Shown: in pieces, positions 1-64,000 of the stretch
How positions within the stretch are numbered: the first letter of the stretch is position 1
Layout: every line of letters starts with the position of its first letter
From: Leptolyngbya sp. PCC 6406
GTDB taxonomy: Bacteria; Cyanobacteriota; Cyanobacteriia; Phormidesmidales; Phormidesmidaceae
NCBI RefSeq assembly: GCF_000332095.2
Contig: NZ_KI913949.1
Coordinates: 3,618,596 to 3,682,595 of the forward strand
Length of the DNA stretch: 64,000 nt
Direction of reading: 5' to 3'
Made by a program: the position numbers and the translations under genes
Notes under the pieces: generated by a model
The model's database searches: none
What the model saw: the letters and a program-made list of their open reading frames with translations, nothing else
What the model was told of the DNA's origin: nothing

Positions 1-938
1 GCCACTCCAATCGGGTTTGCCTTCGACTTTAGGCTAAACTCCACCTCCAGCCGATCCTTCTCGGCACAGAGAATAATGCCGATCGCAGGGTTATCATCCG
101 GGGCGCGTTCCTGATCATTCAGCACCTCCAGATAAAAATCCATCTTGCCCGCATACTCCGGACGAAAGCGTCCAGTTTTTAGCTCGATCGCCACCAAACA
201 CTTCAAAAAGCGATGATAAAACAGCAAATCGAGAAAATACTCGTTTTCCCCCAGAGTCAGCCGATACTGGCTGCCAATAAAGCAAAACCCATAGCCCAGC
301 TCAATCATAAAATCCTTCAGGCGGGCAATCAGGCTGCGCTCCAGATCCCGCTCGTGGATAGCCTGGGTTAACCCCAAAAACTCCAGGCTATATTGGCTCT
401 TAAGCGTTTCCTCCGCCTGCTCAGCCAGGTATTCTGGCAGCACCGCCGCAAAATTGTGGCTCTTGTCTTGCAGGCTCACCTCGTAGGCTCCTGCCTTGAT
501 TTGATTCAGCAGAACATTGCGCGTCCAGCCCAGACGAGCCGTGGCCTCCAGGTAATAGCGTCGGGCCGTCTCATCCTTAATCCGCTGCATAATCAGAATG
601 TTGTGCCCCCAAGGAATTTCTCCAACAAGCTGTTGGAGATTTGGCATTTGCTGATACTCCGTGTAGAACTGGCGAATCAGCCACAGATTCTGGGGAGAAA
701 AACCCCTCATTTCAGGAAACTCAGCTTTCAGGCCAGCCGACAGCCGTTCCACCACTGCCTTGCCCCAGCCCAACGCCGCCTGTCGCTCTACAATCAGTTG
801 TCCCAACGACCAATACAGCCCAATCAAAGACCGATTAACCGCCCGTGCAGCCCCAATCCGGCTTTGCACCACCTGGCTTTTGATCGCCTGCAAAAAGTCC
901 TGATAGGCTCTGTCTGAAGCTGGTTGAATGGTTCCCAT
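1..938 (-). CDS. DUF1016/YhcG-family PDDEXK nuclease, 3' end cut by window
   Basis: Reading from ATG at 938 down to base 1 gives about 312 residues with no stop, so the C-terminus lies outside the window. The N-terminal half (roughly residues 10-150) has the DUF1016_N helical pattern with YWSLGQLIVERQ and GWGKAVVERL. The C-terminal half carries a PDDEXK-type core: LDLLFYHRFLKCLVAIELK followed by GKMDFYLEVLND, which supply the acidic and lysine residues of the predicted nuclease site. Family members are often found in or next to type I restriction-modification operons, and here hsdM lies upstream on the same strand. A restriction or recombination-associated nuclease role is therefore likely but inferred. 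Long antisense reading frames over it are shadows. Confidence 0.85.
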   Translation of the reverse strand, partial: MGTIQPASDRAYQDFLQAIKSQVVQSRIGAARAVNRSLIGLYWSLGQLIVERQAALGWGKAVVERLSAGLKAEFPEMRGFSPQNLWLIRQFYTEYQQMPNLQQLVGEIPWGHNILIMQRIKDETARRYYLEATARLGWTRNVLLNQIKAGAYEVSLQDKSHNFAAVLPEYLAEQAEETLKSQYSLEFLGLTQAIHERDLERSLIARLKDFMIELGYGFCFIGSQYRLTLGENEYFLDLLFYHRFLKCLVAIELKTGRFRPEYAGKMDFYLEVLNDQERAPDDNPAIGIILCAEKDRLEVEFSLKSKANPIGV

Positions 939-1113
939 AAATTGCCCTGTTTCCCTTCCCTCAATAGCTTCGTCGATTGGTCAGATGCCTTCTGACCAAT
1001 CGAAACGTGAGGCCACAGCACTACCCCACCCTTATCTCAAAAATGTGCGACGTGTCGCACACATCAACCCCACCGCCCCCTTATTGTTCTATTCAGATCC
1101 TAGCCACCTTAAT

Positions 1114-1145
1114 AATTAATAATTGACAATTATCAATTATTAATT
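1114..1145. repeat. AT-rich near-palindromic repeat, copy 1
   Basis: A 32-bp almost perfect palindrome built of AATTATCAATTATTAATT-like arms. Its last 25 bases (1121-1145) are identical to bases 2620-2644 inside hsdM, in the same orientation, and a related sequence occurs at 28426-28452. Here it sits between the DUF1016 gene and the DUF2283 gene. It looks like a dispersed short intergenic repeat. Confidence 0.8.
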
Positions 1146-1189
1146 CCACTCCGACCCCATCTTTTTCAGGTGCTTCGCCACCCGGCTCG

Positions 1190-1402
1190 TTAGCTTGCCG
1201 TCTTTGCCGTCTCAATCACATAACTTATCGCCTGCGGATTATCCACCCGCTTTGATGCCGATAGCACCTCCAGCCCCACCACATTACCCGCTGCGTCATA
1301 GTCGAAGATGATTCCCGACTCATCCTCATCGCTTTCCGCAATAGGCACCTCCTGAAACAGGATGCGCAGCACATCCACCGCTGGGTCGTACACGATTTTC
1401 AT
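1190..1402 (-). CDS. DUF2283 domain small protein (antitoxin-like)
   Basis: A 70-residue protein starting MKIVYDPAVDVLRILF and containing GIIFDYDAAGNVVGLEVLSAS, which is the DUF2283 signature. The ATG at 1402 was chosen over an in-frame TTG at 1414 because it matches the family start and overlaps the upstream stop as ATGA, a classic translational-coupling arrangement. DUF2283 proteins are commonly paired with DUF4258 proteins, and the pair is regarded as toxin-antitoxin-like. This one is directly downstream of such a partner. The cellular target is unknown. Confidence 0.8.
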   Translation of the reverse strand: MKIVYDPAVDVLRILFQEVPIAESDEDESGIIFDYDAAGNVVGLEVLSASKRVDNPQAISYVIETAKTAS

Positions 1403-1686
1403 TCTGTTCTCCAATATTTCTGCACCTTGCTCGTGCGATATACCGTAATCACCACAGGCGGATCGATCTGCTCATCCACCACGACCCGAATTAAATAGAC
1501 CCTTTCCACTTCCCCCTCCTCAACTGGCATCTGGATAGAGCGAGACTGGTAAATAGTGCGATTCTCTTGACCCGCTACCACTTGCTCTGGGCCGTTCAAG
1601 ATGCTTTCTACAATCACACGATGGATATCACGCCGATCCATCTCCTGTAGGGCATGGTTCGAGAAGACATAGGAAGTCAATCCCAT
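1399..1686 (-). CDS. DUF4258 domain protein (putative RelE-like toxin)
   Basis: A 95-residue protein with the DUF4258 pattern: FSNHALQEMDRRDI near the N-terminus, then ILNGPEQVV, a central strand region, and a terminal VITVYRTSKVQKYW. DUF4258 belongs to the RelE/ParE-like fold group and typically forms a two-gene unit with DUF2283. It overlaps hsdM by 10 bp at its 5' end and the DUF2283 gene by 4 bp at its 3' end, so the three are probably one transcript. Toxin activity is inferred from family and context only. Confidence 0.75.
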   Translation of the reverse strand: MGLTSYVFSNHALQEMDRRDIHRVIVESILNGPEQVVAGQENRTIYQSRSIQMPVEEGEVERVYLIRVVVDEQIDPPVVITVYRTSKVQKYWRTE

Positions 1687-4106
1687 ACCAACCCCATCTT
1701 CTTCAGGTGCTCCTCCACCCGGCTCGATAGCCCCTCCACCGTCTGCACCAGTTCCGGCAGCGGCTCCGCGTAGCGCTCCTCCAAATCCTTCACCCGGTTC
1801 GCCAACTGCTGCGTCACCCGCTCAATCTCCGCCGCCACGGCCCCCTTCAGCGTGGCCTGCCACTTGTCCTCCACCACCAGGGCTTTAATCTCCGCCTCGC
1901 TCAGCTTCGAGTACTGACCAAACACCGCTTTATCCAGCGCTTCGGTAGCGGCCTTCACCGCCTTCTTCATCGCCGCCTCCTGGTCAAACAGCTTTAGCAC
2001 CTCTGTCAGCACCTCCCGTTCTTCGGCAGCGTTGGGGTCGCGCTTAACCTCTCTTAGCCGGGCGGTGGCGGTGGCCTTGGTCACCTTGCCCGCGTCGGTC
2101 TGGGCCTCAGCTAATACCCCCTCCTCGCCGCCGTGCTCCTCCATCAGCGATTCCAGCTCCTGGCTCATGCCATCCAGGTCAGCCTGGAGTTCATCAATGT
2201 GGGCCTGCTTGTCGGCAAAGTACCGCGCCACCACCAGCCCCGGCGGTATCAGGTCGGCCCTGTACTTCTGCTTACCGATGATCAGATCCGGCGTTTCCTT
2301 CAGCTTTTCGCCCTTGACTACCACCAGCTCCCGCAGGGTCTTGCCCGCCGCCCAGCCATCCTGCACCAGCACATAGACATCGTCTTGCAGAGTCTCCGCC
2401 CAGTAGTCCATCAAAATTTGGTAGATGTCGTAGCGGTCTAACAGATCGGCCTCAGTAAAGCGGTGCAGCAAATCCTCCGAGAGCGTCGTGATCAGCGCCT
2501 TAGGCTTGTCGCCAATCGCAATCCCCATCAGCGCCTCCCGGTGGGCCTCATACCAGGCCGTGTAGAGCGCCAAACTCCGCTCCGCAAAGGCCGTAAATTC
2601 TGGATGACTCTTAATTATCAATTGACAATTATCAATTATTAATTGCGAATACCCCTCTCGCTCCGGCGCAAACAGATCCGCCCTCAGCTTCGGAAACACC
2701 CGCCAGTAGGCCCCCAGGGCATCCAGATCCCCATTGGGAATGCCGCCCCTGAGGTGGGCCGCCAAGTCGTGGAGGTCTTCTGGCTCGCTGGCGTCGATGT
2801 AGCGGGGGATGTTGAGGTTGTAGTCATTTTTCTCGATCTCCGCCAGGGGCACCAGGCGGCTGTAGCGCCCTAGCTCACTCTGGTGGTTAAACACATCCAC
2901 AATTTTGTGAATATCCTGGCTGCGCAGGCGGTTCTTGTTGCCGTCTTTCATCAAGCCCCGGCTGGCATCGACCATAAACAGGGCCGATCGCGCTGCCGCC
3001 CCCGCCTTATCCAGCACCAAAATGCAGGCCGGAATGCCGGTGCCGTAGAACAGGTTGGCGGGCAGACCGATGATGCCCTTGATGTAGCCCTGGCGCACCA
3101 GCGCCCGCCGAATCGTGGCCTCGGCATTACCGCGAAACAGCACCCCATGGGGCAAAATCACCGCCGCCTTGCCCGTACTGTTCAGCGACTTGAGGATGTG
3201 CAGCAAAAAGGCATAGTCGCCGTTTTTGTCCGGTGGTGCGCCGTATTCAAACCGCCCGTAGGGGTCTTCGGCCACATTCACCCCATTGCTCCACGACTTG
3301 TAGGAAAAGGGCGGATTTGCCACCGCAAAGTCAAAGGTCTTGAGGCTGCCGTCGTCGTTTTTCCAGTAGGGGTCTGAGAGGGTGTTGCCCCGCCAGATCT
3401 CGTGGCTGGGGTAGTTGTGCATAAACATATTCATCCGCGCCAAGGCCCAGGTGGAGTTATCCATCTCTTGGCCGTAGATGGTGAGGCCACGCGGGGCCAC
3501 GTCCGCCACCTTCAGCAGCAGCGACCCTGAGCCGCAGGTGGGGTCATAGACGGTTTCATCCTGGCGGGTCTCGGCGGTGATGCCCACCACCTGGGCCAAA
3601 ATCCGCGACACCTCGGCGGGGGTGTAGAACTGGCCCTTGCTCTTGCCCGACTCGGTGGCAAAGTGGCGCATCAGGTACTCGTAGGCATCGCCCAGCAAAT
3701 CATCGCCCTCGGCCCGGTTGGCGCTCAGATCTAGCCCCGCAAAAATGCCCACCAGGTTCGAGAGGCGATCCACCATCTCTTTGCCCCGACCCAGCTTGTC
3801 TTCGTTGTTGAAGTCGGCCACGTCGATCACGCCCTTGAGGTCGTTCTCTTCCGCCAGGGCGCTGATGATTTTGTTAATGCGATCGCCGATCTCTTTATTG
3901 CCCTTCAGCGCCACCATGTCCTGAAACGAGCCGCCCTCGGGCACCACAATGTCGGCGTAGGGGTCGCCGCCATATTTGTCGGAGACGTACTTCATGAACA
4001 GCAGGGTCAGCACATAGTCTTTGTACTGGCTGGCATCCATGCCGCCGCGCAGTTCGTCGCAACTGGCCCACAGGGAGCTATAGAGAGCAGTTTTTTTAAC
4101 GGCCAT
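1677..4106 (-). CDS. hsdM: Type I restriction-modification system methyltransferase subunit HsdM
   Basis: An 809-residue N6-adenine DNA methylase. Residues 8-150 form the HsdM N-terminal helical domain (LWASCDELRGGMDASQYKDYVLTLLF is the start of that region). Then come QFYTP near 159, the AdoMet-binding DPTCGSGSLLL near 188, and the catalytic NPPF at 264-267. It would methylate adenine in the target site as part of an M2S complex. The family is usually about 500-550 residues; the extra 250 residues at the C-terminus are charged and predicted coiled-coil (helical repeats around 620-800). No hsdS or hsdR is visible in the window; they may lie beyond base 1. About 12 residues near 488-500 are encoded by an inserted AT-rich repeat (see the repeat at 2611-2644). 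Confidence 0.93.
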   Translation of the reverse strand: MAVKKTALYSSLWASCDELRGGMDASQYKDYVLTLLFMKYVSDKYGGDPYADIVVPEGGSFQDMVALKGNKEIGDRINKIISALAEENDLKGVIDVADFNNEDKLGRGKEMVDRLSNLVGIFAGLDLSANRAEGDDLLGDAYEYLMRHFATESGKSKGQFYTPAEVSRILAQVVGITAETRQDETVYDPTCGSGSLLLKVADVAPRGLTIYGQEMDNSTWALARMNMFMHNYPSHEIWRGNTLSDPYWKNDDGSLKTFDFAVANPPFSYKSWSNGVNVAEDPYGRFEYGAPPDKNGDYAFLLHILKSLNSTGKAAVILPHGVLFRGNAEATIRRALVRQGYIKGIIGLPANLFYGTGIPACILVLDKAGAAARSALFMVDASRGLMKDGNKNRLRSQDIHKIVDVFNHQSELGRYSRLVPLAEIEKNDYNLNIPRYIDASEPEDLHDLAAHLRGGIPNGDLDALGAYWRVFPKLRADLFAPEREGYSQLIIDNCQLIIKSHPEFTAFAERSLALYTAWYEAHREALMGIAIGDKPKALITTLSEDLLHRFTEADLLDRYDIYQILMDYWAETLQDDVYVLVQDGWAAGKTLRELVVVKGEKLKETPDLIIGKQKYRADLIPPGLVVARYFADKQAHIDELQADLDGMSQELESLMEEHGGEEGVLAEAQTDAGKVTKATATARLREVKRDPNAAEEREVLTEVLKLFDQEAAMKKAVKAATEALDKAVFGQYSKLSEAEIKALVVEDKWQATLKGAVAAEIERVTQQLANRVKDLEERYAEPLPELVQTVEGLSSRVEEHLKKMGLVWD
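2611..2644. repeat. AT-rich repeat, copy 2, inserted in frame within hsdM
   Basis: Shares 25 identical bases with the intergenic copy at 1121-1145. Read through on the minus strand it encodes SQLIIDNCQLIIK inside HsdM without breaking the frame. It falls between the methylase domain region and the C-terminal helical region, a place where a linker insertion would be tolerated. Confidence 0.85.
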
Positions 4107-4261
4107 TCAGAGTCTTACGATGGGATAGGGCGAAGTCGAGTGAGGAAAAGCGGTGGAGAATGGGTTGCAGGTGAACGAAGCTGTAACCGCCCCATAACCC
4201 AGAATCTGGCTTGGATTGTCCACAGCCCCTAGTATCCCCTAGGGAAAGGGTATAAGAGACG

Positions 4262-7258
4262 ATGGCAGCACAGCACCAGCCGATTTGGACGTTACCTGTT
4301 GAGGCGGTCTATGAATCGCTGACCACTACGCCCCAAGGTCTCTCTAGCCTAGAGGCGGCTCAGCGCCTAGCGCAATTTGGGGCCAATGAGCTGCCTACGC
4401 CGATCCGCCGCCCCCTGTGGCTAAAGTTTACCGATCAGCTCACTCACTTTATGGCGCTGCTGCTGTGGGTGGCGGGCAGCTTGGCCTTTGTGGCCCGCAC
4501 TCCGGCCCTAGGCTGGGCCGTCTGGGCGGTGATTTTAATCAACGCCATCTTTAGCTTTTGGCAAGAGTTTCAGGCTGAGCGGGCACTGGCGGCGCTGAAG
4601 CAAGTACTGCCCATGCAGGTCAAGGGCTACCGCGATCGCACCCTCCAGCAACTGCCAGCGCGGGAGCTGGTGCGGGGCGACGTAATAGAGCTGGAGGAGG
4701 GCGATCGCATTTCTGCCGATGCCCGCCTCGTATCGGCGGAAAACTTTTCCGCCGATGTCTCGGTGCTCACCGGCGAATCGCTGCCCGTGGCCCGCAATGC
4801 GCATCCCGTGCGGCTGCGGCAGGCGGTGGCGATGCGGGCGGGCAAACCCTTGCCTCGCCCTGGCGAGCACCCCCTGCAAGAGGCGGTTAACCCAGCCGAA
4901 ATTGCCAACCTGGTACTGGCGGGGGGTACCGTGGCGGCGGGTCGGGCGGTGGCCGTGGTCTATGCCACCGGAGCCCAGACCGAATTTGGCCAGGTGGCCC
5001 ACCTCACCGCCGTGGTCAAACGAGAGCCCAGCACCCTCGAAATTCAGGTGGCGCGGATCGTGCGGATCATCACCGCGATCGCCATCACCATGGGCATTCT
5101 CGTGTTTTTGCTCAGCTACCTGCTGATCGGCATGGAGGTGACGGAGAGTTTCATTTTTGCGATCGGCATTATTGTCGCCAACGTGCCCGAGGGGCTGCTG
5201 CCCACAGTCACCCTGGCCCTGGCCCTGGGGGTGCAGCGCATGGCCAAGCAAAACGCCCTGGTACGGCGGCTGTCTGCGGTCGAAACCCTGAGCGCTACCT
5301 CGGTGATCTGCACCGACAAAACCGGCACCCTGACCAAAAACGAAATGACGGTGCGCTACCTCTGGGTGCCCTGGCAACCCGAGTCCGCCAGGGCCGAAGG
5401 CCATCCTCCGGTCGGCACCCCGGAGATTTCGTCCCCCCTGATCGAGGTGACGGGGGTGGGCTACGACCCCACCGCTGGCACCGTGCGCCTGCCTGCCAAT
5501 CTCACCGCCGCATGGCAGGTGCGTCTGCTGCTTATTGGTGCCTGCCTATGCTCCAATGCCCGACTGGTGCACCCTTCCCCTAGCCGCTGGCAAGAGATTG
5601 GCGACCCCACCGAAGCGGCCTTGCTGGTGGCCGCCGCCAAGGGCGAACTCGACTTGGCCGCGCTGCAACACCAGTTTCCCCGCCTGCGAGAAGTGCCCTT
5701 CGACTCTCGTCGCCGCATGATGACCGTGGTGCTCGACTGGCGATCTGCCGACCTGTGGACCGATGCCCTGCCCCAGGTGGCGATCACCAAGGGTGCCCCC
5801 CTGGAGGTGCTGCGCCACTGCCAGTGGATTTTGCACGACGGTAGGGTGCAGGCTTTGACCAAGACCGAGGGAGATACTGTGATTGCCGCCAATGATGGGC
5901 TGGCCAGCCAAGGCTTTCGGGTGCTGGGGCTGGCGGCCCGACGGGGCGATCAGGCATTTTTGACCCTGCCTACCCAAGATCTAGAGCAAGAGCTGATTTT
6001 CATCGGGCTGGTGGCCATGTTTGACCCGCCCCGAGATGGCATCGCTGAGGCGATCGCCCAGTGCCATAGCGCTGGCATCAAAGTCACCATGGTAACCGGG
6101 GACTATGGGCTCACCGCCGAGGCGATCGCCCGCAAAATTGGACTGGTGGGCAACGGCACCAGTAACTCCCACGATCGGGTGCGGGTGGTGACGGGCGACG
6201 GCATGGGACACCTGTCTGATGCCCAACTGCGCCAGGTGTTGACCTATCGCTCATCGCTGGTGTTTGCCCGCATGTCACCTGAGCACAAGTTGCGCCTAGT
6301 GCAGACCTACAAAGCCATGGGCGAAATCGTCGCCGTGACGGGGGATGGCGTCAACGATGCCCCGGCCCTGCGTGCCGCCCACGTGGGCATTGCCATGGGC
6401 CAAAACGGCACCGATGTGGCCCGAGAAGCCGCCGATATTGTGCTCACTGACGACAACTTTGCCACTATTGTCAGTGCCATTGAGCAGGGGCGCGCCATCT
6501 ATCAAAATATCCGCAAGTTCATGACCTATATTCTGGCCTCTAACACCCCAGAGATCACGCCCTTTTTGGCCATGGCGGTGTTCAAAATTCCGCCAGCGCT
6601 GACCATTTTGCAAATTCTGGCGGTGGACTTGGGCACCGACATGGTGCCCGCCCTGGCCCTAGGGGCAGAACCACCAGAAACCGGCCTGATGAGCCGCCCC
6701 CCCCGCCCTAAAAATGCTTTTCTGCTGGACCGATCCCTGCTGTTGAGGGCCTACGGGTTCCTCGGGGTCATAGAAGCCGTGCTGTCAATGCTGGGGTTTG
6801 CCGTGGTTTGGTGGAGCCATGGCTATGGTCTAGCTGACTTGCAAGCGGTGACACCCATGATTTTGGCCCGTACTGCTGACCCTGCGGTAACGGCGATCTA
6901 TGGGCAGGCCACGACGATGGCCCTGGCGGCGATCGCCGCCTGCCAAATTGGTAACCTGTTTGCCTGCCGATCTGAATGGGTTTCGGCCTTTCGCCTCCAA
7001 TGGTTTAATAACCGCCTGCTGTGGATTGGCATCGGGGTCGAAGGCATCACGCTCCTGGTTTTGATCTACGTCCCGTTGTTGAGGGATGTGTTTACCACCG
7101 CCCCCCTCACTCGCTGGCAGGGGTTGCTGTTGCTCACTTGCCCCCCGCTCGTGCTGGGGGCTGAAGAGCTGCGAAAAGCGGTGTTTCGCACGCCCAGAAA
7201 CGGTTCGACTAGGCGATCGCAACCTGACGCTTTTACAACAAGCCCCGGTAGCGAATGA
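4262..7258 (+). CDS. P2-type cation-transporting ATPase (Na+/K+-ATPase-like)
   Basis: A 998-residue P-type ATPase of the plasma membrane. Visible motifs are: N-terminal cation_ATPase_N region; actuator loop TGES near 169; M4 NVPEGLLPTVTLALALG near 305-325; phosphorylation site DKTGTLT near 351; MVTGDYGLTAEAIA; TGDGVNDAP near 693; and six C-terminal membrane segments. The M4 motif NVPEGLLPTVT resembles the P2C (Na+/K+ and H+/K+) group more than the SERCA-type AAIPEGLP, so Na+ or another monovalent ion is a reasonable substrate guess. Its 3' end overlaps the convergent mrpB by 26 bp. The adjacent genes all handle Na+ or H+, which fits a role in Na+ extrusion. Ion specificity is not proven by sequence. 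Confidence 0.92.
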   Translation: MAAQHQPIWTLPVEAVYESLTTTPQGLSSLEAAQRLAQFGANELPTPIRRPLWLKFTDQLTHFMALLLWVAGSLAFVARTPALGWAVWAVILINAIFSFWQEFQAERALAALKQVLPMQVKGYRDRTLQQLPARELVRGDVIELEEGDRISADARLVSAENFSADVSVLTGESLPVARNAHPVRLRQAVAMRAGKPLPRPGEHPLQEAVNPAEIANLVLAGGTVAAGRAVAVVYATGAQTEFGQVAHLTAVVKREPSTLEIQVARIVRIITAIAITMGILVFLLSYLLIGMEVTESFIFAIGIIVANVPEGLLPTVTLALALGVQRMAKQNALVRRLSAVETLSATSVICTDKTGTLTKNEMTVRYLWVPWQPESARAEGHPPVGTPEISSPLIEVTGVGYDPTAGTVRLPANLTAAWQVRLLLIGACLCSNARLVHPSPSRWQEIGDPTEAALLVAAAKGELDLAALQHQFPRLREVPFDSRRRMMTVVLDWRSADLWTDALPQVAITKGAPLEVLRHCQWILHDGRVQALTKTEGDTVIAANDGLASQGFRVLGLAARRGDQAFLTLPTQDLEQELIFIGLVAMFDPPRDGIAEAIAQCHSAGIKVTMVTGDYGLTAEAIARKIGLVGNGTSNSHDRVRVVTGDGMGHLSDAQLRQVLTYRSSLVFARMSPEHKLRLVQTYKAMGEIVAVTGDGVNDAPALRAAHVGIAMGQNGTDVAREAADIVLTDDNFATIVSAIEQGRAIYQNIRKFMTYILASNTPEITPFLAMAVFKIPPALTILQILAVDLGTDMVPALALGAEPPETGLMSRPPRPKNAFLLDRSLLLRAYGFLGVIEAVLSMLGFAVVWWSHGYGLADLQAVTPMILARTADPAVTAIYGQATTMALAAIAACQIGNLFACRSEWVSAFRLQWFNNRLLWIGIGVEGITLLVLIYVPLLRDVFTTAPLTRWQGLLLLTCPPLVLGAEELRKAVFRTPRNGSTRRSQPDAFTTSPGSE

Positions 7259-7907
7259 AAATCAAAATTGCGGCCCAGGAGCCTAGGGCTACCTTCACTG
7301 CCACCAATAGATTGAGCACGGGAATCCAACCGCCACTGACTAAGGTGCCGAGAGTCCCCAAGGGCAACGCCACCCCCAACAAGCTCAACCCGGCCACGGC
7401 CAGAAAGATCAATACCGATACCTTTTCAATCGCCGCCGCTCGCCACCGTTGATACCGAGCCTCCATCAAGGTTGAAGAGGACGTAATGGCCACCAGACCA
7501 ATGGCTGTCCCCCCGGCCACCCCCGCCGCAAAGCCGCCGCCGGGACTCAGATGCCCCCGAATCGCCAGCTCAATACTGATCAGGGCTGCAATCGTAGCCC
7601 CTAACCGGGCCAGCACAATCGAGGGGTGATCCGTGAACTGGTAGATCACCGTTGAGGGTTGCTCATCCGCCAACAGAAACCGCACCCCCATGATCGCCAG
7701 GGTAAATACCACCACCTCAAAAATAGTGTCGTAGAGGCGATTGCGAAAGATAATCCCCGAAACCGCATTGGGGACCCCCGTGTCCTGTAGTACCCGCTCT
7801 ACCACGGACAACTCGGCGGCTTCCCAGACGATACCGGGCAAAATCACCATCTTTAAATAGAAAGCAATTCCGGCTGCGACATAAATCCATTTCATTGACG
7901 GATTCAT
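7233..7907 (-). CDS. mrpB: Na+/H+ antiporter subunit MrpB (MnhB domain)
   Basis: A 224-residue membrane protein with the MnhB signature RGHLSPGGGFAAGVAGGTAIGL near 125-145 and several hydrophobic segments. The N-terminal third (YAAG.. to DTIFEVVVFTLAIMGV) resembles the end of MrpA-type subunits, so it may cover more than canonical MrpB, which is about 140 residues. It is the last gene of the mrp cluster and is coupled to the DUF4040 gene by an ATGA overlap. It would form part of the membrane Mrp complex that exchanges Na+ for H+. Confidence 0.88.
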   Translation of the reverse strand: MNPSMKWIYVAAGIAFYLKMVILPGIVWEAAELSVVERVLQDTGVPNAVSGIIFRNRLYDTIFEVVVFTLAIMGVRFLLADEQPSTVIYQFTDHPSIVLARLGATIAALISIELAIRGHLSPGGGFAAGVAGGTAIGLVAITSSSTLMEARYQRWRAAAIEKVSVLIFLAVAGLSLLGVALPLGTLGTLVSGGWIPVLNLLVAVKVALGSWAAILIFIRYRGLL

Positions 7908-8536
7908 GGGGATGTTACCTCCATTGAGGGTGTTATTGCTGTAGCCCCCGCCGGATCAATCCAATCAAGTTGGGCCAATTCCGACGGCAGTGCCCCCAGG
8001 AGGTGATAAACGCGGCGACCCCGGACTTTCAAGACATAGGTGCTGTTGGCTTCTAGGGCGACTTCCCGGCAGAGCACATGGATATCTTTGGCCTGAAGGG
8101 CCGCTGCCAGCGCTTCTGAGGTGGGGTAGGGCACCAGTTCTAACCGCATGTGGAAGGGCCGAATCACATCCCTAATTCGGTTTAAGAGCTGGGACCACTG
8201 GGGGGAGGGCACCTCGGCTACTGGGGCTAAAATACCCAACCGCAGACTTAGGGAAGACCGCACTGCGATCGCATAGAGGGTAATGGACAGCATCGTGCCC
8301 ACTAAGGCTTCCGTCAGAGCCACATCCGCCGCCCCCATCAGGGCATACACCAGGGCCGCCACCGCTCCCAGAATGCCCCGAATCACCAAAGCGTGGTAAG
8401 GATTGACTTGAGTCACAACCATCCCCGCTGTCAAAGGCAACAGCAGGGCAATGACTATCCCGTAACCGTCCATATTCGCCTCCGAGATCACCAGTCCCAA
8501 GGGGGAAGCTGCCATCATGGCCGTTACCATTGCCAT
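7904..8536 (-). CDS. DUF4040 domain Mrp/Mbh-type subunit (MrpA C-terminal-like)
   Basis: A 210-residue protein. Residues 15-95 contain hydrophobic segments with the DUF4040 pattern LVIRGILGAVAALVYALMGAADVALTEALVGTMLSITLYAIA. That domain is found at the C-terminus of full-length MrpA and as a separate subunit in Mbh-type complexes. The rest is soluble. The large NuoL-like part of MrpA is absent, so here this module exists as a stand-alone subunit. The start overlaps the end of mrpG by 13 bp, and its end overlaps mrpB as ATGA. Confidence 0.82.
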   Translation of the reverse strand: MAMVTAMMAASPLGLVISEANMDGYGIVIALLLPLTAGMVVTQVNPYHALVIRGILGAVAALVYALMGAADVALTEALVGTMLSITLYAIAVRSSLSLRLGILAPVAEVPSPQWSQLLNRIRDVIRPFHMRLELVPYPTSEALAAALQAKDIHVLCREVALEANSTYVLKVRGRRVYHLLGALPSELAQLDWIDPAGATAITPSMEVTSP

Positions 8537-8883
8537 GGGTGATCCTCCGGGGTAGCCTGTCCCAACCGCTGAGCCGGTTGATCAGGGTCATGGGTTGTGT
8601 TTTCGCTAGAGCAGTAGGCGAGCACATAGCCCAGCACCGTATTCCAAATCCCTAAAGAAATCAGGGCCAGTACCAGCAGCGGCCATTCCTGGGGAATTTT
8701 GAGCAACAGCCCCAATACAATGGCCATCGAGCCTAGGGTGTCCGACACCGATAAACTATGGAGTTTGTACAACACAGAGCGATGGCCCAATAGGGGCAGC
8801 GTGCCCCAGAACCAAAACACTACCCCTAGGAGCATCAGGGCATAGCTAAAACCATTCAACCAAGTTGGCGAATTAGACAGCAT
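8524..8883 (-). CDS. mrpG: Na+/H+ antiporter subunit MrpG
   Basis: A 119-residue protein with three hydrophobic segments and the PhaG/MnhG pattern FWFWGTLPLLGHRSVLYKLHSLSVSDTLGSMAIVLGLLL. The length matches the family (about 110-120). It sits between mrpF and the DUF4040 gene in the mrp cluster. The C-terminal 30 residues are polar and variable. Confidence 0.88.
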   Translation of the reverse strand: MLSNSPTWLNGFSYALMLLGVVFWFWGTLPLLGHRSVLYKLHSLSVSDTLGSMAIVLGLLLKIPQEWPLLVLALISLGIWNTVLGYVLAYCSSENTTHDPDQPAQRLGQATPEDHPWQW

Positions 8884-8922
8884 AGACGTAGGTAAGCAAG
8901 TCAGTAAAAAAGAAAGAAATTT

Positions 8923-9204
8923 CTAAAGTTGATTCAAGCGCTTCAAGACATGGGCTAAAAGCATCAGGGCAGCATTGCCAATGCTCAAAATCAGGACTCC
9001 CACTACCCCAATCATCCAGTCATTTTCCAAAACTGAAATCACGAGAATCATAATTGATGTTTTCGTGGCGATACTGGCAAAGGCCAACATCTTCTGCCAG
9101 ATGTCTTCATCTTGCCAAGCCTCGTAGATGGGAATCATTAGGGCGACAATCAAGGCCCAGATAATGCCGTTCAACATCATGGAGTGATCTAAATTACCCA
9201 TCAT
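8923..9204 (-). CDS. mrpF: Na+/H+ antiporter subunit MrpF
   Basis: A 93-residue protein with three predicted membrane helices, the MrpF size class. The segments WALIVALMIPIYEAW, TSIMILVISVL and MIGVVGVLILSIGNAALMLL match MnhF layout. Two consecutive ATGs are possible starts (9204 or 9201). The upstream mrpE stop TAA overlaps the first ATG by one base. Sequence conservation of this small subunit is low, so the call leans on gene order. Confidence 0.8.
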   Translation of the reverse strand: MMGNLDHSMMLNGIIWALIVALMIPIYEAWQDEDIWQKMLAFASIATKTSIMILVISVLENDWMIGVVGVLILSIGNAALMLLAHVLKRLNQL

Positions 9205-9605
9205 TACTCCCTTGAGAATATAGTCCGTCGCCGCCGGATATGGTGAACTTCATACCAGCCATTCTCGTGGTATTTGATCACAATAGTCTTGGGGGTAAAA
9301 GTAATCAGAAATACATCCAAAAAAATGAGACCAGGAGTGCGCAAAGGCTTGGCTTTCTCACAAAAACGCTCCTCATGGCGGTGGGGATACAGGATGATTT
9401 CAATGGCCTCCACAAACGCTTTTGGGATAGCCACTAGGGCATCTCGGAGGGTGTAGAGCCAGTCCTTAGCAGTCCCCGGAACAATACGGCAGCGGGGGAT
9501 GAGCAGGGCGATCGCCACCCCAATGGCAATATTGGCCAGACTCAAATCCGCCGTCAGCAGAAACCAAATCACTAACCGCAGCACTAAATCCAGAATGCCA
9601 ATCAT
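9204..9605 (-). CDS. mrpE: Na+/H+ antiporter subunit MrpE
   Basis: A 133-residue protein beginning MIGILDLVLRLVIWFLLTADLSLANIAIGVAIALLIPR, with the MnhE hallmark of N-terminal helices followed by a soluble tail ending in EVHHIRRRRTIF. The open frame extends upstream to 9842, but that extension is the shadow of mrpD. The ATG at 9605 overlaps the mrpD stop as ATGA and gives the family length. MrpE is an accessory subunit of the Mrp membrane complex. Confidence 0.88.
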   Translation of the reverse strand: MIGILDLVLRLVIWFLLTADLSLANIAIGVAIALLIPRCRIVPGTAKDWLYTLRDALVAIPKAFVEAIEIILYPHRHEERFCEKAKPLRTPGLIFLDVFLITFTPKTIVIKYHENGWYEVHHIRRRRTIFSRE

Positions 9606-11053
9606 GCCACCACTATCCAAAACAACCCGGTGAGGACTAAACTCATGACCCCAATTAAATGCTCTACCCGCTCCCAGGCACGGGGCAAAGACCCATGCCA
9701 TCGCCCCACCCCCAGGCCATACAGGCCCCACCCTACGGCTAGGGTCAGCCCCGCTTTCCCCAAGGGGATGGGGTCGTAGCTGTCGGGATAGGCTATCCCC
9801 AACAGCAGCAAACTCCCCAGAAGTACCCCCAAGGCCGCCCATACAGTGGGCCTTAAAGGGTCAGAGACGGGGGCGGTCAGTTTCCAGGGTAGGAATATTA
9901 ATTTCCCTAGTGCGATCGCAGTACCCACCGCCGCCAGACTCAGCCCCAGCTCTGCCCAGAGGGGTAATCCCTGCAAGGTCAGGGCCTTGGCGCTGTAGCC
10001 CACCAGTAGGGGGCAACCGGCAATGGACAACGCTGGCAGTGCGATCGCACCCCACCGCGCCCAAGGTAGAGGCTGCTGGGCTAGCTGCCCCAAGTCCCGG
10101 CTGGGTAAACTCCCCGCCAGGAGAAACAAAGCCGCCTTGGCCAGCCCATGGGCCAGGGCATAGAGCCCTGCTGCCCCCGGAGTGGCCAGGATAAACCCCA
10201 CTTGGGAAACCGTACTGAAGGCCAAGAGCCGCTTGGTGTCCCGCTCAAACAGGGCATACCCCACCCCCAACAGCGCCGTGGCCACCCCAAATGCCATCAG
10301 GAAAGGGACCAGTCCTGGAAAAACCTGGGCACAGCGCACTAACGGAAAACTGCCAATAGTGATCACACTGCCGGAGAGGAGGGCAGAAACCGGAGCATCG
10401 GCTTCGCTGTGGGTCAGGGGTAACCACAGTCCGGAGACAAACACCCCCCCTTTGGTTAGGAACCCTAGGGTAATCAGGGCGATCGCCTCCGGCGGCGCAT
10501 TGCCCAACCCCGCCACCCCAAAGGATTGATTTGCCTTGTATACCAACACTGCCCCAATCAGATAAAACAGCATGGCCGTATTGCTCACCAAGAGGTACCG
10601 CAACCCCACCCAAATCACCCCATTACTACGGGGATAGGTGATCAGCAAAAAGGTGGCAATACTAATCACCTCTAAAGCCACATACAAACTAATGAAGTCC
10701 GCACTGATAAAGACAGAATTGACACTGCCATGGAGAATGATCATCTGGGTGTAAAAAAAAGCTGATTTCTGCTTTTGCCAGCAGTACAGCACCACGGCCA
10801 GAGTGACTAGGGCGTTGGTCAAAATGAAAAAGCCACTAGTCGTATCAATCCCTAAAGTGACGCCAAAATTATCTACCAAAACCAGAGAAATAGGTTCCGC
10901 TTGAGCGATCGCTTGGATACCGTAAAGACTCGACAATAGGGCGATACTCAAGGTAGCCAAGCGGGCTAAAGGTGGCAAAAAGTAGATCGTAAATCCCATC
11001 CAAAATGGCAGGGCAATCCAGAGAATAATTGTCCAAGGAACTAGGGGTATCAT
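9602..11053 (-). CDS. mrpD: Na+/H+ antiporter subunit MrpD (NuoL/M/N-like)
   Basis: A 483-residue polytopic membrane protein of the proton-translocating NADH-quinone oxidoreductase antiporter-like family (Proton_antipo_M). Conserved charged residues lie in membrane segments, for example FISLYVALEVISIATFLL near 125 (the glutamate), LGFLTKGGVFVSGLWLPLTHSEADAPVSALLSGSV near 198-232 (lysine and the APVSALLSG motif), and YALFERDTKRLLAFSTVSQVGFIL near 275. The ATG at 11053 is preferred to an in-frame TTG at 11059. It is the only antiporter-like large subunit in this cluster; canonical Mrp complexes have two (MrpA and MrpD). Confidence 0.9.
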   Translation of the reverse strand: MIPLVPWTIILWIALPFWMGFTIYFLPPLARLATLSIALLSSLYGIQAIAQAEPISLVLVDNFGVTLGIDTTSGFFILTNALVTLAVVLYCWQKQKSAFFYTQMIILHGSVNSVFISADFISLYVALEVISIATFLLITYPRSNGVIWVGLRYLLVSNTAMLFYLIGAVLVYKANQSFGVAGLGNAPPEAIALITLGFLTKGGVFVSGLWLPLTHSEADAPVSALLSGSVITIGSFPLVRCAQVFPGLVPFLMAFGVATALLGVGYALFERDTKRLLAFSTVSQVGFILATPGAAGLYALAHGLAKAALFLLAGSLPSRDLGQLAQQPLPWARWGAIALPALSIAGCPLLVGYSAKALTLQGLPLWAELGLSLAAVGTAIALGKLIFLPWKLTAPVSDPLRPTVWAALGVLLGSLLLLGIAYPDSYDPIPLGKAGLTLAVGWGLYGLGVGRWHGSLPRAWERVEHLIGVMSLVLTGLFWIVVA

Positions 11054-11068
11054 AGCCAAGCAAGAAGA

Positions 11069-11422
11069 TTAATGGTGCTCTAGGGTTTGTTCAATTTCCG
11101 ACACCTCCAAGGTAGGAATATCCCGAGCAATTTTCATCACCCCAACGAGCATTAAGGCTTGGATAGAAAAGCCAATAACGATCGCTGTCAAAATCACCGC
11201 TTGGGGGACTGGATCAGCAAAATTGACATCAGCAGGATCAGTGAGAATAGGGGTAAATCGTCCCGGTTGTGTTGCGACTAAAACATAGTAAGCCACCACC
11301 CCTGTACTCATCACATCCATGGAAATAATTTTCATCATCAAATTTTTCTTTTGAATGATACCGAAAAATCCCACTAATACCGCAGCTAAAACACAGGCTT
11401 CTAAGGGCGATAAACTAATCAT
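11069..11422 (-). CDS. mrpC: Na+/H+ antiporter subunit MrpC (NuoK-like)
   Basis: A 117-residue three-helix protein of the NuoK/MnhC family: KKNLMMKIISMDVMSTGVVAYYVLVA, then DPVPQAVILTAIVIGFSIQALMLVGVMKIA. The DPVPQALILTAIVIG-like stretch is diagnostic of MrpC. The start was set at the ATG at 11422; a GTG at 11425 is also possible. It is the first gene of the mrp cluster, 15 bp upstream of mrpD, and about 215 bp of non-coding DNA separates it from nhaS3. Confidence 0.9.
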   Translation of the reverse strand: MISLSPLEACVLAAVLVGFFGIIQKKNLMMKIISMDVMSTGVVAYYVLVATQPGRFTPILTDPADVNFADPVPQAVILTAIVIGFSIQALMLVGVMKIARDIPTLEVSEIEQTLEHH

Positions 11423-11636
11423 CACTATTCTCCATCATGTAGGTAGGCTGAATCATCAAGTCGGTAGGGTGGACGCAAAATGCACACACAAATCTATTTC
11501 ATGGGTAGGGAAAAAAGGATTTTCACCCTTTCCAGAACTACGCACAATTGGTCAGACATCATGTGGGTCAGTGGATGCCAGTAAAGTGAGTTGTCGTGGT
11601 AAGTAGTTGGATACAAATAAACAATGACGGCTGAGC

Positions 11637-13055
11637 TTAATCCCTCACCTGTAGAACCTCAACTACTCCAGCGGTTTCTTCCTCGGCAGCCTCTGTAGGT
11701 TGATCTTTCAAAACCCCCTGTAATAGGGGCGGGGCGAGGAAAGTGGTCAGGATCACCATGACAATAATGGCGGCTTCCAAGGGCTTATCCAGCACCCCAC
11801 TGGCAGAACCAATCCCGGCAAAAACTAATCCCACTTCTCCTCGGGGTACCATGCCAACGCCAATGGCGAGCCGATTGACCCCTGGCTTACCAAAGACCGC
11901 CCACCCAGTTACCACCTTGCCCAAAATAGCCACCAGGATTAAAAAGCTGGCGATAATCAAACCAGCCCGATTTTCCGCCACAGTGGGATTCAACACCCCT
12001 AGATTCGCTTTGGCTCCTACCGAGACAAAGAAGATGGGCACTAGAAAATCGGCAATGGGCATCACCTGCTGGTCTAACTCTTTCCGCTTATCGGTTTCAT
12101 CCAACACCAGCCCTGCGGCAAAGGCTCCCAAAATCGCCTCTAGGTGAATCACGCTAGCCAGGATAGCCATGACCAGAGCAAAAGCAAAAGCGGGAATTAG
12201 AAGGGCACCCCGAGTTTGCAACTTGTCAGCGATCGCCATGAAACTCTGGTTAAAAAATTTCCCCAGTAAAATGGAACCCAACAAAAAGGTGGTAGCACTG
12301 ATAATCAGATAAACCACGCTAAGCAGATCCACCTGCCCGGTCTTAGCCAAACTAGCCACTACCGCCAGCACAATAATCCCCAGCACATCATCAATGACTG
12401 CCGCCCCGACAATAATTTGTCCCTCTATGGACTTCAGGTGACCCAGTTCCGAAAGCACCTTGGAGGTAATACCAATGCTGGTGGCCGTCAACGCCGCCCC
12501 CGCAAAGATAGCCGGAATCACAGGGGCATGGAATAGAGCAACCAGACCCACTGTCCCCAGGGCAAAGGGCACGACGACCCCCACCACTGCCACCGCCGCC
12601 GCCTGGGAGCCCACCCGCCGCAGTTCCCGCAGGTCAGACTCCAGGCCAATCTCAAACAGGAGCACGATTACCCCTAGCTCTGCTAAAACCGAGATCACCT
12701 CACTCTGGCCCGCAAACACCTGGGTCAGGGTTTCACCATCCACTTGGGCTAACCGGCCTAAGGCCACCATCACCAGAGAATCTGCCGCTGTCGCCCCCGT
12801 TGCTGGAAACATGAGTAAATGCAAGGCTGATACCCCCACAATTACTCCACCCACCAATTCCCCCAGCACGGGTGGTAGGTTTACCCGCTTCGAAAGCTCC
12901 CCACCGAGCTTACTCGTTACATAGATCACCACCAGGGTCATCAGCACCCCAGTCAAAACCAACGGGCTCTGCTGCTCTGTCTCTGGAACCGTTGCCAACA
13001 GGTCGGGGAACCCAATCCCACTGGCCCAGTCCCCCAGTACTCCGCTCAATATCAT
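11637..13055 (-). CDS. nhaS3: CPA2-family Na+(K+)/H+ antiporter, NhaS3/NapA-like
   Basis: A 472-residue antiporter with about 12 membrane segments. It carries VVLFEIGLESDLREL (the segment typical of CPA2 antiporters), GAALTATSIGITSKVLSELG and the ion-site pair in GAAVIDDVLGIIVLAVV (DD near 218). The C-terminus is a short acidic tail. In Synechocystis the similar NhaS3 is an essential thylakoid antiporter. Here the gene starts 3 bp after the bicA stop, so the two are almost surely one transcript. This links Na+ export or compartmentation to Na+-driven bicarbonate uptake. Assignment to NhaS3 rather than another CPA2 member is an inference from length and context. Confidence 0.85.
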   Translation of the reverse strand: MILSGVLGDWASGIGFPDLLATVPETEQQSPLVLTGVLMTLVVIYVTSKLGGELSKRVNLPPVLGELVGGVIVGVSALHLLMFPATGATAADSLVMVALGRLAQVDGETLTQVFAGQSEVISVLAELGVIVLLFEIGLESDLRELRRVGSQAAAVAVVGVVVPFALGTVGLVALFHAPVIPAIFAGAALTATSIGITSKVLSELGHLKSIEGQIIVGAAVIDDVLGIIVLAVVASLAKTGQVDLLSVVYLIISATTFLLGSILLGKFFNQSFMAIADKLQTRGALLIPAFAFALVMAILASVIHLEAILGAFAAGLVLDETDKRKELDQQVMPIADFLVPIFFVSVGAKANLGVLNPTVAENRAGLIIASFLILVAILGKVVTGWAVFGKPGVNRLAIGVGMVPRGEVGLVFAGIGSASGVLDKPLEAAIIVMVILTTFLAPPLLQGVLKDQPTEAAEEETAGVVEVLQVRD

Positions 13056-13058
13056 TGT

Positions 13059-14723
13059 CTACGCTCCTAATAGAGGGGATGGGGTCACTGCCGCTACGGC
13101 ATCCTTGAGCGCTTCAGCCCGCACTGCATAGCATTGGTGGGGCGGCACAAAATCGAATACCTTCAGTTTTTCCAGGCGACGCTGGGTTTGCCCCGTTGCC
13201 CCCACCAAATAGACCAAGCGCTGCTTTTCTACCGCCTCCTTAATGGCATTTTCCAAGGCCAAGGAAGCGGTGACCCCCAAGTGGGGTACTTCCCCTAGAT
13301 CAAAGACAATGGCTTGGCAGTCCCCAATAGCGTTGTGTTCGCGGGAGATGGCCTTGGCCACACCAAAAATCATTGGGCCACTGAGTTGAAACAACAGCAC
13401 TCGTCCCTGGCCTTGATCCAACCAGTGCTTTTCATCAGGGTCTAAACGAATGGCATCGTCGGCATCGCTAATGGCCTTAACAGATTGGGATTGCAGGGCA
13501 CTCATGCGATCGATGGTGAGAATATTGGCAATGAACACCCCAATGCCCACAGCCGCAATCAAATCCACCAATACCGTCAGGGCAATCACCCCGTACATGA
13601 TCAGCGCCCCTTTGATCGACACCTGATGGGCACGCTTCAGGAAGCTCCAGTCGATGATGTCTACCCCCACTTTGAATGCAATTCCCGCCAACACCGCCAG
13701 GGGAATCACCGAAGCGACACTGGCCGCTCCTAGGACAAACACCAACAGAATCAAGGCCCGCGTTAACCCAGACAGGGCGGTGCGACCCCCACTTTGAATA
13801 TTGACCACGGTGCCCATGGTGGCCCCAGCCCCGGCAATACCGCCAAAGAGACCGGACATGAGGTTACCAATGCCCTGACCAATGAGCTCCTTATTGGAAT
13901 TGTGTTCCGTGCGGGTGAGGCTGTCGGCAATCACGGAGGTCAACAGGGCATCAATACAGCCCAACATCCCCAGCACGATGCCATTCACCAGCATCAAGCG
14001 CCACTGCTCACCATTAAAGATGGGCATTTGCAACTCCGGTACCCCCATGGGGATGGCCCCAATGCGGCGGATATCTATCTCCGGAAAGAGAGCCAGGGAG
14101 AGCAGGGTACCCACAATCAGCGCCACCAATTGGGGCGGTACGATGCGCTTGAACTTGCGGGGCATAAACCAGATGATGCCTACCGCCAAGGCTGCCAGGA
14201 GGGTCTCAACTGGTTGGATTCCCCCCAGCAGATCGGGAATGGCCCGCAGGGTACCCACGACCCCACCGGAGGGGCTGGCTTGGCCCAGGAAGGGGGCTAA
14301 TTGCAGAATCACCAGAATGATGCCGATGCCGGACATAAAACCGGAAATCACCGTATAGGGCATCATCGTGATGTATTTGCCTAGGCGCAAGGCTCCAAAG
14401 AGAATCTGGAAAACCCCGGCCAGCATCACGACCGTGAAGGCCATTTGCAAACCATTTTCGGGATCGACTGCCGTCAGGTTGGCAATGACGGCGGTCATGA
14501 CAACGGTCATGGGACCGGTAGGCTCGGAAATCAGGGTGGGGGTGCCCCCAAATAGGGCAGCGAAGAACCCCACCATCACGGCCCCCCAGAGACCCGCAGG
14601 GGCACCAGCGCCACTGGCGACCCCAAAGGCCAGGGCCATGGGGAGGGCTACTACGGCGGCTGTGGCCCCGCCAAACAGATCGCCCCGGACATTGCGAAAG
14701 TTAATACGGTTGGTTATCTGCAT
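13059..14723 (-). CDS. bicA: Low-affinity Na+-dependent bicarbonate transporter BicA (SulP family)
   Basis: A 554-residue SulP transporter that opens MQITNRINFRNVRGDLFGG, nearly the start known for BicA. It has the SulP core GGTPTLISEPTGPMTVVMTA, the GIAGAGATMGTVVNIQSGGRT stretch, about 14 membrane segments, and a C-terminal STAS domain (about 430-550, with DLGEVPHLGVTASLALE). BicA imports HCO3- together with Na+ across the plasma membrane and is part of the CO2-concentrating mechanism. It is the first gene of the bicA-nhaS3 pair. The region upstream (14724-14989) should hold its promoter. Confidence 0.95.
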   Translation of the reverse strand: MQITNRINFRNVRGDLFGGATAAVVALPMALAFGVASGAGAPAGLWGAVMVGFFAALFGGTPTLISEPTGPMTVVMTAVIANLTAVDPENGLQMAFTVVMLAGVFQILFGALRLGKYITMMPYTVISGFMSGIGIILVILQLAPFLGQASPSGGVVGTLRAIPDLLGGIQPVETLLAALAVGIIWFMPRKFKRIVPPQLVALIVGTLLSLALFPEIDIRRIGAIPMGVPELQMPIFNGEQWRLMLVNGIVLGMLGCIDALLTSVIADSLTRTEHNSNKELIGQGIGNLMSGLFGGIAGAGATMGTVVNIQSGGRTALSGLTRALILLVFVLGAASVASVIPLAVLAGIAFKVGVDIIDWSFLKRAHQVSIKGALIMYGVIALTVLVDLIAAVGIGVFIANILTIDRMSALQSQSVKAISDADDAIRLDPDEKHWLDQGQGRVLLFQLSGPMIFGVAKAISREHNAIGDCQAIVFDLGEVPHLGVTASLALENAIKEAVEKQRLVYLVGATGQTQRRLEKLKVFDFVPPHQCYAVRAEALKDAVAAVTPSPLLGA

Positions 14724-14989
14724 TGACTCGGCTTCCCGTCAATCATTAATGGACTGAACACTAGAAGAGGGCGAGGGTTTGCCCTAAGCACAGTCACAGG
14801 GATGAGGGTCATAAAGTGTGGCTGCATAAACGGACTTGATATTCGGCCCGATCACATTGATAGACTTAAGACTATCGATGTCGGCTCATCTATTTGCTTT
14901 AGTCTAGTAGTTACTTAAATCTATGTAAACCGCAAATCCCATAGATATTTCTCATGTCCTTAAAAGATGGCATTATCATTCGCGGGGGT
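14724..14989. other. Non-coding region upstream of bicA
   Basis: No convincing gene. It should contain the bicA promoter on the minus strand and its leader. An AT-rich stretch (14865-14960) separates it from the pseudogene remnants at 14990-15565. I see no clear operator; a CcmR/CmpR-type site could be present but cannot be assigned by eye. Confidence 0.5.
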
Positions 14990-15396
14990 TCAAGCCCAAG
15001 CTTGTGAGTCCAGGCTCATGATCCGCTGCCGGAGCTGGGCAATCTCTTGATCCCGCTGCTGAAGCTGTCCAGCCTGGGCCGCGCCCACCTGCTGAAATTT
15101 TTGAAAAATGGGCTGTTGGGTCGCCTGACGTTGGGTGCATCTCACTTTTGCAGCCCCTCACCCTAAATCCCTCTCCCAAAGGGCGAGGGACTTTGAATCC
15201 GGCCCCCCTTCTCCCTTTCTGGGAGAAGGGGCTGGGGGATGAGGGGCAAAGTTGCCAAATTGAGATGCACCGAAGTTCTGATTGGCTTTGTGGCCGGGTC
15301 GATAGGCCCGCAGCGGCATTCCCGCAGCGGCAGCGTTACTGATTTCGGCGGAGTCCTTGATGTAGTTGAAACAATGGACCCCAATCTGACTCAGCA
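14990..15396 (-). pseudogene. ParA-like ATPase C-terminal remnant split by a MITE
   Basis: Two coding-looking pieces lie on either side of the MITE at 15135-15270. The upstream piece (15396-15271) reads LLSQIGVHCFNYIKDSAEI, then SNAAAAGMPLRAYRPGHKA. This resembles the C-terminal end of ParA/MinD ATPases (alanine-rich turn, then a P-x-K/H-x-A-like motif). The downstream piece (15134-14990) reads RQATQQPIFQKFQQVGAAQA, then a heptad-like QLQQRDQEIAQLRQRIMSLD, and stops. No ATP-binding part is present. The ParA assignment is tentative, from the pattern only. Confidence 0.5.
15135..15270. mobile_element. Miniature inverted-repeat element (136 bp) inserted in pseudogene
   Basis: Begins GTGCATCTCA and ends TGAGATGCAC. 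The imperfect inverted arms extend to about 30 bp, to CCCCTCA / TGAGGGG. The interior contains the common cyanobacterial repeat CCTAAATCCCTCTCCC and a strong hairpin around CCTTCTCCCTTTCTGGGAGA. There is no coding capacity. It interrupts the ParA-like remnant. Confidence 0.75.
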
Positions 15397-15399
15397 AGG

Positions 15400-15560
15400 C
15401 GGGTAAGAGGATAGCGTTTGTTATGAAACAGGATGTAGCAGCGAATCCACCGCACGTAGGTTTGCTCTGTGCGGTAGGAATAGTGCTTTAGACGAACAGC
15501 GTCTCAAACCTGGTCGAGGAGTTTCTTAGGACGAGGTTCTGCTTGCGTGGGTAGACCGCC
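15400..15560 (-). pseudogene. Integron-type tyrosine recombinase, N-terminal remnant
   Basis: On the minus strand the frame reads EPRPKKLLDQV, stop (TGA), DAVRLKHYSYRTEQTYVRWI, RCYILFHNKRYP. This is the characteristic N-terminal SAM-like core-binding start of integron/XerC-type integrases (LRLKHYSYRTEQTYVxWIRRYI). It has an in-frame stop and no catalytic domain. After KRYPLTR the similarity ends abruptly and a different frame (ParA-like piece) takes over, so a deletion joined the two fragments. It lies in the 5' leader of the arginase-family gene on the opposite strand. Confidence 0.75.
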
Positions 15561-15575
15561 TGAAAGGAGATAACA

Positions 15576-16439
15576 ATGCCAGAATTTTCACAAGAAACCC
15601 TGAATCTCTTTTTTCCACAATGGCAGGGTTCAGGAAGACTGGAAATTCATGAAGGTGCTAAACTTCTTTACAAGTCTCTGCACAATAGAATTCCCTTTGC
15701 TCAGATTCCTAGCTCTCTAACTTATTCGCTAGTTGGGGATGAAAATATTCTGGGATACAGCCAAATCTTTTCTCAACTTCTAGATGCTTGTAAGGTGATT
15801 CAGGCTCATAGCCCAGAACGTATTTTAACTATTGGAGGAGATTGTGGCGTTGAAATTGCTCCAGTTTCTTTTCTAAATAAAAAATATGCTCAAACCTTAA
15901 ATGTCATTTGGTTAGATGCTCATGGAGATTTGAATACACCTAGTTCATCTCCTAGTGCTCATTTCCACGGAATGCCGTTGCGCGTTTTACTGGGTGAAGG
16001 CGACGCAGACATAGTGAATCAAACTTTTTCAACATTACGCGCAGAGCAAGTATTTCTGATTGGGGCAAGGGAGTTTGATGCTCCTGAAAAAAGTTTTGTT
16101 CAGCAGAAAAAATTATCTATTTTTTCTGCTGAATCAATAAACGATGGGGATATTGATCGGTTATTCTTAATGCTAGACAAGACTAATGCTGACAAGCTTT
16201 ATATCCATCTTGATTTGGATGTAATCGAGCCTGAAGAATTTCCTCATGTGGCTTGCCCCACATCAGGTGGGATATACATAGAAAGACTCAGGGATTTATT
16301 AGTTGGCTTGAGAAACAATTTTGATGTAGTGGGTTGTAGTGTGCTTGAGTTCTTACCTACGGGGTCTAAAAACTTAGCAACCTTAGACGTTATCAAGCTG
16401 CTTGATAATATTAGTTTGCCGCTCCTGGTAGCCGCATAA
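15576..16439 (+). CDS. Arginase/agmatinase/formiminoglutamase-family ureohydrolase
   Basis: A 287-residue protein with ureohydrolase metal-site motifs in the usual order: GGDCGVEIAP near 88-97 (most members have GGDHS, so the first His ligand is replaced by Cys), WLDAHGDLNTP near 113-123, SAHFHGMPLRVLLG near 128-141, and HLDLDVIEPE near 210-219. The Asp ligands of the second and third motifs are present. The product would hydrolyse a guanidino group to release urea, but the substrate cannot be told; the missing His might alter metal loading. The start has a good RBS (AAAGGAGATAACA before ATG). The gene is far AT-richer than its surroundings and lies beside integrase debris, suggesting horizontal transfer. 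Confidence 0.82.
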   Translation: MPEFSQETLNLFFPQWQGSGRLEIHEGAKLLYKSLHNRIPFAQIPSSLTYSLVGDENILGYSQIFSQLLDACKVIQAHSPERILTIGGDCGVEIAPVSFLNKKYAQTLNVIWLDAHGDLNTPSSSPSAHFHGMPLRVLLGEGDADIVNQTFSTLRAEQVFLIGAREFDAPEKSFVQQKKLSIFSAESINDGDIDRLFLMLDKTNADKLYIHLDLDVIEPEEFPHVACPTSGGIYIERLRDLLVGLRNNFDVVGCSVLEFLPTGSKNLATLDVIKLLDNISLPLLVAA

Positions 16440-16497
16440 TCATTGCAATGCAGCGGATGGGAAATATCTCTAGTACTTGTTAATAATGTAGGTATAA

Positions 16498-16560
16498 CAA
16501 TCCCATTTGACTTCTGAAGACCTTCGTAGCGTGGGTGAAGCGAAGCGTAACCCACGGAAC
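16498..16560. repeat. Dispersed cyanobacterial repeat with GTGGGT...ACCCAC hairpin, copy 1
   Basis: Contains the inverted pair CGTGGGT / ACCCACG around GAAGCGAAGCGTA, preceded by CAATCCCATTTGACTTCTGA. A diverged copy lies at 24795-24855, with the same CAATnCnATTT and GAAGACC blocks. The GC-rich hairpin is typical of repeats scattered in cyanobacterial genomes. Confidence 0.7.
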
Positions 16561-16640
16561 AAGAGGCTTGCCCAAGGCTCATGCAGGATCGCTATAGTAA
16601 CAAGCACTAGACAACTTTCATCAACTTTAACGCCTAACCC

Positions 16641-16672
16641 TTGACCCTATACCTAGGTATAAGGAGTAGGAT
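16641..16672 (+). promoter_or_regulatory. MerR-type promoter/operator 1 (20-bp spacer) before merR
   Basis: A -35 TTGACC at 16641-16646 and a -10 TAGGAT at 16667-16672 are separated by 20 bp, longer than the normal 17, as is typical of promoters that MerR proteins untwist. The spacer holds a perfect dyad TATACCTAGGTATA (16648-16661). It lies about 30 bp before the merR start, so autoregulation is likely. Related promoters occur at 18919 and 23542. Confidence 0.85.
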
Positions 16673-16703
16673 TTCACCATGGAAAGGTCGCAGAGTGAGA
16701 GCC

Positions 16704-17120
16704 ATGTTCCAAGTCGGTGAAGTCTCGCGTCGGTTGAGCCTCAATCCCCAGACCCTTTATTTCTACGAGCGGATTGGGTTGATGCCCAGTCCCCAGCGCA
16801 CGGCAGCGGGCTATCGCCTCTACGATCAGCCTGCTCTGGATCGCCTGACCTTTATTACCCAAGCTAAAGCTCTAGGGCTGAGCCTGGACAACATTAAGGA
16901 ACTGCTGGCGTTGCAAGACGGGCAGCAGTTGTCTTGCCAGGAGGCATACGATCGCCTGCTCAAAAAAGTGCAACATATTGACGAGACGATCGCTAAGCTG
17001 CAAACCCTGAGAACACAACTGGCCCCTCTCCTCGATCAGTGTCAGCGAGGCATAGAGCAATCCCAGCCAGGGCAACAGTGTGTGGTGTTTGACCAGCACT
17101 CGTTCCCGCCTGCTGGTTAA
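16704..17120 (+). CDS. MerR-family thiol-type metalloregulator
   Basis: A 138-residue regulator with an N-terminal MerR winged helix (MFQVGEVSRRLSLNPQTLYF, YERIGLMPSPQR), then the dimerisation helix. It has three cysteines at 78, 113 and 126. The 35-residue gap between the first two equals the spacing of the first two metal-binding cysteines of mercury MerR (82 and 117), so thiophilic metal sensing (Hg, Cd, Pb or similar) is likely. The C-terminal loop is longer than in MerR. The ATG at 16704 gives the canonical N-terminus; an upstream in-frame GTG at 16695 is possible. It is followed by thioredoxin and permease genes, the probable targets. The actual inducer is unknown. Confidence 0.9.
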   Translation: MFQVGEVSRRLSLNPQTLYFYERIGLMPSPQRTAAGYRLYDQPALDRLTFITQAKALGLSLDNIKELLALQDGQQLSCQEAYDRLLKKVQHIDETIAKLQTLRTQLAPLLDQCQRGIEQSQPGQQCVVFDQHSFPPAG

Positions 17121-17168
17121 TTGTGACGCAACCTCTCCCATCCCTTCACCATCACGAGGTATAGACCG

Positions 17169-17417
17169 ATGACGACCCTTCACATTGAGATTTTGGGTAC
17201 AGGCTGTAAGAAATGTCAGCAGTTGGAGGCCAATGCCAAGGCGGCGATCGCCACCCGCAACCTAGACGCTGACATTGCCCACATCACCGACACCATGGAA
17301 ATTGTCAAACGTGGGGTGATGAAAACCCCGGCTCTGGTGGTCGATGGCAAAGTATTGAGCCAGGGCAAGGTACTGGACCCCACTGATATTGAGGCTCTCT
17401 TGACCGCAGGGAACTAG
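17169..17417 (+). CDS. Small thioredoxin-fold protein (TM0996/MTH895 type)
   Basis: An 82-residue protein with the redox/metal motif GTGCKKCQQL (CxxC at residues 14-17) and the thioredoxin cis-proline region MKTPALVVDGKVL. Such small redox proteins are repeatedly encoded beside PF03773 permeases in metal and metalloid loci. It lies 48 bp after merR and about 130 bp before the permease. It likely delivers or reduces the permease substrate in the cytoplasm; this is inference from context. Confidence 0.88.
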   Translation: MTTLHIEILGTGCKKCQQLEANAKAAIATRNLDADIAHITDTMEIVKRGVMKTPALVVDGKVLSQGKVLDPTDIEALLTAGN

Positions 17418-17480
17418 ACCTCTGGGTTCTGCTCGGGGATGCAAAAGCCTCCTGGGTTAGCAAAAAAGAACCCGGAGGTC
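17417..17480 (+). promoter_or_regulatory. Mutually exclusive hairpins (possible attenuator) between thioredoxin and permease genes
   Basis: The 3' arm GAACCCGGAGGTC (17468-17480) can pair with GACCTCTGGGTTC (17417-17429) or with CCTCCTGGGTT (17448-17458). Two alternative 5' arms competing for one 3' arm is the layout of an attenuator, or simply a decayed duplicate. There is no clear U-run after it, so it is not a canonical terminator. Confidence 0.45.
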
Positions 17481-17550
17481 TGAACGAGATTAAGGCTTAG
17501 CGTTATTCACATCACATCTCCCCGATCGCATCGGAGAGGAGGGTAGTTTT

Positions 17551-18867
17551 ATGCATTTTTGGAAGTCGGAATGGAAACCGCTGCTGTGGATTGTGGCGGG
17601 GTTTCTGGTGTGCTTTTATCTGCCGGTGGAGGCGATTCAAAACTCGGAGCGGTTGCGCAATGCGGTGTTTGAGTCGCTACATCTGGTGCGCTGGTATGCC
17701 CAGGAGCATGTGCTGCTGTGCCTGATTCCAGCATTTTTTATTGCCGGTGCGATCGCGGTTTTCATCTCCCAAGACGCGGTGATGAAATACCTGGGGGCCA
17801 ACGCGAACAAAGTGCTCGCCTACAGTGTGGCCTCGGTGTCGGGCACCATTCTGGCGGTGTGTTCTTGCACCGTACTGCCGCTGTTCGCCGGGATCTACCG
17901 TATGGGGGCAGGGCTGGGGCCAGCGACAGCCTTTCTCTACTCTGGCCCTGCCATCAACGTACTGGCGATTATTCTCACGGCACGGGTGTTGGGCCTCCAG
18001 TTGGGTATCGCTAGGGCCGTTGGGGCGATTCTCTTTAGTGTGGTGATTGGGCTGGTGATGGCCTTTATTTTTCGCAAGGAGGAGCTGGAGAAAATCGAAG
18101 CCCAAGCCGGATTGCCGGAGCCAGAGGTCTCTCGCCCGCTATGGCAAAATACCCTGTTCTTTGGAGTGATGGTGGGTATTCTGGTATTCGCCAACTGGGC
18201 TAAACCCGCTGAGGCAGCGGGCACTTGGGCCGCTATCTATGGGGCTAAGTGGTGGATTACCGGAGCCCTAGGCGTTGCCTTGGCGGCCATTCTAGTGCGT
18301 TGGTTTGAGCTGAATGGGGGCAAAGTCATGCTCGTAACCGGCGTTACCGCCGTGCTGGCCTTTCAGTTTGCCGCGCAGCCGATGATTGCCTTTGCGGCAG
18401 CGGTGATCGGGCTTTCGTGGCTGACCAGCACCAACAAAGACGAGGCTGGCGAATGGTTTGAGACCACTTGGGACTATGCCAAGCAGATTTTGCCACTGCT
18501 GTTTTTTGGGGTGGTGGTGGCGGGAGCCTTGCTTGGTCGCCCTGGCCAAGAGGCGCTGATTCCCTCCCAGTGGATTATCTGGGCAGTCGGGGGCAATTCG
18601 ATTTTCTCTAATTTCTTTGCGTCGCTGGCGGGGGCGTTTATGTATTTTGCCACCTTGACCGAGGTGCCGATTTTACAGGGACTCATTGGCAATGGCATGG
18701 GACAAGGGCCAGCCTTGGCGCTGCTGCTGGCGGGGCCGGCCCTATCGCTGCCAAACATGCTGGTCATTCGCAGCATTATGGGCACAAAAAAGACCGTGGT
18801 ATTTGTGGCTTTGGTGGTAGTGATGGCGACGATTTCGGGGATAGTGTTTGGCGCGATTTGGGGATGA
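17551..18867 (+). CDS. PF03773-type permease (ArsP-like, DUF318)
   Basis: A 438-residue membrane protein with about 10 helices and the family hallmark CSCTVLPLFAGIYRMGAGLG near 108-127, repeated as an inverted half-site near GNSIFSNFFASLAGAFMYF and LLLAGPALSLPNMLVI. ArsP-like members export trivalent organoarsenicals; other members have unknown substrates. It lies downstream of merR and the CxxC thioredoxin gene and is presumably controlled by that MerR. The membrane-embedded cysteine pair in VCSCTV could bind a soft metal or metalloid. The substrate is not resolved by sequence. Confidence 0.85.
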   Translation: MHFWKSEWKPLLWIVAGFLVCFYLPVEAIQNSERLRNAVFESLHLVRWYAQEHVLLCLIPAFFIAGAIAVFISQDAVMKYLGANANKVLAYSVASVSGTILAVCSCTVLPLFAGIYRMGAGLGPATAFLYSGPAINVLAIILTARVLGLQLGIARAVGAILFSVVIGLVMAFIFRKEELEKIEAQAGLPEPEVSRPLWQNTLFFGVMVGILVFANWAKPAEAAGTWAAIYGAKWWITGALGVALAAILVRWFELNGGKVMLVTGVTAVLAFQFAAQPMIAFAAAVIGLSWLTSTNKDEAGEWFETTWDYAKQILPLLFFGVVVAGALLGRPGQEALIPSQWIIWAVGGNSIFSNFFASLAGAFMYFATLTEVPILQGLIGNGMGQGPALALLLAGPALSLPNMLVIRSIMGTKKTVVFVALVVVMATISGIVFGAIWG

Positions 18868-19125
18868 GTATTGGTTTGACAGGTTTGCTAATTGGCGATC
18901 GCTTATCCCTCCCTCCCCTTGACCTTATACCCATATACAAGCTCTACCATCAGTACAGCCGCCCTCGGGGTAGACCTTGGGACACTACACATTCACCCTG
19001 AGTTGATCTTTCAATTGTGTGCTTAATGAAAAAGCGTTTTCTTGGCTTCTATGATTGGGAGCCTTTATTTTGGGGATCTTGCAGCGAATAGCGAATAATG
19101 TAAAATAGGATCGACTGTTAAATCT
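18868..19125. other. Junction region after the permease, left edge of the AT-rich Gabija block
   Basis: No credible gene is present beyond a 21-codon frame at 19026. The first part is GC-rich and holds the second MerR-type promoter. From about 18990 it becomes AT-rich like the helicase gene. The promoter points into DNA with no gene, so its original target appears to be lost or displaced. Confidence 0.6.
18919..18950 (+). promoter_or_regulatory. MerR-type promoter/operator 2 (20-bp spacer), orphan
   Basis: TTGACC at 18919-18924 and TACCAT at 18945-18950 are separated by 20 bp, with TATACCCATATA in the spacer. Its flanks (CCCTTGACCTTATACCC and TACCATCAGYACAG) match the promoter at 23542-23573 closely. 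It drives rightward, but the next genes run leftward, so it has no visible target. Confidence 0.75.
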
Positions 19126-20901
19126 CTATTCTGGAAGGGGGGTAAATAAGTCTTCAGGAATATACTTAATAAATCGAGATGGCTTTCCTTTCCATGTTCT
19201 GGTGGTTTTTACTGCGCTAGTTAAATAAACAGCTTTACGTGCTCGTGTAACAGAAACATAGAAAATTCGACGTTCTTCTGCAAGATCTTTTTCATTACTG
19301 TGAGTTTTGTAAAAAGGAAGTACATCATCTTCAAGTCCAGCCAAGAAAACATAGTCAAATTCTCTTCCTTTAGATGCATGTCCTGACATAATCTGGACAG
19401 CACTATATCCTGCCAAACGATTTATAGCGTCAGATAGGTTTAACCCGAGAGACTGCGCTTCTTGCTTTAAATCATCAAGCATTTTATGTAAATTACTTAG
19501 CAATCGATTCGCCTCAGTGGAACTCCAGCATACATCTTGAATGAGAGTCTCCAGGCACACTATCTCGCAAATAGTCTCAACTTTTTCAGGAGAAGGTTGG
19601 AAATCCAGCTTTTCTAACAGACAGTCGCGAATTCTTATTGTAAGGTCTAGAGCATCTTTATCTCCAAGACGATTGGATATTCCTTCATCTTCAATAACAT
19701 CTAATACTTTTCGTAGTTGAATACTAGAATTCAGATCACAAGACAAAGACAGAATTGCCAAGCCTAAGGATATCTCCCATGAATCTTGGAAGTTTAATCG
19801 ACTCCTGTCAAACCAATGAATCGCAACCTTATCTAGCTCCGTCAATATTTCATTTACCCTTGCTCTATTTCGGGTAATAACTGCAATCTCACCCAAGGTT
19901 TGAGTTTTATTTTCGATTACCAATTGCGCAATCCACTGAGCTATCTGAACAGATTCAGCATTGTGAGTGGGAAACTCACGTTTATACAAAGATCCAAGAT
20001 TTTTTGACGCAGCTTGGATTTCCTTAGGTGCCCGATTGATTTCGAATCCGATTATAGCTTTAGCTGCATCAACGATAATTTGATCAGATCGAAAATTGGT
20101 TCCCAGAATGATTTTTTCGGCATTAAGTGATTTTTCTATTCTAGTGACATTCTCCCTGACTGCACCTCTAAATCTATAAATTGCTTGATCATCGTCTGCT
20201 ACTATGGTACTCCCAACAGCATCTTTTGCTAGAAGAGAGATCATTTCAAGTTGCTGAAGATCGCTATCTTGGAATTCATCAGCTATGATGTAACGGAAGA
20301 AGTTTTTAAAGAGCCTACCTGCTAAAACTGATTCTTGCAATAAGCGAACTGCTAATGCCACTAAATCTCCAAAGTCAAGGGCATTTCTTCGAACAAGCTC
20401 TTCTTGGTAATTTGTGTAAGCAATGCGTAATTTCAGATCTAAACTATCATCATTGTGCCCTGGATAAATCCCTTTTCTTTTGAGTCTTTCGAGTGTTGAT
20501 TTGAAATTACTAGATGAAACCCCCTTTAAACACTTGGATTTTACATTGCTAATAATCTCTTCTTGTACATCCTTTTCAAGTAGTTCAAAGTTCTCTTGGA
20601 TGCCGACATCACTTCCATAGCATCTTAACAAATAAGACCCAAATGCATGAAACGTCCCTATCCAAACCCGACTTAATTGTTGAAAACCTTTTGCGCGTAG
20701 TCGCGATCGTATTTCATTGGCAGCAGCATTAGTAAAAGTTATTGCCAGTAAACCATAGGGTTCCGGAATGATATTATTCTCAAAAATATAAGATATTTTC
20801 TCGATTATGGTGTGGGTTTTGCCACTCCCAGGTCCAGCGAGGACAACAGTATGTCCAGTTGTTTTATGAACAATATAATCTTGTTCTGGTGTAAGAGTCA
20901 T
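19126..20901 (-). CDS. gajB: UvrD-like helicase, GajB of a Gabija-type defence system
   Basis: A 591-residue superfamily 1 helicase. Motifs are: Walker A GPGSGKTHTI at 23-32, ITFTNAAANEIRSRL, Walker B IIADEFQDSDLQQLEMI near 215, GTNFRS, MSGHASKGREFDYVFLAGLEDDVLP and FYVSVTRARKAVYLT. It follows the OLD-family nuclease gene with a 5-bp gap, the gene pair and order that define Gabija (GajA plus GajB), where GajB senses DNA ends and activates GajA upon phage attack. It is about 100 residues longer than the reference GajB. It is AT-rich relative to neighbouring genes. Confidence 0.87.
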   Translation of the reverse strand: MTLTPEQDYIVHKTTGHTVVLAGPGSGKTHTIIEKISYIFENNIIPEPYGLLAITFTNAAANEIRSRLRAKGFQQLSRVWIGTFHAFGSYLLRCYGSDVGIQENFELLEKDVQEEIISNVKSKCLKGVSSSNFKSTLERLKRKGIYPGHNDDSLDLKLRIAYTNYQEELVRRNALDFGDLVALAVRLLQESVLAGRLFKNFFRYIIADEFQDSDLQQLEMISLLAKDAVGSTIVADDDQAIYRFRGAVRENVTRIEKSLNAEKIILGTNFRSDQIIVDAAKAIIGFEINRAPKEIQAASKNLGSLYKREFPTHNAESVQIAQWIAQLVIENKTQTLGEIAVITRNRARVNEILTELDKVAIHWFDRSRLNFQDSWEISLGLAILSLSCDLNSSIQLRKVLDVIEDEGISNRLGDKDALDLTIRIRDCLLEKLDFQPSPEKVETICEIVCLETLIQDVCWSSTEANRLLSNLHKMLDDLKQEAQSLGLNLSDAINRLAGYSAVQIMSGHASKGREFDYVFLAGLEDDVLPFYKTHSNEKDLAEERRIFYVSVTRARKAVYLTSAVKTTRTWKGKPSRFIKYIPEDLFTPLPE

Positions 20902-20906
20902 AAGAG

Positions 20907-22955
20907 TTACTCATTATCAGCAGCTTTCTCAACCTCTCGTCTAATCAACTCAGCATATTCTTGACAGCCACATCTTTCTATTGAATCAGCTACAGCTAGC
21001 CTGACTTCGTGCTGAATCAGTAAACTATCCTCCGACTTTCCTATAAATTGAATAAGGCTGTTAGGAGTTTCCTCTAATTGCATCTCTGCCAGAAAGCATG
21101 TCAATCTTTCAGAATAATTGGATAGTAGAGTTTCTCGAATTACATCATAGAAACCCGCAGTGCAAGCACGCTGCTCAAAATAATTATCCACAGGAATACC
21201 ACCTATACTTTCTAAAACAGCTTTTCGTATACTGTTAGCATAGCAATCAGGAACACGCTTCACTTCTGCTGCCGTCTCGGCAACAGCACGTGCTACTGGA
21301 ATTTTAAGATTGTCCCGTTTTGCTATGAAAGATGAAATCCCTACTGGATCTTTTCTGAGATTTTCTTTTTCCAAGTGTGAATCTAATGCTTTGGATTGTG
21401 AGTCATGTTCTGGATCTGCATCTTTAATTGCTTGAATTACAACACCTAAGTATCCACTTCTACATATCTCTTCCTCAAAACATTCGCTTGCTCCTATCCA
21501 ACCTACTTCACTTAAAGTTTTTTCGCGTTTTGTTTTTATTTCAGGTATATCTTGTTTGCATGCAAGACATGTATCCTTATCTATTAAGCCAGAATGATAT
21601 GCTGCATCAACTAGTTTATTTGTATTCTCTAGTATATCGGTGTCATACGTAACTATTACAGGAATTTTGAATTGATCACTTTGGCAGGATCTAATGATAA
21701 AGGAATACTGCTTATATCCACCTGCTGATACTATAGAGATCCCATCTCTATCCAAATCACAGCCCAATAATTCAGCAAAAGCTGGTAATGCAATTAATTC
21801 ACTTTCACCCTCAACAATTAGGATGGCTCTAGAGAAGAAAACCTCAGCTTTTCCCTCTCGCATAAAATGGCTTAATTCTTTGCGGGCAGTGCTCCCTAAC
21901 TTGCTGGGATCCAACTGATATGCTTGGGTTTCATCTGAGGCTATAGAACGCAAAAGAATTAAACTGAAGGGATCAGCATATTTAATAATTGAAGGAGAAT
22001 GCGTTGTGAGGAATATTGGTGCATTAATCTCAGCTAGATCCTTAAATAAGGAACGTTGTGCATGAGGGTGCAAATGGGCTTCTGGTTCCTCAACTGCTAA
22101 AATAGGAGTACCTCGATCTTCTGATGCTACACGATGGCGAAACATTGCTATCAAAGTCAGATTTTGTAATCCCGTTCCATGACGGGATATGTCTGACTGA
22201 ATAGAACCGACAGTTTTTCGTATGTTTAGTCGAAAACCTTGCACTAATCTGGATGTATCTTCGCCTGCAATGGCAACAAGTATTTCACTTTGTCCTCCAG
22301 GCATATATGGTGTCAATTGCTTAGTCAAGCCCTGAGCGAGCTTTGATATGTCTTGTCCCTTGCTCAGAGCATTATTGGCATTACAAAGATGACTTTTTAC
22401 ATCGTCTTGCACGTCTGTAAAGTCTATTTCACTTAACAATTGAGCAAGCAATCCACGTCCTGTTGCGCGTGTGTCACGTGTTGCGTCTCGAACTGCATCT
22501 AGGAAATAAAGTGGCACGGCACGAACCATTCGACGCGACATCGAAATAGGGTTGTTAGATCTTCCATTTGGTGGAAGTAGTTGAGTTATCCAGGTATAAA
22601 TTCCATCATCGTCCAGCTCAAATTTTCCCTCAATGGTGACAAAAGTCTCTTCACCATCTTGCTCTATACGCTCTCTAAAGCACGTTTCCACTTCAATGTG
22701 CTTTTGAAGGTCACCAAGTTCCACTTTTATTGAAAAATAGTTTTCTCCTGCCACCCTTGCATTGTCATTAATATCTTCTTGTGACAAAGCAAGTCTTAAG
22801 CTCTCTGCCTGTGGATCAAAGAGTAAACGGAGAGCATGAAGAAAATTAGATTTTCCAGCATTGTTTTCCCCAAGAATGACCGTTACACCCCTTGGGAATA
22901 TATCTACTCTACGTAAATTTCGAAAGTTTCGAATAGATATTTTGCGTATTTTCAT
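20907..22955 (-). CDS. gajA: OLD-family ATP-dependent nuclease, GajA of a Gabija-type defence system
   Basis: A 682-residue protein with an N-terminal ABC/SMC-type ATPase (Walker A GENNAGKSNFLHAL at 29-42, Walker B region LAVEEPEAHLHPHAQ, H-loop TTHSPSI) and a C-terminal TOPRIM nuclease domain (ILIVEGESELIALPAFAELLG near 378-398; later VIVTYDTDILENTNKL). In Gabija, GajA is the DNA-nicking nuclease whose activity is held off by nucleotides. It is the first gene of the pair, and the ATG at 22955 gives the usual KIRKISIRNFRNL start. It is longer than reference GajA (about 580), mainly after the TOPRIM domain. The AT-rich composition suggests acquisition. Confidence 0.87.
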   Translation of the reverse strand: MKIRKISIRNFRNLRRVDIFPRGVTVILGENNAGKSNFLHALRLLFDPQAESLRLALSQEDINDNARVAGENYFSIKVELGDLQKHIEVETCFRERIEQDGEETFVTIEGKFELDDDGIYTWITQLLPPNGRSNNPISMSRRMVRAVPLYFLDAVRDATRDTRATGRGLLAQLLSEIDFTDVQDDVKSHLCNANNALSKGQDISKLAQGLTKQLTPYMPGGQSEILVAIAGEDTSRLVQGFRLNIRKTVGSIQSDISRHGTGLQNLTLIAMFRHRVASEDRGTPILAVEEPEAHLHPHAQRSLFKDLAEINAPIFLTTHSPSIIKYADPFSLILLRSIASDETQAYQLDPSKLGSTARKELSHFMREGKAEVFFSRAILIVEGESELIALPAFAELLGCDLDRDGISIVSAGGYKQYSFIIRSCQSDQFKIPVIVTYDTDILENTNKLVDAAYHSGLIDKDTCLACKQDIPEIKTKREKTLSEVGWIGASECFEEEICRSGYLGVVIQAIKDADPEHDSQSKALDSHLEKENLRKDPVGISSFIAKRDNLKIPVARAVAETAAEVKRVPDCYANSIRKAVLESIGGIPVDNYFEQRACTAGFYDVIRETLLSNYSERLTCFLAEMQLEETPNSLIQFIGKSEDSLLIQHEVRLAVADSIERCGCQEYAELIRREVEKAADNE

Positions 22956-23172
22956 AAATCTTTTTTGCGTAAATCTAAAATTTTGACGGCATCTTAACTG
23001 AGCTTAGTTTCTTTAAGATTATTGTGTCTGTGATCATCATCACAATGAAAACAAAATTAGAATCTACTACAAGTTCACGCAACCAGATCAAATATAAATC
23101 AGGCTTGTGGGGCATAGTCACAATGAGTTATATACTATCCATAATCTACCAAGGCGTTAGTATCAAAGCGTC
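22956..23172. other. Divergent AT-rich region between gajA and a cysK start fragment
   Basis: It should hold the gajA promoter (leftward) and the original promoter of the truncated cysK (rightward). No gene is seen. Composition matches the Gabija genes rather than the GC-rich flank, so it belongs to the acquired block. Confidence 0.55.
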
Positions 23173-23231
23173 ATGAAAATCTCTGCCGATACTACTGAAA
23201 TCATTGGTCACACACCTCTAGTCAATCTGAC
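23173..23231 (+). pseudogene. cysK (cysteine synthase A) 5' remnant
   Basis: ATG at 23173 encodes MKISADTTEIIGHTPLVNL, the characteristic start of O-acetylserine sulfhydrylase CysK/CysM (the TPLVxL substrate-loop motif). After about 19 codons homology stops and the sequence becomes the antisense of the DUF2703 gene, so the frame that continues to 23448 is an accident. The rest of the gene is missing. Confidence 0.8.
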
Positions 23232-23466
23232 CATTTACCCGAATGGTGGGAGAACTCACAAACCGAAGCTGCTGGGCCTGGGCCTCGGACTCCACCACAA
23301 TTTTGTAGAACTCAACCGCTGTATCGGTGCTGGCGAGAACGGGCTGAAGGGTCGCAACCGCCTGCTCCAGGTTAGCCAAGGAGCCCGTACACCGAGAGCA
23401 GGTGGCCAAGTCAAGGGCCAGCAGTTCGATGGTGAGGGTGCGCGGTAGGGTCGTTGTCGGATTCAT
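23218..23466 (-). pseudogene. DUF2703 small thioredoxin-like protein, truncated C-terminus
   Basis: ATG at 23466 has a strong RBS (GCAGGAGGACTGTG). The product begins MNPTTTLPRTLTIELLALDL and has ATCSRCTGSLANLEQAV (CxxC) and VSSPTIRVNG, matching DUF2703. It ends after VNGQID; those last residues come from cysK antisense DNA. Full-length members carry a further conserved Cys-rich part of about 40-50 residues. It is divergent from the Tat-signal gene. It may still make a short protein. Confidence 0.75.
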
Positions 23467-23541
23467 CACAGTCCTCCTGCGTTGATGTTCACCCAGGTAG
23501 ACGACGAAGTTGCAAAAAGGACGCAAAAGTTGCAAAAACCC

Positions 23542-23573
23542 TTGACCTTATACCCAAGTACAGGCTTTACCAT
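23542..23573 (+). promoter_or_regulatory. MerR-type promoter/operator 3 (20-bp spacer) before Tat-signal gene
   Basis: TTGACC at 23542-23547 and TACCAT at 23568-23573 are separated by 20 bp. The spacer has TATACCCAAGTACAGG, and the flanks are nearly identical to promoter 2. It is oriented toward the gene at 23656 (leader about 80 bp). This supports that gene being in the regulon of the MerR at 16704. Confidence 0.8.
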
Positions 23574-23655
23574 CAGCACAGTTGCTGCTTAAGCCGTTCC
23601 TAGCTTCAGGCCCGTTGCAACCATCATCCTATCGTTTTCATAACTACATCGTTTT

Positions 23656-24624
23656 ATGGTTAACCGTCGTCATTTTCTCTCTGCCGGTGCTGCCCTCACC
23701 GCCGTGGGCTTTGCCGCTACCCCCCAGGCCCAAGCGGCTGAGGCCCAGCGCCCAGCACCCGCCGGAGCCATCACCTTCTACGCCGAAATCCGCGTGGCCG
23801 AACCTGAAAATGCCGCTCTGCTGGAGAACATCCAGGCCCAGTCTGAATCGCTGCAAGCTGCGGCTGGATTTCTCAGTCTCTCTGTGAAGCAGATGACTGG
23901 CGACTCGACGATGGTGAAAAACTACCCCGAAGCCTATAAGGGGATGCTGGCAACGGCCTATGCCGATGCCGTAGCAGCCCACTCCCTGCCCTACTTCTAC
24001 TCGCTGTTTGTGCGTTTTGCCGATTACGCCAGTCTGCAAGCCGCCCAAGTTGATCGCTGGTTTGACACGGTGGTGATGCCCCATCTCCACGCCTACGCCA
24101 TGACTCCAGAGGGGCCACAGAAAACGCCCCTGATGCTGGAGGCGTACAGGGGTCTGTATCAGACAGTGGTGGCGGGCGATCGCACCGCCATCTATCGTCA
24201 AGCCGAGGAAATTCTAGCCTTTCTACGCCGCCCAGTGGATTTGCCTGATCGCCACTACATCACCGTTGGCAACCACGTCATGATTCAGGATGGGGTGCTG
24301 CAACCCTTTGAGGCCAAAACCGCAGAGCTGCTGGCGATCGCCCAGCAGACCTACCAGCCTGCCGCCACAGATACTGGACTCCCCGGTGCCGTTGACAACC
24401 GCCACTACCGCAAAGCCGTCAGCACCGAAATTCTCCGTAACGCCTTCCCCGATGGCGATCTGCGGGCCTATCTCATGCATGGAGTGTGGGAGTCGGTATG
24501 GGATCACGAAAACTCCCACCTCGACCCCCGCTTTAAGCAAACCGCTGCCCCCGTGGGGGCCATGGTGGTCAGCGGTCCGGTGGAACCCTTCTATGAAACC
24601 CGACTTGTTCGGATGCGCTGGTAG
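23656..24624 (+). CDS. Tat-exported protein of unknown function under MerR-type promoter
   Basis: A 322-residue protein beginning [20 protein letters not shown], a twin-arginine signal (RRHFL plus hydrophobic stretch) with a likely cleavage after AQA near 28. The first domain, about 40-145 ([47 protein letters not shown]), resembles the antibiotic-biosynthesis-monooxygenase ferredoxin-like fold. The second (150-320) is unrecognised, with HMIQD and WDHENSH-like His/Asp-rich spots. Tat export suggests a folded, perhaps cofactor-bound enzyme in the periplasm or lumen. The upstream 20-bp-spacer promoter implies metal-inducible expression. No function should be assigned. Confidence 0.8.
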
Positions 24625-24633
24625 GAGGCATCC

Positions 24634-24786
24634 ACGAGATGCAAGATGGTGTGAAACAAGCAGGCCAGAGCCTTGAGGGTTAGTTCAGTTGAGTAACCGC
24701 AACCCTTGAGTACGTCCTGCAACAGGCTCTCGAAGAACTGCACACCCTACTATTGCATCTCGATCCAGCTCAGCAAAAACCATTAC
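24634..24786 (+). other. Imperfect inverted repeat and coding remnant
   Basis: GATGCAAGATGGTGTG near the left end pairs imperfectly with CACACCCTACTATTGCATC at 24741-24759. In between, one plus frame reads VTATLEYVLQQALEELHTLL, then LHLDPAQQKPLLI, stop, which looks like the C-terminal end of a gene now lost. The origin is not recognised. It may be a decayed mobile element. Confidence 0.4.
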
Positions 24787-24794
24787 TCATATAG

Positions 24795-24855
24795 CAATTC
24801 TATTTAATTCCTGAAGACCCTCGCAGCGTGGCTGGGAAGCATAACTCACGGAGGC
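24795..24855. repeat. Dispersed cyanobacterial repeat, copy 2 (diverged)
   Basis: Resembles 16498-16560: CAATTCTATTTAATTCCTGA, then AGACCCTCGCAGCGTGG and a decayed ACTCACGGAGG arm. The hairpin is no longer perfect. It lies directly upstream of the ArsR-type gene. Confidence 0.6.
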
Positions 24856-24902
24856 AGCAGAGCGCTTGACAATGCCTTGGCCTTGGCCTATCATTCAACC
24901 AC

Positions 24903-25229
24903 ATGGTTGATTCAAGTGTTTCCCTTAATAAAATTTTTGGTGCCCTCGCCGACGTGACACGACGAGACATCCTTGAACGGGTATCGAGAGCAGAGTGTAC
25001 TATCAGCGAATTAGCGGAACCCTATGCGATGTCCTTGGCCGCGATCGCAAAGCACATCAGTGTGTTGGAGAAAGCCGGACTTATTACCAAGCGTCGAAGC
25101 GGCAAGGAAAAAGTGATTCTGATTCAACCGAAGACCTTCAAAGTAGCCGCAGCATATCTCAGTGAGTATGAAAAAATATGGAGTGCCCGTTTTGATGCTG
25201 TAAGCCTTCAGGGGTTCACGAAGAATTAA
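24903..25229 (+). CDS. ArsR-family winged-helix transcriptional regulator
   Basis: A 108-residue ArsR/SmtB-type regulator: KIFGALADVTRRDILERVSR, TISELAEPYAMSLAAIAKHI (recognition helix) and SVLEKAGLITKRRSGKEK (wing). No obvious metal-binding cysteine set is present apart from one Cys near 32. This subgroup usually lies next to an AHSA1/SRPBCC gene; here no such partner follows, only transposase and restriction fragments, so its partner was probably lost. Targets are unknown. Confidence 0.87.
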   Translation: MVDSSVSLNKIFGALADVTRRDILERVSRAECTISELAEPYAMSLAAIAKHISVLEKAGLITKRRSGKEKVILIQPKTFKVAAAYLSEYEKIWSARFDAVSLQGFTKN

Positions 25230-25265
25230 GGGTTTCAGGGTCTCGATAGGGGTTAAGGTAGGCTC

Positions 25266-25385
25266 ATGAGTGAAGGCAACCCTAAGACCAAAGGGAAGCG
25301 GAAGCGCGGCGGCCAACCGGGGCACAAAGGATATTCCCGCAAGCTGTATCCCCTATTAGAGCGGGAAGCGCTGAAGTGGTACTGA
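25266..25385 (+). pseudogene. IS66-type transposase remnant
   Basis: An ATG-initiated 39-codon frame reads KRKRGGQPGHKGYSRKLYPL. RGGQPGHKG is the hallmark of the zinc-finger-like N-terminal region of IS66-family transposases. Nothing else of the element remains, and the frame ends at a junction with the next fragment. Confidence 0.65.
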
Positions 25386-25386
25386 C

Positions 25387-25548
25387 CCTCAAGTACTGGC
25401 CAAAAAAGAGGTGGCGGTAGCGTGGTGCCAGCACGCCTCTGACTATATGCAGCAGCATGGGGGCAAACTGTGGCGTTATGTGCTCATTCCCCATGATGCG
25501 ATCGCGGAAAATATGACCCTCACAGGGCTCGCCAATCGATATATCTAA
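25387..25548 (+). pseudogene. C-terminal remnant of a type III-like restriction/helicase subunit
   Basis: The frame reads QVLAKKEVAVAWCQHASDYM, then GGKLWRYVLIPHDAIAENMT and ends at TAA 25546. The pattern WCxHAS...GGKxWRYxLIPHDxI...N is the C-terminal end of COG3587-type restriction endonuclease subunits. No helicase motors are present. It appears fused to the IS66 scrap by deletion. Confidence 0.6.
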
Positions 25549-25632
25549 TCTTCCCGCAGCGATGGCCCCCGTGCCTGTTCAGCTTATGCCTGGAGGGCTG
25601 TTTTACCCCCCAACCCCTTTATCAAACAGCCT

Positions 25633-25971
25633 CTAACGGCGACCGTAGAAGGTGACCTCGACATCGGCGTACCAGCCCGGTGCCATATTTTCGTACAGAA
25701 AGACCCGAGAAACCTGGTAGTAGACGCCATCGTGGAAGAGGCAGTCGCCGACGCGGGGAATGATCGGATAGGCGGCAAACCATAGGGCATCTTTGACTGG
25801 GGCTTTGGGGTTGGTGTTGCGGGCGGCGAGGTAAAACACCTGCACCTTCAGGCCGCTGCTACTGGGGGGGGAAGAGGCGGGGGGCAGAGCGGGTTGGGGT
25901 TTGGCCTTGGGGGAACGGCGTTTGGCGCGGGGCTTGCGCTCGGGCTGATCGGAGGAGGAGGTTTCGTCCAC
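25633..25971 (-). CDS. Conserved cyanobacterial hypothetical protein
   Basis: An open frame whose C-terminal 70 residues look conserved and folded: VQVFYLAARNTNPKAPVKDA, FAAYPIIPRVGDCLFHDGVY, PGWYADVEVTFYGRR. The N-terminal part is low-complexity (Pro/Ser/Lys/Arg). The start is uncertain: the GTG at 25971 gives 112 residues; the frame stays open further upstream into the 3' end of the kinase gene, but without an ATG. It follows the kinase-CHASE2 gene on the same strand. Function unknown. Confidence 0.6.
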   Translation of the reverse strand: MDETSSSDQPERKPRAKRRSPKAKPQPALPPASSPPSSSGLKVQVFYLAARNTNPKAPVKDALWFAAYPIIPRVGDCLFHDGVYYQVSRVFLYENMAPGWYADVEVTFYGRR

Positions 25972-26098
25972 GGGCTTCAGAAAATAGCAGGGCCTATTGG
26001 GAGTGTATAGCGGTTCCCATAGCGGTATACAGTCCCAATCGAGTACACCCAAGGTAGGAACGCATGGCTGTGTGCCCTCAGGAATGGACTTAAAGCCA

Positions 26099-28243
26099 TC
26101 ATCTTCGGGGAATGATCTGGCCTTCGGGAGGATTTGGCGGTGGGGGTAAAACCGGGGCAATCCGGGTGGGAGAGAAGGCTTGTGCTCCCAAACTACGGTG
26201 GAGTGTAGCCCCGAGGATGCTGCCCAGAAGAGCAACGCTGCCAGGAAGAAGGGGCAACCAGCCCCCCTGGGTAAAGATCAGGATTGGGATGCCGATGGCC
26301 AGTCCCAAGCCGACTCCCGTTACTATTCCTAACCACAGCAGCCGTTGGCAGCGGCTGCCCCACAGTCCCCCTGCGGTGGACAGGGCGAGTATCCAGGCTA
26401 TTTCTGCCCCATCGGGCCAGGACCAGGGGAGACGCTGGCCATCGAGGGCGACTGCCAAAATTTGATGGGTCATGTGGGCGTGGAGCATGACACCTGCCAT
26501 GAGGTGATCCTGATCCGTTGTGGCCCCTCGGCTGTAGGGGGTATAGAACAGATCCTTGGCGGAGGCAGCGGTGGTGCCAATGAGAACAATGCGATCGCGA
26601 ATCCAGTCCGGCTCAAACTCCCCCGCCAGCAGATCCCCCAGACTGAGACGACGGGCCACAGTGGGGCCAGTGCCATAGCGCAGGGCTACCTGATATCCAG
26701 CATCATCAATGGCTTGATACCCGCCAAAGGTGCGAGAGAGGGGATAGAACGTGGTGCCCGCCAGGGCAAAGTAGGCGGAATTATCAGGGCTGGAGTCCAG
26801 GGTAATGTCCACCGCCGCCAGATATTGGAGCGCCAACCGTAGCGCAAAGGAATACATCACCGGGCTGTCAGCATCATTCCCGGTGCTGGCAAGCAGCAAG
26901 TTACGACGAATGACACCATCACTATCCACGATCAAATCATTAAAGCCCACCCGTTCCGGAGGCACCGACGCCGGAGGGGGAATGGTATCCTCAACGCGAT
27001 CCCCTAATTTTGTAATCGCCACCACATTGGGGGCATTCAGGGCCGTCAGCAGTTCCGCTTGTCCCTCTCCCTGGGGCAAATCTCGATGCAGGTCCAGCCC
27101 AATGACCCGAGGCTGGTGGATTTGGAGTTGGGCGATCGCCGACGCCACCGTCTGATCCGAGGGCGTCGGTTGCTGAAGTTGCTGGAGATCCGTCTCTGTA
27201 ATCTCCACCACGAGCAACCGGGGGTCCGGGCCAGTGGGAGTCTGTTGCTGGTGAAGCCGGTCGTACACCATTAATTCCAGAGGAACCCAGCCCCCCACCT
27301 GATGAATTCCCAGGACAATAGCCGTCATAGCCAGGGCAGCTATTCCCCCACCCCACGGGACGCGCTGGGTCAGGGAGGACGGTCCCAAACTGGTTTCCAT
27401 CCCGTCCCAGGACTCTGGAGCAGTGAGGGTTGGGAGAATATCCAGATCCGCCAGCGCGTCCTGGGCCGTCCGATAGCGACGATAGATTGAGGGTTGGGTA
27501 AGGCGGTTGAGCCAGATGCCTAGCCCAGGACTGAGGGGTGGAGCGGCACCCTGCCAAAGAATTTCCCCCGTGTCGGGATGCTCGGGCAAATCATTGGGAG
27601 GTCGCCCCGTCAGGGCTTGAATAGCGGTCATCCCCAAGGCATAGAGATCACTGCTATAGCGAGGACGCCCCGCCAATTGCTCAGCGGGGGCATAGCCCTG
27701 GGTACCGATACTGACGGTGGGCTGGCCTAAACTAGCGGTCTGGATCTCGGTAGTGATTTCCTTCACCGCCCCAAAGTCAATCAGCGCAATCTTGCCATCC
27801 TGCCGCCGCATCAGGTTGCTGGGTTTGATATCGCGGTGGATCACCTGCTGCTCGTGGATGAAGGCTAGGGTCGTGAGCACATCCCGCAGCAGCTCAATCA
27901 CCTCTGCTTCCGGCAGGGGTTGACCCGACCGCCAGAGATCACTGAGGGGCTGGCCCTCTATGTAGTCTTGGACCAGGTAAAACTCCCCCCCGGCTTCAAA
28001 AGCATCCAGCAATTGGGGAATACGATCGTGCTGGCCTAGACGACCCAACGCCTTAGCTTCGGCGTCAAACAGACGACGGGCCGTGACCATAAATTCTGGG
28101 GACTGACTGCCAGGAGTCAGGTGCTTGACAACACAAAGCCCATTGCCCTCCTGTTCATCCGCTGCTAGGTAGGTTTTACCAAACCCCCCCATGCCCAATA
28201 ACCGTAAAAGACGATAGCGCCCAACTAGAGTCGTCCCAACCAT
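26099..28243 (-). CDS. Serine/threonine protein kinase with C-terminal CHASE2 domain
   Basis: A 714-residue membrane kinase. The N-terminal kinase domain (about 8-270) has MGGFGKTYLA (P-loop), the lysine in CVVKH, HRDIKPSNLM near 137, IDFGAVKE near 156 and GTQGYAPAEQ. A membrane segment follows (about 303-322), then CHASE2 (about 325-600; YDRL, LVVEITETDL, IGLDLHRDL, VGFNDLIVDSDGVIRR, IVLIGTTA), and two or three closing membrane helices. CHASE2 is an extracytoplasmic sensor; the kinase would phosphorylate cytoplasmic partners. This layout is common in cyanobacteria. It is divergent from mscS. Confidence 0.93.
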   Translation of the reverse strand: MVGTTLVGRYRLLRLLGMGGFGKTYLAADEQEGNGLCVVKHLTPGSQSPEFMVTARRLFDAEAKALGRLGQHDRIPQLLDAFEAGGEFYLVQDYIEGQPLSDLWRSGQPLPEAEVIELLRDVLTTLAFIHEQQVIHRDIKPSNLMRRQDGKIALIDFGAVKEITTEIQTASLGQPTVSIGTQGYAPAEQLAGRPRYSSDLYALGMTAIQALTGRPPNDLPEHPDTGEILWQGAAPPLSPGLGIWLNRLTQPSIYRRYRTAQDALADLDILPTLTAPESWDGMETSLGPSSLTQRVPWGGGIAALAMTAIVLGIHQVGGWVPLELMVYDRLHQQQTPTGPDPRLLVVEITETDLQQLQQPTPSDQTVASAIAQLQIHQPRVIGLDLHRDLPQGEGQAELLTALNAPNVVAITKLGDRVEDTIPPPASVPPERVGFNDLIVDSDGVIRRNLLLASTGNDADSPVMYSFALRLALQYLAAVDITLDSSPDNSAYFALAGTTFYPLSRTFGGYQAIDDAGYQVALRYGTGPTVARRLSLGDLLAGEFEPDWIRDRIVLIGTTAASAKDLFYTPYSRGATTDQDHLMAGVMLHAHMTHQILAVALDGQRLPWSWPDGAEIAWILALSTAGGLWGSRCQRLLWLGIVTGVGLGLAIGIPILIFTQGGWLPLLPGSVALLGSILGATLHRSLGAQAFSPTRIAPVLPPPPNPPEGQIIPRR

Positions 28244-28344
28244 GCCTCAGCGGTTCCAGAGACCGGGCCGGACTGGGTTGAAGCCTCCATCCCCGGATTA
28301 CCCAACAAATACAACAACTACAGCAACTACAGCCTCAGCCTGTT

Positions 28345-28414
28345 CCTATCCCAAGTCCAGCTCGAAATCTGGAGTTTCCCCACCAGAAACACTCCACGTC
28401 TGGACTTGGGATAG
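28345..28414. repeat. Perfect 16-bp inverted repeat, hairpin with structured loop
   Basis: CCTATCCCAAGTCCAG (28345-28360) is the exact reverse complement of 28399-28414. The 38-nt loop contains a second, imperfect pairing (TGGAGTTTC with GAAACACTCCA). It lies in a divergent promoter region, so it is not a simple terminator. Confidence 0.75.
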
Positions 28415-28425
28415 GTTTAGAGCCT

Positions 28426-28452
28426 TAATTATCAATTGCTAATTGATAATTT
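28426..28452. repeat. AT-rich palindromic repeat, copy 3
   Basis: TTAATTATCAATTGCTAATTGATAATT is built from the same words as the copies at 1114 and 2611 but is more symmetrical. It sits about 95 bp upstream of mscS. Confidence 0.65.
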
Positions 28453-28544
28453 CCCCAGCGTCCCAACTCCCAGCAGGTTTCCACCCTATGCCCTATTTTA
28501 GGGAGTGTTGAAAAGACTGTCAGATCCAGGGGGAGAAAACTGCT

Positions 28545-30383
28545 ATGGTCGCTAACCACCGCACTTGTCTCCGGCGGCGGACCCGATTGAGCTGGAGCAG
28601 GATGGCCCTTTGGCGCTGGTCTAGCGCCTTAAGGACGGCGACATCCATGGCCATTACGCTTTTGGTCAGTTGTCTGACCGCATTGATCCTAATGGCAGTG
28701 GCAGCTCCGAGGGTAGCCTTAGCCCAGGTTGAGGAGGCTCTCCCGCCCATCCTCAATCTGGAAACGTTAGCTCCACCAGAGGTGCAGGCCCTCTTCATGG
28801 AGACGGATAAAACCGTGGCTCAGGCCCCTGTCTACCTAGATGGTCGTGTCGTGTTTCGGGTGGCGGCCCCAGCCCAAACCACGGCCACAGACCCTCACCT
28901 CAGTGCCCCAGAACGGGCTCGGGAAATTGAGCGGCGGCTCTACCGTATTGCCCAGGATCGCAGGGCTCCAGAGACGATTGAGGTGACCCGAGAATTGGAT
29001 GGTGAGAGCAACCAACCAATCATCTTTGTCAATGGGCAAGTGCTGCTCACAGTCACCTCTCTGGATGCCCAACTGGGGGGAACCGGTAGCCTCAGATTCC
29101 GGGCGCTGGAACTGTCTCAGGCGGTAGAGCGGGCCTTGGTACGCTACTACCTAGAACGCCAAAGGAGCTTTCTCTGGGAACAAACCCGCTGGGGAATAGC
29201 CGCTCTGTTGGGCGTGATCTTGGGGAGTTTTGCGATCGCACGTAGTCGAGAGAGTCTGCGTCACCGTCAGCATCGCCGTCGAGAGAGACGCGAGACCCCC
29301 ACCCTAGAGCCCACCATGGCCCTACGCCAGACCCTCATTAGTCATCGAGAAGAGCGCATATATCAGCTTCAGCACCTCTGCTTACAACTCGTGCAGGTGG
29401 CGTTGTGGTTGGGACTAGGCTTTTTCCTGGTCGGTCTCTATCCCTATAGCCGCTGGCTACAACCCTTAATCATGACCGCGATGCGGTTACCCTTACGATT
29501 TTTGTTGATCCTGGCCATTGCCTATGGCCTAATCCGTCTGAGTGAAGATTGGTTAGAACGCCTCTTTCTCGCCATGCAGGAGCAGGCAAATCAACCCCAA
29601 GAGCGATGGTCTTCCAGATCGGGGCTGAGGCCGTCCCAGCGTTTGGCCCTGCGACTATCCACCTTTTCCGGGGTGATCAAGGGCACAGTGGCAGTGACCA
29701 TCGGCCTGAGCGCATTGCTAGTGATGCTAACTCAACTGGGGGTACAGATCGGGCCACTAATTGCCGGGGCTGGGATCTTGGGCATTGCCCTATCCCTAGC
29801 TTCCCAAAACCTGATCAAAGATTTAATTAATGGCTTTCTGATTCTGTTAGAGGACCAGTACGGAGTAGGGGATGTGATCATCGCGGCAGGGGTAGCGGGT
29901 TTTGTAGAAACCATGAACCTCCGCATTACCCAGCTTCGCAATGAGGAGGGACGGCTGATCACAGTGCCCAATGGCCAAATTGATGTGGTGCAAAATCTGT
30001 CTAAGGAATGGTCACGGGTAGACCTGCTGATTCCCGTAGGACTGACGGCGGACCTAGATGTTGCCCTCGCCCTAGTGAACCAAGTCGCCCTAGATATGAG
30101 TCAGGATGGAGTTTGGGGATCTTTGATTTTGGAACCACCGCTGTTGCTGGGGGTAGAGAAGCTAGACCACACCGGAGCAACCCTGCGCCTCTGGATTAAA
30201 ACTCAACCCCTGAAACAATGGGATGTAGCTCGGGAATATCGTCGTCGTCTCAAGCTAGCCTTTGAGCAGGCCCAGATTCCCATTGGGGTGCCGCAACAGC
30301 GTATTTTTGTGGTGAATGATGGAAACTCCATCTCCGATTCATTCCCAATGATGGCTCTAGGCCATCCCAATGGAGATCAATAG
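28545..30383 (+). CDS. MscS-family mechanosensitive ion channel
   Basis: A 612-residue protein with an N-terminal membrane/signal segment (about 33-58), a periplasmic region, membrane helices near 212-230, 285-305, 310-335 and 375-400, and the MscS core GAGILGIALSLASQNLIKDL (TM3) near 406-425. This is followed by NGFLILLEDQYGVGDVII and the beta domain with VETMNLRITQLRNEEG and VPNGQI. It would gate on membrane tension to release solutes during osmotic downshock. It is longer than E. coli MscS (286) because of the N-terminal extension. Divergent from the kinase-CHASE2 gene. Confidence 0.93.
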   Translation: MVANHRTCLRRRTRLSWSRMALWRWSSALRTATSMAITLLVSCLTALILMAVAAPRVALAQVEEALPPILNLETLAPPEVQALFMETDKTVAQAPVYLDGRVVFRVAAPAQTTATDPHLSAPERAREIERRLYRIAQDRRAPETIEVTRELDGESNQPIIFVNGQVLLTVTSLDAQLGGTGSLRFRALELSQAVERALVRYYLERQRSFLWEQTRWGIAALLGVILGSFAIARSRESLRHRQHRRRERRETPTLEPTMALRQTLISHREERIYQLQHLCLQLVQVALWLGLGFFLVGLYPYSRWLQPLIMTAMRLPLRFLLILAIAYGLIRLSEDWLERLFLAMQEQANQPQERWSSRSGLRPSQRLALRLSTFSGVIKGTVAVTIGLSALLVMLTQLGVQIGPLIAGAGILGIALSLASQNLIKDLINGFLILLEDQYGVGDVIIAAGVAGFVETMNLRITQLRNEEGRLITVPNGQIDVVQNLSKEWSRVDLLIPVGLTADLDVALALVNQVALDMSQDGVWGSLILEPPLLLGVEKLDHTGATLRLWIKTQPLKQWDVAREYRRRLKLAFEQAQIPIGVPQQRIFVVNDGNSISDSFPMMALGHPNGDQ

Positions 30384-30394
30384 CGGCGGTTTCC

Positions 30395-30570
30395 AACCGC
30401 CACTCCCCCACTCCCCACTCCCCAATCCGGGTCACCCGGCGACAACAGGGCGGGTTTTGAGCCTCCCATCCCGGATTCCCCATTAGATCCAAGCCAAACC
30501 TGCCCCTACAGGATTTACCCCAATACCCCATCACTCCCCCACTCCCCCACTCCCCCACCCCCCCAGTACC
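30395..30570. repeat. C-rich low-complexity array upstream of the hydrolase
   Basis: Heptad-like CACTCCC / CCCCAAT / CCCCATC words repeat, broken by a CCCGGCGACAACAGGGC block also seen (diverged) in the array at 41574. The plus strand is nearly free of G in places. It forms the whole leader of the hydrolase gene and leaves no Shine-Dalgarno sequence. Confidence 0.8.
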
Positions 30571-30574
30571 GACG

Positions 30575-31507
30575 ATGATCATCTCTCCCGGTAGCGTCCT
30601 TTCTGCAACCCCAGCCCTGGGCCAAGAGCGCACGGGCTATTGGCGGGGCTGGCCTGTGCGCTATCGGGTACTGCTGCCAACGGAGCCAGCAGCACGGCAA
30701 CGGCCTCCAGTGTTAATGTTGCACGGCTTTGGAGCTAGCCTGGACCAATGGCGAGACAACTTTGTCGCCTTAGCTCAGCACCAGCCCCTCTATGCCCTTG
30801 ATCTGCTGGGGTTTGGTGGCTCCGCTAAGGCAGCCACCCGATTTAACATTGACCTCTGGGTAGCCCAGGTCCATGACTTCTGGACCCGGTGGCTGGGACA
30901 GCGACCCATGATTGTAGTCGGCCATTCCCTAGGAGCCCTGGTGGCATTGTCGATGACGGTTGCCCACCCCAAAGCGGTGGAACGGTTGGTGCTCCTAACC
31001 CTGCCAGCGGCCCGAGAGGAACTGTTACCAGGTTGGGCCGACACCCTGTCGCGACCATTAGAGCGCTGGTTCTCTACGCCGCTGCTAATTCGCCCCCTAT
31101 TCTATTGGGTGCGTCGTCCCGGCATTATCAGGGCCGCCCTGCGGGGCATTTATCAAGTGCCGCAGCGGGTAGATGCCGATCTGGTGGAGCAGTTTGTTGC
31201 GCCAACCCGCGATCGCGGTGCCGCCCGGACGCTCTGTTATTTAGTGCGATCGCGCACAGAGCCCCAATTTACTCCCGCCACCAAAGACTTAGTCCATCAA
31301 CTGACCCAGCCCACCCTACTCCTATGGGGCGAGGCCGATCGGGTGATTCCCCTCACCTGGGGACAGGAGTTAGTTAAGTTGAGCGATCGCCTGTCCCTGG
31401 TGGTAATTCCCAAGGCAGGCCACTGTCTCTACGATGAATACCCCAACCCGATTAACCAGCAAATTCTGTCCTGGCTCCAGTTGCCAGACTCCCCGCCACC
31501 GCCCTAG
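30575..31507 (+). CDS. Alpha/beta-fold hydrolase
   Basis: A 310-residue alpha/beta hydrolase. It has the oxyanion-hole motif LMLHGFGASLDQW near 48-60, nucleophile elbow VVGHSLGALV near 113-122 (Ser), acid in LLLWGEADRVIP near 248-258 and His in KAGHCLYDE near 280. The cap region (150-215) is helical. The substrate is unknown; similar cyanobacterial proteins are annotated generally. The stop codon TAG lies inside the CTAG end of a MITE (31504-31507), so the C-terminal PPPP tail may be altered. There is no RBS; the start directly follows a C-rich array. Confidence 0.88.
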   Translation: MIISPGSVLSATPALGQERTGYWRGWPVRYRVLLPTEPAARQRPPVLMLHGFGASLDQWRDNFVALAQHQPLYALDLLGFGGSAKAATRFNIDLWVAQVHDFWTRWLGQRPMIVVGHSLGALVALSMTVAHPKAVERLVLLTLPAAREELLPGWADTLSRPLERWFSTPLLIRPLFYWVRRPGIIRAALRGIYQVPQRVDADLVEQFVAPTRDRGAARTLCYLVRSRTEPQFTPATKDLVHQLTQPTLLLWGEADRVIPLTWGQELVKLSDRLSLVVIPKAGHCLYDEYPNPINQQILSWLQLPDSPPPP

Positions 31508-31676
31508 TAATGCTTGGCGGAAATAGGCTTACGATTCTGCCGCACCAGCCCAATATTTTCTGGTCCCCTCGCCCCCTGGGAGAGGGCTAGGGCTTCGGCG
31601 TGAGATCAGCCGAACGGTGAGGGGCCGAGGTGTGCCACGATGGAACGGTCAGAGTATTTACGCCGCACCGCCCTAG
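31504..31676. mobile_element. CTAG-bounded MITE, copy A (173 bp)
   Basis: It starts CTAGTAATGCTTGGCGGAAA and ends ATTTACGCCGCACCGCCCTAG, imperfect terminal inverted repeats. The interior GGTCCCCTC...GAGAGGGCTAGGG...GTGAGGGGCCGAG...CACGATGGAACGGTCAG matches copies B and C. It carries an extra small hairpin (CTTCGGC...GCCGAA). Both ends overlap TAG stop codons of the flanking convergent genes. IS630-type transposases favour CTAG targets; the family is inferred from that. Confidence 0.85.
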
Positions 31677-32461
31677 GCCATGAGTATTTCCGCCACCTTG
31701 CCAAAGATATGGCTAAGGGGGTGGTCGGGAAACCGAAGACAAAAAATATCACTGCTCCCGAGCTGGATCATTTCCTCCGTCAAAGGCAGAATCGCCGCCA
31801 CCGGGGCTCCATAGGTGCTTTCGACTTCCGCTTTCAGAGCATCAAAATCAAAGGAGGAGAGGGCCTTATTCACCATGATTAGCATCTTAGGCACCTCCAA
31901 TCGGCGAGCAATATCCACCGTGACGGCAGTGCCCTGAAAATCTTGGCGATCGGGCCGCATAATCAACAACAGCACGTCGGAGATAGTTATAGAGAGCAGC
32001 GTCTCTTCATTGAGACCAGGATGGGTATCAATAAACAGATAGTCCAGGTCAAGGCGGTGGATGAGTTCCTGAAAGCCGTCGTTGAGGAGGCCCACATCGT
32101 AGCCTTCCCGCAGAACTCGGGCAATTTCCCCGGCCCGCAGGCTAGAGGGAATTAGGTAAATGGCACTTCGATGGCCCATTTGGGCCGGTCTCTGACCATC
32201 GCTGCCCACACCATGGAGCACAGAGGTGACATCATAGGCCGCTTCTTCAACAGAGCAGCGTCCCCACAAATAGTCATTTAGCGATAGCGCCATTTTGCTT
32301 TCATCAAAGCCAAACAGCACGTGAATCCCCGGAGATTGAATATCCGTATCCACAATGCCAACCCGATGGCCATGGCGCGCCACCGTAGCCGCCAAATTTG
32401 CAGTCGTATTCGACTTGCCAGTACCGCCCCTAAAGGAGTGAACAGACACGACTTTTACCAT
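31673..32461 (-). CDS. ParA/MinD-family ATPase with intact deviant Walker A
   Basis: A 262-residue ATPase: FRGGTGKSNTTANLAATVAR at 10-29 is the deviant Walker A with both lysine-position features (G-G-T-G-K-S); then VDTDIQSPGIHVLFG (Walker A'), and YLFIDTHPGLNEETLLSI (Walker B). This is a full ParA/MinD fold that should dimerise on ATP, bind membranes or DNA and position a cargo. Its partner may be the paralogue just upstream (32611-33675), with which it shares STYxxPVxxILPLxE and IFCLxxPDHPL. The stop TAG coincides with the CTAG end of a MITE. The cargo is unknown. Confidence 0.88.
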   Translation of the reverse strand: MVKVVSVHSFRGGTGKSNTTANLAATVARHGHRVGIVDTDIQSPGIHVLFGFDESKMALSLNDYLWGRCSVEEAAYDVTSVLHGVGSDGQRPAQMGHRSAIYLIPSSLRAGEIARVLREGYDVGLLNDGFQELIHRLDLDYLFIDTHPGLNEETLLSITISDVLLLIMRPDRQDFQGTAVTVDIARRLEVPKMLIMVNKALSSFDFDALKAEVESTYGAPVAAILPLTEEMIQLGSSDIFCLRFPDHPLSHIFGKVAEILMA

Positions 32462-32610
32462 GGCTCACCTGCTGTTCTCTCTGACGTGACGATGACTAAA
32501 TGGAAGGAACTTGGCCGCTGTGGGAAGCAATGGGAGGGGAACTGCCTTAGTTTTACCACGATGCTTCAACTTCCCTCGGGGGTCTTGGATGGATTGGGCA
32601 CTTTCATAAT

Positions 32611-33675
32611 TCAGAGAGAATCGCGATCGGGCAAAGGACTTTGGTAATAAACCGTACCCTGAACATTGTCCTGGAAGAGCCATCCCCGATCAATGAGCTC
32701 CTGCAGAGCCACCGACACCGCATGGGGATCTCCCTCCACCTGGGCCAACACCTCAGCCGGAGGCAAAGCACCCCGACGAATGACCGCCATCAGCACCTGC
32801 CGTTGCAGGGGAGACAGATCCAGAATGCCAAAAAACGGTTTACCCTGGGATTTCCCAAAGGGTTTAGCCAGAATTCTGGCTAAACCCGATGCCGACGATG
32901 GCGGCGTCACCGCCTGGGCGAGGGTTGCCATGGCCTGAGTGAGGGGATGATCGGGGTAATGGAGGCAAAAGATGCCGCCGCTGGCCAATTGCACCATCTG
33001 CTCACTCAGAGGGAGAATAACCCCAACGGGCAGATTGTAGGTACTCTCAACCTTTTGCTTCACCTCATCCTCCACCAAATCAGGTAAGACCTGGCTAGGC
33101 ACAAGCCAAATATCACGATCACCTAACTTCTTAAGCACCTCTAGAATGACGGCAGTACGCTGAAAGTCATAGGTGTCAATTTGGAGCATCAGCACCACCG
33201 TATCCGCTAGGGCTAGGCTCAGAAGACTGTCATCGTCTAGGGTGGGCTGGGTGTCAAAAATCAAACAAGTGAGGTGCAGATCCCGTTGTAGTTGAGAGAG
33301 TGCTTCACTTGGGGTGCTCACACTGTAATGGTGCTGAAGATCTAGGAGATGGGCACTAATGCCACCAGGCTGGGGTAACGTCGGCACCATATAAATTCCG
33401 GGTTGACGCCGCTGGGGGGCAGTACCATAGTTCAGAGTTTGTGCCTGCATCACCCGAGGCTGGGCCGGATCTAACTGAAGCCAGGAGTAGGTGCCGGGTA
33501 CCTGTACCGCTGTTTCGTCTAGACCAAAAAGAACACGAATACCCCCGCCCCGAGGATCGGTATCTAGAAGCCCCACCCGCTGCCCCTGTTGCATCAATAA
33601 AACAGCAAGATTGGCCGCTAGGTGGGAGCATCCAGCGGCATGGCGGCAGGCGTGAAGCGCAATGATACTGGGCAT
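32611..33675 (-). CDS. ParA-like paralogue with degenerate P-loop plus C-terminal winged helix
   Basis: A 354-residue protein. Residues 1-265 align with the neighbouring ATPase (LLDTDPRGGGIRVLFGLDE, LIFDTQPTLDDDSLLSLAL, VESTYNLPVGVILPLSEQMV). However, the P-loop reads CRHAAGCSHLAANLAV, lacking both the signature lysine and the GKS/T, so ATP hydrolysis is unlikely. About residues 285-345 (LSPLQRQVLMAVIRRGALPPAEVLAQVEGDPHAV) look like a winged helix-turn-helix, as in DNA-binding regulators. It precedes the intact ATPase by 150 bp on the same strand. Inference: a pseudo-ATPase regulatory or DNA-linking partner. Confidence 0.85.
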   Translation of the reverse strand: MPSIIALHACRHAAGCSHLAANLAVLLMQQGQRVGLLDTDPRGGGIRVLFGLDETAVQVPGTYSWLQLDPAQPRVMQAQTLNYGTAPQRRQPGIYMVPTLPQPGGISAHLLDLQHHYSVSTPSEALSQLQRDLHLTCLIFDTQPTLDDDSLLSLALADTVVLMLQIDTYDFQRTAVILEVLKKLGDRDIWLVPSQVLPDLVEDEVKQKVESTYNLPVGVILPLSEQMVQLASGGIFCLHYPDHPLTQAMATLAQAVTPPSSASGLARILAKPFGKSQGKPFFGILDLSPLQRQVLMAVIRRGALPPAEVLAQVEGDPHAVSVALQELIDRGWLFQDNVQGTVYYQSPLPDRDSL

Positions 33676-33868
33676 GGAGGGTATCAGCAGGGAGCTTGTC
33701 CGAAGGGGCTGGACAGAACAAGGGGAGTTAAGGATGGTTTTAGTGTAAACCTAACCTTTCCCTTTCTGTGGGGGATTTGTTTTCCCGAAGCCTTCACTTG
33801 AGGGCGGGGATAACTTGTCACGCCTATTCTTTCGTTAAACCCCTGCATGATTACGATGTGGCATCGAT

Positions 33869-34900
33869 TTACAGGCTGGTTAAATCTGTCGTTTTCACGA
33901 AGGCTTCAAACTGAGCCATGAGTTCCGGATTGCGCCAGCCCTGGCGCACCTCTCCCCACATGATCTCCAATGCTTTGGCGATGGAAAAGGCGGGTTTATA
34001 GGGACGCTCGTTGGTGAGGGCGTCGTAGATGTCGATGATTTGGAACACCTGGACCAGGAGAGGAATGCTATTGCCGACCAAGCTATCGGGGTAGCCACTG
34101 CCGTCCCAGCGTTCATGGTGATGGCGAATAATGGGCAGGACACCGTGCATGGTGCGGAGGGGACGGCAGATATTTTCCCCTAGGAAAACATGTTGCTGCA
34201 TGATGGCCTGCTCGGTGACGGTGAGGGGACCCGTCTTGAGCAAGACTGCGTCGGGAATGCCCACCTTGCCGATGTCATGGAGGTAACTGGCCCACATCAG
34301 GTCTCGGATCTGGGAGGCGGGCAGATCCAGGTATTCGCCGAAGGTGCGGGCCAGTTGGGAGAGGCGTTCGCAGTGGTCCCCCGTGTGGGGATCGCGACTC
34401 TCGACGGTGCGGGCGATGGAAAATAGGGCTTCGCTGGCATGGTCGAGGTCTTCGTTCAGGCGCTTTTGGTGAATTAGCGATCGCACTCGAGCGGAAAGTT
34501 GAAGTTGGTCAAAGGGCTTGGTGAGAAAATCATCCCCCCCCGCCTCAATGCCCTTGAGACGGGCGCGGCGATCGTCGAGGGCCGTGACAAAGATGACGGG
34601 GATAAGGCGCGTGTTTTCATTGCGCTTGAGTTGGCGGCAAACCTCAAAGCCGTCCATTCCTGGCATACTCACGTCTAGGAGCACAATGTCGGGGGTTTGG
34701 CTGGCGACCCGCTCTAGGGCTTGGTACCCGTCCCCAGCTTCCAGCACAACGTACCCCTCTACCGACAGCAGGGCCACCGCTGTCATCCGACTGGGAGGAT
34801 TATCATCCACCACCAAGACTTTGGCAGGGTCGGAACCGGAGTAATTCACGGTGAGATAACGTTGAGCTTGGCTGACCACAGGCATGGAGACGCGATTCAT
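33869..34900 (-). CDS. Response regulator with HD-GYP phosphodiesterase domain
   Basis: A 343-residue protein. The REC domain (about 28-145) has VVDDNPPS, phospho-acceptor LLDVSMPGMDG, FVTALDD and TKPFD. The HD-GYP domain (about 155-335) has DPHTGDHCERLS, LHDIGKVGIPD, RHHHERWDGSGYPD and DIYDALTNERPYK, all metal and substrate motifs present. It should hydrolyse cyclic di-GMP when phosphorylated. The ATG at 34900 was chosen over the GTG at 34906. It lies upstream of the ParA-like pair, on the same strand but 190 bp away. No histidine kinase is adjacent. Confidence 0.92.
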   Translation of the reverse strand: MNRVSMPVVSQAQRYLTVNYSGSDPAKVLVVDDNPPSRMTAVALLSVEGYVVLEAGDGYQALERVASQTPDIVLLDVSMPGMDGFEVCRQLKRNENTRLIPVIFVTALDDRRARLKGIEAGGDDFLTKPFDQLQLSARVRSLIHQKRLNEDLDHASEALFSIARTVESRDPHTGDHCERLSQLARTFGEYLDLPASQIRDLMWASYLHDIGKVGIPDAVLLKTGPLTVTEQAIMQQHVFLGENICRPLRTMHGVLPIIRHHHERWDGSGYPDSLVGNSIPLLVQVFQIIDIYDALTNERPYKPAFSIAKALEIMWGEVRQGWRNPELMAQFEAFVKTTDLTSL

Positions 34901-35050
34901 AAACACACAGCCCTATTCAGCGATCGTCGCTTAGGTTCCGGGTAACCCTTGAGGAGCATTTGAGGGATTGACGGAAAATAATGTAGGTTCGACTGGTTTA
35001 ACTTAGCTTACTTTACTAACCTTAGCGATAAAGGCTATGGCTGGTTAGGG

Positions 35051-37489
35051 GTGATCAATAAAGAGTTTGTGAGGAACAAGGCTGAACAGGCCATGCTAAA
35101 GGCACAATTTCGCTGGCTCCAAACGTCTGCCCCCTCTCCAGATCTCGCTTGGCGGCAAGCGGTGGCGACAGCGGCGGGGGAACCGGAGCCCCTCCCCGAG
35201 ACGACAGCCCAACTGCTATGGCAGCGGGGATGGCAGGATCCGCAGGTATTAGGGGGATTTCTCAATCCCGATCGCTATGTTTCTACCCCGCCCTGGGCCT
35301 TTGGTGGGGAGATGGAGTTGGCGATCTCACGGTTGATTCAGGCCCGCGATCGCGCCGAAAAAGTCGCCATCTGGGGGGACTTCGACGCCGATGGGCTGAC
35401 GGCGACAGCGGTGCTGTGGGAGGGACTGGGACAGTTTTTTCCCCAGCACCAAGCGTTGAAATATTTTATCCCCAATCGGTTTACGGAATCCCATGGCCTC
35501 TCCCACCGGGGACTCGATCACCTCGCTGCCTGGGGTTGCAACCTGATCGTCACCTGCGACACAGGGAGCACGGCTCATCGGGAATTGGACTATGCCCAAG
35601 AGCTGGGCATAGAGGTGATTGTCACAGATCACCACACCTTGCCGGAGACCCGCCCCCCGGTGGTGGCCCTCATCAACCCCCGTCAGTTGCCCCCAGAACA
35701 TCCCCTAGCGGATCTCTCGGGGGTTGCCGTGGCCTACAAACTCTTAGAGGCTTTGTACGAGCGCCTGCCGGGGGTCGCCCAGCAGCCCTTGGCAACGCTG
35801 CTGGATCTGGTGGCCATTGGCCTAATTGCAGATCTGGTGGCCCTGCGGGGAGACTGTCGCTACCTGGCTCAGGTGGGGCTGCGGACCCTAGAACGGCAGG
35901 CAAAGGAAGGACTGCGCCCCGGTATTAGCAAATTGCTGGAGCTGTGCAAACGCACCGGAGATCGCCCCTCCGATGTTGCCTTTGGCCTGGGACCTCGTAT
36001 CAATGCGGTCAGTCGCATCCATGGGGATGCCAGCTTTGGTGTGGAGTTGCTGACGAGTCGAGAACGTCCCCAAGCTGAAGCCCTGGCCCTAGAGGCAGAG
36101 CTGGCTAATACCCGCCGCAAAGATCTCCAGGCCCAAGTCCTGGCGGATGCCACCACTCGGGCCGCCCAACTGGATCTCGCTACGACCCAGGTCATCGTCC
36201 TAGCGGATCCCCAGTGGTCACCAGGGATACTGGGGCTGGTAGCCAGTCAACTGGCCCAGACCTATGGCCGCCCCGCCATTATGTTTCAGACTGATTTGCC
36301 CATTGGCGATAGCGTTTCCCCAGCGGAGAATAGCCCGGTTGCCGCCCTGCCCATGGCACGGGGATCGGCGCGGTCGGTAAATGGTATTGATCTCTATGGG
36401 CTGGTGCAGGACCAAGCCCATCTGCTGACTCGATTTGGGGGCCACCCCTTCGCAGCGGGCCTAAGTCTGCCCTTGACCAACCTCGATCTATTCATTGAGG
36501 GCATTAATCGATCCCTGCGATCGCACCAGGCCAGCGAATCCCTCACCCAAATGCCATCCCTGACGGTTGACCTAGCGGTCACCGTTGCCGACCTAGGGCA
36601 GGATTTATTCAGGGCTCTAAAGCGACTGGAACCCTACGGTATGGGCAACCCCACGCCGCGACTACTACTACGGAATGTCCAATTTACAGCGGTGAAGGAG
36701 CACGCTATCCGCGATAGTCTTCGACCAGCCGCTGGCCATCGCAACGGAGGCAAACAGCGTTTCTATAAAGTGGAATTCCGTCTCCAGGACGAGAGTGACA
36801 CCCACAGCTTCCCCGGCCACTGGTGGGGCCACCGCCGGGACGAGGTACCGGAAACCCCCTGCGATGTTGTAGTGGAGCTGGATGTAAACTTTTACCGTAA
36901 ACCGGCCCAATATGAAGTGCGATTGATCGATCTCCAATCCACCGTCCCCGAGACGACCGCCACCGCCGCTACTCCCGGTAATTGGATTCTGGATCAGCGC
37001 TCAGATCCCCCTCCCCATCCCCTTCCGCCCGCCGTGGCCCACTGCCCTGCCGACTGGTCCGAGTTTCCCCCCTCACCCCATCTAGTCCCCCCGCTGACAT
37101 TGGCCTATCCCTTGCCCGATGCCCCTGCCCCAGAAGCGTTGTGGCAAGACTGGGTGGGCCTCGCCAAATACTTGGCCCGCACCGAGACCCCCACCACTCT
37201 GACTGCCCTCAGCCAGCGATTAACTCTCAGCCTTAAGACCATCACCGTGGGGCTAGACTGCCTGAAGCAATTGGGTTTTACGGTAAATCTTGCGGGGGCA
37301 GAAGCTGGGGCAATTAGTGGCTCATTACATATTGGTCGGGCTACCGAAACAGATCCCACTGCGATGACGGAAGACTATTCCCAGATCGCGTACCGCTTTC
37401 TACAAGCGGTACGCGAGGAGCAATTCCGCCGTCGCTATTTCTATCAGGTCTCTCCGGCAGTGGTACAACAGGTCTTGGTTTCTCGATAA
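35051..37489 (+). CDS. recJ: Single-stranded-DNA-specific exonuclease RecJ
   Basis: An 812-residue DHH/DHHA1 protein: motif I DFDADGLTATAVL near 114, motif II CDTGSTAHREL, motif III VTDHHTLPETRPP near 195, then the DHHA1 domain with GRPAIMFQTD and FGGHPFAAGLSL near 462, and an OB-like region (530-630). RecJ degrades 5' ends of ssDNA during mismatch and recombination repair. A C-terminal extension (about 690-812) contains helix-turn-helix-like sequence (PTTLTALSQRLTLSLKTITVGLDCL), typical of cyanobacterial RecJ. The start is GTG at 35051; the ATG at 35093 (MLKAQFRWLQ) is an alternative. Confidence 0.93.
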   Translation: MINKEFVRNKAEQAMLKAQFRWLQTSAPSPDLAWRQAVATAAGEPEPLPETTAQLLWQRGWQDPQVLGGFLNPDRYVSTPPWAFGGEMELAISRLIQARDRAEKVAIWGDFDADGLTATAVLWEGLGQFFPQHQALKYFIPNRFTESHGLSHRGLDHLAAWGCNLIVTCDTGSTAHRELDYAQELGIEVIVTDHHTLPETRPPVVALINPRQLPPEHPLADLSGVAVAYKLLEALYERLPGVAQQPLATLLDLVAIGLIADLVALRGDCRYLAQVGLRTLERQAKEGLRPGISKLLELCKRTGDRPSDVAFGLGPRINAVSRIHGDASFGVELLTSRERPQAEALALEAELANTRRKDLQAQVLADATTRAAQLDLATTQVIVLADPQWSPGILGLVASQLAQTYGRPAIMFQTDLPIGDSVSPAENSPVAALPMARGSARSVNGIDLYGLVQDQAHLLTRFGGHPFAAGLSLPLTNLDLFIEGINRSLRSHQASESLTQMPSLTVDLAVTVADLGQDLFRALKRLEPYGMGNPTPRLLLRNVQFTAVKEHAIRDSLRPAAGHRNGGKQRFYKVEFRLQDESDTHSFPGHWWGHRRDEVPETPCDVVVELDVNFYRKPAQYEVRLIDLQSTVPETTATAATPGNWILDQRSDPPPHPLPPAVAHCPADWSEFPPSPHLVPPLTLAYPLPDAPAPEALWQDWVGLAKYLARTETPTTLTALSQRLTLSLKTITVGLDCLKQLGFTVNLAGAEAGAISGSLHIGRATETDPTAMTEDYSQIAYRFLQAVREEQFRRRYFYQVSPAVVQQVLVSR

Positions 37490-37695
37490 TGCAACAGGTC
37501 TTAGTTTCTGGATATAGCGACATGCGGTTGGATTGCGTACATCCCTGAGGGCGCACAACCGTCACTAGTATCAACATTAAGCGCAAAGCTCTGGCAGGAC
37601 TGCAACGTAGTCCTGCCCCCACCCTGCGGGAAGAGCAAAGCTCTACATCCCCCTTGCTTGAATATCAGGGCATCACTCGCGTGGCTCTGACTTCC

Positions 37696-38754
37696 CTAGC
37701 GGACAGTGCCGCGCAGGGCTTCGGTATCGACAGCGGGGAGTAGATAGAGGCGCAGCAGGTGACCTGCGATCGCAAGTTGCCGGGGCAATTTCCGCAGTCC
37801 CTTCAACCACTGGGGTTGATTGGTTTGATCGATGTGGCTTAGGGCCAGGTTGTGGTCGGCGCAGCGTTGCAGGCGGTCATAAAAGGCGGGATGATCCACA
37901 TTCAAGCAGGTGGGGAAAGCTCGCCCTGCCGTGGCGTTGGTTTCCCGAATCACTGCCCGATCAAAGTCTATGGGGTCTAACCCCAACATGCGGTAGAACT
38001 CAGCCCGTTCGTGGACGGTCAGGGCATGGGTGGCGAAAACCGTGAGCAAAAAGAAGCGACTCCAGAGCCGCCCCTGCCAGGTTTGCCACATTTGGGGTTG
38101 CGATCGCAGTAGGGCCTTAAAGATATCGCCGTGGCGGTTTTCATCCTGACACCAACTCTCGAAGTAGTTGAACAGGGGATAGAAATTGTTTTCAGGATGC
38201 TGCTCCAGGTGGCGAAAGATGATGATATAGCGCCAGTAGCCAATCTTTTCCGACAGGTAAACCGCATAGATAATCCATTCCACCGGGAAAAAGGTATAGG
38301 TGCGCTTTCGGGTCAGTTTTTGTAGATCCAAGGTGATATGAAAGTCCCCCATGGCCTTGTTGATAAACCCCGCATGACGCGCCTCATCCCGTGCCATCAG
38401 GTGAAAGATTTCCGCCAGTAGGGGATTCCGTCCCTTGAGCTTGCGGGACAATTCCTTGAATAGGATAAACCCAGAAAACTCTGACACACAGGATCGTTCC
38501 AGGTAATCAATGAAGGCCCGTCTCTCGGCCCCCTGAATGTGATCCCAATTGCCCTTGAAGTCTTCATTACGGGTGAAGTGATAGCGGTTATAGTCCGCCC
38601 GCATCTCTGCCACCATGGCCTGGAGCGCTTCTTCCTCTCGGGAAAGGTCGAGGCCAGCCGCTTTATCAAAGTCAGTGGTGTAGAAGCGGGGAGTCAGGAT
38701 GTTCTCTGTGATCGCAGCTTTGACAACGGGGGATGGCGTCAGGGTTGAGGTCAT
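37696..38754 (-). CDS. acsF: Mg-protoporphyrin IX monomethyl ester (oxidative) cyclase, AcsF/ChlA
   Basis: A 352-residue diiron enzyme that closes the isocyclic ring in chlorophyll synthesis. It has EFSGFILFKELSRKL, RDEARHAGFINKAM and WCQDENRHGDIFKALL (metal-ligand helices). In Synechocystis there are two isoforms; chlAII (sll1874) forms with ho2 and hemN a low-oxygen-induced operon under the MarR-type activator ChlR. Here the gene is divergent from ho and hemN across a 377-bp AT-rich region, so it is probably the ChlAII-type isoform. The sequence alone does not prove the isoform. The same arrangement with a desaturase occurs in some Leptolyngbya. Confidence 0.93.
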   Translation of the reverse strand: MTSTLTPSPVVKAAITENILTPRFYTTDFDKAAGLDLSREEEALQAMVAEMRADYNRYHFTRNEDFKGNWDHIQGAERRAFIDYLERSCVSEFSGFILFKELSRKLKGRNPLLAEIFHLMARDEARHAGFINKAMGDFHITLDLQKLTRKRTYTFFPVEWIIYAVYLSEKIGYWRYIIIFRHLEQHPENNFYPLFNYFESWCQDENRHGDIFKALLRSQPQMWQTWQGRLWSRFFLLTVFATHALTVHERAEFYRMLGLDPIDFDRAVIRETNATAGRAFPTCLNVDHPAFYDRLQRCADHNLALSHIDQTNQPQWLKGLRKLPRQLAIAGHLLRLYLLPAVDTEALRGTVR

Positions 38755-39131
38755 GGCGTATAGGGTAATGACTTAAATGGTTTGGGAATAGTTTGAGGTG
38801 GTTTTGGATCATGGTATAGCCCACAGATCTTTTTTACATCAAGACGGTATTTCCAGGGACAAGAATTCACATTTTTGAAATCTAAACCCCAAAATTTTAC
38901 TTTGATTCACCTAGTGACGCCAAGGTTCCCAGCAATCTCAGGCTTAAGTAATGGGAAAATTGTAAAGAGAAATATTTTACTTTTATAGCCTTATAAATTC
39001 CAATAAAAGGAGTCATAAACTTCTGATTTAAGGGTTGACAAACCAAGCAATCGTTCTAGAGTAAGTAAAGCTTTTGTTTTGAATAGTGACCGCTTTTTAG
39101 ATGAATAATTGATAGCAAGAGAGGTATCACC
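38755..39131. promoter_or_regulatory. Divergent promoter region between acsF and ho
   Basis: 377 AT-rich bases with no gene. On the plus strand TTGACA (39035) with TAGAGT 16 bp later is a possible promoter for ho, and GAGAGGTATCACC precedes its ATG. If this is the low-oxygen cluster, a ChlR-type activator site should be here, but I could not recognise one. Confidence 0.5.
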
Positions 39132-39866
39132 ATGACTGATTTAGCCCAACAATTACGCCTGGGTACTCAACAGGCCCATACCACCGCCGAGAACAGCCTA
39201 TTTATGAAATGTTTTTTGGATGGCATCGTGGTGGAAAGTACTTTCCGTAAGCTGCTGAGTAATCTCTACTGGGTTTATCGCACCCTAGAGACCGCCATGG
39301 AGGAGTATCGAGACCATCCCATCGTGGGGCCAATGGTGTTCCCAGAAATCCAACGCACGGCCAAGCTCCAAGAGGATTTGCAGTTCTACTACGGGGAAGC
39401 TTGGCGGGATGCTATTGGCCCCGAAATTACCCCAGCAGGCCAAGTCTATGTGACTCGGCTGCAACAGGTGACGCGGGAAAACCCGGCGCTGCTGGTGCCC
39501 CACAGCTATGTGCGCTATCTGGGAGATCTCTCTGGGGGGCAAGGGTTAAAGGGCATTGTCCGTAAAGCGCTGAATCCACCGCCGGATCAGGGTACGGGCC
39601 TCCATGAGTTTGACCTGCTGCCTACACCGGAGGCGAAGCAAACCTTTAAGGAGCGTTATCGAGCGGCCCTGAATCAACTCCCGGTGGATGAGGTACTGGC
39701 GGAGCAAATGGTGCTGGAAGCCCAGCGGGCCTTCCATCTCAACTGTGCGGTCATGGCATCCCTGGATGGGGAGATGGTGTTGGCGCTGGAGCCCGCAACC
39801 CTACAGCGGCTTCAGGATGCGCATCGCCCCGGCAGCACCCAAGGGGCTCCTGCTATGGCCTCCTAG
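39132..39866 (+). CDS. ho2: Heme oxygenase (HO-2-like by context)
   Basis: A 244-residue biliverdin-producing heme oxygenase. The proximal-histidine helix LRLGTQQAHTTAENSLFMKC lies at 8-27 and the distal helix RYLGDLSGGQGLKGI near 129-143. Length and motifs match cyanobacterial HO-1/HO-2. It would cleave heme to biliverdin, CO and iron for phycobilin synthesis. It lies upstream of hemN and divergent from acsF, the order of the low-oxygen operon, so HO-2 is the better guess. A short Ala/Ser-rich tail follows. Confidence 0.92.
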   Translation: MTDLAQQLRLGTQQAHTTAENSLFMKCFLDGIVVESTFRKLLSNLYWVYRTLETAMEEYRDHPIVGPMVFPEIQRTAKLQEDLQFYYGEAWRDAIGPEITPAGQVYVTRLQQVTRENPALLVPHSYVRYLGDLSGGQGLKGIVRKALNPPPDQGTGLHEFDLLPTPEAKQTFKERYRAALNQLPVDEVLAEQMVLEAQRAFHLNCAVMASLDGEMVLALEPATLQRLQDAHRPGSTQGAPAMAS

Positions 39867-39928
39867 GACACAGATCTGGGGGCTGTAAGGGGGCTGTAAC
39901 AGCAAAAGAAGGGACAGGCCAGAGGCCG

Positions 39929-39967
39929 ATCCCACAAGGGTAAAGTCACAGCCCTCTCTTGTGGGAT
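39929..39967. promoter_or_regulatory. Perfect 10-bp inverted repeat between ho and hemN
   Basis: ATCCCACAAG (39929-39938) pairs exactly with CTTGTGGGAT (39958-39967), with a 19-nt loop. It lies about 60 bp after the ho stop and 83 bp before hemN. It could stabilise or attenuate the transcript. No U-run follows. Confidence 0.55.
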
Positions 39968-40049
39968 AGCCGTCCCGGCTGTCCTGGTTGCAATAGTCCC
40001 TTGAGCAGTCGCTTTGAATATTCGCAAACTCTGCAACCCAATTACCATA

Positions 40050-41537
40050 ATGTCCACCTTTACTGACTTCGGGGGAAAAACTACTGCGATCGCGGCTTTC
40101 CCTACCCCCTTTCCGGACCTAGGGCCTGCTCAGCAGACCCATGGCCAGCCCGATTTTCAATTCGATGCAGATTGGTTCCATCCCGACCTGCTACAGAAAT
40201 ACGATCGCCCCATTCCCCGTTACACCAGCTATCCCCCGGCCACGGAGCTGAAGGCAGAATTTGACCCCCAGGGGTTTGAGCAGGCCATTGCCCAGGGGAA
40301 CCACCATCAGCGGCCCCTGTCCCTCTATGTCCATGTCCCCTTCTGCGATCGCCCCTGCTACTTTTGTGGCTGCAACGTCATCATCACCCAGCAGCGCGAT
40401 CGCGCCACCCGCCCCTACCTGAAGGCCCTAGAGCGCCATATCGAGGTCATGGCCCAGGGGGTCGATCGCCAACGTCCAGTCACCCAACTCCATTGGGGCG
40501 GCGGCACCCCCAACTATCTGGACCTAGGGGAAATGGAGCAATTATGGACAATGCTCTCCCGCCGGTTTTCCTTTGCCCCAGGGGCGGAATGCTCCATTGA
40601 GGTGAACCCCCGCCTAGTCACACGGGAGATGATTCTGCACCTGCGGCAGCTCGGTTTTAACCGCATCAGCTTTGGGATTCAGGACTTTGATCCCCGTGTC
40701 CAAGCGGCGGTGAATCGGGTGCAGCCGGAGGCGATGCTATTCCAGGCCATGGACTGGATTCGGGAGGCGGGATTTGACAGTGTCAATGTGGATTTGATCT
40801 ACGGACTCCCCTACCAAACCCCGGCCACCTTCCAGCGCACCATTGAGAAAACCCTGCACCTAGACCCCAACCGCATTGCCGTCTTTAACTTTGCCTATGT
40901 GCCCTGGATGAAACCGATTCAGCGGCGCATCAACGCCGATGCCCTGCCCTCTCCAGCAGCCAAGTTGGAAATGTTCCACACCACCATTGACCAGTTGCAG
41001 CAGGGAGGATATCGGTTCATTGGCATGGATCACTTTGCCAAGCCGACAGATGAACTGGCGATCGCCCAATCCCAGGGTAAACTCCACCGCAATTTTCAGG
41101 GCTACACCACCCAAGGGGACGCGGAACTGCTGGGGTTTGGGGTGACTGCCATCAGCATGTTCCAGGATGTCTATACCCAGAATGCCAAGGGATTGCAGGC
41201 TTTTTACCGGGCGGTAGATCAAGGGGTAATGCCCCTAGAGCGCGGGGTGCGACTGTCCCAGGATGACCAGATTCGGCGCACCCTGATTCAGGAGCTAATG
41301 TGCCATTTTTACCTGTCCAAGGCCAAGATTGCCCGCTGCTATGGGCTCGACTTTGACGCTTATTTTGCCCGTGAACTGCGGGATCTATGGCCGCTCCAGG
41401 GAGATGGGCTGCTCCAGGTGAGCCCCACAGAGATTACCGTCACCCCCATCGGTCGTTTGCTGATTCGCAACATCGCGGCGGTGTTTGACCCCTATTTACG
41501 CCATCGTCAGCAGGGGCAATTCTCCCAGTCCCTTTAG
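40050..41537 (+). CDS. hemN: Oxygen-independent coproporphyrinogen III oxidase HemN (radical SAM)
   Basis: A 495-residue radical SAM enzyme: VPFCDRPCYFCGCNVIITQQ contains the CxxxCxxC cluster motif near 113-120. Then HWGGGTPNYL, SIEVNPRLVTREMI, NRISFGIQDFDPRVQ and VNVDLIYGLPYQT follow. It converts coproporphyrinogen III to protoporphyrinogen IX without O2. The ATG at 40050 is chosen; a TTG at 40014 gives a longer form. The C-terminal HemN domain (about 400-490) is complete. It is downstream of ho. Confidence 0.95.
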   Translation: MSTFTDFGGKTTAIAAFPTPFPDLGPAQQTHGQPDFQFDADWFHPDLLQKYDRPIPRYTSYPPATELKAEFDPQGFEQAIAQGNHHQRPLSLYVHVPFCDRPCYFCGCNVIITQQRDRATRPYLKALERHIEVMAQGVDRQRPVTQLHWGGGTPNYLDLGEMEQLWTMLSRRFSFAPGAECSIEVNPRLVTREMILHLRQLGFNRISFGIQDFDPRVQAAVNRVQPEAMLFQAMDWIREAGFDSVNVDLIYGLPYQTPATFQRTIEKTLHLDPNRIAVFNFAYVPWMKPIQRRINADALPSPAAKLEMFHTTIDQLQQGGYRFIGMDHFAKPTDELAIAQSQGKLHRNFQGYTTQGDAELLGFGVTAISMFQDVYTQNAKGLQAFYRAVDQGVMPLERGVRLSQDDQIRRTLIQELMCHFYLSKAKIARCYGLDFDAYFARELRDLWPLQGDGLLQVSPTEITVTPIGRLLIRNIAAVFDPYLRHRQQGQFSQSL

Positions 41538-41573
41538 TCACCTGATCATTGGGCGCGGAAACCGCGCCCCTAC

Positions 41574-41811
41574 CCCCACACCCCAATACCTAATTACCCG
41601 GCGACAAGGGCAACCACAAGAGATTGCCCCAACACCCCAATACCCCAATACCCTCACACCTAATTACCCGGCGACAAGGGCAACCACAAGGGATTGCCCC
41701 TACGGGAATAACCCCAACACCCCATCACCCCAACACCCCATCACCCCAACACCCCATCACCCCAATACCCCATCACCCCAATACCCCATCACCTCATCAC
41801 CTCATCACCCC
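41574..41811. repeat. Low-complexity CACCCCAT/AATACCCC array with a duplicated 40-bp block
   Basis: Two copies of a block starting CTAATTACCCGGCGACAAGG (41598 and 41660 areas), each followed by CAACCACAAGRGATTGCCCC, lie in a run of CCCCAATA, CCCCATCA and CCTCATCA words. It bridges hemN and the desaturase gene and encodes only a Pro/Thr/His-rich frame. The repeated GGGCAATCCCTTGTGGTTGCC word is a known type of cyanobacterial repeat. Confidence 0.85.
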
Positions 41812-42834
41812 ATGACCCAAATTCCATCTTCAGCCCCAAACACCCGCGATGGCCTCGTATTTCACTGGCCCACGGTACTGTTCATTGCCCTGATTCATGG
41901 TTTAGCCCTAGGGCTAGCGCCGTTCTTTTTTTCCTGGTCTGCCGTAGCTCTGACCCTAGGTCTCCACTGGCTGTTTGGCAGCATTGGCATTTGCTTGGGC
42001 TACCATCGCCTCCTGAGCCACCGTAGTTTTCGCGTTCCCCAAGGGTTGGAATATGCGATCGCACTCATCGGTGTTTTGGCCTTCCAGGGTGGCCCTATTT
42101 TCTGGGTGGCGGGCCATCGCCTCCACCATGCCTATACCGAAGATCGCGATCGCGACCCCTACTCCGCCCAGCGGGGATTTTGGTGGAGCCACATGCTGTG
42201 GTTGTTCTACCAGCGGTCTACCTTCTTTGATCCCCAGCAGTACTACCGCTATGCCCCCGATCTGGCACGAGATCCGGTCTACCGCTGGTTCGATAGCTAT
42301 GGGGCGCTGCTCCAAATCCCCCTAGCTGGCCTGTTGTACCTACTGGGGGGGTGGCCCTTTGTGGTGTATGGCATGTTGGTGCGCTCAGTGTTGCTGTGGC
42401 ATAGCACCTGGCTGATCAACTCCGTAACCCACCTGTGGGGCAATCGCCCTTTTCTCTGTGACGATAACTCCCGTAATCTCTGGTGGGCAGCCATCCTCAC
42501 CTATGGCGAAGGCTGGCACAATAACCACCATGCCTATCCCCAAGTTGCCCCGGCGGGCTGGCACTGGTGGCAAATTGACATAACTTGGTGGGCCATTCGC
42601 ACCCTCCAAGCCCTAGGTTTGGCCCGCAAGGTAGTGATGCCCCCGCCCGAGCGCTTGGGGCACGACTTCCGAGGCTGGGATTCACCGCTGAAACCGCTCC
42701 GCCGCTTGGGGTCGATCTTGCCAACTTATCCCCACAGTCCCGGCGGTACTCAGGGGAATAGTCACCAGTCCTCCCCCATAGGCTCTAATGCCGATTACAA
42801 CGCCGATTACGACAAGGAGTCGGCCCTGCCCTGA
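41812..42834 (+). CDS. Acyl-lipid/acyl-CoA delta-9-type fatty acid desaturase
   Basis: A 340-residue membrane di-iron desaturase with the three histidine boxes: GYHRLLSHRSF near 58-68, GHRLHHAYTEDRD near 100-112 and EGWHNNHHAYP near 230-240. Membrane helices flank them. The ATG at 41812 follows a repeat array immediately and has no RBS; an upstream frame open to 41485 would only add translated repeats and overlap hemN. A desaturase gene lies next to the chlAII-ho-hemN group in related cyanobacteria, where it is thought to be co-regulated at low oxygen. DesC/DesF identity is not determined. Confidence 0.9.
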   Translation: MTQIPSSAPNTRDGLVFHWPTVLFIALIHGLALGLAPFFFSWSAVALTLGLHWLFGSIGICLGYHRLLSHRSFRVPQGLEYAIALIGVLAFQGGPIFWVAGHRLHHAYTEDRDRDPYSAQRGFWWSHMLWLFYQRSTFFDPQQYYRYAPDLARDPVYRWFDSYGALLQIPLAGLLYLLGGWPFVVYGMLVRSVLLWHSTWLINSVTHLWGNRPFLCDDNSRNLWWAAILTYGEGWHNNHHAYPQVAPAGWHWWQIDITWWAIRTLQALGLARKVVMPPPERLGHDFRGWDSPLKPLRRLGSILPTYPHSPGGTQGNSHQSSPIGSNADYNADYDKESALP

Positions 42835-42855
42835 CACCTCAAAGTTGACTGAGCA

Positions 42856-44145
42856 CTAGGTTTTAGACAGAGAGATCTCGGCGGCTAGGGTGTCTACAAA
42901 CTGGCGGGCGGTGCGGCCTGAGCGCCCATTGTGGCGGGTGGCCCATTGTAGGGCGCGGCGCTCTAGTTCTGCCACAGGCAGGGGAATTTCCGCCAGTCCT
43001 GCCAGATGTTTGACAATTTCTAGATAGGTGGGCTGGTCGGCGGACTCAAAGGTGAGGGTGAGGCCAAAGCGATCGCTAAAGGAAAGTTTCTCTTGCATAG
43101 TATCCCAGGACTGAATTTCGTCTTGGTCCCTGGGACGGGGGCGATCACTGAAATATTCCCGCACTAGATGGCGGCGGTTAGAGGTGGCATAGACCACTAC
43201 GTTTTGGGGGCGGGCGGTGATGTTTCCCTCTAGAACTACCTTTAGGGCTTTGAAGGCGTCGTCATCCTCTTCAAAGGAAAGGTCATCCACAAAGATGATG
43301 AACTTCTGGGGACAGGTGCGGACCAGGTCCACGATGGTGGGCAAGTGGGTGAGGTCTCCCTTGTCCACTTGGATCAGGCGCAGACCGCGATCGCAGTATT
43401 CATTCACCAGGGCCTTGACGAGGGAAGATTTGCCAGAGCCGCGACTGCCATAGAGCAAGACATGGAGGGCCGGGTAGCCCGCCAACAGAAACTCCGTGTT
43501 TTGCGCCACCTGCTGCCGGGGATGATCGTAGGCCGCAAGTTGGTGCAAGCGCACGGGATCCGGGTGGGGAATTCCCCTGAGTCCGTCTGGGGACCACTGA
43601 AAGGCCCGATATTGTCCCCAAATGCCTACCCCCTGCTGGCGGTAGTAGTCCGCCAGTTCTGCTAAGCCCTCCGGCCAGTCCGGCAAGATCGGCAAGGAAA
43701 CGGGCACTGGGGCTGGGTCTAAGGTCCAGACAACAGGGGCTTCCGGAATCTGACAGACAGTCTGGACCCAGCGACTTAACTGATCGCCCTGACAGGTGTA
43801 GAGGGCCTGAAGACGCTGAAGATCGTGGCGGGCGGCGGTAACGAGGGCTGGGGGCAGGTCAGCGAAATCTCTATACTGGGCCTGCTGGGAAAAGGGATTG
43901 TCCGATCGCAGAATTTGCTGAAGCAGATGATCCTGCCAGGTTTGCTGATACTCTGCCTGGATCCGAAACCAGGTTCCATAGGCGATCTGACAGCGGCTGA
44001 AGTCTTCGGTACAAAGGGCATCCAGTAGAGCCAACAGCGCCTGACTCAGGGGCGTTTCGAGCACCGACTGGTAGAGTAACAGGGCCATGGCCTGTTGCCG
44101 ATAACGCTGTACAAGTCCAATGGCCTTGGCCGCCAATCCACCCAT
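42856..44145 (-). CDS. DUF815 AAA-like ATPase
   Basis: A 429-residue protein with an AAA core in the C-terminal half: P-loop LLYGSRGSGKSSLVKALVNE near 238-257 and Walker B FIIFVDDLSFEEDDDAFKAL near 292-311, followed by RRHLVREYF and RFGLTLTF. The N-terminal 200 residues are helical. PF05673 proteins are ATPases of unknown role. The stop at 42856 is 20 bp from the desaturase stop; the genes are convergent. Confidence 0.9.
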   Translation of the reverse strand: MGGLAAKAIGLVQRYRQQAMALLLYQSVLETPLSQALLALLDALCTEDFSRCQIAYGTWFRIQAEYQQTWQDHLLQQILRSDNPFSQQAQYRDFADLPPALVTAARHDLQRLQALYTCQGDQLSRWVQTVCQIPEAPVVWTLDPAPVPVSLPILPDWPEGLAELADYYRQQGVGIWGQYRAFQWSPDGLRGIPHPDPVRLHQLAAYDHPRQQVAQNTEFLLAGYPALHVLLYGSRGSGKSSLVKALVNEYCDRGLRLIQVDKGDLTHLPTIVDLVRTCPQKFIIFVDDLSFEEDDDAFKALKVVLEGNITARPQNVVVYATSNRRHLVREYFSDRPRPRDQDEIQSWDTMQEKLSFSDRFGLTLTFESADQPTYLEIVKHLAGLAEIPLPVAELERRALQWATRHNGRSGRTARQFVDTLAAEISLSKT

Positions 44146-44190
44146 ATCAAACTTTCCTTACTCCAGGACTTCGGTCACCCGTCAACTATG

Positions 44191-44220
44191 AATTGACAGA
44201 GCACTAGTGCTCTGTCAATT
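44191..44220. repeat. Perfect 30-bp palindrome centred on CTAG
   Basis: AATTGACAGAGCA then CTAG then TGCTCTGTCAATT: exact dyad over 30 bp. It looks like two element ends meeting head to head at one CTAG site (44204-44207). A related end, TTGACTGAGCACTAG, lies at 42846-42860. Confidence 0.85.
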
Positions 44221-44327
44221 CTAAATTTGTAGCTACTGTGTTAGCGCCTCAGGGTCAAGCCTGCTGAGGGGCTAACACAGTAGCTACGCAGACTCACATC
44301 ACAAAGGTAAAGTTCACAGACCACTAG
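44204..44327. mobile_element. MITE-like unit D with long internal hairpin
   Basis: It begins CTAGTGCTCTGTCAATTC and ends AGTTCACAGACCACTAG (inverted ends). Inside, GTAGCTACTGTGTTAGC (44229-44245) pairs exactly with 44271-44287, and CCTCAG/CTGAGG continues the stem after one mismatch. The result is a 23-bp stem with an 11-nt loop. It shares the CTAG at 44324 with MITE B. Confidence 0.75.
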
Positions 44328-44487
44328 TATTCTGCGGCGTAAATACCCTAACCGTTCTTATCGTGGCACACCTCGGCCCCTCACCCTAGCCCTCTCCCAC
44401 GGGGAGAGGGGACCAGAAAATAATGTTGGGCGACGCGACAATAGTGAACTGATTTACAGTGGACTGATTTACGCCCTGCGGTACTAG
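44324..44487. mobile_element. CTAG-bounded MITE, copy B (164 bp)
   Basis: Reverse-complement orientation of copies A and C. The ends are CTAGTATTCTGCGGCGTAAA and ATTTACGCCCTGCGGTACTAG. The core is GGCCCCTCACCCTAGCCCTC and CCACGGGGAGAGGGGACCAG. It has a small duplication of an ACTGATTTACAGTG-like word. Its right CTAG (44484-44487) supplies the TAG stop of the acetyltransferase gene. Confidence 0.88.
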
Positions 44488-45140
44488 GATCGCTGGGCTT
44501 GTTGGAGGGCCGCCAAGTCGGCCCCGCAAATGGCGGCTAGGTTGTGGGTGATGGTTGCGATGTCCCAGTGCCACCACTGGAGTTGCAGGAGGGTCTGAAT
44601 GGTTTCGGGGTCAAAGCGGGGGCGGATTTCTTGGGCTGGATTGCCCCCAACTACGGTGTAGGGTGGGACGGATTTGGTCACGACTGATTGGGCGGCGATG
44701 ATGGCCCCATCCCCCACCTGCACACCCGGCATTAGGGTCGCGCCATAGCCAATCCACACGTCATTGCCGATGACGGTATTGCCTTTGTCGGGCCATGCGT
44801 CGGGCATGACCGTTTCCCAGCCCTGGCCAAAGACGGGAAAGGGGTAGTTGGTAAACCAGTCGGTGCGATGGTTGCCTCCGTTCATGATGAATTTCACATC
44901 GGAGGCGATGGCGCAAAATTTGCCAATGATCAGCTTGTCGCCCACAAAGTCGAAGTGGTAGAGCACATTGCGCTCAAAGTTTTCGGGGTTTTCAAAATCG
45001 TCGTAGTAGGTGTAGTCCCCGACGATGATGTTGGGGTTGGTGATGATGGTTTTGAGGTAGACCAGTCGTGTTTGTCCGACGATGGGGTATCGGGTCTGGG
45101 GGGAGGGACCGTAGGCCATGGCAGAGGATAGATGGACCAT
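44484..45140 (-). CDS. CatB-related O-acetyltransferase (hexapeptide repeat)
   Basis: A 218-residue left-handed beta-helix acetyltransferase: IIVGDYTYYDD, HFDFVGDKLIIGKFCAIASDVKF, NGGNHRTDWFTNYPF, GNDVWIGYGATLMPGVQVGDGAIIAAQSVVTKSVPPYTVVGGNPA. This is the Vat/CatB xenobiotic acetyltransferase pattern with the catalytic His in NHRTD. The substrate is unknown; related proteins acetylate chloramphenicol or streptogramins. The start ATG 45140 is chosen; 45119 is also plausible. TAG stop is provided by MITE B, so the C-terminus may have been changed by its insertion. Confidence 0.87.
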   Translation of the reverse strand: MVHLSSAMAYGPSPQTRYPIVGQTRLVYLKTIITNPNIIVGDYTYYDDFENPENFERNVLYHFDFVGDKLIIGKFCAIASDVKFIMNGGNHRTDWFTNYPFPVFGQGWETVMPDAWPDKGNTVIGNDVWIGYGATLMPGVQVGDGAIIAAQSVVTKSVPPYTVVGGNPAQEIRPRFDPETIQTLLQLQWWHWDIATITHNLAAICGADLAALQQAQRS

Positions 45141-45153
45141 GCTGAAGCTTACT

Positions 45154-45927
45154 CTAGATTTTTCCCTGATTTTGAATTCGGTTTTCAATGGCGGTGCCGC
45201 CGCCAAGGTGTTCCTCTAGAAACCGCAGCAGATCGATAATGGCGACCTTGGCTTGGTCAATCCGATCCCCTTTTTTGCCATGGCCTACCGCCAAGTAGAA
45301 GGTCACCAATTGCTTAAACCAGACCAGATCCTGGGGATTACGAAACTTTTCGCAGAAGGTGCGATAGCTGATCACCTGTCGCCCTTTCTTCCCCGCCATG
45401 GCCTCTGCCAGGGTGCTTTGCAGAATGTAGTAGATGCCCCCTGTTTTTCCCAGGGCCAAGCTGATCTGAAATAGACGATTCACTAGCTCCGTATCGCTGC
45501 CCTGTTCTAGGGGCAGGTAGGGAGCCTTACTCCGCACCTGATCCATGTGAAAAAATAGACAGGCGGTGAGGTAACAAGAGGACATCAGGTAGTAGCCGTC
45601 GGTGGTGAACCAGTCATCCGGTAGGTTGTTAATGGCCTCTGGGCTCTCCACCGAGAGGAGGGCATCACAGATACCGTCCCCCCGCTGTAGGCGATCCTCA
45701 ATGCGGGAGAGGCGGGCGTAGGCTTCCTCTAGGTAGAGTCGTAGGGGATTTAGGTATTCGCCTGTGATCCGATCGCGTTCCTTCGTCTTCTCCAGACTAT
45801 GGGTGGCCCGAGTCGCAAAATACTGACTGCCGAGAGCCACGATGAGGGAGGTGATGGCGGAGACAATAGCGGTGACAAGTCCTGCGGTCATAGCAGTTGT
45901 TGTAAAGAAGAAATTGGGGGTAGCCAA
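45154..45927 (-). CDS. Membrane-anchored hypothetical protein
   Basis: A 257-residue protein with one N-terminal membrane helix (about 13-35; MTAGLVTAIVSAITSLIVAL) followed by a cytoplasmic helical domain with a short coiled-coil (YFATRATHSLEKTKERDRIT). It is unrecognised but resembles uncharacterised bacterial proteins with a single anchor. The start may be 45927 or the ATG at 45891. It is upstream of the acetyltransferase gene with a 13-bp gap. Confidence 0.75.
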   Translation of the reverse strand: MATPNFFFTTTAMTAGLVTAIVSAITSLIVALGSQYFATRATHSLEKTKERDRITGEYLNPLRLYLEEAYARLSRIEDRLQRGDGICDALLSVESPEAINNLPDDWFTTDGYYLMSSCYLTACLFFHMDQVRSKAPYLPLEQGSDTELVNRLFQISLALGKTGGIYYILQSTLAEAMAGKKGRQVISYRTFCEKFRNPQDLVWFKQLVTFYLAVGHGKKGDRIDQAKVAIIDLLRFLEEHLGGGTAIENRIQNQGKI

Positions 45928-45970
45928 AGCAGTAGATAGGGATTCTCTGGCCAGCCTGATTATTAGGATC

Positions 45971-46834
45971 TCATGGAACCTTGCGGGCAGAAGAGCCCAA
46001 GACGGCTAAGACCAGCCCCAAAAAGACCAGAACAGCGCCAGCCCCTTCCATCAGGCTGAGACTGTCCCCCAGTAACCAGGCCGAAAACCCCATGCCAAAG
46101 ATGGGCACCAGCAGGGAAAAGGGAGCGACTCGATTGGGGGAATAGTGCTGCACGAGGTAGGCCCAGAAGCCAAAGCACAGAAGGGAGGAAATCAGTCCGG
46201 TGTAGAGAATGGTGCCTGCCCCCAGGAGGGTGAGGTGACGGAGGGCATCCCCCTGGCCGGATTCAAACAGGGCGGACAGGGTGAGCAGGGGGAGGGGCGG
46301 GACTAGGGCCATCCAGACCCAAAAGCGAAAGCTGCTGCCTACCTTGGCTAGTTTCAAACAAATGTTGCCCAAGGCCCAGGACAGGCTGGAACCCAGCACC
46401 AGCAATAATCCTAGGATCTGGGCCTGTCCTCCTCGGGCAAATGCGATCGCAACCATACCCACTAAGGCGATGCCCACCCCCACCCACTGTTGCCGCCGGG
46501 GCACATCCCGCAGGATCACCGTGGAGAGCAATAAGGTGAACAGGGCCTGGGACTGTACCAACAGAGAGGACAATCCCGGTGGCATTCCATTGGCCATGCC
46601 AATGTAGAGCAAGCCAAACTGAAATACCCCCATCGTCAACCCCACCGCCACAATCCATCGCCAGGGAATGCCCCGGCGAGGAACAAAGAAAATTGCCGGA
46701 AAGGCAATGACTACAAAGCGTAGGGCCGCAAACAGCAACGGCGGAAAGGATCCTAACCCCACTTGGATGGCGACAAAATTAAAGCCCCATAGCACCGCCA
46801 CGAGGACGGCGATGAGGAGATGGATTGGAATCAT
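45971..46834 (-). CDS. EamA-family drug/metabolite transporter
   Basis: A 287-residue permease with ten membrane segments in two EamA repeats (LLIAVLVAVLWGFNFVAIQVG at the start; second repeat from GLLLVLGSSLSWALGNICLK). O-acetylserine/cysteine-type exporters of the DMT superfamily look like this. The ATG at 46834 overlaps the stop of the GNAT gene (TGATG), so translation is coupled; the longer frame to 46891 is not needed. The substrate is unknown. Confidence 0.88.
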   Translation of the reverse strand: MIPIHLLIAVLVAVLWGFNFVAIQVGLGSFPPLLFAALRFVVIAFPAIFFVPRRGIPWRWIVAVGLTMGVFQFGLLYIGMANGMPPGLSSLLVQSQALFTLLLSTVILRDVPRRQQWVGVGIALVGMVAIAFARGGQAQILGLLLVLGSSLSWALGNICLKLAKVGSSFRFWVWMALVPPLPLLTLSALFESGQGDALRHLTLLGAGTILYTGLISSLLCFGFWAYLVQHYSPNRVAPFSLLVPIFGMGFSAWLLGDSLSLMEGAGAVLVFLGLVLAVLGSSARKVP

Positions 46835-47250
46835 CAAGTTCGGCGTAGCCGTAGGGCGAGGGTTCCCGCTAGGTCGGTCGAGAACCCCCACTTTTCATAG
46901 AAGGCCACCATATCAGGCGGACAGTGCAATTGAATATCCCGCACCAAGTCTAATTCCGGCAGGTGCAGCACTGTCTCCATCAGGTAGCGCCCCAAGCCTA
47001 GCCCCTGACGGGACTCCACCACCATCACATCTAGCAAAAACGCTTTGTATATGGAGTCTGTGAGTACGCGGGCAAAGCCCACCAAACGTTCATCCCGATC
47101 ATCCACTAACCCCACCACAATGTCGCTGTGGTCCAACATTCGTCGCACTTCTCGGAGGGTGCGATCGGCAGCCCACCACGTTTGACGATAGAGGCTACAT
47201 AGATCCTGAATATGATCTTCATGGAGCTGTCGGACAATGACGATCGCCAT
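46834..47250 (-). CDS. GNAT-family N-acetyltransferase
   Basis: A 138-residue GNAT protein: VGLVDDRDERLVGFARVLTD, LLDVMVVESRQGLGLGRYLM (acetyl-CoA pyrophosphate loop, Q-G-L-G-L-G), and the terminal CPPDMVAFYEKWGFS (GNAT motif B). The ATG at 47250 gives the normal family start; the frame open to 47292 is not needed. It is translationally coupled to the EamA exporter gene, suggesting modification and export of one compound, which is speculation. An IS element lies upstream. Confidence 0.88.
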   Translation of the reverse strand: MAIVIVRQLHEDHIQDLCSLYRQTWWAADRTLREVRRMLDHSDIVVGLVDDRDERLVGFARVLTDSIYKAFLLDVMVVESRQGLGLGRYLMETVLHLPELDLVRDIQLHCPPDMVAFYEKWGFSTDLAGTLALRLRRT

Positions 47251-47390
47251 GGGGGCTACGGTACTGCTGCACAGGGAACGGAACCGCCACATTGTCCACC
47301 AGAGGAGGATCCTACACAGGTGATCTAGACGACATTGCTAGGGGCGCAGGCTAGACTCACGGCGGTTACAACCGCTGCTATACAAACATA

Positions 47391-48418
47391 AGAGTTGTTG
47401 TGAAATAGTGCTCAGTCAGAACCTTCAAGGGCGACTTCCTTCCTCTCTCCCTCGGTTAAGCGGCCATCAGATAAAAGTTCCAGAGTCCTGCCGCTGTGAA
47501 GATGGAGCGGTCATCAAAGTTCGCTTTGCGATTGCGATAGACCTGGGCGGCAATCCCATAGCGTTTTAGGCCAGCAAAGGCATGCTCCCCGACGACCCGT
47601 TCTCGGGCGAGGGCTTGATTCTCAGCTTTCTGCTCATCGGTGAGTTGTCCGCCCTTAGGTTTCTTGTGTGGAATCTCTACGTTGACATACTCGTTTTGCA
47701 GCCCCTGAAAGCCTGAATCACCCTGGATTTTGACGTCATCAGGAATCCACTCGGCCCATCCCTCGCTATTGAGAATGCCTTTGTCGTGCGCCTTACCGGG
47801 ATAGGCGGTGCTGAATACGAGAATCTGGCGGTCTGGGGCGACACCAGCCAGGTGGGTGCGGGTATGGCGCTTCTTTTTGCCTGAGTAATCTTCCTTCTGT
47901 TGGTCCCGGTCTTTGGCCCGCTGAATGGGGCGTTCAGTCCCGTCAAGAATCACCCGTTCCACCTCGGGAAAGGCTTCGATAAATTCTTCAAGACTGGTCA
48001 ATTTGCGTTTCGGCAACGCCATTTTTTCACCCAGGGCTTCCTCCAGCAGTGGTTGGAGGCGATGCATCCAACGATTCGCCTGAGCGCGATCCAGGTCAAA
48101 CAGGACACCGGCCAAATCAAAGGTCGGATACACCTTGAAGTAGAACAAGATGAAGAACAGTTTGGTCTCGACCGTTGCTAAATTGGGTTTTCGTCCGGCT
48201 CCGGTGGCCCGTTGACGGGGTAAGGGACTCCGACGGGGAACCTCTGCATGGGCCAACACCTGAGCGAAGGTGGATTCCAGTTCCTCAAAGGCTTTCCGGT
48301 TCAAACCGGTCAAAGCCCGCAGCAGGCGGTCACTCTTGAGGGCACGTTGGAGGTTCAGCACGGCACAACCAGGTTAACTAGCTCTAGAGGCTATTATCCC
48401 CTATTTCACAACAGGTCT
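47391..48418 (-). mobile_element. Complete IS5-type insertion sequence (about 1.03 kb)
   Basis: Terminal inverted repeats AGAGTTGTTGTGAAATAG (47391-47408) and its match AGACCTGTTGTGAAATAG (reverse complement of 48401-48418), 16 of 18 identical. The direct repeat ATA lies on both sides (47388-47390 and 48419-48421), a 3-bp target duplication as in several IS5 subgroups. The single transposase gene is intact, so it is likely recent and possibly active. It sits between the GNAT gene and the GH15 gene. Confidence 0.85.
47456..48361 (-). CDS. IS5-family transposase (DDE_Tnp_4 type)
   Basis: A 301-residue transposase. It has an N-terminal helix-turn-helix (about 60-115, LATVETKLFFILFYFKVYPT), then the DDE motifs: VILDGTERPIQR near 139 (first Asp), IQGDSGFQGLQ near 210 (second Asp), and RERVVGEHAFAGLKRYG near 250 (Glu). 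It starts with GTG at 48361, preceded by the terminal inverted repeat region. No frameshift is present. Confidence 0.93.
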   Translation of the reverse strand: MLNLQRALKSDRLLRALTGLNRKAFEELESTFAQVLAHAEVPRRSPLPRQRATGAGRKPNLATVETKLFFILFYFKVYPTFDLAGVLFDLDRAQANRWMHRLQPLLEEALGEKMALPKRKLTSLEEFIEAFPEVERVILDGTERPIQRAKDRDQQKEDYSGKKKRHTRTHLAGVAPDRQILVFSTAYPGKAHDKGILNSEGWAEWIPDDVKIQGDSGFQGLQNEYVNVEIPHKKPKGGQLTDEQKAENQALARERVVGEHAFAGLKRYGIAAQVYRNRKANFDDRSIFTAAGLWNFYLMAA

Positions 48419-48548
48419 ATAGAAATAGACGTAGCCCTTGGTAAACGGCTTCCAGCCAGATTCAACCACATCTGAATCTGGGACTATCCCAGCCCTCCAA
48501 TTTCCGGTAGGCTTTTAAACATTCCTTAATGGATATACCGCCCCGTTT

Positions 48549-51500
48549 ATGGGTACTGCGCTAATTTCCACGGATCGCCTCAATCACTACTATCAGCAGG
48601 TCAAGGCTGTAATCTTGGCGCGGCAGCATCCCGTCAGTGGTCTGCTGCCCGCCAGTACCGCTATCACCGTCCACGGCGACTACACCGATGCCTGGGTGCG
48701 GGATAACGTCTATAGCATCCTAGCGGTATGGGGATTGGCTCTGGCCTACCGCAAGGGAGATGAAACCACCGGCCACACCTACGAGCTAGAGCAAAGCGTG
48801 GTGAAGCTGATGCGGGGGCTCCTGTTTGCCATGATGCAGCAGGCCCATAAGGTGGAGCGGTTCAAGGAAAACCAGGAACCTCTGGCGTCCCTTCACGCCA
48901 AGTACGACACCGCTACCGGAGCCCCGGTGGTGGGGGATGATGAGTGGGGCCATTTGCAGATTGATGCCACCGCTGTCTTTTTGCTGATGCTGGCCCAGAT
49001 GATTGCTTCGGGGCTGCAAATTATCTTCACCCAGGATGAGGTGAAGTTTATCCAAAATCTGGTCTATTACATTGGTCGGGCCTACCGCACGCCGGACTAT
49101 GGCATCTGGGAGCGGGGCAATAAGCTCAACCATGGGAAGCCGGAGCTGAATGCTAGTTCCGTGGGCATGGCTAAGGCGGCTCTAGAGGCGATGGATGGGT
49201 TGAACCTGTTCGGCATTCGCGGGGGGCAGTCTTCGGTGATCCATGTACTGCCGGATGAGATTTCCCGTGCCCGCATTACGTTGGAATCCTTGCTGCCCCG
49301 TGAGTCGGGGTCGAAGGAGGTGGATGCGGCGGTGCTGAGTGTGATTGGCTATCCCGCTTTTGCCATTGAGAATGGGGATCTGGTGCAGCGCACCCGCGAA
49401 AAGATTGTGGACAAGCTCCAGGGGCGTTACGGCTGCAAGCGATTTTTGCGGGATGGTCACCAGGTGGCGGTGGAGGATACGACTCGGCTCCACTATGAGC
49501 CGGAGGAACTGCTGCGCTTTGAGCATATTGAGTGTGAGTGGCCGTTGTTCTTTGCCTACCTCTATCTGGATGCGCTGTTTCGTCGGGACCAAAGTGCGAT
49601 CGCATTTTACCAAGAGCGCCTAGAGGCCATCGCCGTCCACGAGGGTGGCTTTGCCCTGCTACCGGAGCTGTACTATGTGCCGGAAACTGCGATCGCGGCA
49701 GAGCGGGCCAAACCCCATAGCCAAGAACGCCTGCCCAACGAAAATACCCCCCTAGTCTGGGCACAGAGCCTCTATCTCCTGGGGCAAATGATCGCCGATG
49801 GGCTGCTCACCCCCCAAGACATTGATCCCCTTGGTCGTCACCACCGGGTGGGCCAGGTGCGCCAGTCCATTGTCCAGATTGCGCTTGTGGCGGAAAACGC
49901 TGGCTTGCAACAGGAACTCGCCACCTACGGCATTGAAACCCAGATTCCAGAGCAGCTAGAGCCCGTGCGGATCCAGCCCTCGGGAGAACTCTCCGGCGTC
50001 TATGCCCACATTGGCTACAACGCCAAACTCAACCTGAGTGGACGCCCCATTCGCCGTCTCCGCAGCCTCACCACCTCCCGCGTCTTTCGCATCGCTGGGG
50101 AAAACGTAGTGTTTTTGCCCTCCTTCCTAGATGCCCAAAAGTTCTACATCACCCTGGACTACCACTTTCTAGTAGCCCAGATCCGCAGCGAACTGGCCTA
50201 TATCCACTACCACTGGAATGCCCCCGGTCGCCCCACCGTGACCCTACTGCTGACCCATGAACTTTTTGAGCTGGGCCATCGCCCCATCCATGGGTCCCCC
50301 CTGCTGAAACTCATCCAGGAACTGAAGGCGGGCTACTGTGGCAATGTCCCCGTGGTGCTGGGGCCACTGTACCAGTTGCTACTGACGGCGGGCACCGAGC
50401 GAATTGACGATATCGGTCAATACGCCTTTAGTGCGGTCCAACCCCGTTACATCCCCTGGATTTCCTCCTTTCTGGCGATGGTGCCGGAACAGGCCCAGCC
50501 CCTCAATGTGTGGCAGGTATTTCAGATCGAGGGAGAGGAAACCGCTGACCTCGTCAGTAGCCTGCGGGCGTCGGATAACCTCTACAAACAAATCGAAATC
50601 CTCGCTCGTCTCCATGCCTTAGAGGGCCTAGATTTTGATGCGGGCTACGGTCAGCCAGAGCGGACCGTGACGGTGGCGGATCTACTGGAGGAGGTGTACA
50701 TCAAGGCCAGTAGGCTGGAGTTGTGGCTCGTGGTGCGACGGGCGGCGGGGCTGCTGGGCAAGATGGATGTGAATTTGTCGGATGCGGTGACGGAGTTGGT
50801 AGTGCGCCAAAAGCAGGTCACTGTGGGCAAAGCCTACACCGAAAACTCCCTAATTCGGGATCCCATGCCCCACTCGGAGATTATTCATAAGATCAACGCC
50901 TTTTGTAGTGACGATGAACGCGATCGCCCTTTGACCCAGGAGATCCTTGTCTATCTGAGTGTGCTGATCAAGTCAGAGCCGGAACTGTTCAAGGGGTTGC
51001 TGACCCTCCGGGTAGGCTATTTAATTCTGTTGCTGACGGGGGAACTAGCGCGGGAGCAGGGCATCCCTCGGGACGAAGCCTACGATCGCCTCACGGCCCT
51101 CAGTCCCCATGCGGTGAAAACCCGACTGCGCCAAGTGCTGGCGGGCTACAGCGGTCTGAATCGCACCCTATTTAAGCAGGAATCGCTCCAGGCTAAGGCC
51201 AAGGCTCCCATCACTTGGGGGGTGGTGGCCCAACCCCTGGATAAGGCTCCCGAGGATGGGGACTGGTGGCGCAAGCGCCAGATCGATGGTGAACTTACCC
51301 GCCTGCCGGAGGACTTTTACCAGGATGTCTGGCTATTGCTGAGCCATTGTCAGGGCATTGTGATTGGGGACAAGCTAGATCGCCGTAATCGCATCGACAG
51401 CGATCGCGTTTTGGCAGAAATGACTCCAGGGGAAGACAATTTCGCCCGCCGTCTGGAGCATTTGTTGAATAAAATTCACGCCCCTGAATATCGCCATCTG

Positions 51501-51788
51501 ACGGTGGAGGCTCTGCGGGAGCTAGCGGCGATTTTCAAGGGCAATCCTGACCTCCAGTTTGAGAGCTACATCGTGCTAGATGTGCTGACGGGCCATGCTG
51601 TGCGTCTGGCCTGGGTGGAGGATCACCCCGACCGCATTGGTCGCTACGAGTCCCAAAAGGCGGCAGCGTGGTCTGCCTTTTATCAGCGATCGCCAGAGGA
51701 CTGCGCTCTCTATATTGCCAAGGCACTCCAGTTCCTCGTGGAGCTGGCGGAGGAGACCGGAGACAACAACTCTGCTGAGGTCGCCTAA
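48549..51788 (+). CDS. Glycoside hydrolase family 15 protein, phosphorylase kinase alpha-like
   Basis: A 1079-residue protein. Residues 15-400 are a GH15 (alpha/alpha)6-barrel with DAWVRDNVYSILAVWGLALA, YELEQSVVKLMRGLL, SLHAKYDT, VVGDDEWGHLQIDATAVFLL, YGIWERGNKLNHGKPELNAS and GRYGCKRFLRDG. These match eukaryotic phosphorylase b kinase alpha/beta subunits over long stretches. The C-terminal 650 residues also follow that architecture (region around GEEDFYQDVWLLLSHCQGIVIGDKL). Bacterial function is unknown; glycogen or alpha-glucan processing or its regulation is a guess. The single gene has its own region, with a terminator-like hairpin just downstream. Confidence 0.9.
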   Translation: MGTALISTDRLNHYYQQVKAVILARQHPVSGLLPASTAITVHGDYTDAWVRDNVYSILAVWGLALAYRKGDETTGHTYELEQSVVKLMRGLLFAMMQQAHKVERFKENQEPLASLHAKYDTATGAPVVGDDEWGHLQIDATAVFLLMLAQMIASGLQIIFTQDEVKFIQNLVYYIGRAYRTPDYGIWERGNKLNHGKPELNASSVGMAKAALEAMDGLNLFGIRGGQSSVIHVLPDEISRARITLESLLPRESGSKEVDAAVLSVIGYPAFAIENGDLVQRTREKIVDKLQGRYGCKRFLRDGHQVAVEDTTRLHYEPEELLRFEHIECEWPLFFAYLYLDALFRRDQSAIAFYQERLEAIAVHEGGFALLPELYYVPETAIAAERAKPHSQERLPNENTPLVWAQSLYLLGQMIADGLLTPQDIDPLGRHHRVGQVRQSIVQIALVAENAGLQQELATYGIETQIPEQLEPVRIQPSGELSGVYAHIGYNAKLNLSGRPIRRLRSLTTSRVFRIAGENVVFLPSFLDAQKFYITLDYHFLVAQIRSELAYIHYHWNAPGRPTVTLLLTHELFELGHRPIHGSPLLKLIQELKAGYCGNVPVVLGPLYQLLLTAGTERIDDIGQYAFSAVQPRYIPWISSFLAMVPEQAQPLNVWQVFQIEGEETADLVSSLRASDNLYKQIEILARLHALEGLDFDAGYGQPERTVTVADLLEEVYIKASRLELWLVVRRAAGLLGKMDVNLSDAVTELVVRQKQVTVGKAYTENSLIRDPMPHSEIIHKINAFCSDDERDRPLTQEILVYLSVLIKSEPELFKGLLTLRVGYLILLLTGELAREQGIPRDEAYDRLTALSPHAVKTRLRQVLAGYSGLNRTLFKQESLQAKAKAPITWGVVAQPLDKAPEDGDWWRKRQIDGELTRLPEDFYQDVWLLLSHCQGIVIGDKLDRRNRIDSDRVLAEMTPGEDNFARRLEHLLNKIHAPEYRHLTVEALRELAAIFKGNPDLQFESYIVLDVLTGHAVRLAWVEDHPDRIGRYESQKAAAWSAFYQRSPEDCALYIAKALQFLVELAEETGDNNSAEVA

Positions 51789-51813
51789 CCCAGAGAGGGA
51801 AATTTGCTAACCC

Positions 51814-51838
51814 GGCACAGAACCCCAGTTTCTGTGCC
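51814..51838 (+). terminator. Hairpin after the GH15 gene
   Basis: GGCACAGAA (51814-51822) pairs with TTCTGTGCC (51830-51838) around a 7-nt loop. It is followed by a pyrimidine-rich CTTTCTCTAC. It lies 26 bp after the stop and between convergent genes, so it may serve both. Confidence 0.65.
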
Positions 51839-51939
51839 CTTTCTCTACAGCCCATTACCAATCAAAATAAACGATGCCCAATAGTAGGGGTGAGTCAAGG
51901 AGCCGCCTGCAACCAACGGCTGCCTCGTTGCTGCCCTCC

Positions 51940-54900
51940 CTATTCCGTAGCGCCAATCAATGTAAATGCGGCCCAGTTCCTCGGATCGGGATGGCTCTGC
52001 ATCGTGACCAACATGGCTTGCCGCAGGGCTTGGGCCTTACTTTCGCCCTGGCTCAACTGACGGTAAAACACGGTCATCAAGTCTGCCGTTGGTGCATCGG
52101 GTACTGCCCACAGGGATACCACCACACTGGGTACCCCAGCCGCAATGAAGGCGCGGGATAAGCCAATCACCCCATCGCCCGTTAGCCGCCCCCGCCCCGT
52201 ATCACAGGCACTCAGCACCACCAAACTGGCCCGCAGGTTCAGTTGTAGAATTTCGGCAGAGGTCAGCAAGCCATCTTCGCCATTGCCAGGAGCTAGGGCG
52301 ATCGCACCGGGCACATCCCGCGTTCCTGTTTCTCTGGGATCGCCATACTCCAACAATCCATGGGTCGCCAAATGAATCACATCCGCCTGGGGCATCTGTT
52401 GTTTCACCCGCGATTCCGTTGCCTGATCGTCCGTCAGCGCTGTGGTACCCAAGAAGCCTGCCACTGCCTCCGCTTCCCGCCGCGCCCCATAAAGGGGAGC
52501 CAACTGCACCGACTCAAACACGCCGGATTCCGAAAAGAAGGTTACCTGGGGCATGGTGGGATCGCCCACAATCAAGGGCCGTTCTGCCCGCAGAGCAGGG
52601 AGCCTGTTTTCACTGGCTAGGGTATGGGTCAGTTGCAAGACTTGAATTGACGGGGCGGTAATGATCGTGTGATTCTCAATCAAATAGCGCCCATCCGCAT
52701 CCCGCAGTGCCGGGAAAGGTACCAGGAAGAGTTGTCCCTGGGGAATGAAAGCAACTGTCTGCTCTGGGTCATCGGGAAGCAGATCGGCAATGGGTTCAAT
52801 CAGCAGTTCATGGAGTTGCTGCAACTTAGCCCCAGCCTGTGCCCGTCGCTCAGTTAGGGTCACTGGATTTTGTGTCATGACTACTTCCACGCTTGCTGGG
52901 GCTCCCCGCACACCAATAGCGTCACGGGTATCGGTGACGAGGGCGGTGAGGTCAATATCGGTGAGGGGTTGTTGACGAAAGGTAACGTTGCCATCGGGGG
53001 AGACGACCCAGATGTAAAGGCTGGAATTGAAGCTGTAGCCAGACTGAGGATGCCAACCGAAGCGACGGTTCAGTTCATAGTAGGCATCCACATCGCGAAT
53101 GATGGAATAGGCCACAAGGGTTGAGTTTGTCTGTTGTGCCGTCTGCTTGATAGCTTCTATATCAACCGCAGGACTGCTCGATAGTTCTGCCGCTGTATTG
53201 CTAGCTTTCTGGGATAGAAGTGTAACGAGCGCCCGTGCTCTCCCCTGCTCTGCCACTACTAAAGAACGCTCGAAATCATTCTGATCAGCCAAAGCCTGCT
53301 GTAACAGAGCGAATGTATTGAGTTGAGTTTCAAAAAGTGAGATTTTGTCAGCGTCTCCTGAAACATTGACAAGAATATCATTCAAAATTTGGATAGCTTC
53401 CATGAGACGGCTTTCTGCCCGTTGAGGCTGATCGTTTGATAGATGGGCTCTACCTAGAAGCATCAGTACATTAGCCTCTGAGCTACGAATTCCATTTGCT
53501 CTATAAATTTCTAAGGCTTCCTCAAGATATTCAATTCTTGTTGAAGAAACACCTGAAGTTTGGAAAAAAGATAGGCTTGCACTGTGTTGAACTAGGGTCT
53601 GTGCTAGCAATAAGGGATTGTTGAGGCTTCTTGCGATCTCTAGGGCTTCTTCGTGGCGAGTACCCGCACGCCCACCATCGAAGCGATTAACTGCAAGGTA
53701 TCCTAGACTTCGTTCAATATCGCCCAAGGCATTTAATGCAAAGATTGCCCCCCGGGAATCATTGAGTTCACGAGCAATAGCCAAACGTTGTTCATAGAGT
53801 TCAGTTGCCTGTTGATAGTCTCCCAGCCCCAGATAGACAGCACCCAAATTACCTAAGGCTCGACCTTCAGAGCGCCTAAGGTATATCAGCTCCGCATCGC
53901 TGAGATCTCCGCTTGCTGACAGTTCAGCGACAGCCTCTTGCAGAAGACTTAAAGATTGTTTTTGTAGCTCAAGGCTGAGTTGAAGATTGCCTAAGTCTCC
54001 ATAGGTACTGCTAAGACCTCCAATAGCAATACTTTCGTTGAATTGATCGCCATTGTTTCTGGCAATGTCAATACTTTGTTGAAACAAATTGAGGGCTTGT
54101 TGATAGTATCCTAAATTCCGATAGGCAATTCCCAGGCTGTTTAGAGCATTAAACACATCAAAATCCTCTGGATTTTGATGTGGGGTGTTTAGAGATAAAT
54201 CTAGACTTCTTTGTAAAAGATTGATCGCTTGCTGATAGTTGCCGTTTTCAATGGCAGCTATTCCTGCTTGATTGTAAGAAGATGCTAGGTCTACGGTAAT
54301 CCGATAAGATTCTCTTCTGTTATTTTGCTGGGCAATGGAGAGTGCCTCTTCATGGACATTGATGGCTTGTTGATAATCTTCAACATCCCTGTAGGTATTA
54401 CCCAGGTTGCTGAGAGCGTTTAACTGTCTGCTAATGTCTTCTGTTCGGCGGGCAAGCGTTAGAGAAGACTGTAAAGCGTCAATTGCCATCTGAGGCTCAC
54501 CCGATCTGCGGTAGGCCACGCCCAAGTTGTTAAGAGCCCTTGCTTGTTGGGTCAGGTCATTGAGTTCGATGGCGATCGCCAGCGCCTGCTGATGTAGGGC
54601 AATGGCTTGCTCATACTGCCCAAGATCCTTATAGGCACCACCAATAACCCCTAGAATTTGAGCTTCGGTATGACGATCTCCTGCTGCCCGGAACAGTGCC
54701 AATGCTTGTTCCCAAAGGGCAATAGCGGCTTCCAGTTCTCCACGACTAGACAGTTGCTCTGCTTGACTAAGAAGTTGAATCGCTTCTAGTTGCCTGGTGT
54801 CAACCTGTTGAGCCAGACTTGGTGACGGTAGCGGCAATGGCTGGATAGATGTGGTATCCCAATCTGATAAGTCTGAGACGATGTTGGGAGATGTCTGGGC

Positions 54901-55032
54901 CTGTTTGACTGACCCAGACTCCAGAGACTCCAGTTCAATAGGCTTTTGAGCAAGGCTGACGGTTTGGCTCAAAGGCAGTGTTGCGATCGCGGTCGCAACC
55001 ATCAGGCTCAGTAACTGAGTAACTCGTCTCAT
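51940..55032 (-). CDS. CHAT-domain protease-like protein with TPR array (copy 1)
   Basis: A 1030-residue protein with an N-terminal export signal (VTQLLSLMVATAIATLPLSQ). There are about a dozen TPR units from about 85 to 520 (repeating ALNNLGVAYRxxGxxxxAI-like). The C-terminal CHAT domain (about 690-1030) has the caspase-like dyad: His in VIHLATHGLLEYGD near 887 and Cys in VVLSACDTGRGRLTGDG near 941. It ends with PRNWAAFTLIG, typical of CHAT. CHAT proteins are peptidases in stress or cell-fate signalling, and TPRs would recruit partners. RBS GGAGG precedes the ATG at 55032. A second CHAT-TPR gene starts at 61292. Confidence 0.93.
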   Translation of the reverse strand: MRRVTQLLSLMVATAIATLPLSQTVSLAQKPIELESLESGSVKQAQTSPNIVSDLSDWDTTSIQPLPLPSPSLAQQVDTRQLEAIQLLSQAEQLSSRGELEAAIALWEQALALFRAAGDRHTEAQILGVIGGAYKDLGQYEQAIALHQQALAIAIELNDLTQQARALNNLGVAYRRSGEPQMAIDALQSSLTLARRTEDISRQLNALSNLGNTYRDVEDYQQAINVHEEALSIAQQNNRRESYRITVDLASSYNQAGIAAIENGNYQQAINLLQRSLDLSLNTPHQNPEDFDVFNALNSLGIAYRNLGYYQQALNLFQQSIDIARNNGDQFNESIAIGGLSSTYGDLGNLQLSLELQKQSLSLLQEAVAELSASGDLSDAELIYLRRSEGRALGNLGAVYLGLGDYQQATELYEQRLAIARELNDSRGAIFALNALGDIERSLGYLAVNRFDGGRAGTRHEEALEIARSLNNPLLLAQTLVQHSASLSFFQTSGVSSTRIEYLEEALEIYRANGIRSSEANVLMLLGRAHLSNDQPQRAESRLMEAIQILNDILVNVSGDADKISLFETQLNTFALLQQALADQNDFERSLVVAEQGRARALVTLLSQKASNTAAELSSSPAVDIEAIKQTAQQTNSTLVAYSIIRDVDAYYELNRRFGWHPQSGYSFNSSLYIWVVSPDGNVTFRQQPLTDIDLTALVTDTRDAIGVRGAPASVEVVMTQNPVTLTERRAQAGAKLQQLHELLIEPIADLLPDDPEQTVAFIPQGQLFLVPFPALRDADGRYLIENHTIITAPSIQVLQLTHTLASENRLPALRAERPLIVGDPTMPQVTFFSESGVFESVQLAPLYGARREAEAVAGFLGTTALTDDQATESRVKQQMPQADVIHLATHGLLEYGDPRETGTRDVPGAIALAPGNGEDGLLTSAEILQLNLRASLVVLSACDTGRGRLTGDGVIGLSRAFIAAGVPSVVVSLWAVPDAPTADLMTVFYRQLSQGESKAQALRQAMLVTMQSHPDPRNWAAFTLIGATE

Positions 55033-55091
55033 GGGGTACCTCCAGGGGTAACAGGCAGTGCTACTCCTTTATAGTTCTGATCCCGCCCAGC

Positions 55092-55180
55092 TTATTCAAG
55101 GGACGCAATGGGATCGATGATGGCAAGGTCCAAGATCCAGTCAAAATCCTGGCCGTTGTGGGTAACGAGAGGCCGTTTAT
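55092..55180 (-). pseudogene. PIN-domain (VapC-like) toxin C-terminal remnant
   Basis: A minus-strand frame ends LLHKRPLVTHNGQDFDWILD, LAIIDPIASLE, stop at 55092. The VTHNxxDFxxI pattern is the conserved C-terminal end of PIN-domain ribonucleases. The N-terminal acidic residues are missing and the upstream frame is broken, so it is decayed. Confidence 0.6.
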
Positions 55181-55230
55181 GCAGCAGCGTCCTTCTATCC
55201 CGTCAGGGCAACAACATAGGCGATGTCCAC

Positions 55231-55375
55231 CTAGTACCGCAGGGCGTAAATCAGTCCACTATTGCCGCGCCAGCTCAACATTGTCCGGTCCCCTCTCCCA
55301 AGGGGAGAGGGCTAGGGTGAGGGGCCGAGTGTAGCACGATAGAACGGTCAGGGTATTTCCGCCGCAGAGTACTAG
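55231..55375. mobile_element. CTAG-bounded MITE, copy C (145 bp)
   Basis: It runs from CTAGTACCGCAGGGCGTAAA to ATTTCCGCCGCAGAGTACTAG. It has the same interior as copies A and B (GGTCCCCTCTCCCAAGGGGA, GGGCTAGGGTGAGGGGCCGA). It is the shortest and least altered copy. It sits between a VapC remnant and a Uma2 pseudogene, not beside a functional gene. Confidence 0.88.
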
Positions 55376-55448
55376 TGTAGCGGCAACGCCCTGAGGAATC
55401 CTTCCTCTAGAATCAAAGGTGAGCGATCGCTTTAGTTGACCTGCAACC

Positions 55449-55767
55449 ATGGCCGTCACGCTGAACCAGCCCAACACCCCCATCCTGGTAGACGCATCGA
55501 GGTGGTGATTACCAGCGGTGGCCTCAATAAAGTGGCCTCAATAAATTAGAAGCCTATCGACGGCTAGGCATCCCAGAGGTGTGGTTTTGGGAAGACAGCC
55601 AACTCGCAATTTACTGGCTCAGAACGGAAGGGGCTGATGTCGTCTATGCACCCACCTTAACCACCCAACTCCTGCCCCAATTAGACGCGCCCCAATTACT
55701 CACCTGCGTCAACATGGCCAAGCATGTTGACGCCATCCGCACCTTTCAACAGAGCCTACAGCACTAA
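55449..55767 (+). pseudogene. Uma2-family endonuclease pseudogene with 14-bp tandem duplication
   Basis: The ATG at 55449 begins MAVTLNQPNTPILVDA, then a deletion joins IEVVITSGGLNK. Next the 14-mer GTGGCCTCAATAAA (55518-55531) is repeated exactly at 55532-55545, shifting the frame. Removing one copy restores SGGLNKLEAYRRLGIPEVWF, a typical Uma2 (DUF820) core, and the frame continues to TAA 55767 (WEDSQLAIYWLR...FQQSLQH). Uma2 genes are abundant in filamentous cyanobacteria. Confidence 0.85.
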
Positions 55768-55869
55768 GGGATGTGCGGGTTAATAGTGTACCCAGTGGCC
55801 AGGTTTTCTCCCGGAGGGAGAAAACCTGATCAGCGGAGCGGGTACGTTATTTTCCTGCGAGTCCCTTAT

Positions 55870-57045
55870 TTAGTGGTGGTGGTGGTCGTGATGGTGATGG
55901 TGGTCGTGGTCATGGCTGTGGCTTTTGAAGCCCTGGGCCTGGGCCACCGCCATGGTTGGATTAACTGCGATCGCATCTGCCTCCAGCAGATCCGCAATCT
56001 GGGGATCGGCCCAGTCCGCCGCCATCTTCATAAATTGGGGATGGGCATTCACACAGGGCATCTGCACATAGGTCACTTCGGGATGCTGGCGGCGTAGAGA
56101 GCCGATGATGTGTTCCACATCCAGCAGGGTTTCGTGGTTTTCCGTGGCAAAGCCGATGGGCATAAACACCAGCGCCGTGGCCCCCAAGCCAATCAAATTC
56201 TGGGCCGCCAGGGTGGCATTGGGCTGAGTCCAGTCGATCAGGGGCGTGTCGTGGTTGAGCCAGCCCACAGAAATTAGGGGATAGCGGTTGATCAACCGTT
56301 CGCGGACCCGTTCATAGAGGGCTTGGCTCTCGTCAATGCCGGAGGTAAAGCCCTTGGCCTTGTGGGGACAGCCGTGGTTCATGAGCACGATAGCCGTTTG
56401 GGGGGCAAGGTGGGCGACGGCGAGGTCCGACTGGATTTTTTCCGTCACCAAATTCGCCAGCAGATCAATATACTCTGGCCGATCAAAGAAGGAGGGAATG
56501 TAGCGGCTACCCTGGAGCCAATGCTCCGTGGCATTGGCTCCAGGGTAGGTGGACAGGGCTTGGTTGACCTGCTCTACGGCGATGCCGCTGGTAAAGATGG
56601 AATCCACCACCAGCAGGGGATAGATCAAAATCCGATCGAAGCCCTGGGCTCGGATTTCCTCTAGAACCTGATCCGGGAGATGGGGAGCGCAGAAGTTAAA
56701 GGCTTTGAACACCTGGACCCGATCACCCCAGCGTTTCTGTAGTTCCGCCTCAATCCCCGCTCGCTGCTCCTCAAAAATGGCGTTGTGGGGAGAAATAAAA
56801 TGGCCGTGCTGGTGGTCCCATTCGTGGCGATCAAAGATGGCCAGCAGCTTTGCTAAAGGGGGATAGAGCCACAGGGGCACCGGGGCAAATTTTGCGGTGA
56901 GGAGGTTGAGGGCTTGTTCGTTGTAGTTGGCGAAGTCGTCGTAGCTCTCGACTTCGCCGTAGCCCATGAGCAGCACCGCGACTCTGGGGGCGGTTTGGGG
57001 GGCGGTGGTTGGGGAGGGTCGGGTGGTGTCGGTGGTGACTGTCAT
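55870..57045 (-). CDS. Ferrochelatase-like protein with C-terminal histidine tail
   Basis: A 391-residue HemH-superfamily protein: VAVLLMGYGEVESYDDF near the start, FNFCAPHLPDQV, LIYPLLVVDSIFTSGIAVEQV, VLMNHGCPHKAKGFTSG and FMPIGFATENHETLLDVEHI (the conserved glutamate of chelatases). The tail SHDHDHHHHHDHHHH is a metal-binding-like His/Asp run, which normal cyanobacterial ferrochelatase (with CAB-like helix) lacks. It may insert iron or another metal into a tetrapyrrole or deliver metal. The ATG at 57045 is chosen; frames open to 57141 have weaker starts. Metal specificity is unknown. Confidence 0.82.
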   Translation of the reverse strand: MTVTTDTTRPSPTTAPQTAPRVAVLLMGYGEVESYDDFANYNEQALNLLTAKFAPVPLWLYPPLAKLLAIFDRHEWDHQHGHFISPHNAIFEEQRAGIEAELQKRWGDRVQVFKAFNFCAPHLPDQVLEEIRAQGFDRILIYPLLVVDSIFTSGIAVEQVNQALSTYPGANATEHWLQGSRYIPSFFDRPEYIDLLANLVTEKIQSDLAVAHLAPQTAIVLMNHGCPHKAKGFTSGIDESQALYERVRERLINRYPLISVGWLNHDTPLIDWTQPNATLAAQNLIGLGATALVFMPIGFATENHETLLDVEHIIGSLRRQHPEVTYVQMPCVNAHPQFMKMAADWADPQIADLLEADAIAVNPTMAVAQAQGFKSHSHDHDHHHHHDHHHH

Positions 57046-57163
57046 AAACCTAGCTGGGTAGTGGCGGTAATACTTGCTGAGAGATGCTGCAATATGTGCC
57101 GGGATGTCTGCGGTCATGGCACTGGAAAATGGGTTCAGCAATTGCCCTCACCTTCAGGGTAGC

Positions 57164-57186
57164 AAGATCCCCCTGAGGGGGATCTT
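57164..57186 (-). terminator. Perfect 10-bp stem hairpin downstream of the sugar-binding gene
   Basis: AAGATCCCCC (57164-57173) and GGGGGATCTT (57177-57186) with a 3-nt TGA loop. It lies 63 bp past the stop of the minus-strand solute-binding gene. No strong T-run follows on either strand, so termination is likely but not certain. It also lies in the region before the chelatase gene. Confidence 0.6.
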
Positions 57187-57248
57187 AAGAAAATCCTCCT
57201 GAAAGAGATATTTCCCCAAATGCAGATACGGGCAGATATTAAGGGCCT

Positions 57249-58559
57249 CTAGGGAGAAAAAATGAGGTCCAGTCGGGTTTGGGCTTGAGCTAGGGCGGTT
57301 TCAGGGTCTTCCCCCAAGAGGGTGGCCTCCATGGCTCGCCCAAAGTTTTCCGACAGGTAGGCATAGCCGGGGACCAAGGGCCGCGATCGCGCCGCCGCCA
57401 TTTGGTCTATAAAGACCCGTAGCAGGGGATTTTCCGCCAAAAAGGCTTGATAGGCAGGGCTTTCCCGCACCGCTAGATTCACGGGCAAAAACCCGGTTTG
57501 GGTAGCCCAATCCAGTTGAAACTCGGGGCTGAGGATATAGGCCAGAAATTCCAGAGCGGCTTGGCGCTTCTTGGGACTGGTGCGGCAGAGAAAAAAGTTT
57601 TCGCCCCCCAGAACAGTGGCAGGCTGCTGATCCTGGGGTAGGGGAAAGACATCGAAATCAATTCCCGCCCCCTGCATCTGAGCCAGGGTCCAGGGTCCGG
57701 TGATCTGCATGGCCACCTTGCCCGTGAGGAAGTTATCTACTTCAAAGCCTCGCTCGGGGGGCGACAGGAGAACGGAACCGTCCTGAACCAAGGTTTGGGC
57801 AAATTCAAGGGCTGCGATCGCGCCGGGATTAACCAGATCTGCCCGCCCCTCTCGCTGGAGCCAACCCCCAGCACTGTAGACGAAGGGCAGCCACACAAAG
57901 ACATTCCACTCCCCTTTACCCAGAGAAAGAAACATACCGTGCTGGTCAACCCGACCATCACCATTGGTGTCTTGGGTCAGGGCACGGGCCACCTGACGCA
58001 GTTCCTCCCAGGTGCGGGGGGGCGTCGCAATGCCCGCCTGCTGAAACAAGCTGGGACGGTAAAACACGGCGGTATTGTTGGCCCCAAAGGGAATAGACCA
58101 CAGGTGATCCTCAAAGGCCATGGTTTCAAGGAGGGCTGGGTCCAGTTGCGCTTGGATCGGCGACTGGTTCAGCCAGTCCTCTAGGGGTTCCAGCGCTTCT
58201 AACTCCACCAGTTGCCCAGTCAGGGTGGGGGAGTACCAGAGAATATCGGGGGCAGCGTTGCCGACGATGGCGGTGAGGATTTTGGGGATTTGCTGATCGG
58301 GGTGGCCGACGTAGAGAGACTCCACCTGGATATCAGGGTGGCTGTCGTTGAAACGCTGAACGAGGGCATCAAAAACATCCCGATTGGGGGGCGGGCCAAT
58401 GCCCTGCCACAGGGTCAGGTGGGTGACAGGGTCCGGGGGCCGGTCGAGGGTGGACTGACAACTAACCAGCCCCAGCAGCGCCGACACTAGGGTGATCAGC
58501 CCGAAAATCAACCATGGTCTAAGCCTTGCCCTTGAGGGCCACCGCACTGGAGGTTTCAT
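57249..58559 (-). CDS. ABC transporter sugar-binding lipoprotein
   Basis: A 436-residue family 1 extracellular solute-binding protein. It has a lipoprotein signal with lipobox LVSC (Cys near 34), then the SBP_bac_1 pattern WQGIGPPPNRDVFDALVQRF, GNAAPDILWYSPTLTGQLVE, WSIPFGANNTAVFYRPSLF, and FLTGKVAMQITGPWTL. It would capture oligo- or monosaccharides at the outer face of the plasma membrane. No permease or ATPase gene is adjacent, so its transporter is encoded elsewhere. A glucosylglycerol/trehalose-type substrate is possible but not shown. Confidence 0.9.
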   Translation of the reverse strand: MKPPVRWPSRARLRPWLIFGLITLVSALLGLVSCQSTLDRPPDPVTHLTLWQGIGPPPNRDVFDALVQRFNDSHPDIQVESLYVGHPDQQIPKILTAIVGNAAPDILWYSPTLTGQLVELEALEPLEDWLNQSPIQAQLDPALLETMAFEDHLWSIPFGANNTAVFYRPSLFQQAGIATPPRTWEELRQVARALTQDTNGDGRVDQHGMFLSLGKGEWNVFVWLPFVYSAGGWLQREGRADLVNPGAIAALEFAQTLVQDGSVLLSPPERGFEVDNFLTGKVAMQITGPWTLAQMQGAGIDFDVFPLPQDQQPATVLGGENFFLCRTSPKKRQAALEFLAYILSPEFQLDWATQTGFLPVNLAVRESPAYQAFLAENPLLRVFIDQMAAARSRPLVPGYAYLSENFGRAMEATLLGEDPETALAQAQTRLDLIFSP

Positions 58560-59118
58560 GGAAATGCCGTAGCGTGAGCCCCGCGATCAGCGGGTGAACT
58601 GATAACTGCGATCGCATACGCCCTGAGTCACCTGCCAAGAAGAAACAGAAGGTTTTAGCCCTAGAGTTTCCCAGCGGTGATCACGGATTACGCCCCATCC
58701 TGGCAGTCCCGAGGTTCTGATACCCAAAGCACTGATATGGAAGCGCTGATATATGAGCACATCCTAGAGCACTTGGCCCGCCCTGCCGGACAATCCCTGG
58801 CTAATCCCTACACAAACCGAGTTCCACAGGGCGAGCCAAGCATCAGAAAGACAGGAACTTATCTCAATAGCATAGCCAAAAAATAGATAGGAAATTAAGG
58901 GAAATCGCGACAACCAAAGGCCGGTCGGAGACCATCGTGCCCTAAGCCCTAGACCCAGTTGCCATCATCGTTGCCAAGCCCAGAGCTTCTCCTAAGCTGG
59001 GATGAAATCACCCTAGATTGCCTCCAGACCTCCTGAAAACAAAGGCTTACTCAAGTCAACCCAATGTCCAAGGCTCATTGCGTCCACTCACCAGATCATA
59101 ACGGTCACAGCGACAAAG

Positions 59119-59161
59119 CCAAAGTGCACCCCAAGGTGAATACCAAAGTGCACCCCAAGGT
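59119..59161. repeat. Tandem 24-bp direct repeat
   Basis: CCAAAGTGCACCCCAAGGT occurs at 59119-59137 and again at 59143-59161 (period 24). It lies about 125 bp upstream of the antenna gene, at the edge of the AT-rich promoter zone. It may be a binding-site pair or a chance duplication. Confidence 0.75.
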
Positions 59162-59178
59162 AAACAAAAGTTAATCCC

Positions 59179-59239
59179 CCTTCTATTGAGAATAATTCCA
59201 ACCTATGGTGAACTCATACTATTGAGAAATAAACTCAAT
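59179..59239. promoter_or_regulatory. Possible Fur-like sites before the IsiA/Pcb-type gene
   Basis: TATTGAGAATAATTCC (about 59179-59194) and the palindrome ATTGAGAAATAAACTCAAT (59221-59239; 6-bp arms) share the ATTGAGAA word. AT-rich inverted sites of this type occur in Fur-controlled promoters, and isiA is the classic iron-starvation gene. The match to a Fur consensus is only partial. Confidence 0.45.
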
Positions 59240-59286
59240 AAGACCTCAGGGGCTAGTCCCTATCCTCAATGGAGAACTAAAGCCTT

Positions 59287-60312
59287 ATGCAGACCTATGA
59301 CAGTGCAGACGTAACCTATGACTGGTGGGCGGGCAATGCCCGTTTTGCGGAGATGTCTGGGTTATTCATTGCCGCCCACGTGGCCCAAGCTGCCCTAATC
59401 ACCCTATGGGCCGGTTCATTCACCCTATTTGAGCTGTCCTGGTACGACCCCAGTATCCCCATGGGAGAACAGGGCCTGATTTTGTTACCCCACCTAGCCA
59501 CCCTGGGCTGGGGCCTGGGGGACGGTGGCCAAGTGGTGGATACCTATCCCTATTTCGTCGTTGGTGTAATACATCTGATTTCCTCAGCAGTGCTGGGGGC
59601 GGGTGCCCTGTTCCATGCCTTCAAGGCTCCGCCGGATCTCAAGGCCGCTTCAGGGCGAGCCCGGATGTTCCACTTTGAATGGGAAAATCCAGCCCAATTG
59701 GGGATGATTTTGGGCCATCACCTGCTGTTCTTGGGGGCAGGAGCCCTGCTGTTGGTGGCAAAGGCCACCCTCTGGGGAGGGCTCTATGACTCAGTGAGCC
59801 AAACCGTCCGCACGGTGCAGCCGACCCTCGATCCCCTGGTGATCTATGGCTACCAAACCCACTTTGCCAGCATCAACAGTTTGGAAGATCTGGTTGGGGG
59901 TCATGTTTTTGTGGGCCTACTGCTGATTGGTGGGGGTGTTTGGCACATTCTGGTGCCGCCGCTACCCTGGGCCAAAAAGGTTCTTAGCTTTTCCGGCGAA
60001 GCCATTTTGTCCTATTCCCTGGGGGGCATTGCCCTCGCGGGCTTTGTTGCTGCCTACTTCTGCGCAGTCAATACCCTGGCCTACCCAGTGGAATTCTATG
60101 GCCCGCCGCTAGAGGTGAAGTTGGGCGTTGCCCCTTACTTTGCCGATACGGTGACCTTGCCCCTCGGAGCCCACACCTCCCGTTGTTGGCTGGCCAATGC
60201 CCACTTCTTCTTAGCCTTCTTCTTTCTCCAGGGTCATTTATGGCACGCCCTGCGCGCCATGGGATTTGATTTTCGCCGGGTGGAGCAAGCCTTAAGCGTG
60301 GCTGAATCCTAA
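59287..60312 (+). CDS. IsiA/Pcb-family (CP43-like) chlorophyll-binding antenna protein
   Basis: A 341-residue protein with six membrane helices, the size and layout of IsiA (342) without the CP43 lumenal loop. The start [20 protein letters not shown] and the end [20 protein letters not shown] match the family; the helix histidines that bind chlorophyll (for example [33 protein letters not shown]) are present. It would bind chlorophyll a around photosystem I or II in the thylakoid. It is more divergent than typical IsiA, so it might be another Pcb-type paralogue. The iron-stress link is inferred. Confidence 0.9.
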
Positions 60313-60414
60313 ATCTGTTGTTGTCGTACTCTCCTCGAATTGGGGCTAGAGGTCTTTGCCCCTCAGCCCCTTTTTCCATTCCTATGGTTTTTCCATTCCT
60401 ATGGATCATTGCCC

Positions 60415-60789
60415 ATGTTTTTAAAGTTTTTAACGCAAGAATTCAATAGTCTCCTGCCGTTGTTGTTTCCCTGCCTAATTTGGGCTGTGCTGCTATTTTT
60501 CTTTCTGGCCCTTTTACTGGCTGTTCGGGACGGGTTACAGCGGCTTAAACGACTGCATCAGATTCCCTGTCATCGCTGCCAATACTACACAGGTAGTCTC
60601 TATCTCAAATGTCCTGTGCATCCCTACGCAGCATTTTCAGAGGAGGCGATTCACTGCTGTGATTATGAATTGGCTGCTGTTCGAGTGCGTCCAGAAAAGC
60701 CAAGGCGGCTTTCTCGAAGTAAGCTCATACACCTGCGTCGGCAAATGATATTCGGGGACTTACAAGACATCTCTGGCACACCAAGGTAG
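60415..60789 (+). CDS. Conserved cyanobacterial membrane-anchored Cys-rich protein
   Basis: A 124-residue protein starting MFLKFLTQEFNSLLPLLFPC. It has one membrane helix (about 12-42) followed by a cysteine cluster: IPCHRCQYYTGSLYLKCPVH and EEAIHCCDYE. CxxC plus C...CC could bind a metal or iron-sulfur centre. The ATG at 60415 is preferred to 60340. It lies 103 bp after the antenna gene on the same strand, so co-transcription is possible. I do not recognise a named family. Confidence 0.72.
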   Translation: MFLKFLTQEFNSLLPLLFPCLIWAVLLFFFLALLLAVRDGLQRLKRLHQIPCHRCQYYTGSLYLKCPVHPYAAFSEEAIHCCDYELAAVRVRPEKPRRLSRSKLIHLRRQMIFGDLQDISGTPR

Positions 60790-61291
60790 AAGGCAGCTTG
60801 CTGTTCTGCGTAAGTCCTGGACGTTGCTGAATTGAGGAATGAACCTTCAAAAGCCCCCCCCGCGTGGCCCCCTAAATTCCCCAACTCCGGGGGACTTTGA
60901 AGACTCTGGCTCCCCCAGAATTGGGTGCTGAGAGGCAAATCATAACCGGGCTAAGCAACGCCCGTAAGCCGTGCCCAACCATTGATGAGCCCTATCGGCA
61001 CGATGGTATGGAGAGGATACCAGGGAGCCTCAGAGAATGGTCCTATTGAGTTGTCCAAAAACCTTGCCTCTGACACCTGTCCACCCACTCACCCCAGAAA
61101 TCAGATTTTTTCCTGACACTGCATAAGCTCTCCCCACCCAGCGCTATAGACTCCTAGGTAAATCCCCTATCCCCGGTACCCCCAGCTCCGCCTGGGCACC
61201 ACCACCGAGGCTCTGCTTCCGGCTGGGAGCCAAGGGCGGGGGATTGGGGATAGCGCTTAAACTGACTGGATAATTCTGGAGGCAAGGAGCC
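60790..61291. other. Intergenic region with a CCCCCTAAATTCCCC-type repeat
   Basis: No gene seen. At 60851-60937 lies a repeat with CCCCCTAAATTCCCCAACTC, GGGGGACTTTGAAGA and CTCCCCCAGAATTGGG, a common cyanobacterial dispersed repeat. The remainder (to 61291) is non-coding and should carry the promoter of the CHAT gene; GGAGGCAAGGAGCC precedes its ATG. Confidence 0.65.
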
Positions 61292-64000
61292 ATGGCAAAG
61301 GGTAGCCCATGGGTAGGGCTGATGGTGGCGACAGCGCTGGGGCTATCGGCGGTGGAGGGAGCCGTAGCGGCGAGACGACAGCCAGTCATCCCTACCCAGA
61401 GCGCCCCAGGAAAACTGTGGCCGCTCTCTGACTTGAGTCCCATCCCAACAGCGACACCCCCAGGCATAGAGCCTTTCCCTACCCAACTGCCCCTCGCCCC
61501 TACCCAGCCTCAAACTCTGGCTGAAACTGCCCGATTATCGGAAGCCGATCGCCTTTTACAACAAGGCATCCAGCATTTCAACCGCAGCCAGTTTCGAGAA
61601 GCCCTGGCATCCTGGCAGCAGGCGTTAGACCTGTATCGTGCCCAGGGAAATCGCCGGGGTGAAGGGCATGCCCTGGGGAATTTGGGTAATGCTCATCTTG
61701 AGCTACAGGAATACTCAGAAGCCATTAGATTTTACGAGCAGGAAATAGCAATTCACAGAGAGATTGGGAATCGTGCTGGGGAAGGCAGCACACTGTTCTC
61801 ACTGGGCTGGGCCTATGCTTTTCAAGCTCAGTACGAATTAGCACTAGATTACTTTAATAATTCACTTAATATCAGTCATGAAATAGGAGATGAAAACAGA
61901 TCCGCCAGTATTTTATATGCTCTGGGTTGGACGTATCATAGCCTTGGAGATTTTCAGAAGGCGTTGGAACTCTATCAGAATGCATTGATAATATTTGAGG
62001 AAAATAATAATAAAAATGGACTGTCAAACATACTGATCGGATTGGGTTGGGTTTATATTGATTTGGATCAAATAAATCTTTCTATTGATTTTTTTCGGAG
62101 GCAGTTAGATATCTCTCAATCATCATCTAATCCCAGGCAAGAGGCCAATGCTTTGAATGGATTGGGTTTTGCCTATGCTGAGCTAGGTGAATACCAAACC
62201 GCAATTAATTACTCTAGGCAGGCATTAGAGATTCACCGAGATATTAACGATACTAGGGGAGAGGCTTATGCACTTGGCGATATAGGCAATGCCTATACCG
62301 CCCTTGGTGACTATCAAGCTGCTCTCAATTACTTGACCGAATGTTTATCGATTCAACGGGGATTGAATAACCGTTGGGGTGAAGGAAGAACCCTAAGTTC
62401 TATCGCGCAAATATTCGAGTCGCAGCAGCAGCCAGCACTGGCTATCACTTTCCTCAAAGCTTCGGTGGCAGTGCGGGAATCTATCCGAGAAGATATTCGC
62501 AACTTAGATTCTGGCCTGAGAACGTCTTTCACCGATACCGTCGCAGACGACTATCGCCGCCTTGCCGATCTGCTCCTTGCCCAAGGTCGCATTCCCGAAG
62601 CGCAGCAGGTGCTTGACCTGCTGCAACTGGAAGAACTGCGGGAGTTCACCAATACCCGCGCCGTGTGGACAGGCAGCGCCCTGGCCTACACCGAAGCCGA
62701 ACAACCCATCGCCGATGCCCACGGCGACCTGATCGCCTTTGGTCAACAGGTCTCGACCTGTCGGCGCACCAACTGCCCCCGGCGTAATGAGCTAGAGCAA
62801 CAACTCACCGCCCTCAACACCCAATATCGAGACCAAATCGCCACCTTCCAAGCGCAGGTAGGAAGTCAGCGGCGAGATGATGAAGTCTTTCAAGACCCCC
62901 GCCGCCTCAGCAGCGATGCTCGCGCCCTCCTCGCCGCCAACCCCAACTCCGTGCTGATCTACCCCTTCGTCACCGAAGACAAACTCTGGCTGCTATGGGC
63001 CACCCCCGGCGCAGTGGGCACCGTAGAAGTGGCCGTGTCCCAGGCAGAACTGTCCCGTGCCGTGCAGCAATTGGGAGAACGGCTGACGCGGGGGGGCGAT
63101 CTGGAGGAACTGCAAGCCGCTAGCCAGCGACTCTATGACTGGCTAGTGCGGCCCCTGGAAGCGCCACTGGCAGCGAATGGTATTGAAAAGCTGATCTTCG
63201 TCAACGATCGCGTCACCCGCTACATCCCCATGGCCGTCCTCTTCGATGGGGAACGCTACCTACTAGAGCGCTACACCCTCTCCACCGTCCTCTCCCCAGC
63301 GGTGACCAACACCACCAACCGCATCGGGGCGGTGGAGGACGCGCCCGTCCTAGGGCTAGGCTTGACCCAAGCCTTCCCCGGCTTTAACCCCTTGCCAGCG
63401 GTGCGGGAAGAGTTGAGCGGTATTGTGCGGGTCGGGGCTGAGCAGGGAATTTTCCCCGGCAGCGTGTTTCTGGATGGGGACTTTACCCTAGAGGCACTGG
63501 AGCGCAACCTGTTGGGCCATCGAGTGTTGCACATTGCCACCCACGCCGCCTTTGTGCCGGGGAGATCGCGGGACTCCTACATTTTGCTGGGGGATGGTAG
63601 TCGTCTAGCGGTAGCGGATATTGAGGTGCGGGAGCATCTGTTGGCAGACCTGCATTTGGTGGTACTGTCTGCCTGCCAGACCGCCCTGGGGGGAGTCGCC
63701 GGGGATGGGGCTGAAATCGCTGGGATCAGCTCCTACTTTTTGCAGCCGGGGCGGGCGGATACGGTGATTGCCTCCCTGTGGTCGGTCAACGATACCAGCA
63801 CCAGTGTGTTGATGCAGCGGTTCTATACCTTGCTGGCGACGGGGGAACTGACCAAGGCGGAGGCGTTGCGGCAGGCTCAGTTGAGTCTGCTGCGGGGGGA
63901 AGATTTGGTAGCCTTGGGCGATCGCCTGAACCTGAGCCGGGGGAGTATTGAAGTTATTTCGACATCGGGACGGGCTGTGAGTCCTATTCCGGGGGGGTAT
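61292..64000 (+). CDS. CHAT-domain protein with TPR array (copy 2), 3' end outside window
   Basis: ATG at 61292 has RBS GGAGG and opens MAKGSPWVGLMVATALGLSA, an export signal. The frame stays open for 903 codons to the window end. There are about 8 TPR units (about 95-400, each near LGNLGNAHLELQEYSEAIRF-like). A CHAT domain spans about 560-900 with His in VLHIATHAAFVPG near 747 and Cys in VVLSACQTALGGVAGDG near 794. The two CHAT dyad residues are present, so it is likely a caspase-like peptidase. Related to, but diverged from, the protein at 51940-55032. The C-terminus is not visible. Confidence 0.92.
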   Translation, partial: MAKGSPWVGLMVATALGLSAVEGAVAARRQPVIPTQSAPGKLWPLSDLSPIPTATPPGIEPFPTQLPLAPTQPQTLAETARLSEADRLLQQGIQHFNRSQFREALASWQQALDLYRAQGNRRGEGHALGNLGNAHLELQEYSEAIRFYEQEIAIHREIGNRAGEGSTLFSLGWAYAFQAQYELALDYFNNSLNISHEIGDENRSASILYALGWTYHSLGDFQKALELYQNALIIFEENNNKNGLSNILIGLGWVYIDLDQINLSIDFFRRQLDISQSSSNPRQEANALNGLGFAYAELGEYQTAINYSRQALEIHRDINDTRGEAYALGDIGNAYTALGDYQAALNYLTECLSIQRGLNNRWGEGRTLSSIAQIFESQQQPALAITFLKASVAVRESIREDIRNLDSGLRTSFTDTVADDYRRLADLLLAQGRIPEAQQVLDLLQLEELREFTNTRAVWTGSALAYTEAEQPIADAHGDLIAFGQQVSTCRRTNCPRRNELEQQLTALNTQYRDQIATFQAQVGSQRRDDEVFQDPRRLSSDARALLAANPNSVLIYPFVTEDKLWLLWATPGAVGTVEVAVSQAELSRAVQQLGERLTRGGDLEELQAASQRLYDWLVRPLEAPLAANGIEKLIFVNDRVTRYIPMAVLFDGERYLLERYTLSTVLSPAVTNTTNRIGAVEDAPVLGLGLTQAFPGFNPLPAVREELSGIVRVGAEQGIFPGSVFLDGDFTLEALERNLLGHRVLHIATHAAFVPGRSRDSYILLGDGSRLAVADIEVREHLLADLHLVVLSACQTALGGVAGDGAEIAGISSYFLQPGRADTVIASLWSVNDTSTSVLMQRFYTLLATGELTKAEALRQAQLSLLRGEDLVALGDRLNLSRGSIEVISTSGRAVSPIPGGY

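Follow-up and report, generated by a model that had tools for sequence, protein, structure and literature searches.

In the 64,000-nt stretch of Leptolyngbya sp. PCC 6406 DNA that we analysed (the window), a ParA/MinD-family ATPase gene lies beside a gene for a ParA-like protein that is predicted to be dead for ATP and carries a fused winged helix-turn-helix (wHTH), which raises the question of what such a pair does. Both open reading frames were found on the minus strand where the first-pass annotation had placed them: the intact ATPase (262 aa) at 31673-32461, and its partner (354 aa, hereafter the deviant), assigned by open reading frame, domain and paralogue searches, at 32611-33675. Read in the direction of transcription, the first gene encodes a response regulator that has an HD-GYP domain (33869-34906, minus strand; Response_reg 1.9e-30, HD_5 4.4e-35, with the HD and GYP motifs present); the deviant, a 149-bp gap and the intact ATPase come after it. 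In a whole-genome search the deviant aligned with the intact ATPase over residues 2-258 at 35% identity (E=5e-43), and judged from this alignment the two are paralogues, far above chance, as had been proposed. The motifs FRGGTGKSNTTANLA and CRHAAGCSHLAANLA quoted for them match the letters, and the PVxxILPL and IFCLxxPDHPL blocks taken as the mark of their kinship are indeed in the pair, but they are family-wide, with similar blocks in two additional intact paralogues that the genome encodes (57% and 54% identity). A triosephosphate-isomerase-like gene adjoins one of these copies, and a glutaminase gene and a HAMP protein gene adjoin the other; the deviant is single-copy. Simple promoter and terminator scans around the pair found sites in numbers similar to those in shuffled sequence, and an Rfam search at the locus gave no match.

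The two proteins differ at the ATP site. The intact protein, which matches PF10609 (1.1e-15), AAA_31 (2e-14) and minD_arch (1.7e-22), has the P-loop RGGTGKSN (residues 11-18; 32408-32431, minus strand), the switch II motif DTHPG (residues 145-149; 32015-32029, minus strand) and NK at the presumed base-recognition site, a role taken from the family (residues 198-199; 31865-31870, minus strand). The corresponding stretches of the deviant, on the same strand, read CRHAAGCSH (residues 10-18; 33622-33648), DTQPT (residues 141-145; 33241-33255) and SQVLP where NKxL is expected (33082-33096). We aligned 43 family rows, comprising 24 intact proteins, a group of nine from other taxonomic families with RHG in place of RGG (the RHG group), and ten deviants from the taxonomic family of the host genome (the host family), including its own. 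The P-loop and switch II features of the intact protein hold in 24/24 intact rows, and K16, the switch-II glycine and N198 are each present in all 24 and in none of the ten deviants, in which K16 is replaced by cysteine (9/10) or alanine (1/10). The switch aspartates are retained in these ten, switch II included (10/10), with one D38 replaced by glutamate. In the RHG group the lysine is present in 5/9, the switch-II glycine in 5/9 and the asparagine in 9/9; since this group is intermediate, the deviants appear as the end of a graded series.

The claim that a copy with the ATP-site residues stands beside a copy without them is thus borne out by the losses of lysine, glycine and asparagine, and the deviant is predicted from these residues no longer to bind or hydrolyse ATP. 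The proposed contrast between an intact and a destroyed P-loop holds for RGGTGKSN against CRHAAGCSH, but the "intact" loop has arginine for the signature lysine. This arginine is invariant (43/43 rows), a trait of the whole family, so the P-loop of the intact protein is not the textbook KGGxGK[ST] form; the arginine may substitute for the signature lysine. In the ParA tree the host-family deviants cluster together. Repeated independent losses of the lysine, hinted at by its different replacements (C/A, Q and R), were considered and not adopted, as a single origin was not rejected (p-AU 0.49). The P-loop of the deviant (33622-33648, minus strand) also reads as CxHx3CxH, kept in 9/10 host-family rows, a possible metal or redox site.

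Structure prediction agrees with this division. The AF2 model of the intact protein has a pLDDT of 91, and its top solved folds are MinD 1hyq, FleN 5j1j and Soj; together with the P-loop GK[ST] and the switch aspartates, this places it in the ParA/MinD superfamily. The model of the deviant (pLDDT 87.8) has a low-confidence linker at residues 262-272 and retains the ParA fold, with MinD 1hyq and Soj as the best solved folds of its N-terminal domain, in addition to a well-formed winged helix. Because the fold is present and the P-loop lysine is lost, the deviant is best described as a predicted pseudo-ATPase of the superfamily. The dN/dS values of 0.06-0.08 in the three closest deviant pairs indicate that close relatives are under purifying selection, and these values, with the deviant motifs common to the family, rule out decay to a pseudogene. 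Frame changes break the deviant orthologues in two genomes (G018 and G036; L049:8470-9575 and L050:4739-5551), whose assemblies are fragmented, and may be sequencing errors.

The C-terminal helix-turn-helix that had been read from the deviant is a winged helix. Residues 286-346 (32638-32820, minus strand) match MarR_2 when searched alone (5.5e-6), and the model has three helices (289-301, 306-312 and 317-329) and a beta wing (333-344), with pLDDT mostly about 90-96 over residues 289-344. One winged helix resembled DUF742 (1.3e-5); the value was 0.0048 in one other and the rest were unlisted, and we read this as generic wHTH similarity. The same domain occurs in a wider setting. With a wHTH profile, a stand-alone wHTH open reading frame of about 90-130 aa was found adjoining an intact ParA gene in several cyanobacterial families, an arrangement frequent across Cyanobacteriia. 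This reading frame usually comes directly downstream, the two genes overlapping slightly or lying up to about 100 bp apart, but is upstream in one genome (G082). Fusions of the wHTH to a ParA with the lysine (G458, G342 and G541/G542) and to a ParA with glutamine for the lysine (G519 and G536) were also found. The pair would be a lineage-specific form of a widespread cyanobacterial ATPase and winged-helix module. No description of the pair or of the module, and no described function, was found in open-licence papers, in keeping with the first-pass annotation, and the module is apparently undescribed.

The genes next to this module suggest, from their domain content, a role in signalling. An icfG-type cluster (STAS, GlgX-like, STAS, HATPase and GAF-SpoIIE genes) lies directly upstream in one genome of the host family (G016) and in one of another family (G519). 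According to PMC12329169, the icfG cluster of Synechocystis is involved in carbon regulation and sigma-factor partner switching. The likeness to that system lies in the STAS, HATPase and SpoIIE-phosphatase genes, which directly precede the ParA and wHTH genes of G016 and the fused gene of G519; the difference is that no such cluster adjoins the pair in the window, and the passages of PMC12329169 consulted make no mention of a ParA as part of the pathway. A cNMP-binding protein recurs as a neighbour in seven genomes, and an Asp/Glu racemase, an SDF symporter and a solute-binding protein also recur. Neighbouring Cache/HAMP membrane proteins lack an output domain and share a C-terminal motif, IEID..K followed by FFQ or YFQ; proteins of the IEID...FFQ type occur near three different ParA subtypes (L173:10363-11892, L104:13151-14251 and L014:5444-6607). 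The HD-GYP regulator, to which the pair had been tied, is absent beside the other orthologue loci inspected and was seen only here, so it was rejected as a partner and probably lies outside the module. Elsewhere in the window (26099-28243, minus strand), a gene encodes a serine/threonine kinase with a CHASE2 sensor domain in the same protein.

Does the winged helix read DNA? The MinD-like ATPase FleN acts through its binding to a regulator, and in the FleN-FleQ type the ATPase binds an AAA+ activator. The intact protein resembles MinD and FlhG (FleN) in fold (1hyq, TMt 0.86; FleN 5j1j), in the P-loop GK[ST] and in the switch motifs. It differs in the arginine for the signature lysine, in scoring below the cut-off of the curated NCBIfam MinD models (minD_arch, 79.8 bits vs 201.75) and in its partner, which is a wHTH and not MinC/MinE or FleQ. 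A transcription switch, a reading near to that of the first-pass annotation, in which the winged helix binds DNA under the control of the intact ATPase as FleQ is controlled by FleN, would accord with FleN being among the best fold matches, with the icfG-type sigma-factor partner-switch cluster linked in two other genomes, and with the closeness of the wHTH profile to ArsR/MarR regulators, the nearest solved winged-helix sequences being DNA-binding ArsR-type regulators (HlyU, 5e-6). However, the net charge of the recognition helix is negative or zero in all 30 homologues (mean -2.3), compared to +1 in a single control, an ArsR-like open reading frame in the window, and TIR-WD40 proteins and another large protein have the same domain at their N-terminus. 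Because the recognition helix is never net positive (n=30), DNA binding is doubtful, the earlier claim that the winged helix reads DNA is probably wrong as far as these sequences tell, and we regard the transcription switch as somewhat unlikely. With moderate confidence, we take the winged helix from its sequence and distribution to be an adaptor domain.

An adaptor could also dock cargo. In a McdAB/ParAB-like positioning system, the ATPase would form gradients on the nucleoid or membrane and the wHTH would be a cargo adaptor that docks through a C-terminal tryptophan. The module shares with McdAB a gene order in which a small partner with a C-terminal tryptophan comes after the ParA-type ATPase, the MinD/Soj fold fits this reading, and McdA type 1 likewise lacks the signature lysine (PMC8262871). 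In addition, 25/30 winged-helix partners have a tryptophan in the last 15 residues, like the cargo-docking tryptophan of McdB (PMC11321042). In contrast, this tail is missing in the deviant of the host genome, in those of G008, G011 and G018 and in the partner of G201, the partner domain is a folded wHTH and not a disordered, Q-rich, coiled-coil protein such as McdB (PMC8262871), the ATPase has no mid-protein extension, and McdA comes up among the fold matches only at rank 37, as a distant one. We consider such positioning improbable. Since the tryptophan tail kept by most partners has been lost from it, the deviant may make contacts that differ from those of the other winged-helix partners.

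Whether the two genes belong together was examined in 59 genomes of the host family, in which an orthologue of the intact protein was counted at 77% identity or more. The deviant is present in 12/59 genomes and a close intact orthologue in 15/59. The intact orthologue accompanies the deviant in all 12, with 81-90% identity to the protein in the window; three genomes have the intact orthologue (77-81% identity) without the deviant, and the deviant without the intact orthologue was found in 0/59. The association (Fisher 4e-10, 59 genomes, uncorrected for ancestry) may reflect ancestry, as the co-occurring genomes are related. The two genes are adjacent in 5/12 (the host genome, G018, G011, G009 and G007), with the adjacency in G007 inferred across a contig break. 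Conservation of the pair, on which the first-pass annotation had made its proposal depend, is therefore seen as co-existence, in 12/12 genomes, but not as general adjacency. In G008 and in genus g2, the deviant comes after a cyclase gene (adenylate/guanylate cyclase domain) and hisIE; in G011 the cyclase, hisIE, deviant and intact genes stand in a single row; and in the host genome the orthologues of the cyclase gene and of hisIE are grouped at a site about 150 kb distant that lacks the deviant. Such a pattern would be expected if an older common arrangement had been broken up in different ways. When 386 genomes of the phylum, a sample with few members of the host family, were searched with a strict DNA motif, which misses sequences with other letters, exact matches appeared in two host-family genomes only, and a contig scan yielded a single intact relative from cyanobacteria and a single weak match in Pseudomonas. 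That the two proteins have no joint function, the deviant evolving independently and being adjacent at times through descent from a tandem duplication, would suit a pair unlinked in 7/12 genomes, a deviant with its own conserved cyclase-hisIE neighbours in eight genomes, and its faster evolution (42-52% vs 89-90% identity for the intact protein, host genome against G007, G011 and G008), but it is the least probable of these readings, as the deviant never occurs without the intact orthologue, adjacency is retained in three genera and close deviant pairs are under strong purifying selection.

The preferred reading, that the winged helix is a protein adaptor in a signalling switch, leads to the other carriers of the domain. 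The wHTH profile matches TIR-WD40 proteins (about 1050 aa) at their N-terminus, and the host genome encodes one of them (E=1.9e-23; L249:7956-11096, plus strand, 1046 aa). A 912-aa protein of the same genome (L250:5861-8599, minus strand), which has no Pfam match, also has this winged helix N-terminally. Orthologues of the wHTH-TIR protein are present in 11/12 genomes with the deviant and in 3/47 others (Fisher 1.5e-8, ignoring ancestry), a count in which the G018 match covers part of the wHTH and the G007 match lies on a short contig. The small domain is thus found on regulators and effectors: it is fused to ParA, stands by itself, or is part of a TIR-WD40 protein or of the 912-aa protein. 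Inactive MinD/ParA-like domains have been predicted in VMAP and related conflict systems (Kaur et al. 2020, PMC7159879), which make use of TIR effectors and cNMP cyclases as well. The pair resembles these in its predicted-inactive ParA-like domain and in the cNMP cyclases and TIR effectors found in both, and differs in that here the dead domain is accompanied by a paralogue that looks active; no MoxR, vWA or VMAP gene was recognised on inspection of the neighbours read. The effector-associated adaptor domains (EADs; PMC7159879, PMC8195603) are likewise small, non-catalytic and common to regulator and TIR effector, but the domain here is a winged helix and was matched to no described EAD.

Several other features of the window were recorded. 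A PADLOC match of the intact protein to PDC-M28B (6.6e-10) covers only the N-terminal P-loop region and was not counted as defence membership. Adjacent genes for a UvrD-type helicase and an OLD/TOPRIM ATPase (19126-22955, minus strand; GajB 3e-87, GajA 1e-79) are likely a Gabija anti-phage system on the strength of these matches, and a type I restriction-modification methyltransferase (1677-4106, minus strand) has a full-length PADLOC match with an E-value of 0. Genes for a rubrerythrin-fold AcsF-like oxidase, a heme oxygenase and a radical-SAM HemN-like protein lie together at 37696-41537 and presumably resemble the low-oxygen tetrapyrrole cluster of cyanobacteria. The open reading frame at 59287-60312 (plus strand) resembles an IsiA/Pcb chlorophyll-binding protein by eye and is a candidate.

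Taken together, these results lead us to favour, tentatively, a switch made of an ATPase and a dead partner that bears the adaptor, which would act in signalling and not in DNA segregation, as a lineage-specific form of the ATPase and wHTH module. By analogy with its family, the intact protein would be a nucleotide switch, a dimer when bound to ATP and a monomer in the ADP or apo state. In many lineages its partner would be the small separate winged-helix protein; here a paralogous ParA domain would carry the winged helix, with the fold kept and ATP binding and hydrolysis predicted lost from the missing residues. Because the fold is retained, the deviant could dock to the active ATPase as a permanent half or act as a brake on it. 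The winged helix would serve mainly as a protein-protein adaptor and not as a DNA reader, and the state of the switch would be passed to other carriers of the domain, of which the wHTH-TIR-WD40 protein is the best candidate in view of the shared domain and the co-occurrence. The input is probably second-messenger or envelope signalling, judged from the neighbouring genes. The fuller scheme of a ParA-controlled alarm, with an ATPase switch, a wHTH docking module, an ATP-dead brake or scaffold and a TIR-WD40 effector, we hold to be unlikely.

Positioning is the role for which ParA/MinD ATPases are chiefly known. If the switch reading is true, the family would reach into regulated signalling linked to TIR effectors, through a conserved ParA branch in which a switch and a mobile adaptor domain stand beside second-messenger and partner-switch genes and which, in one lineage, would have an ATP-dead twin.
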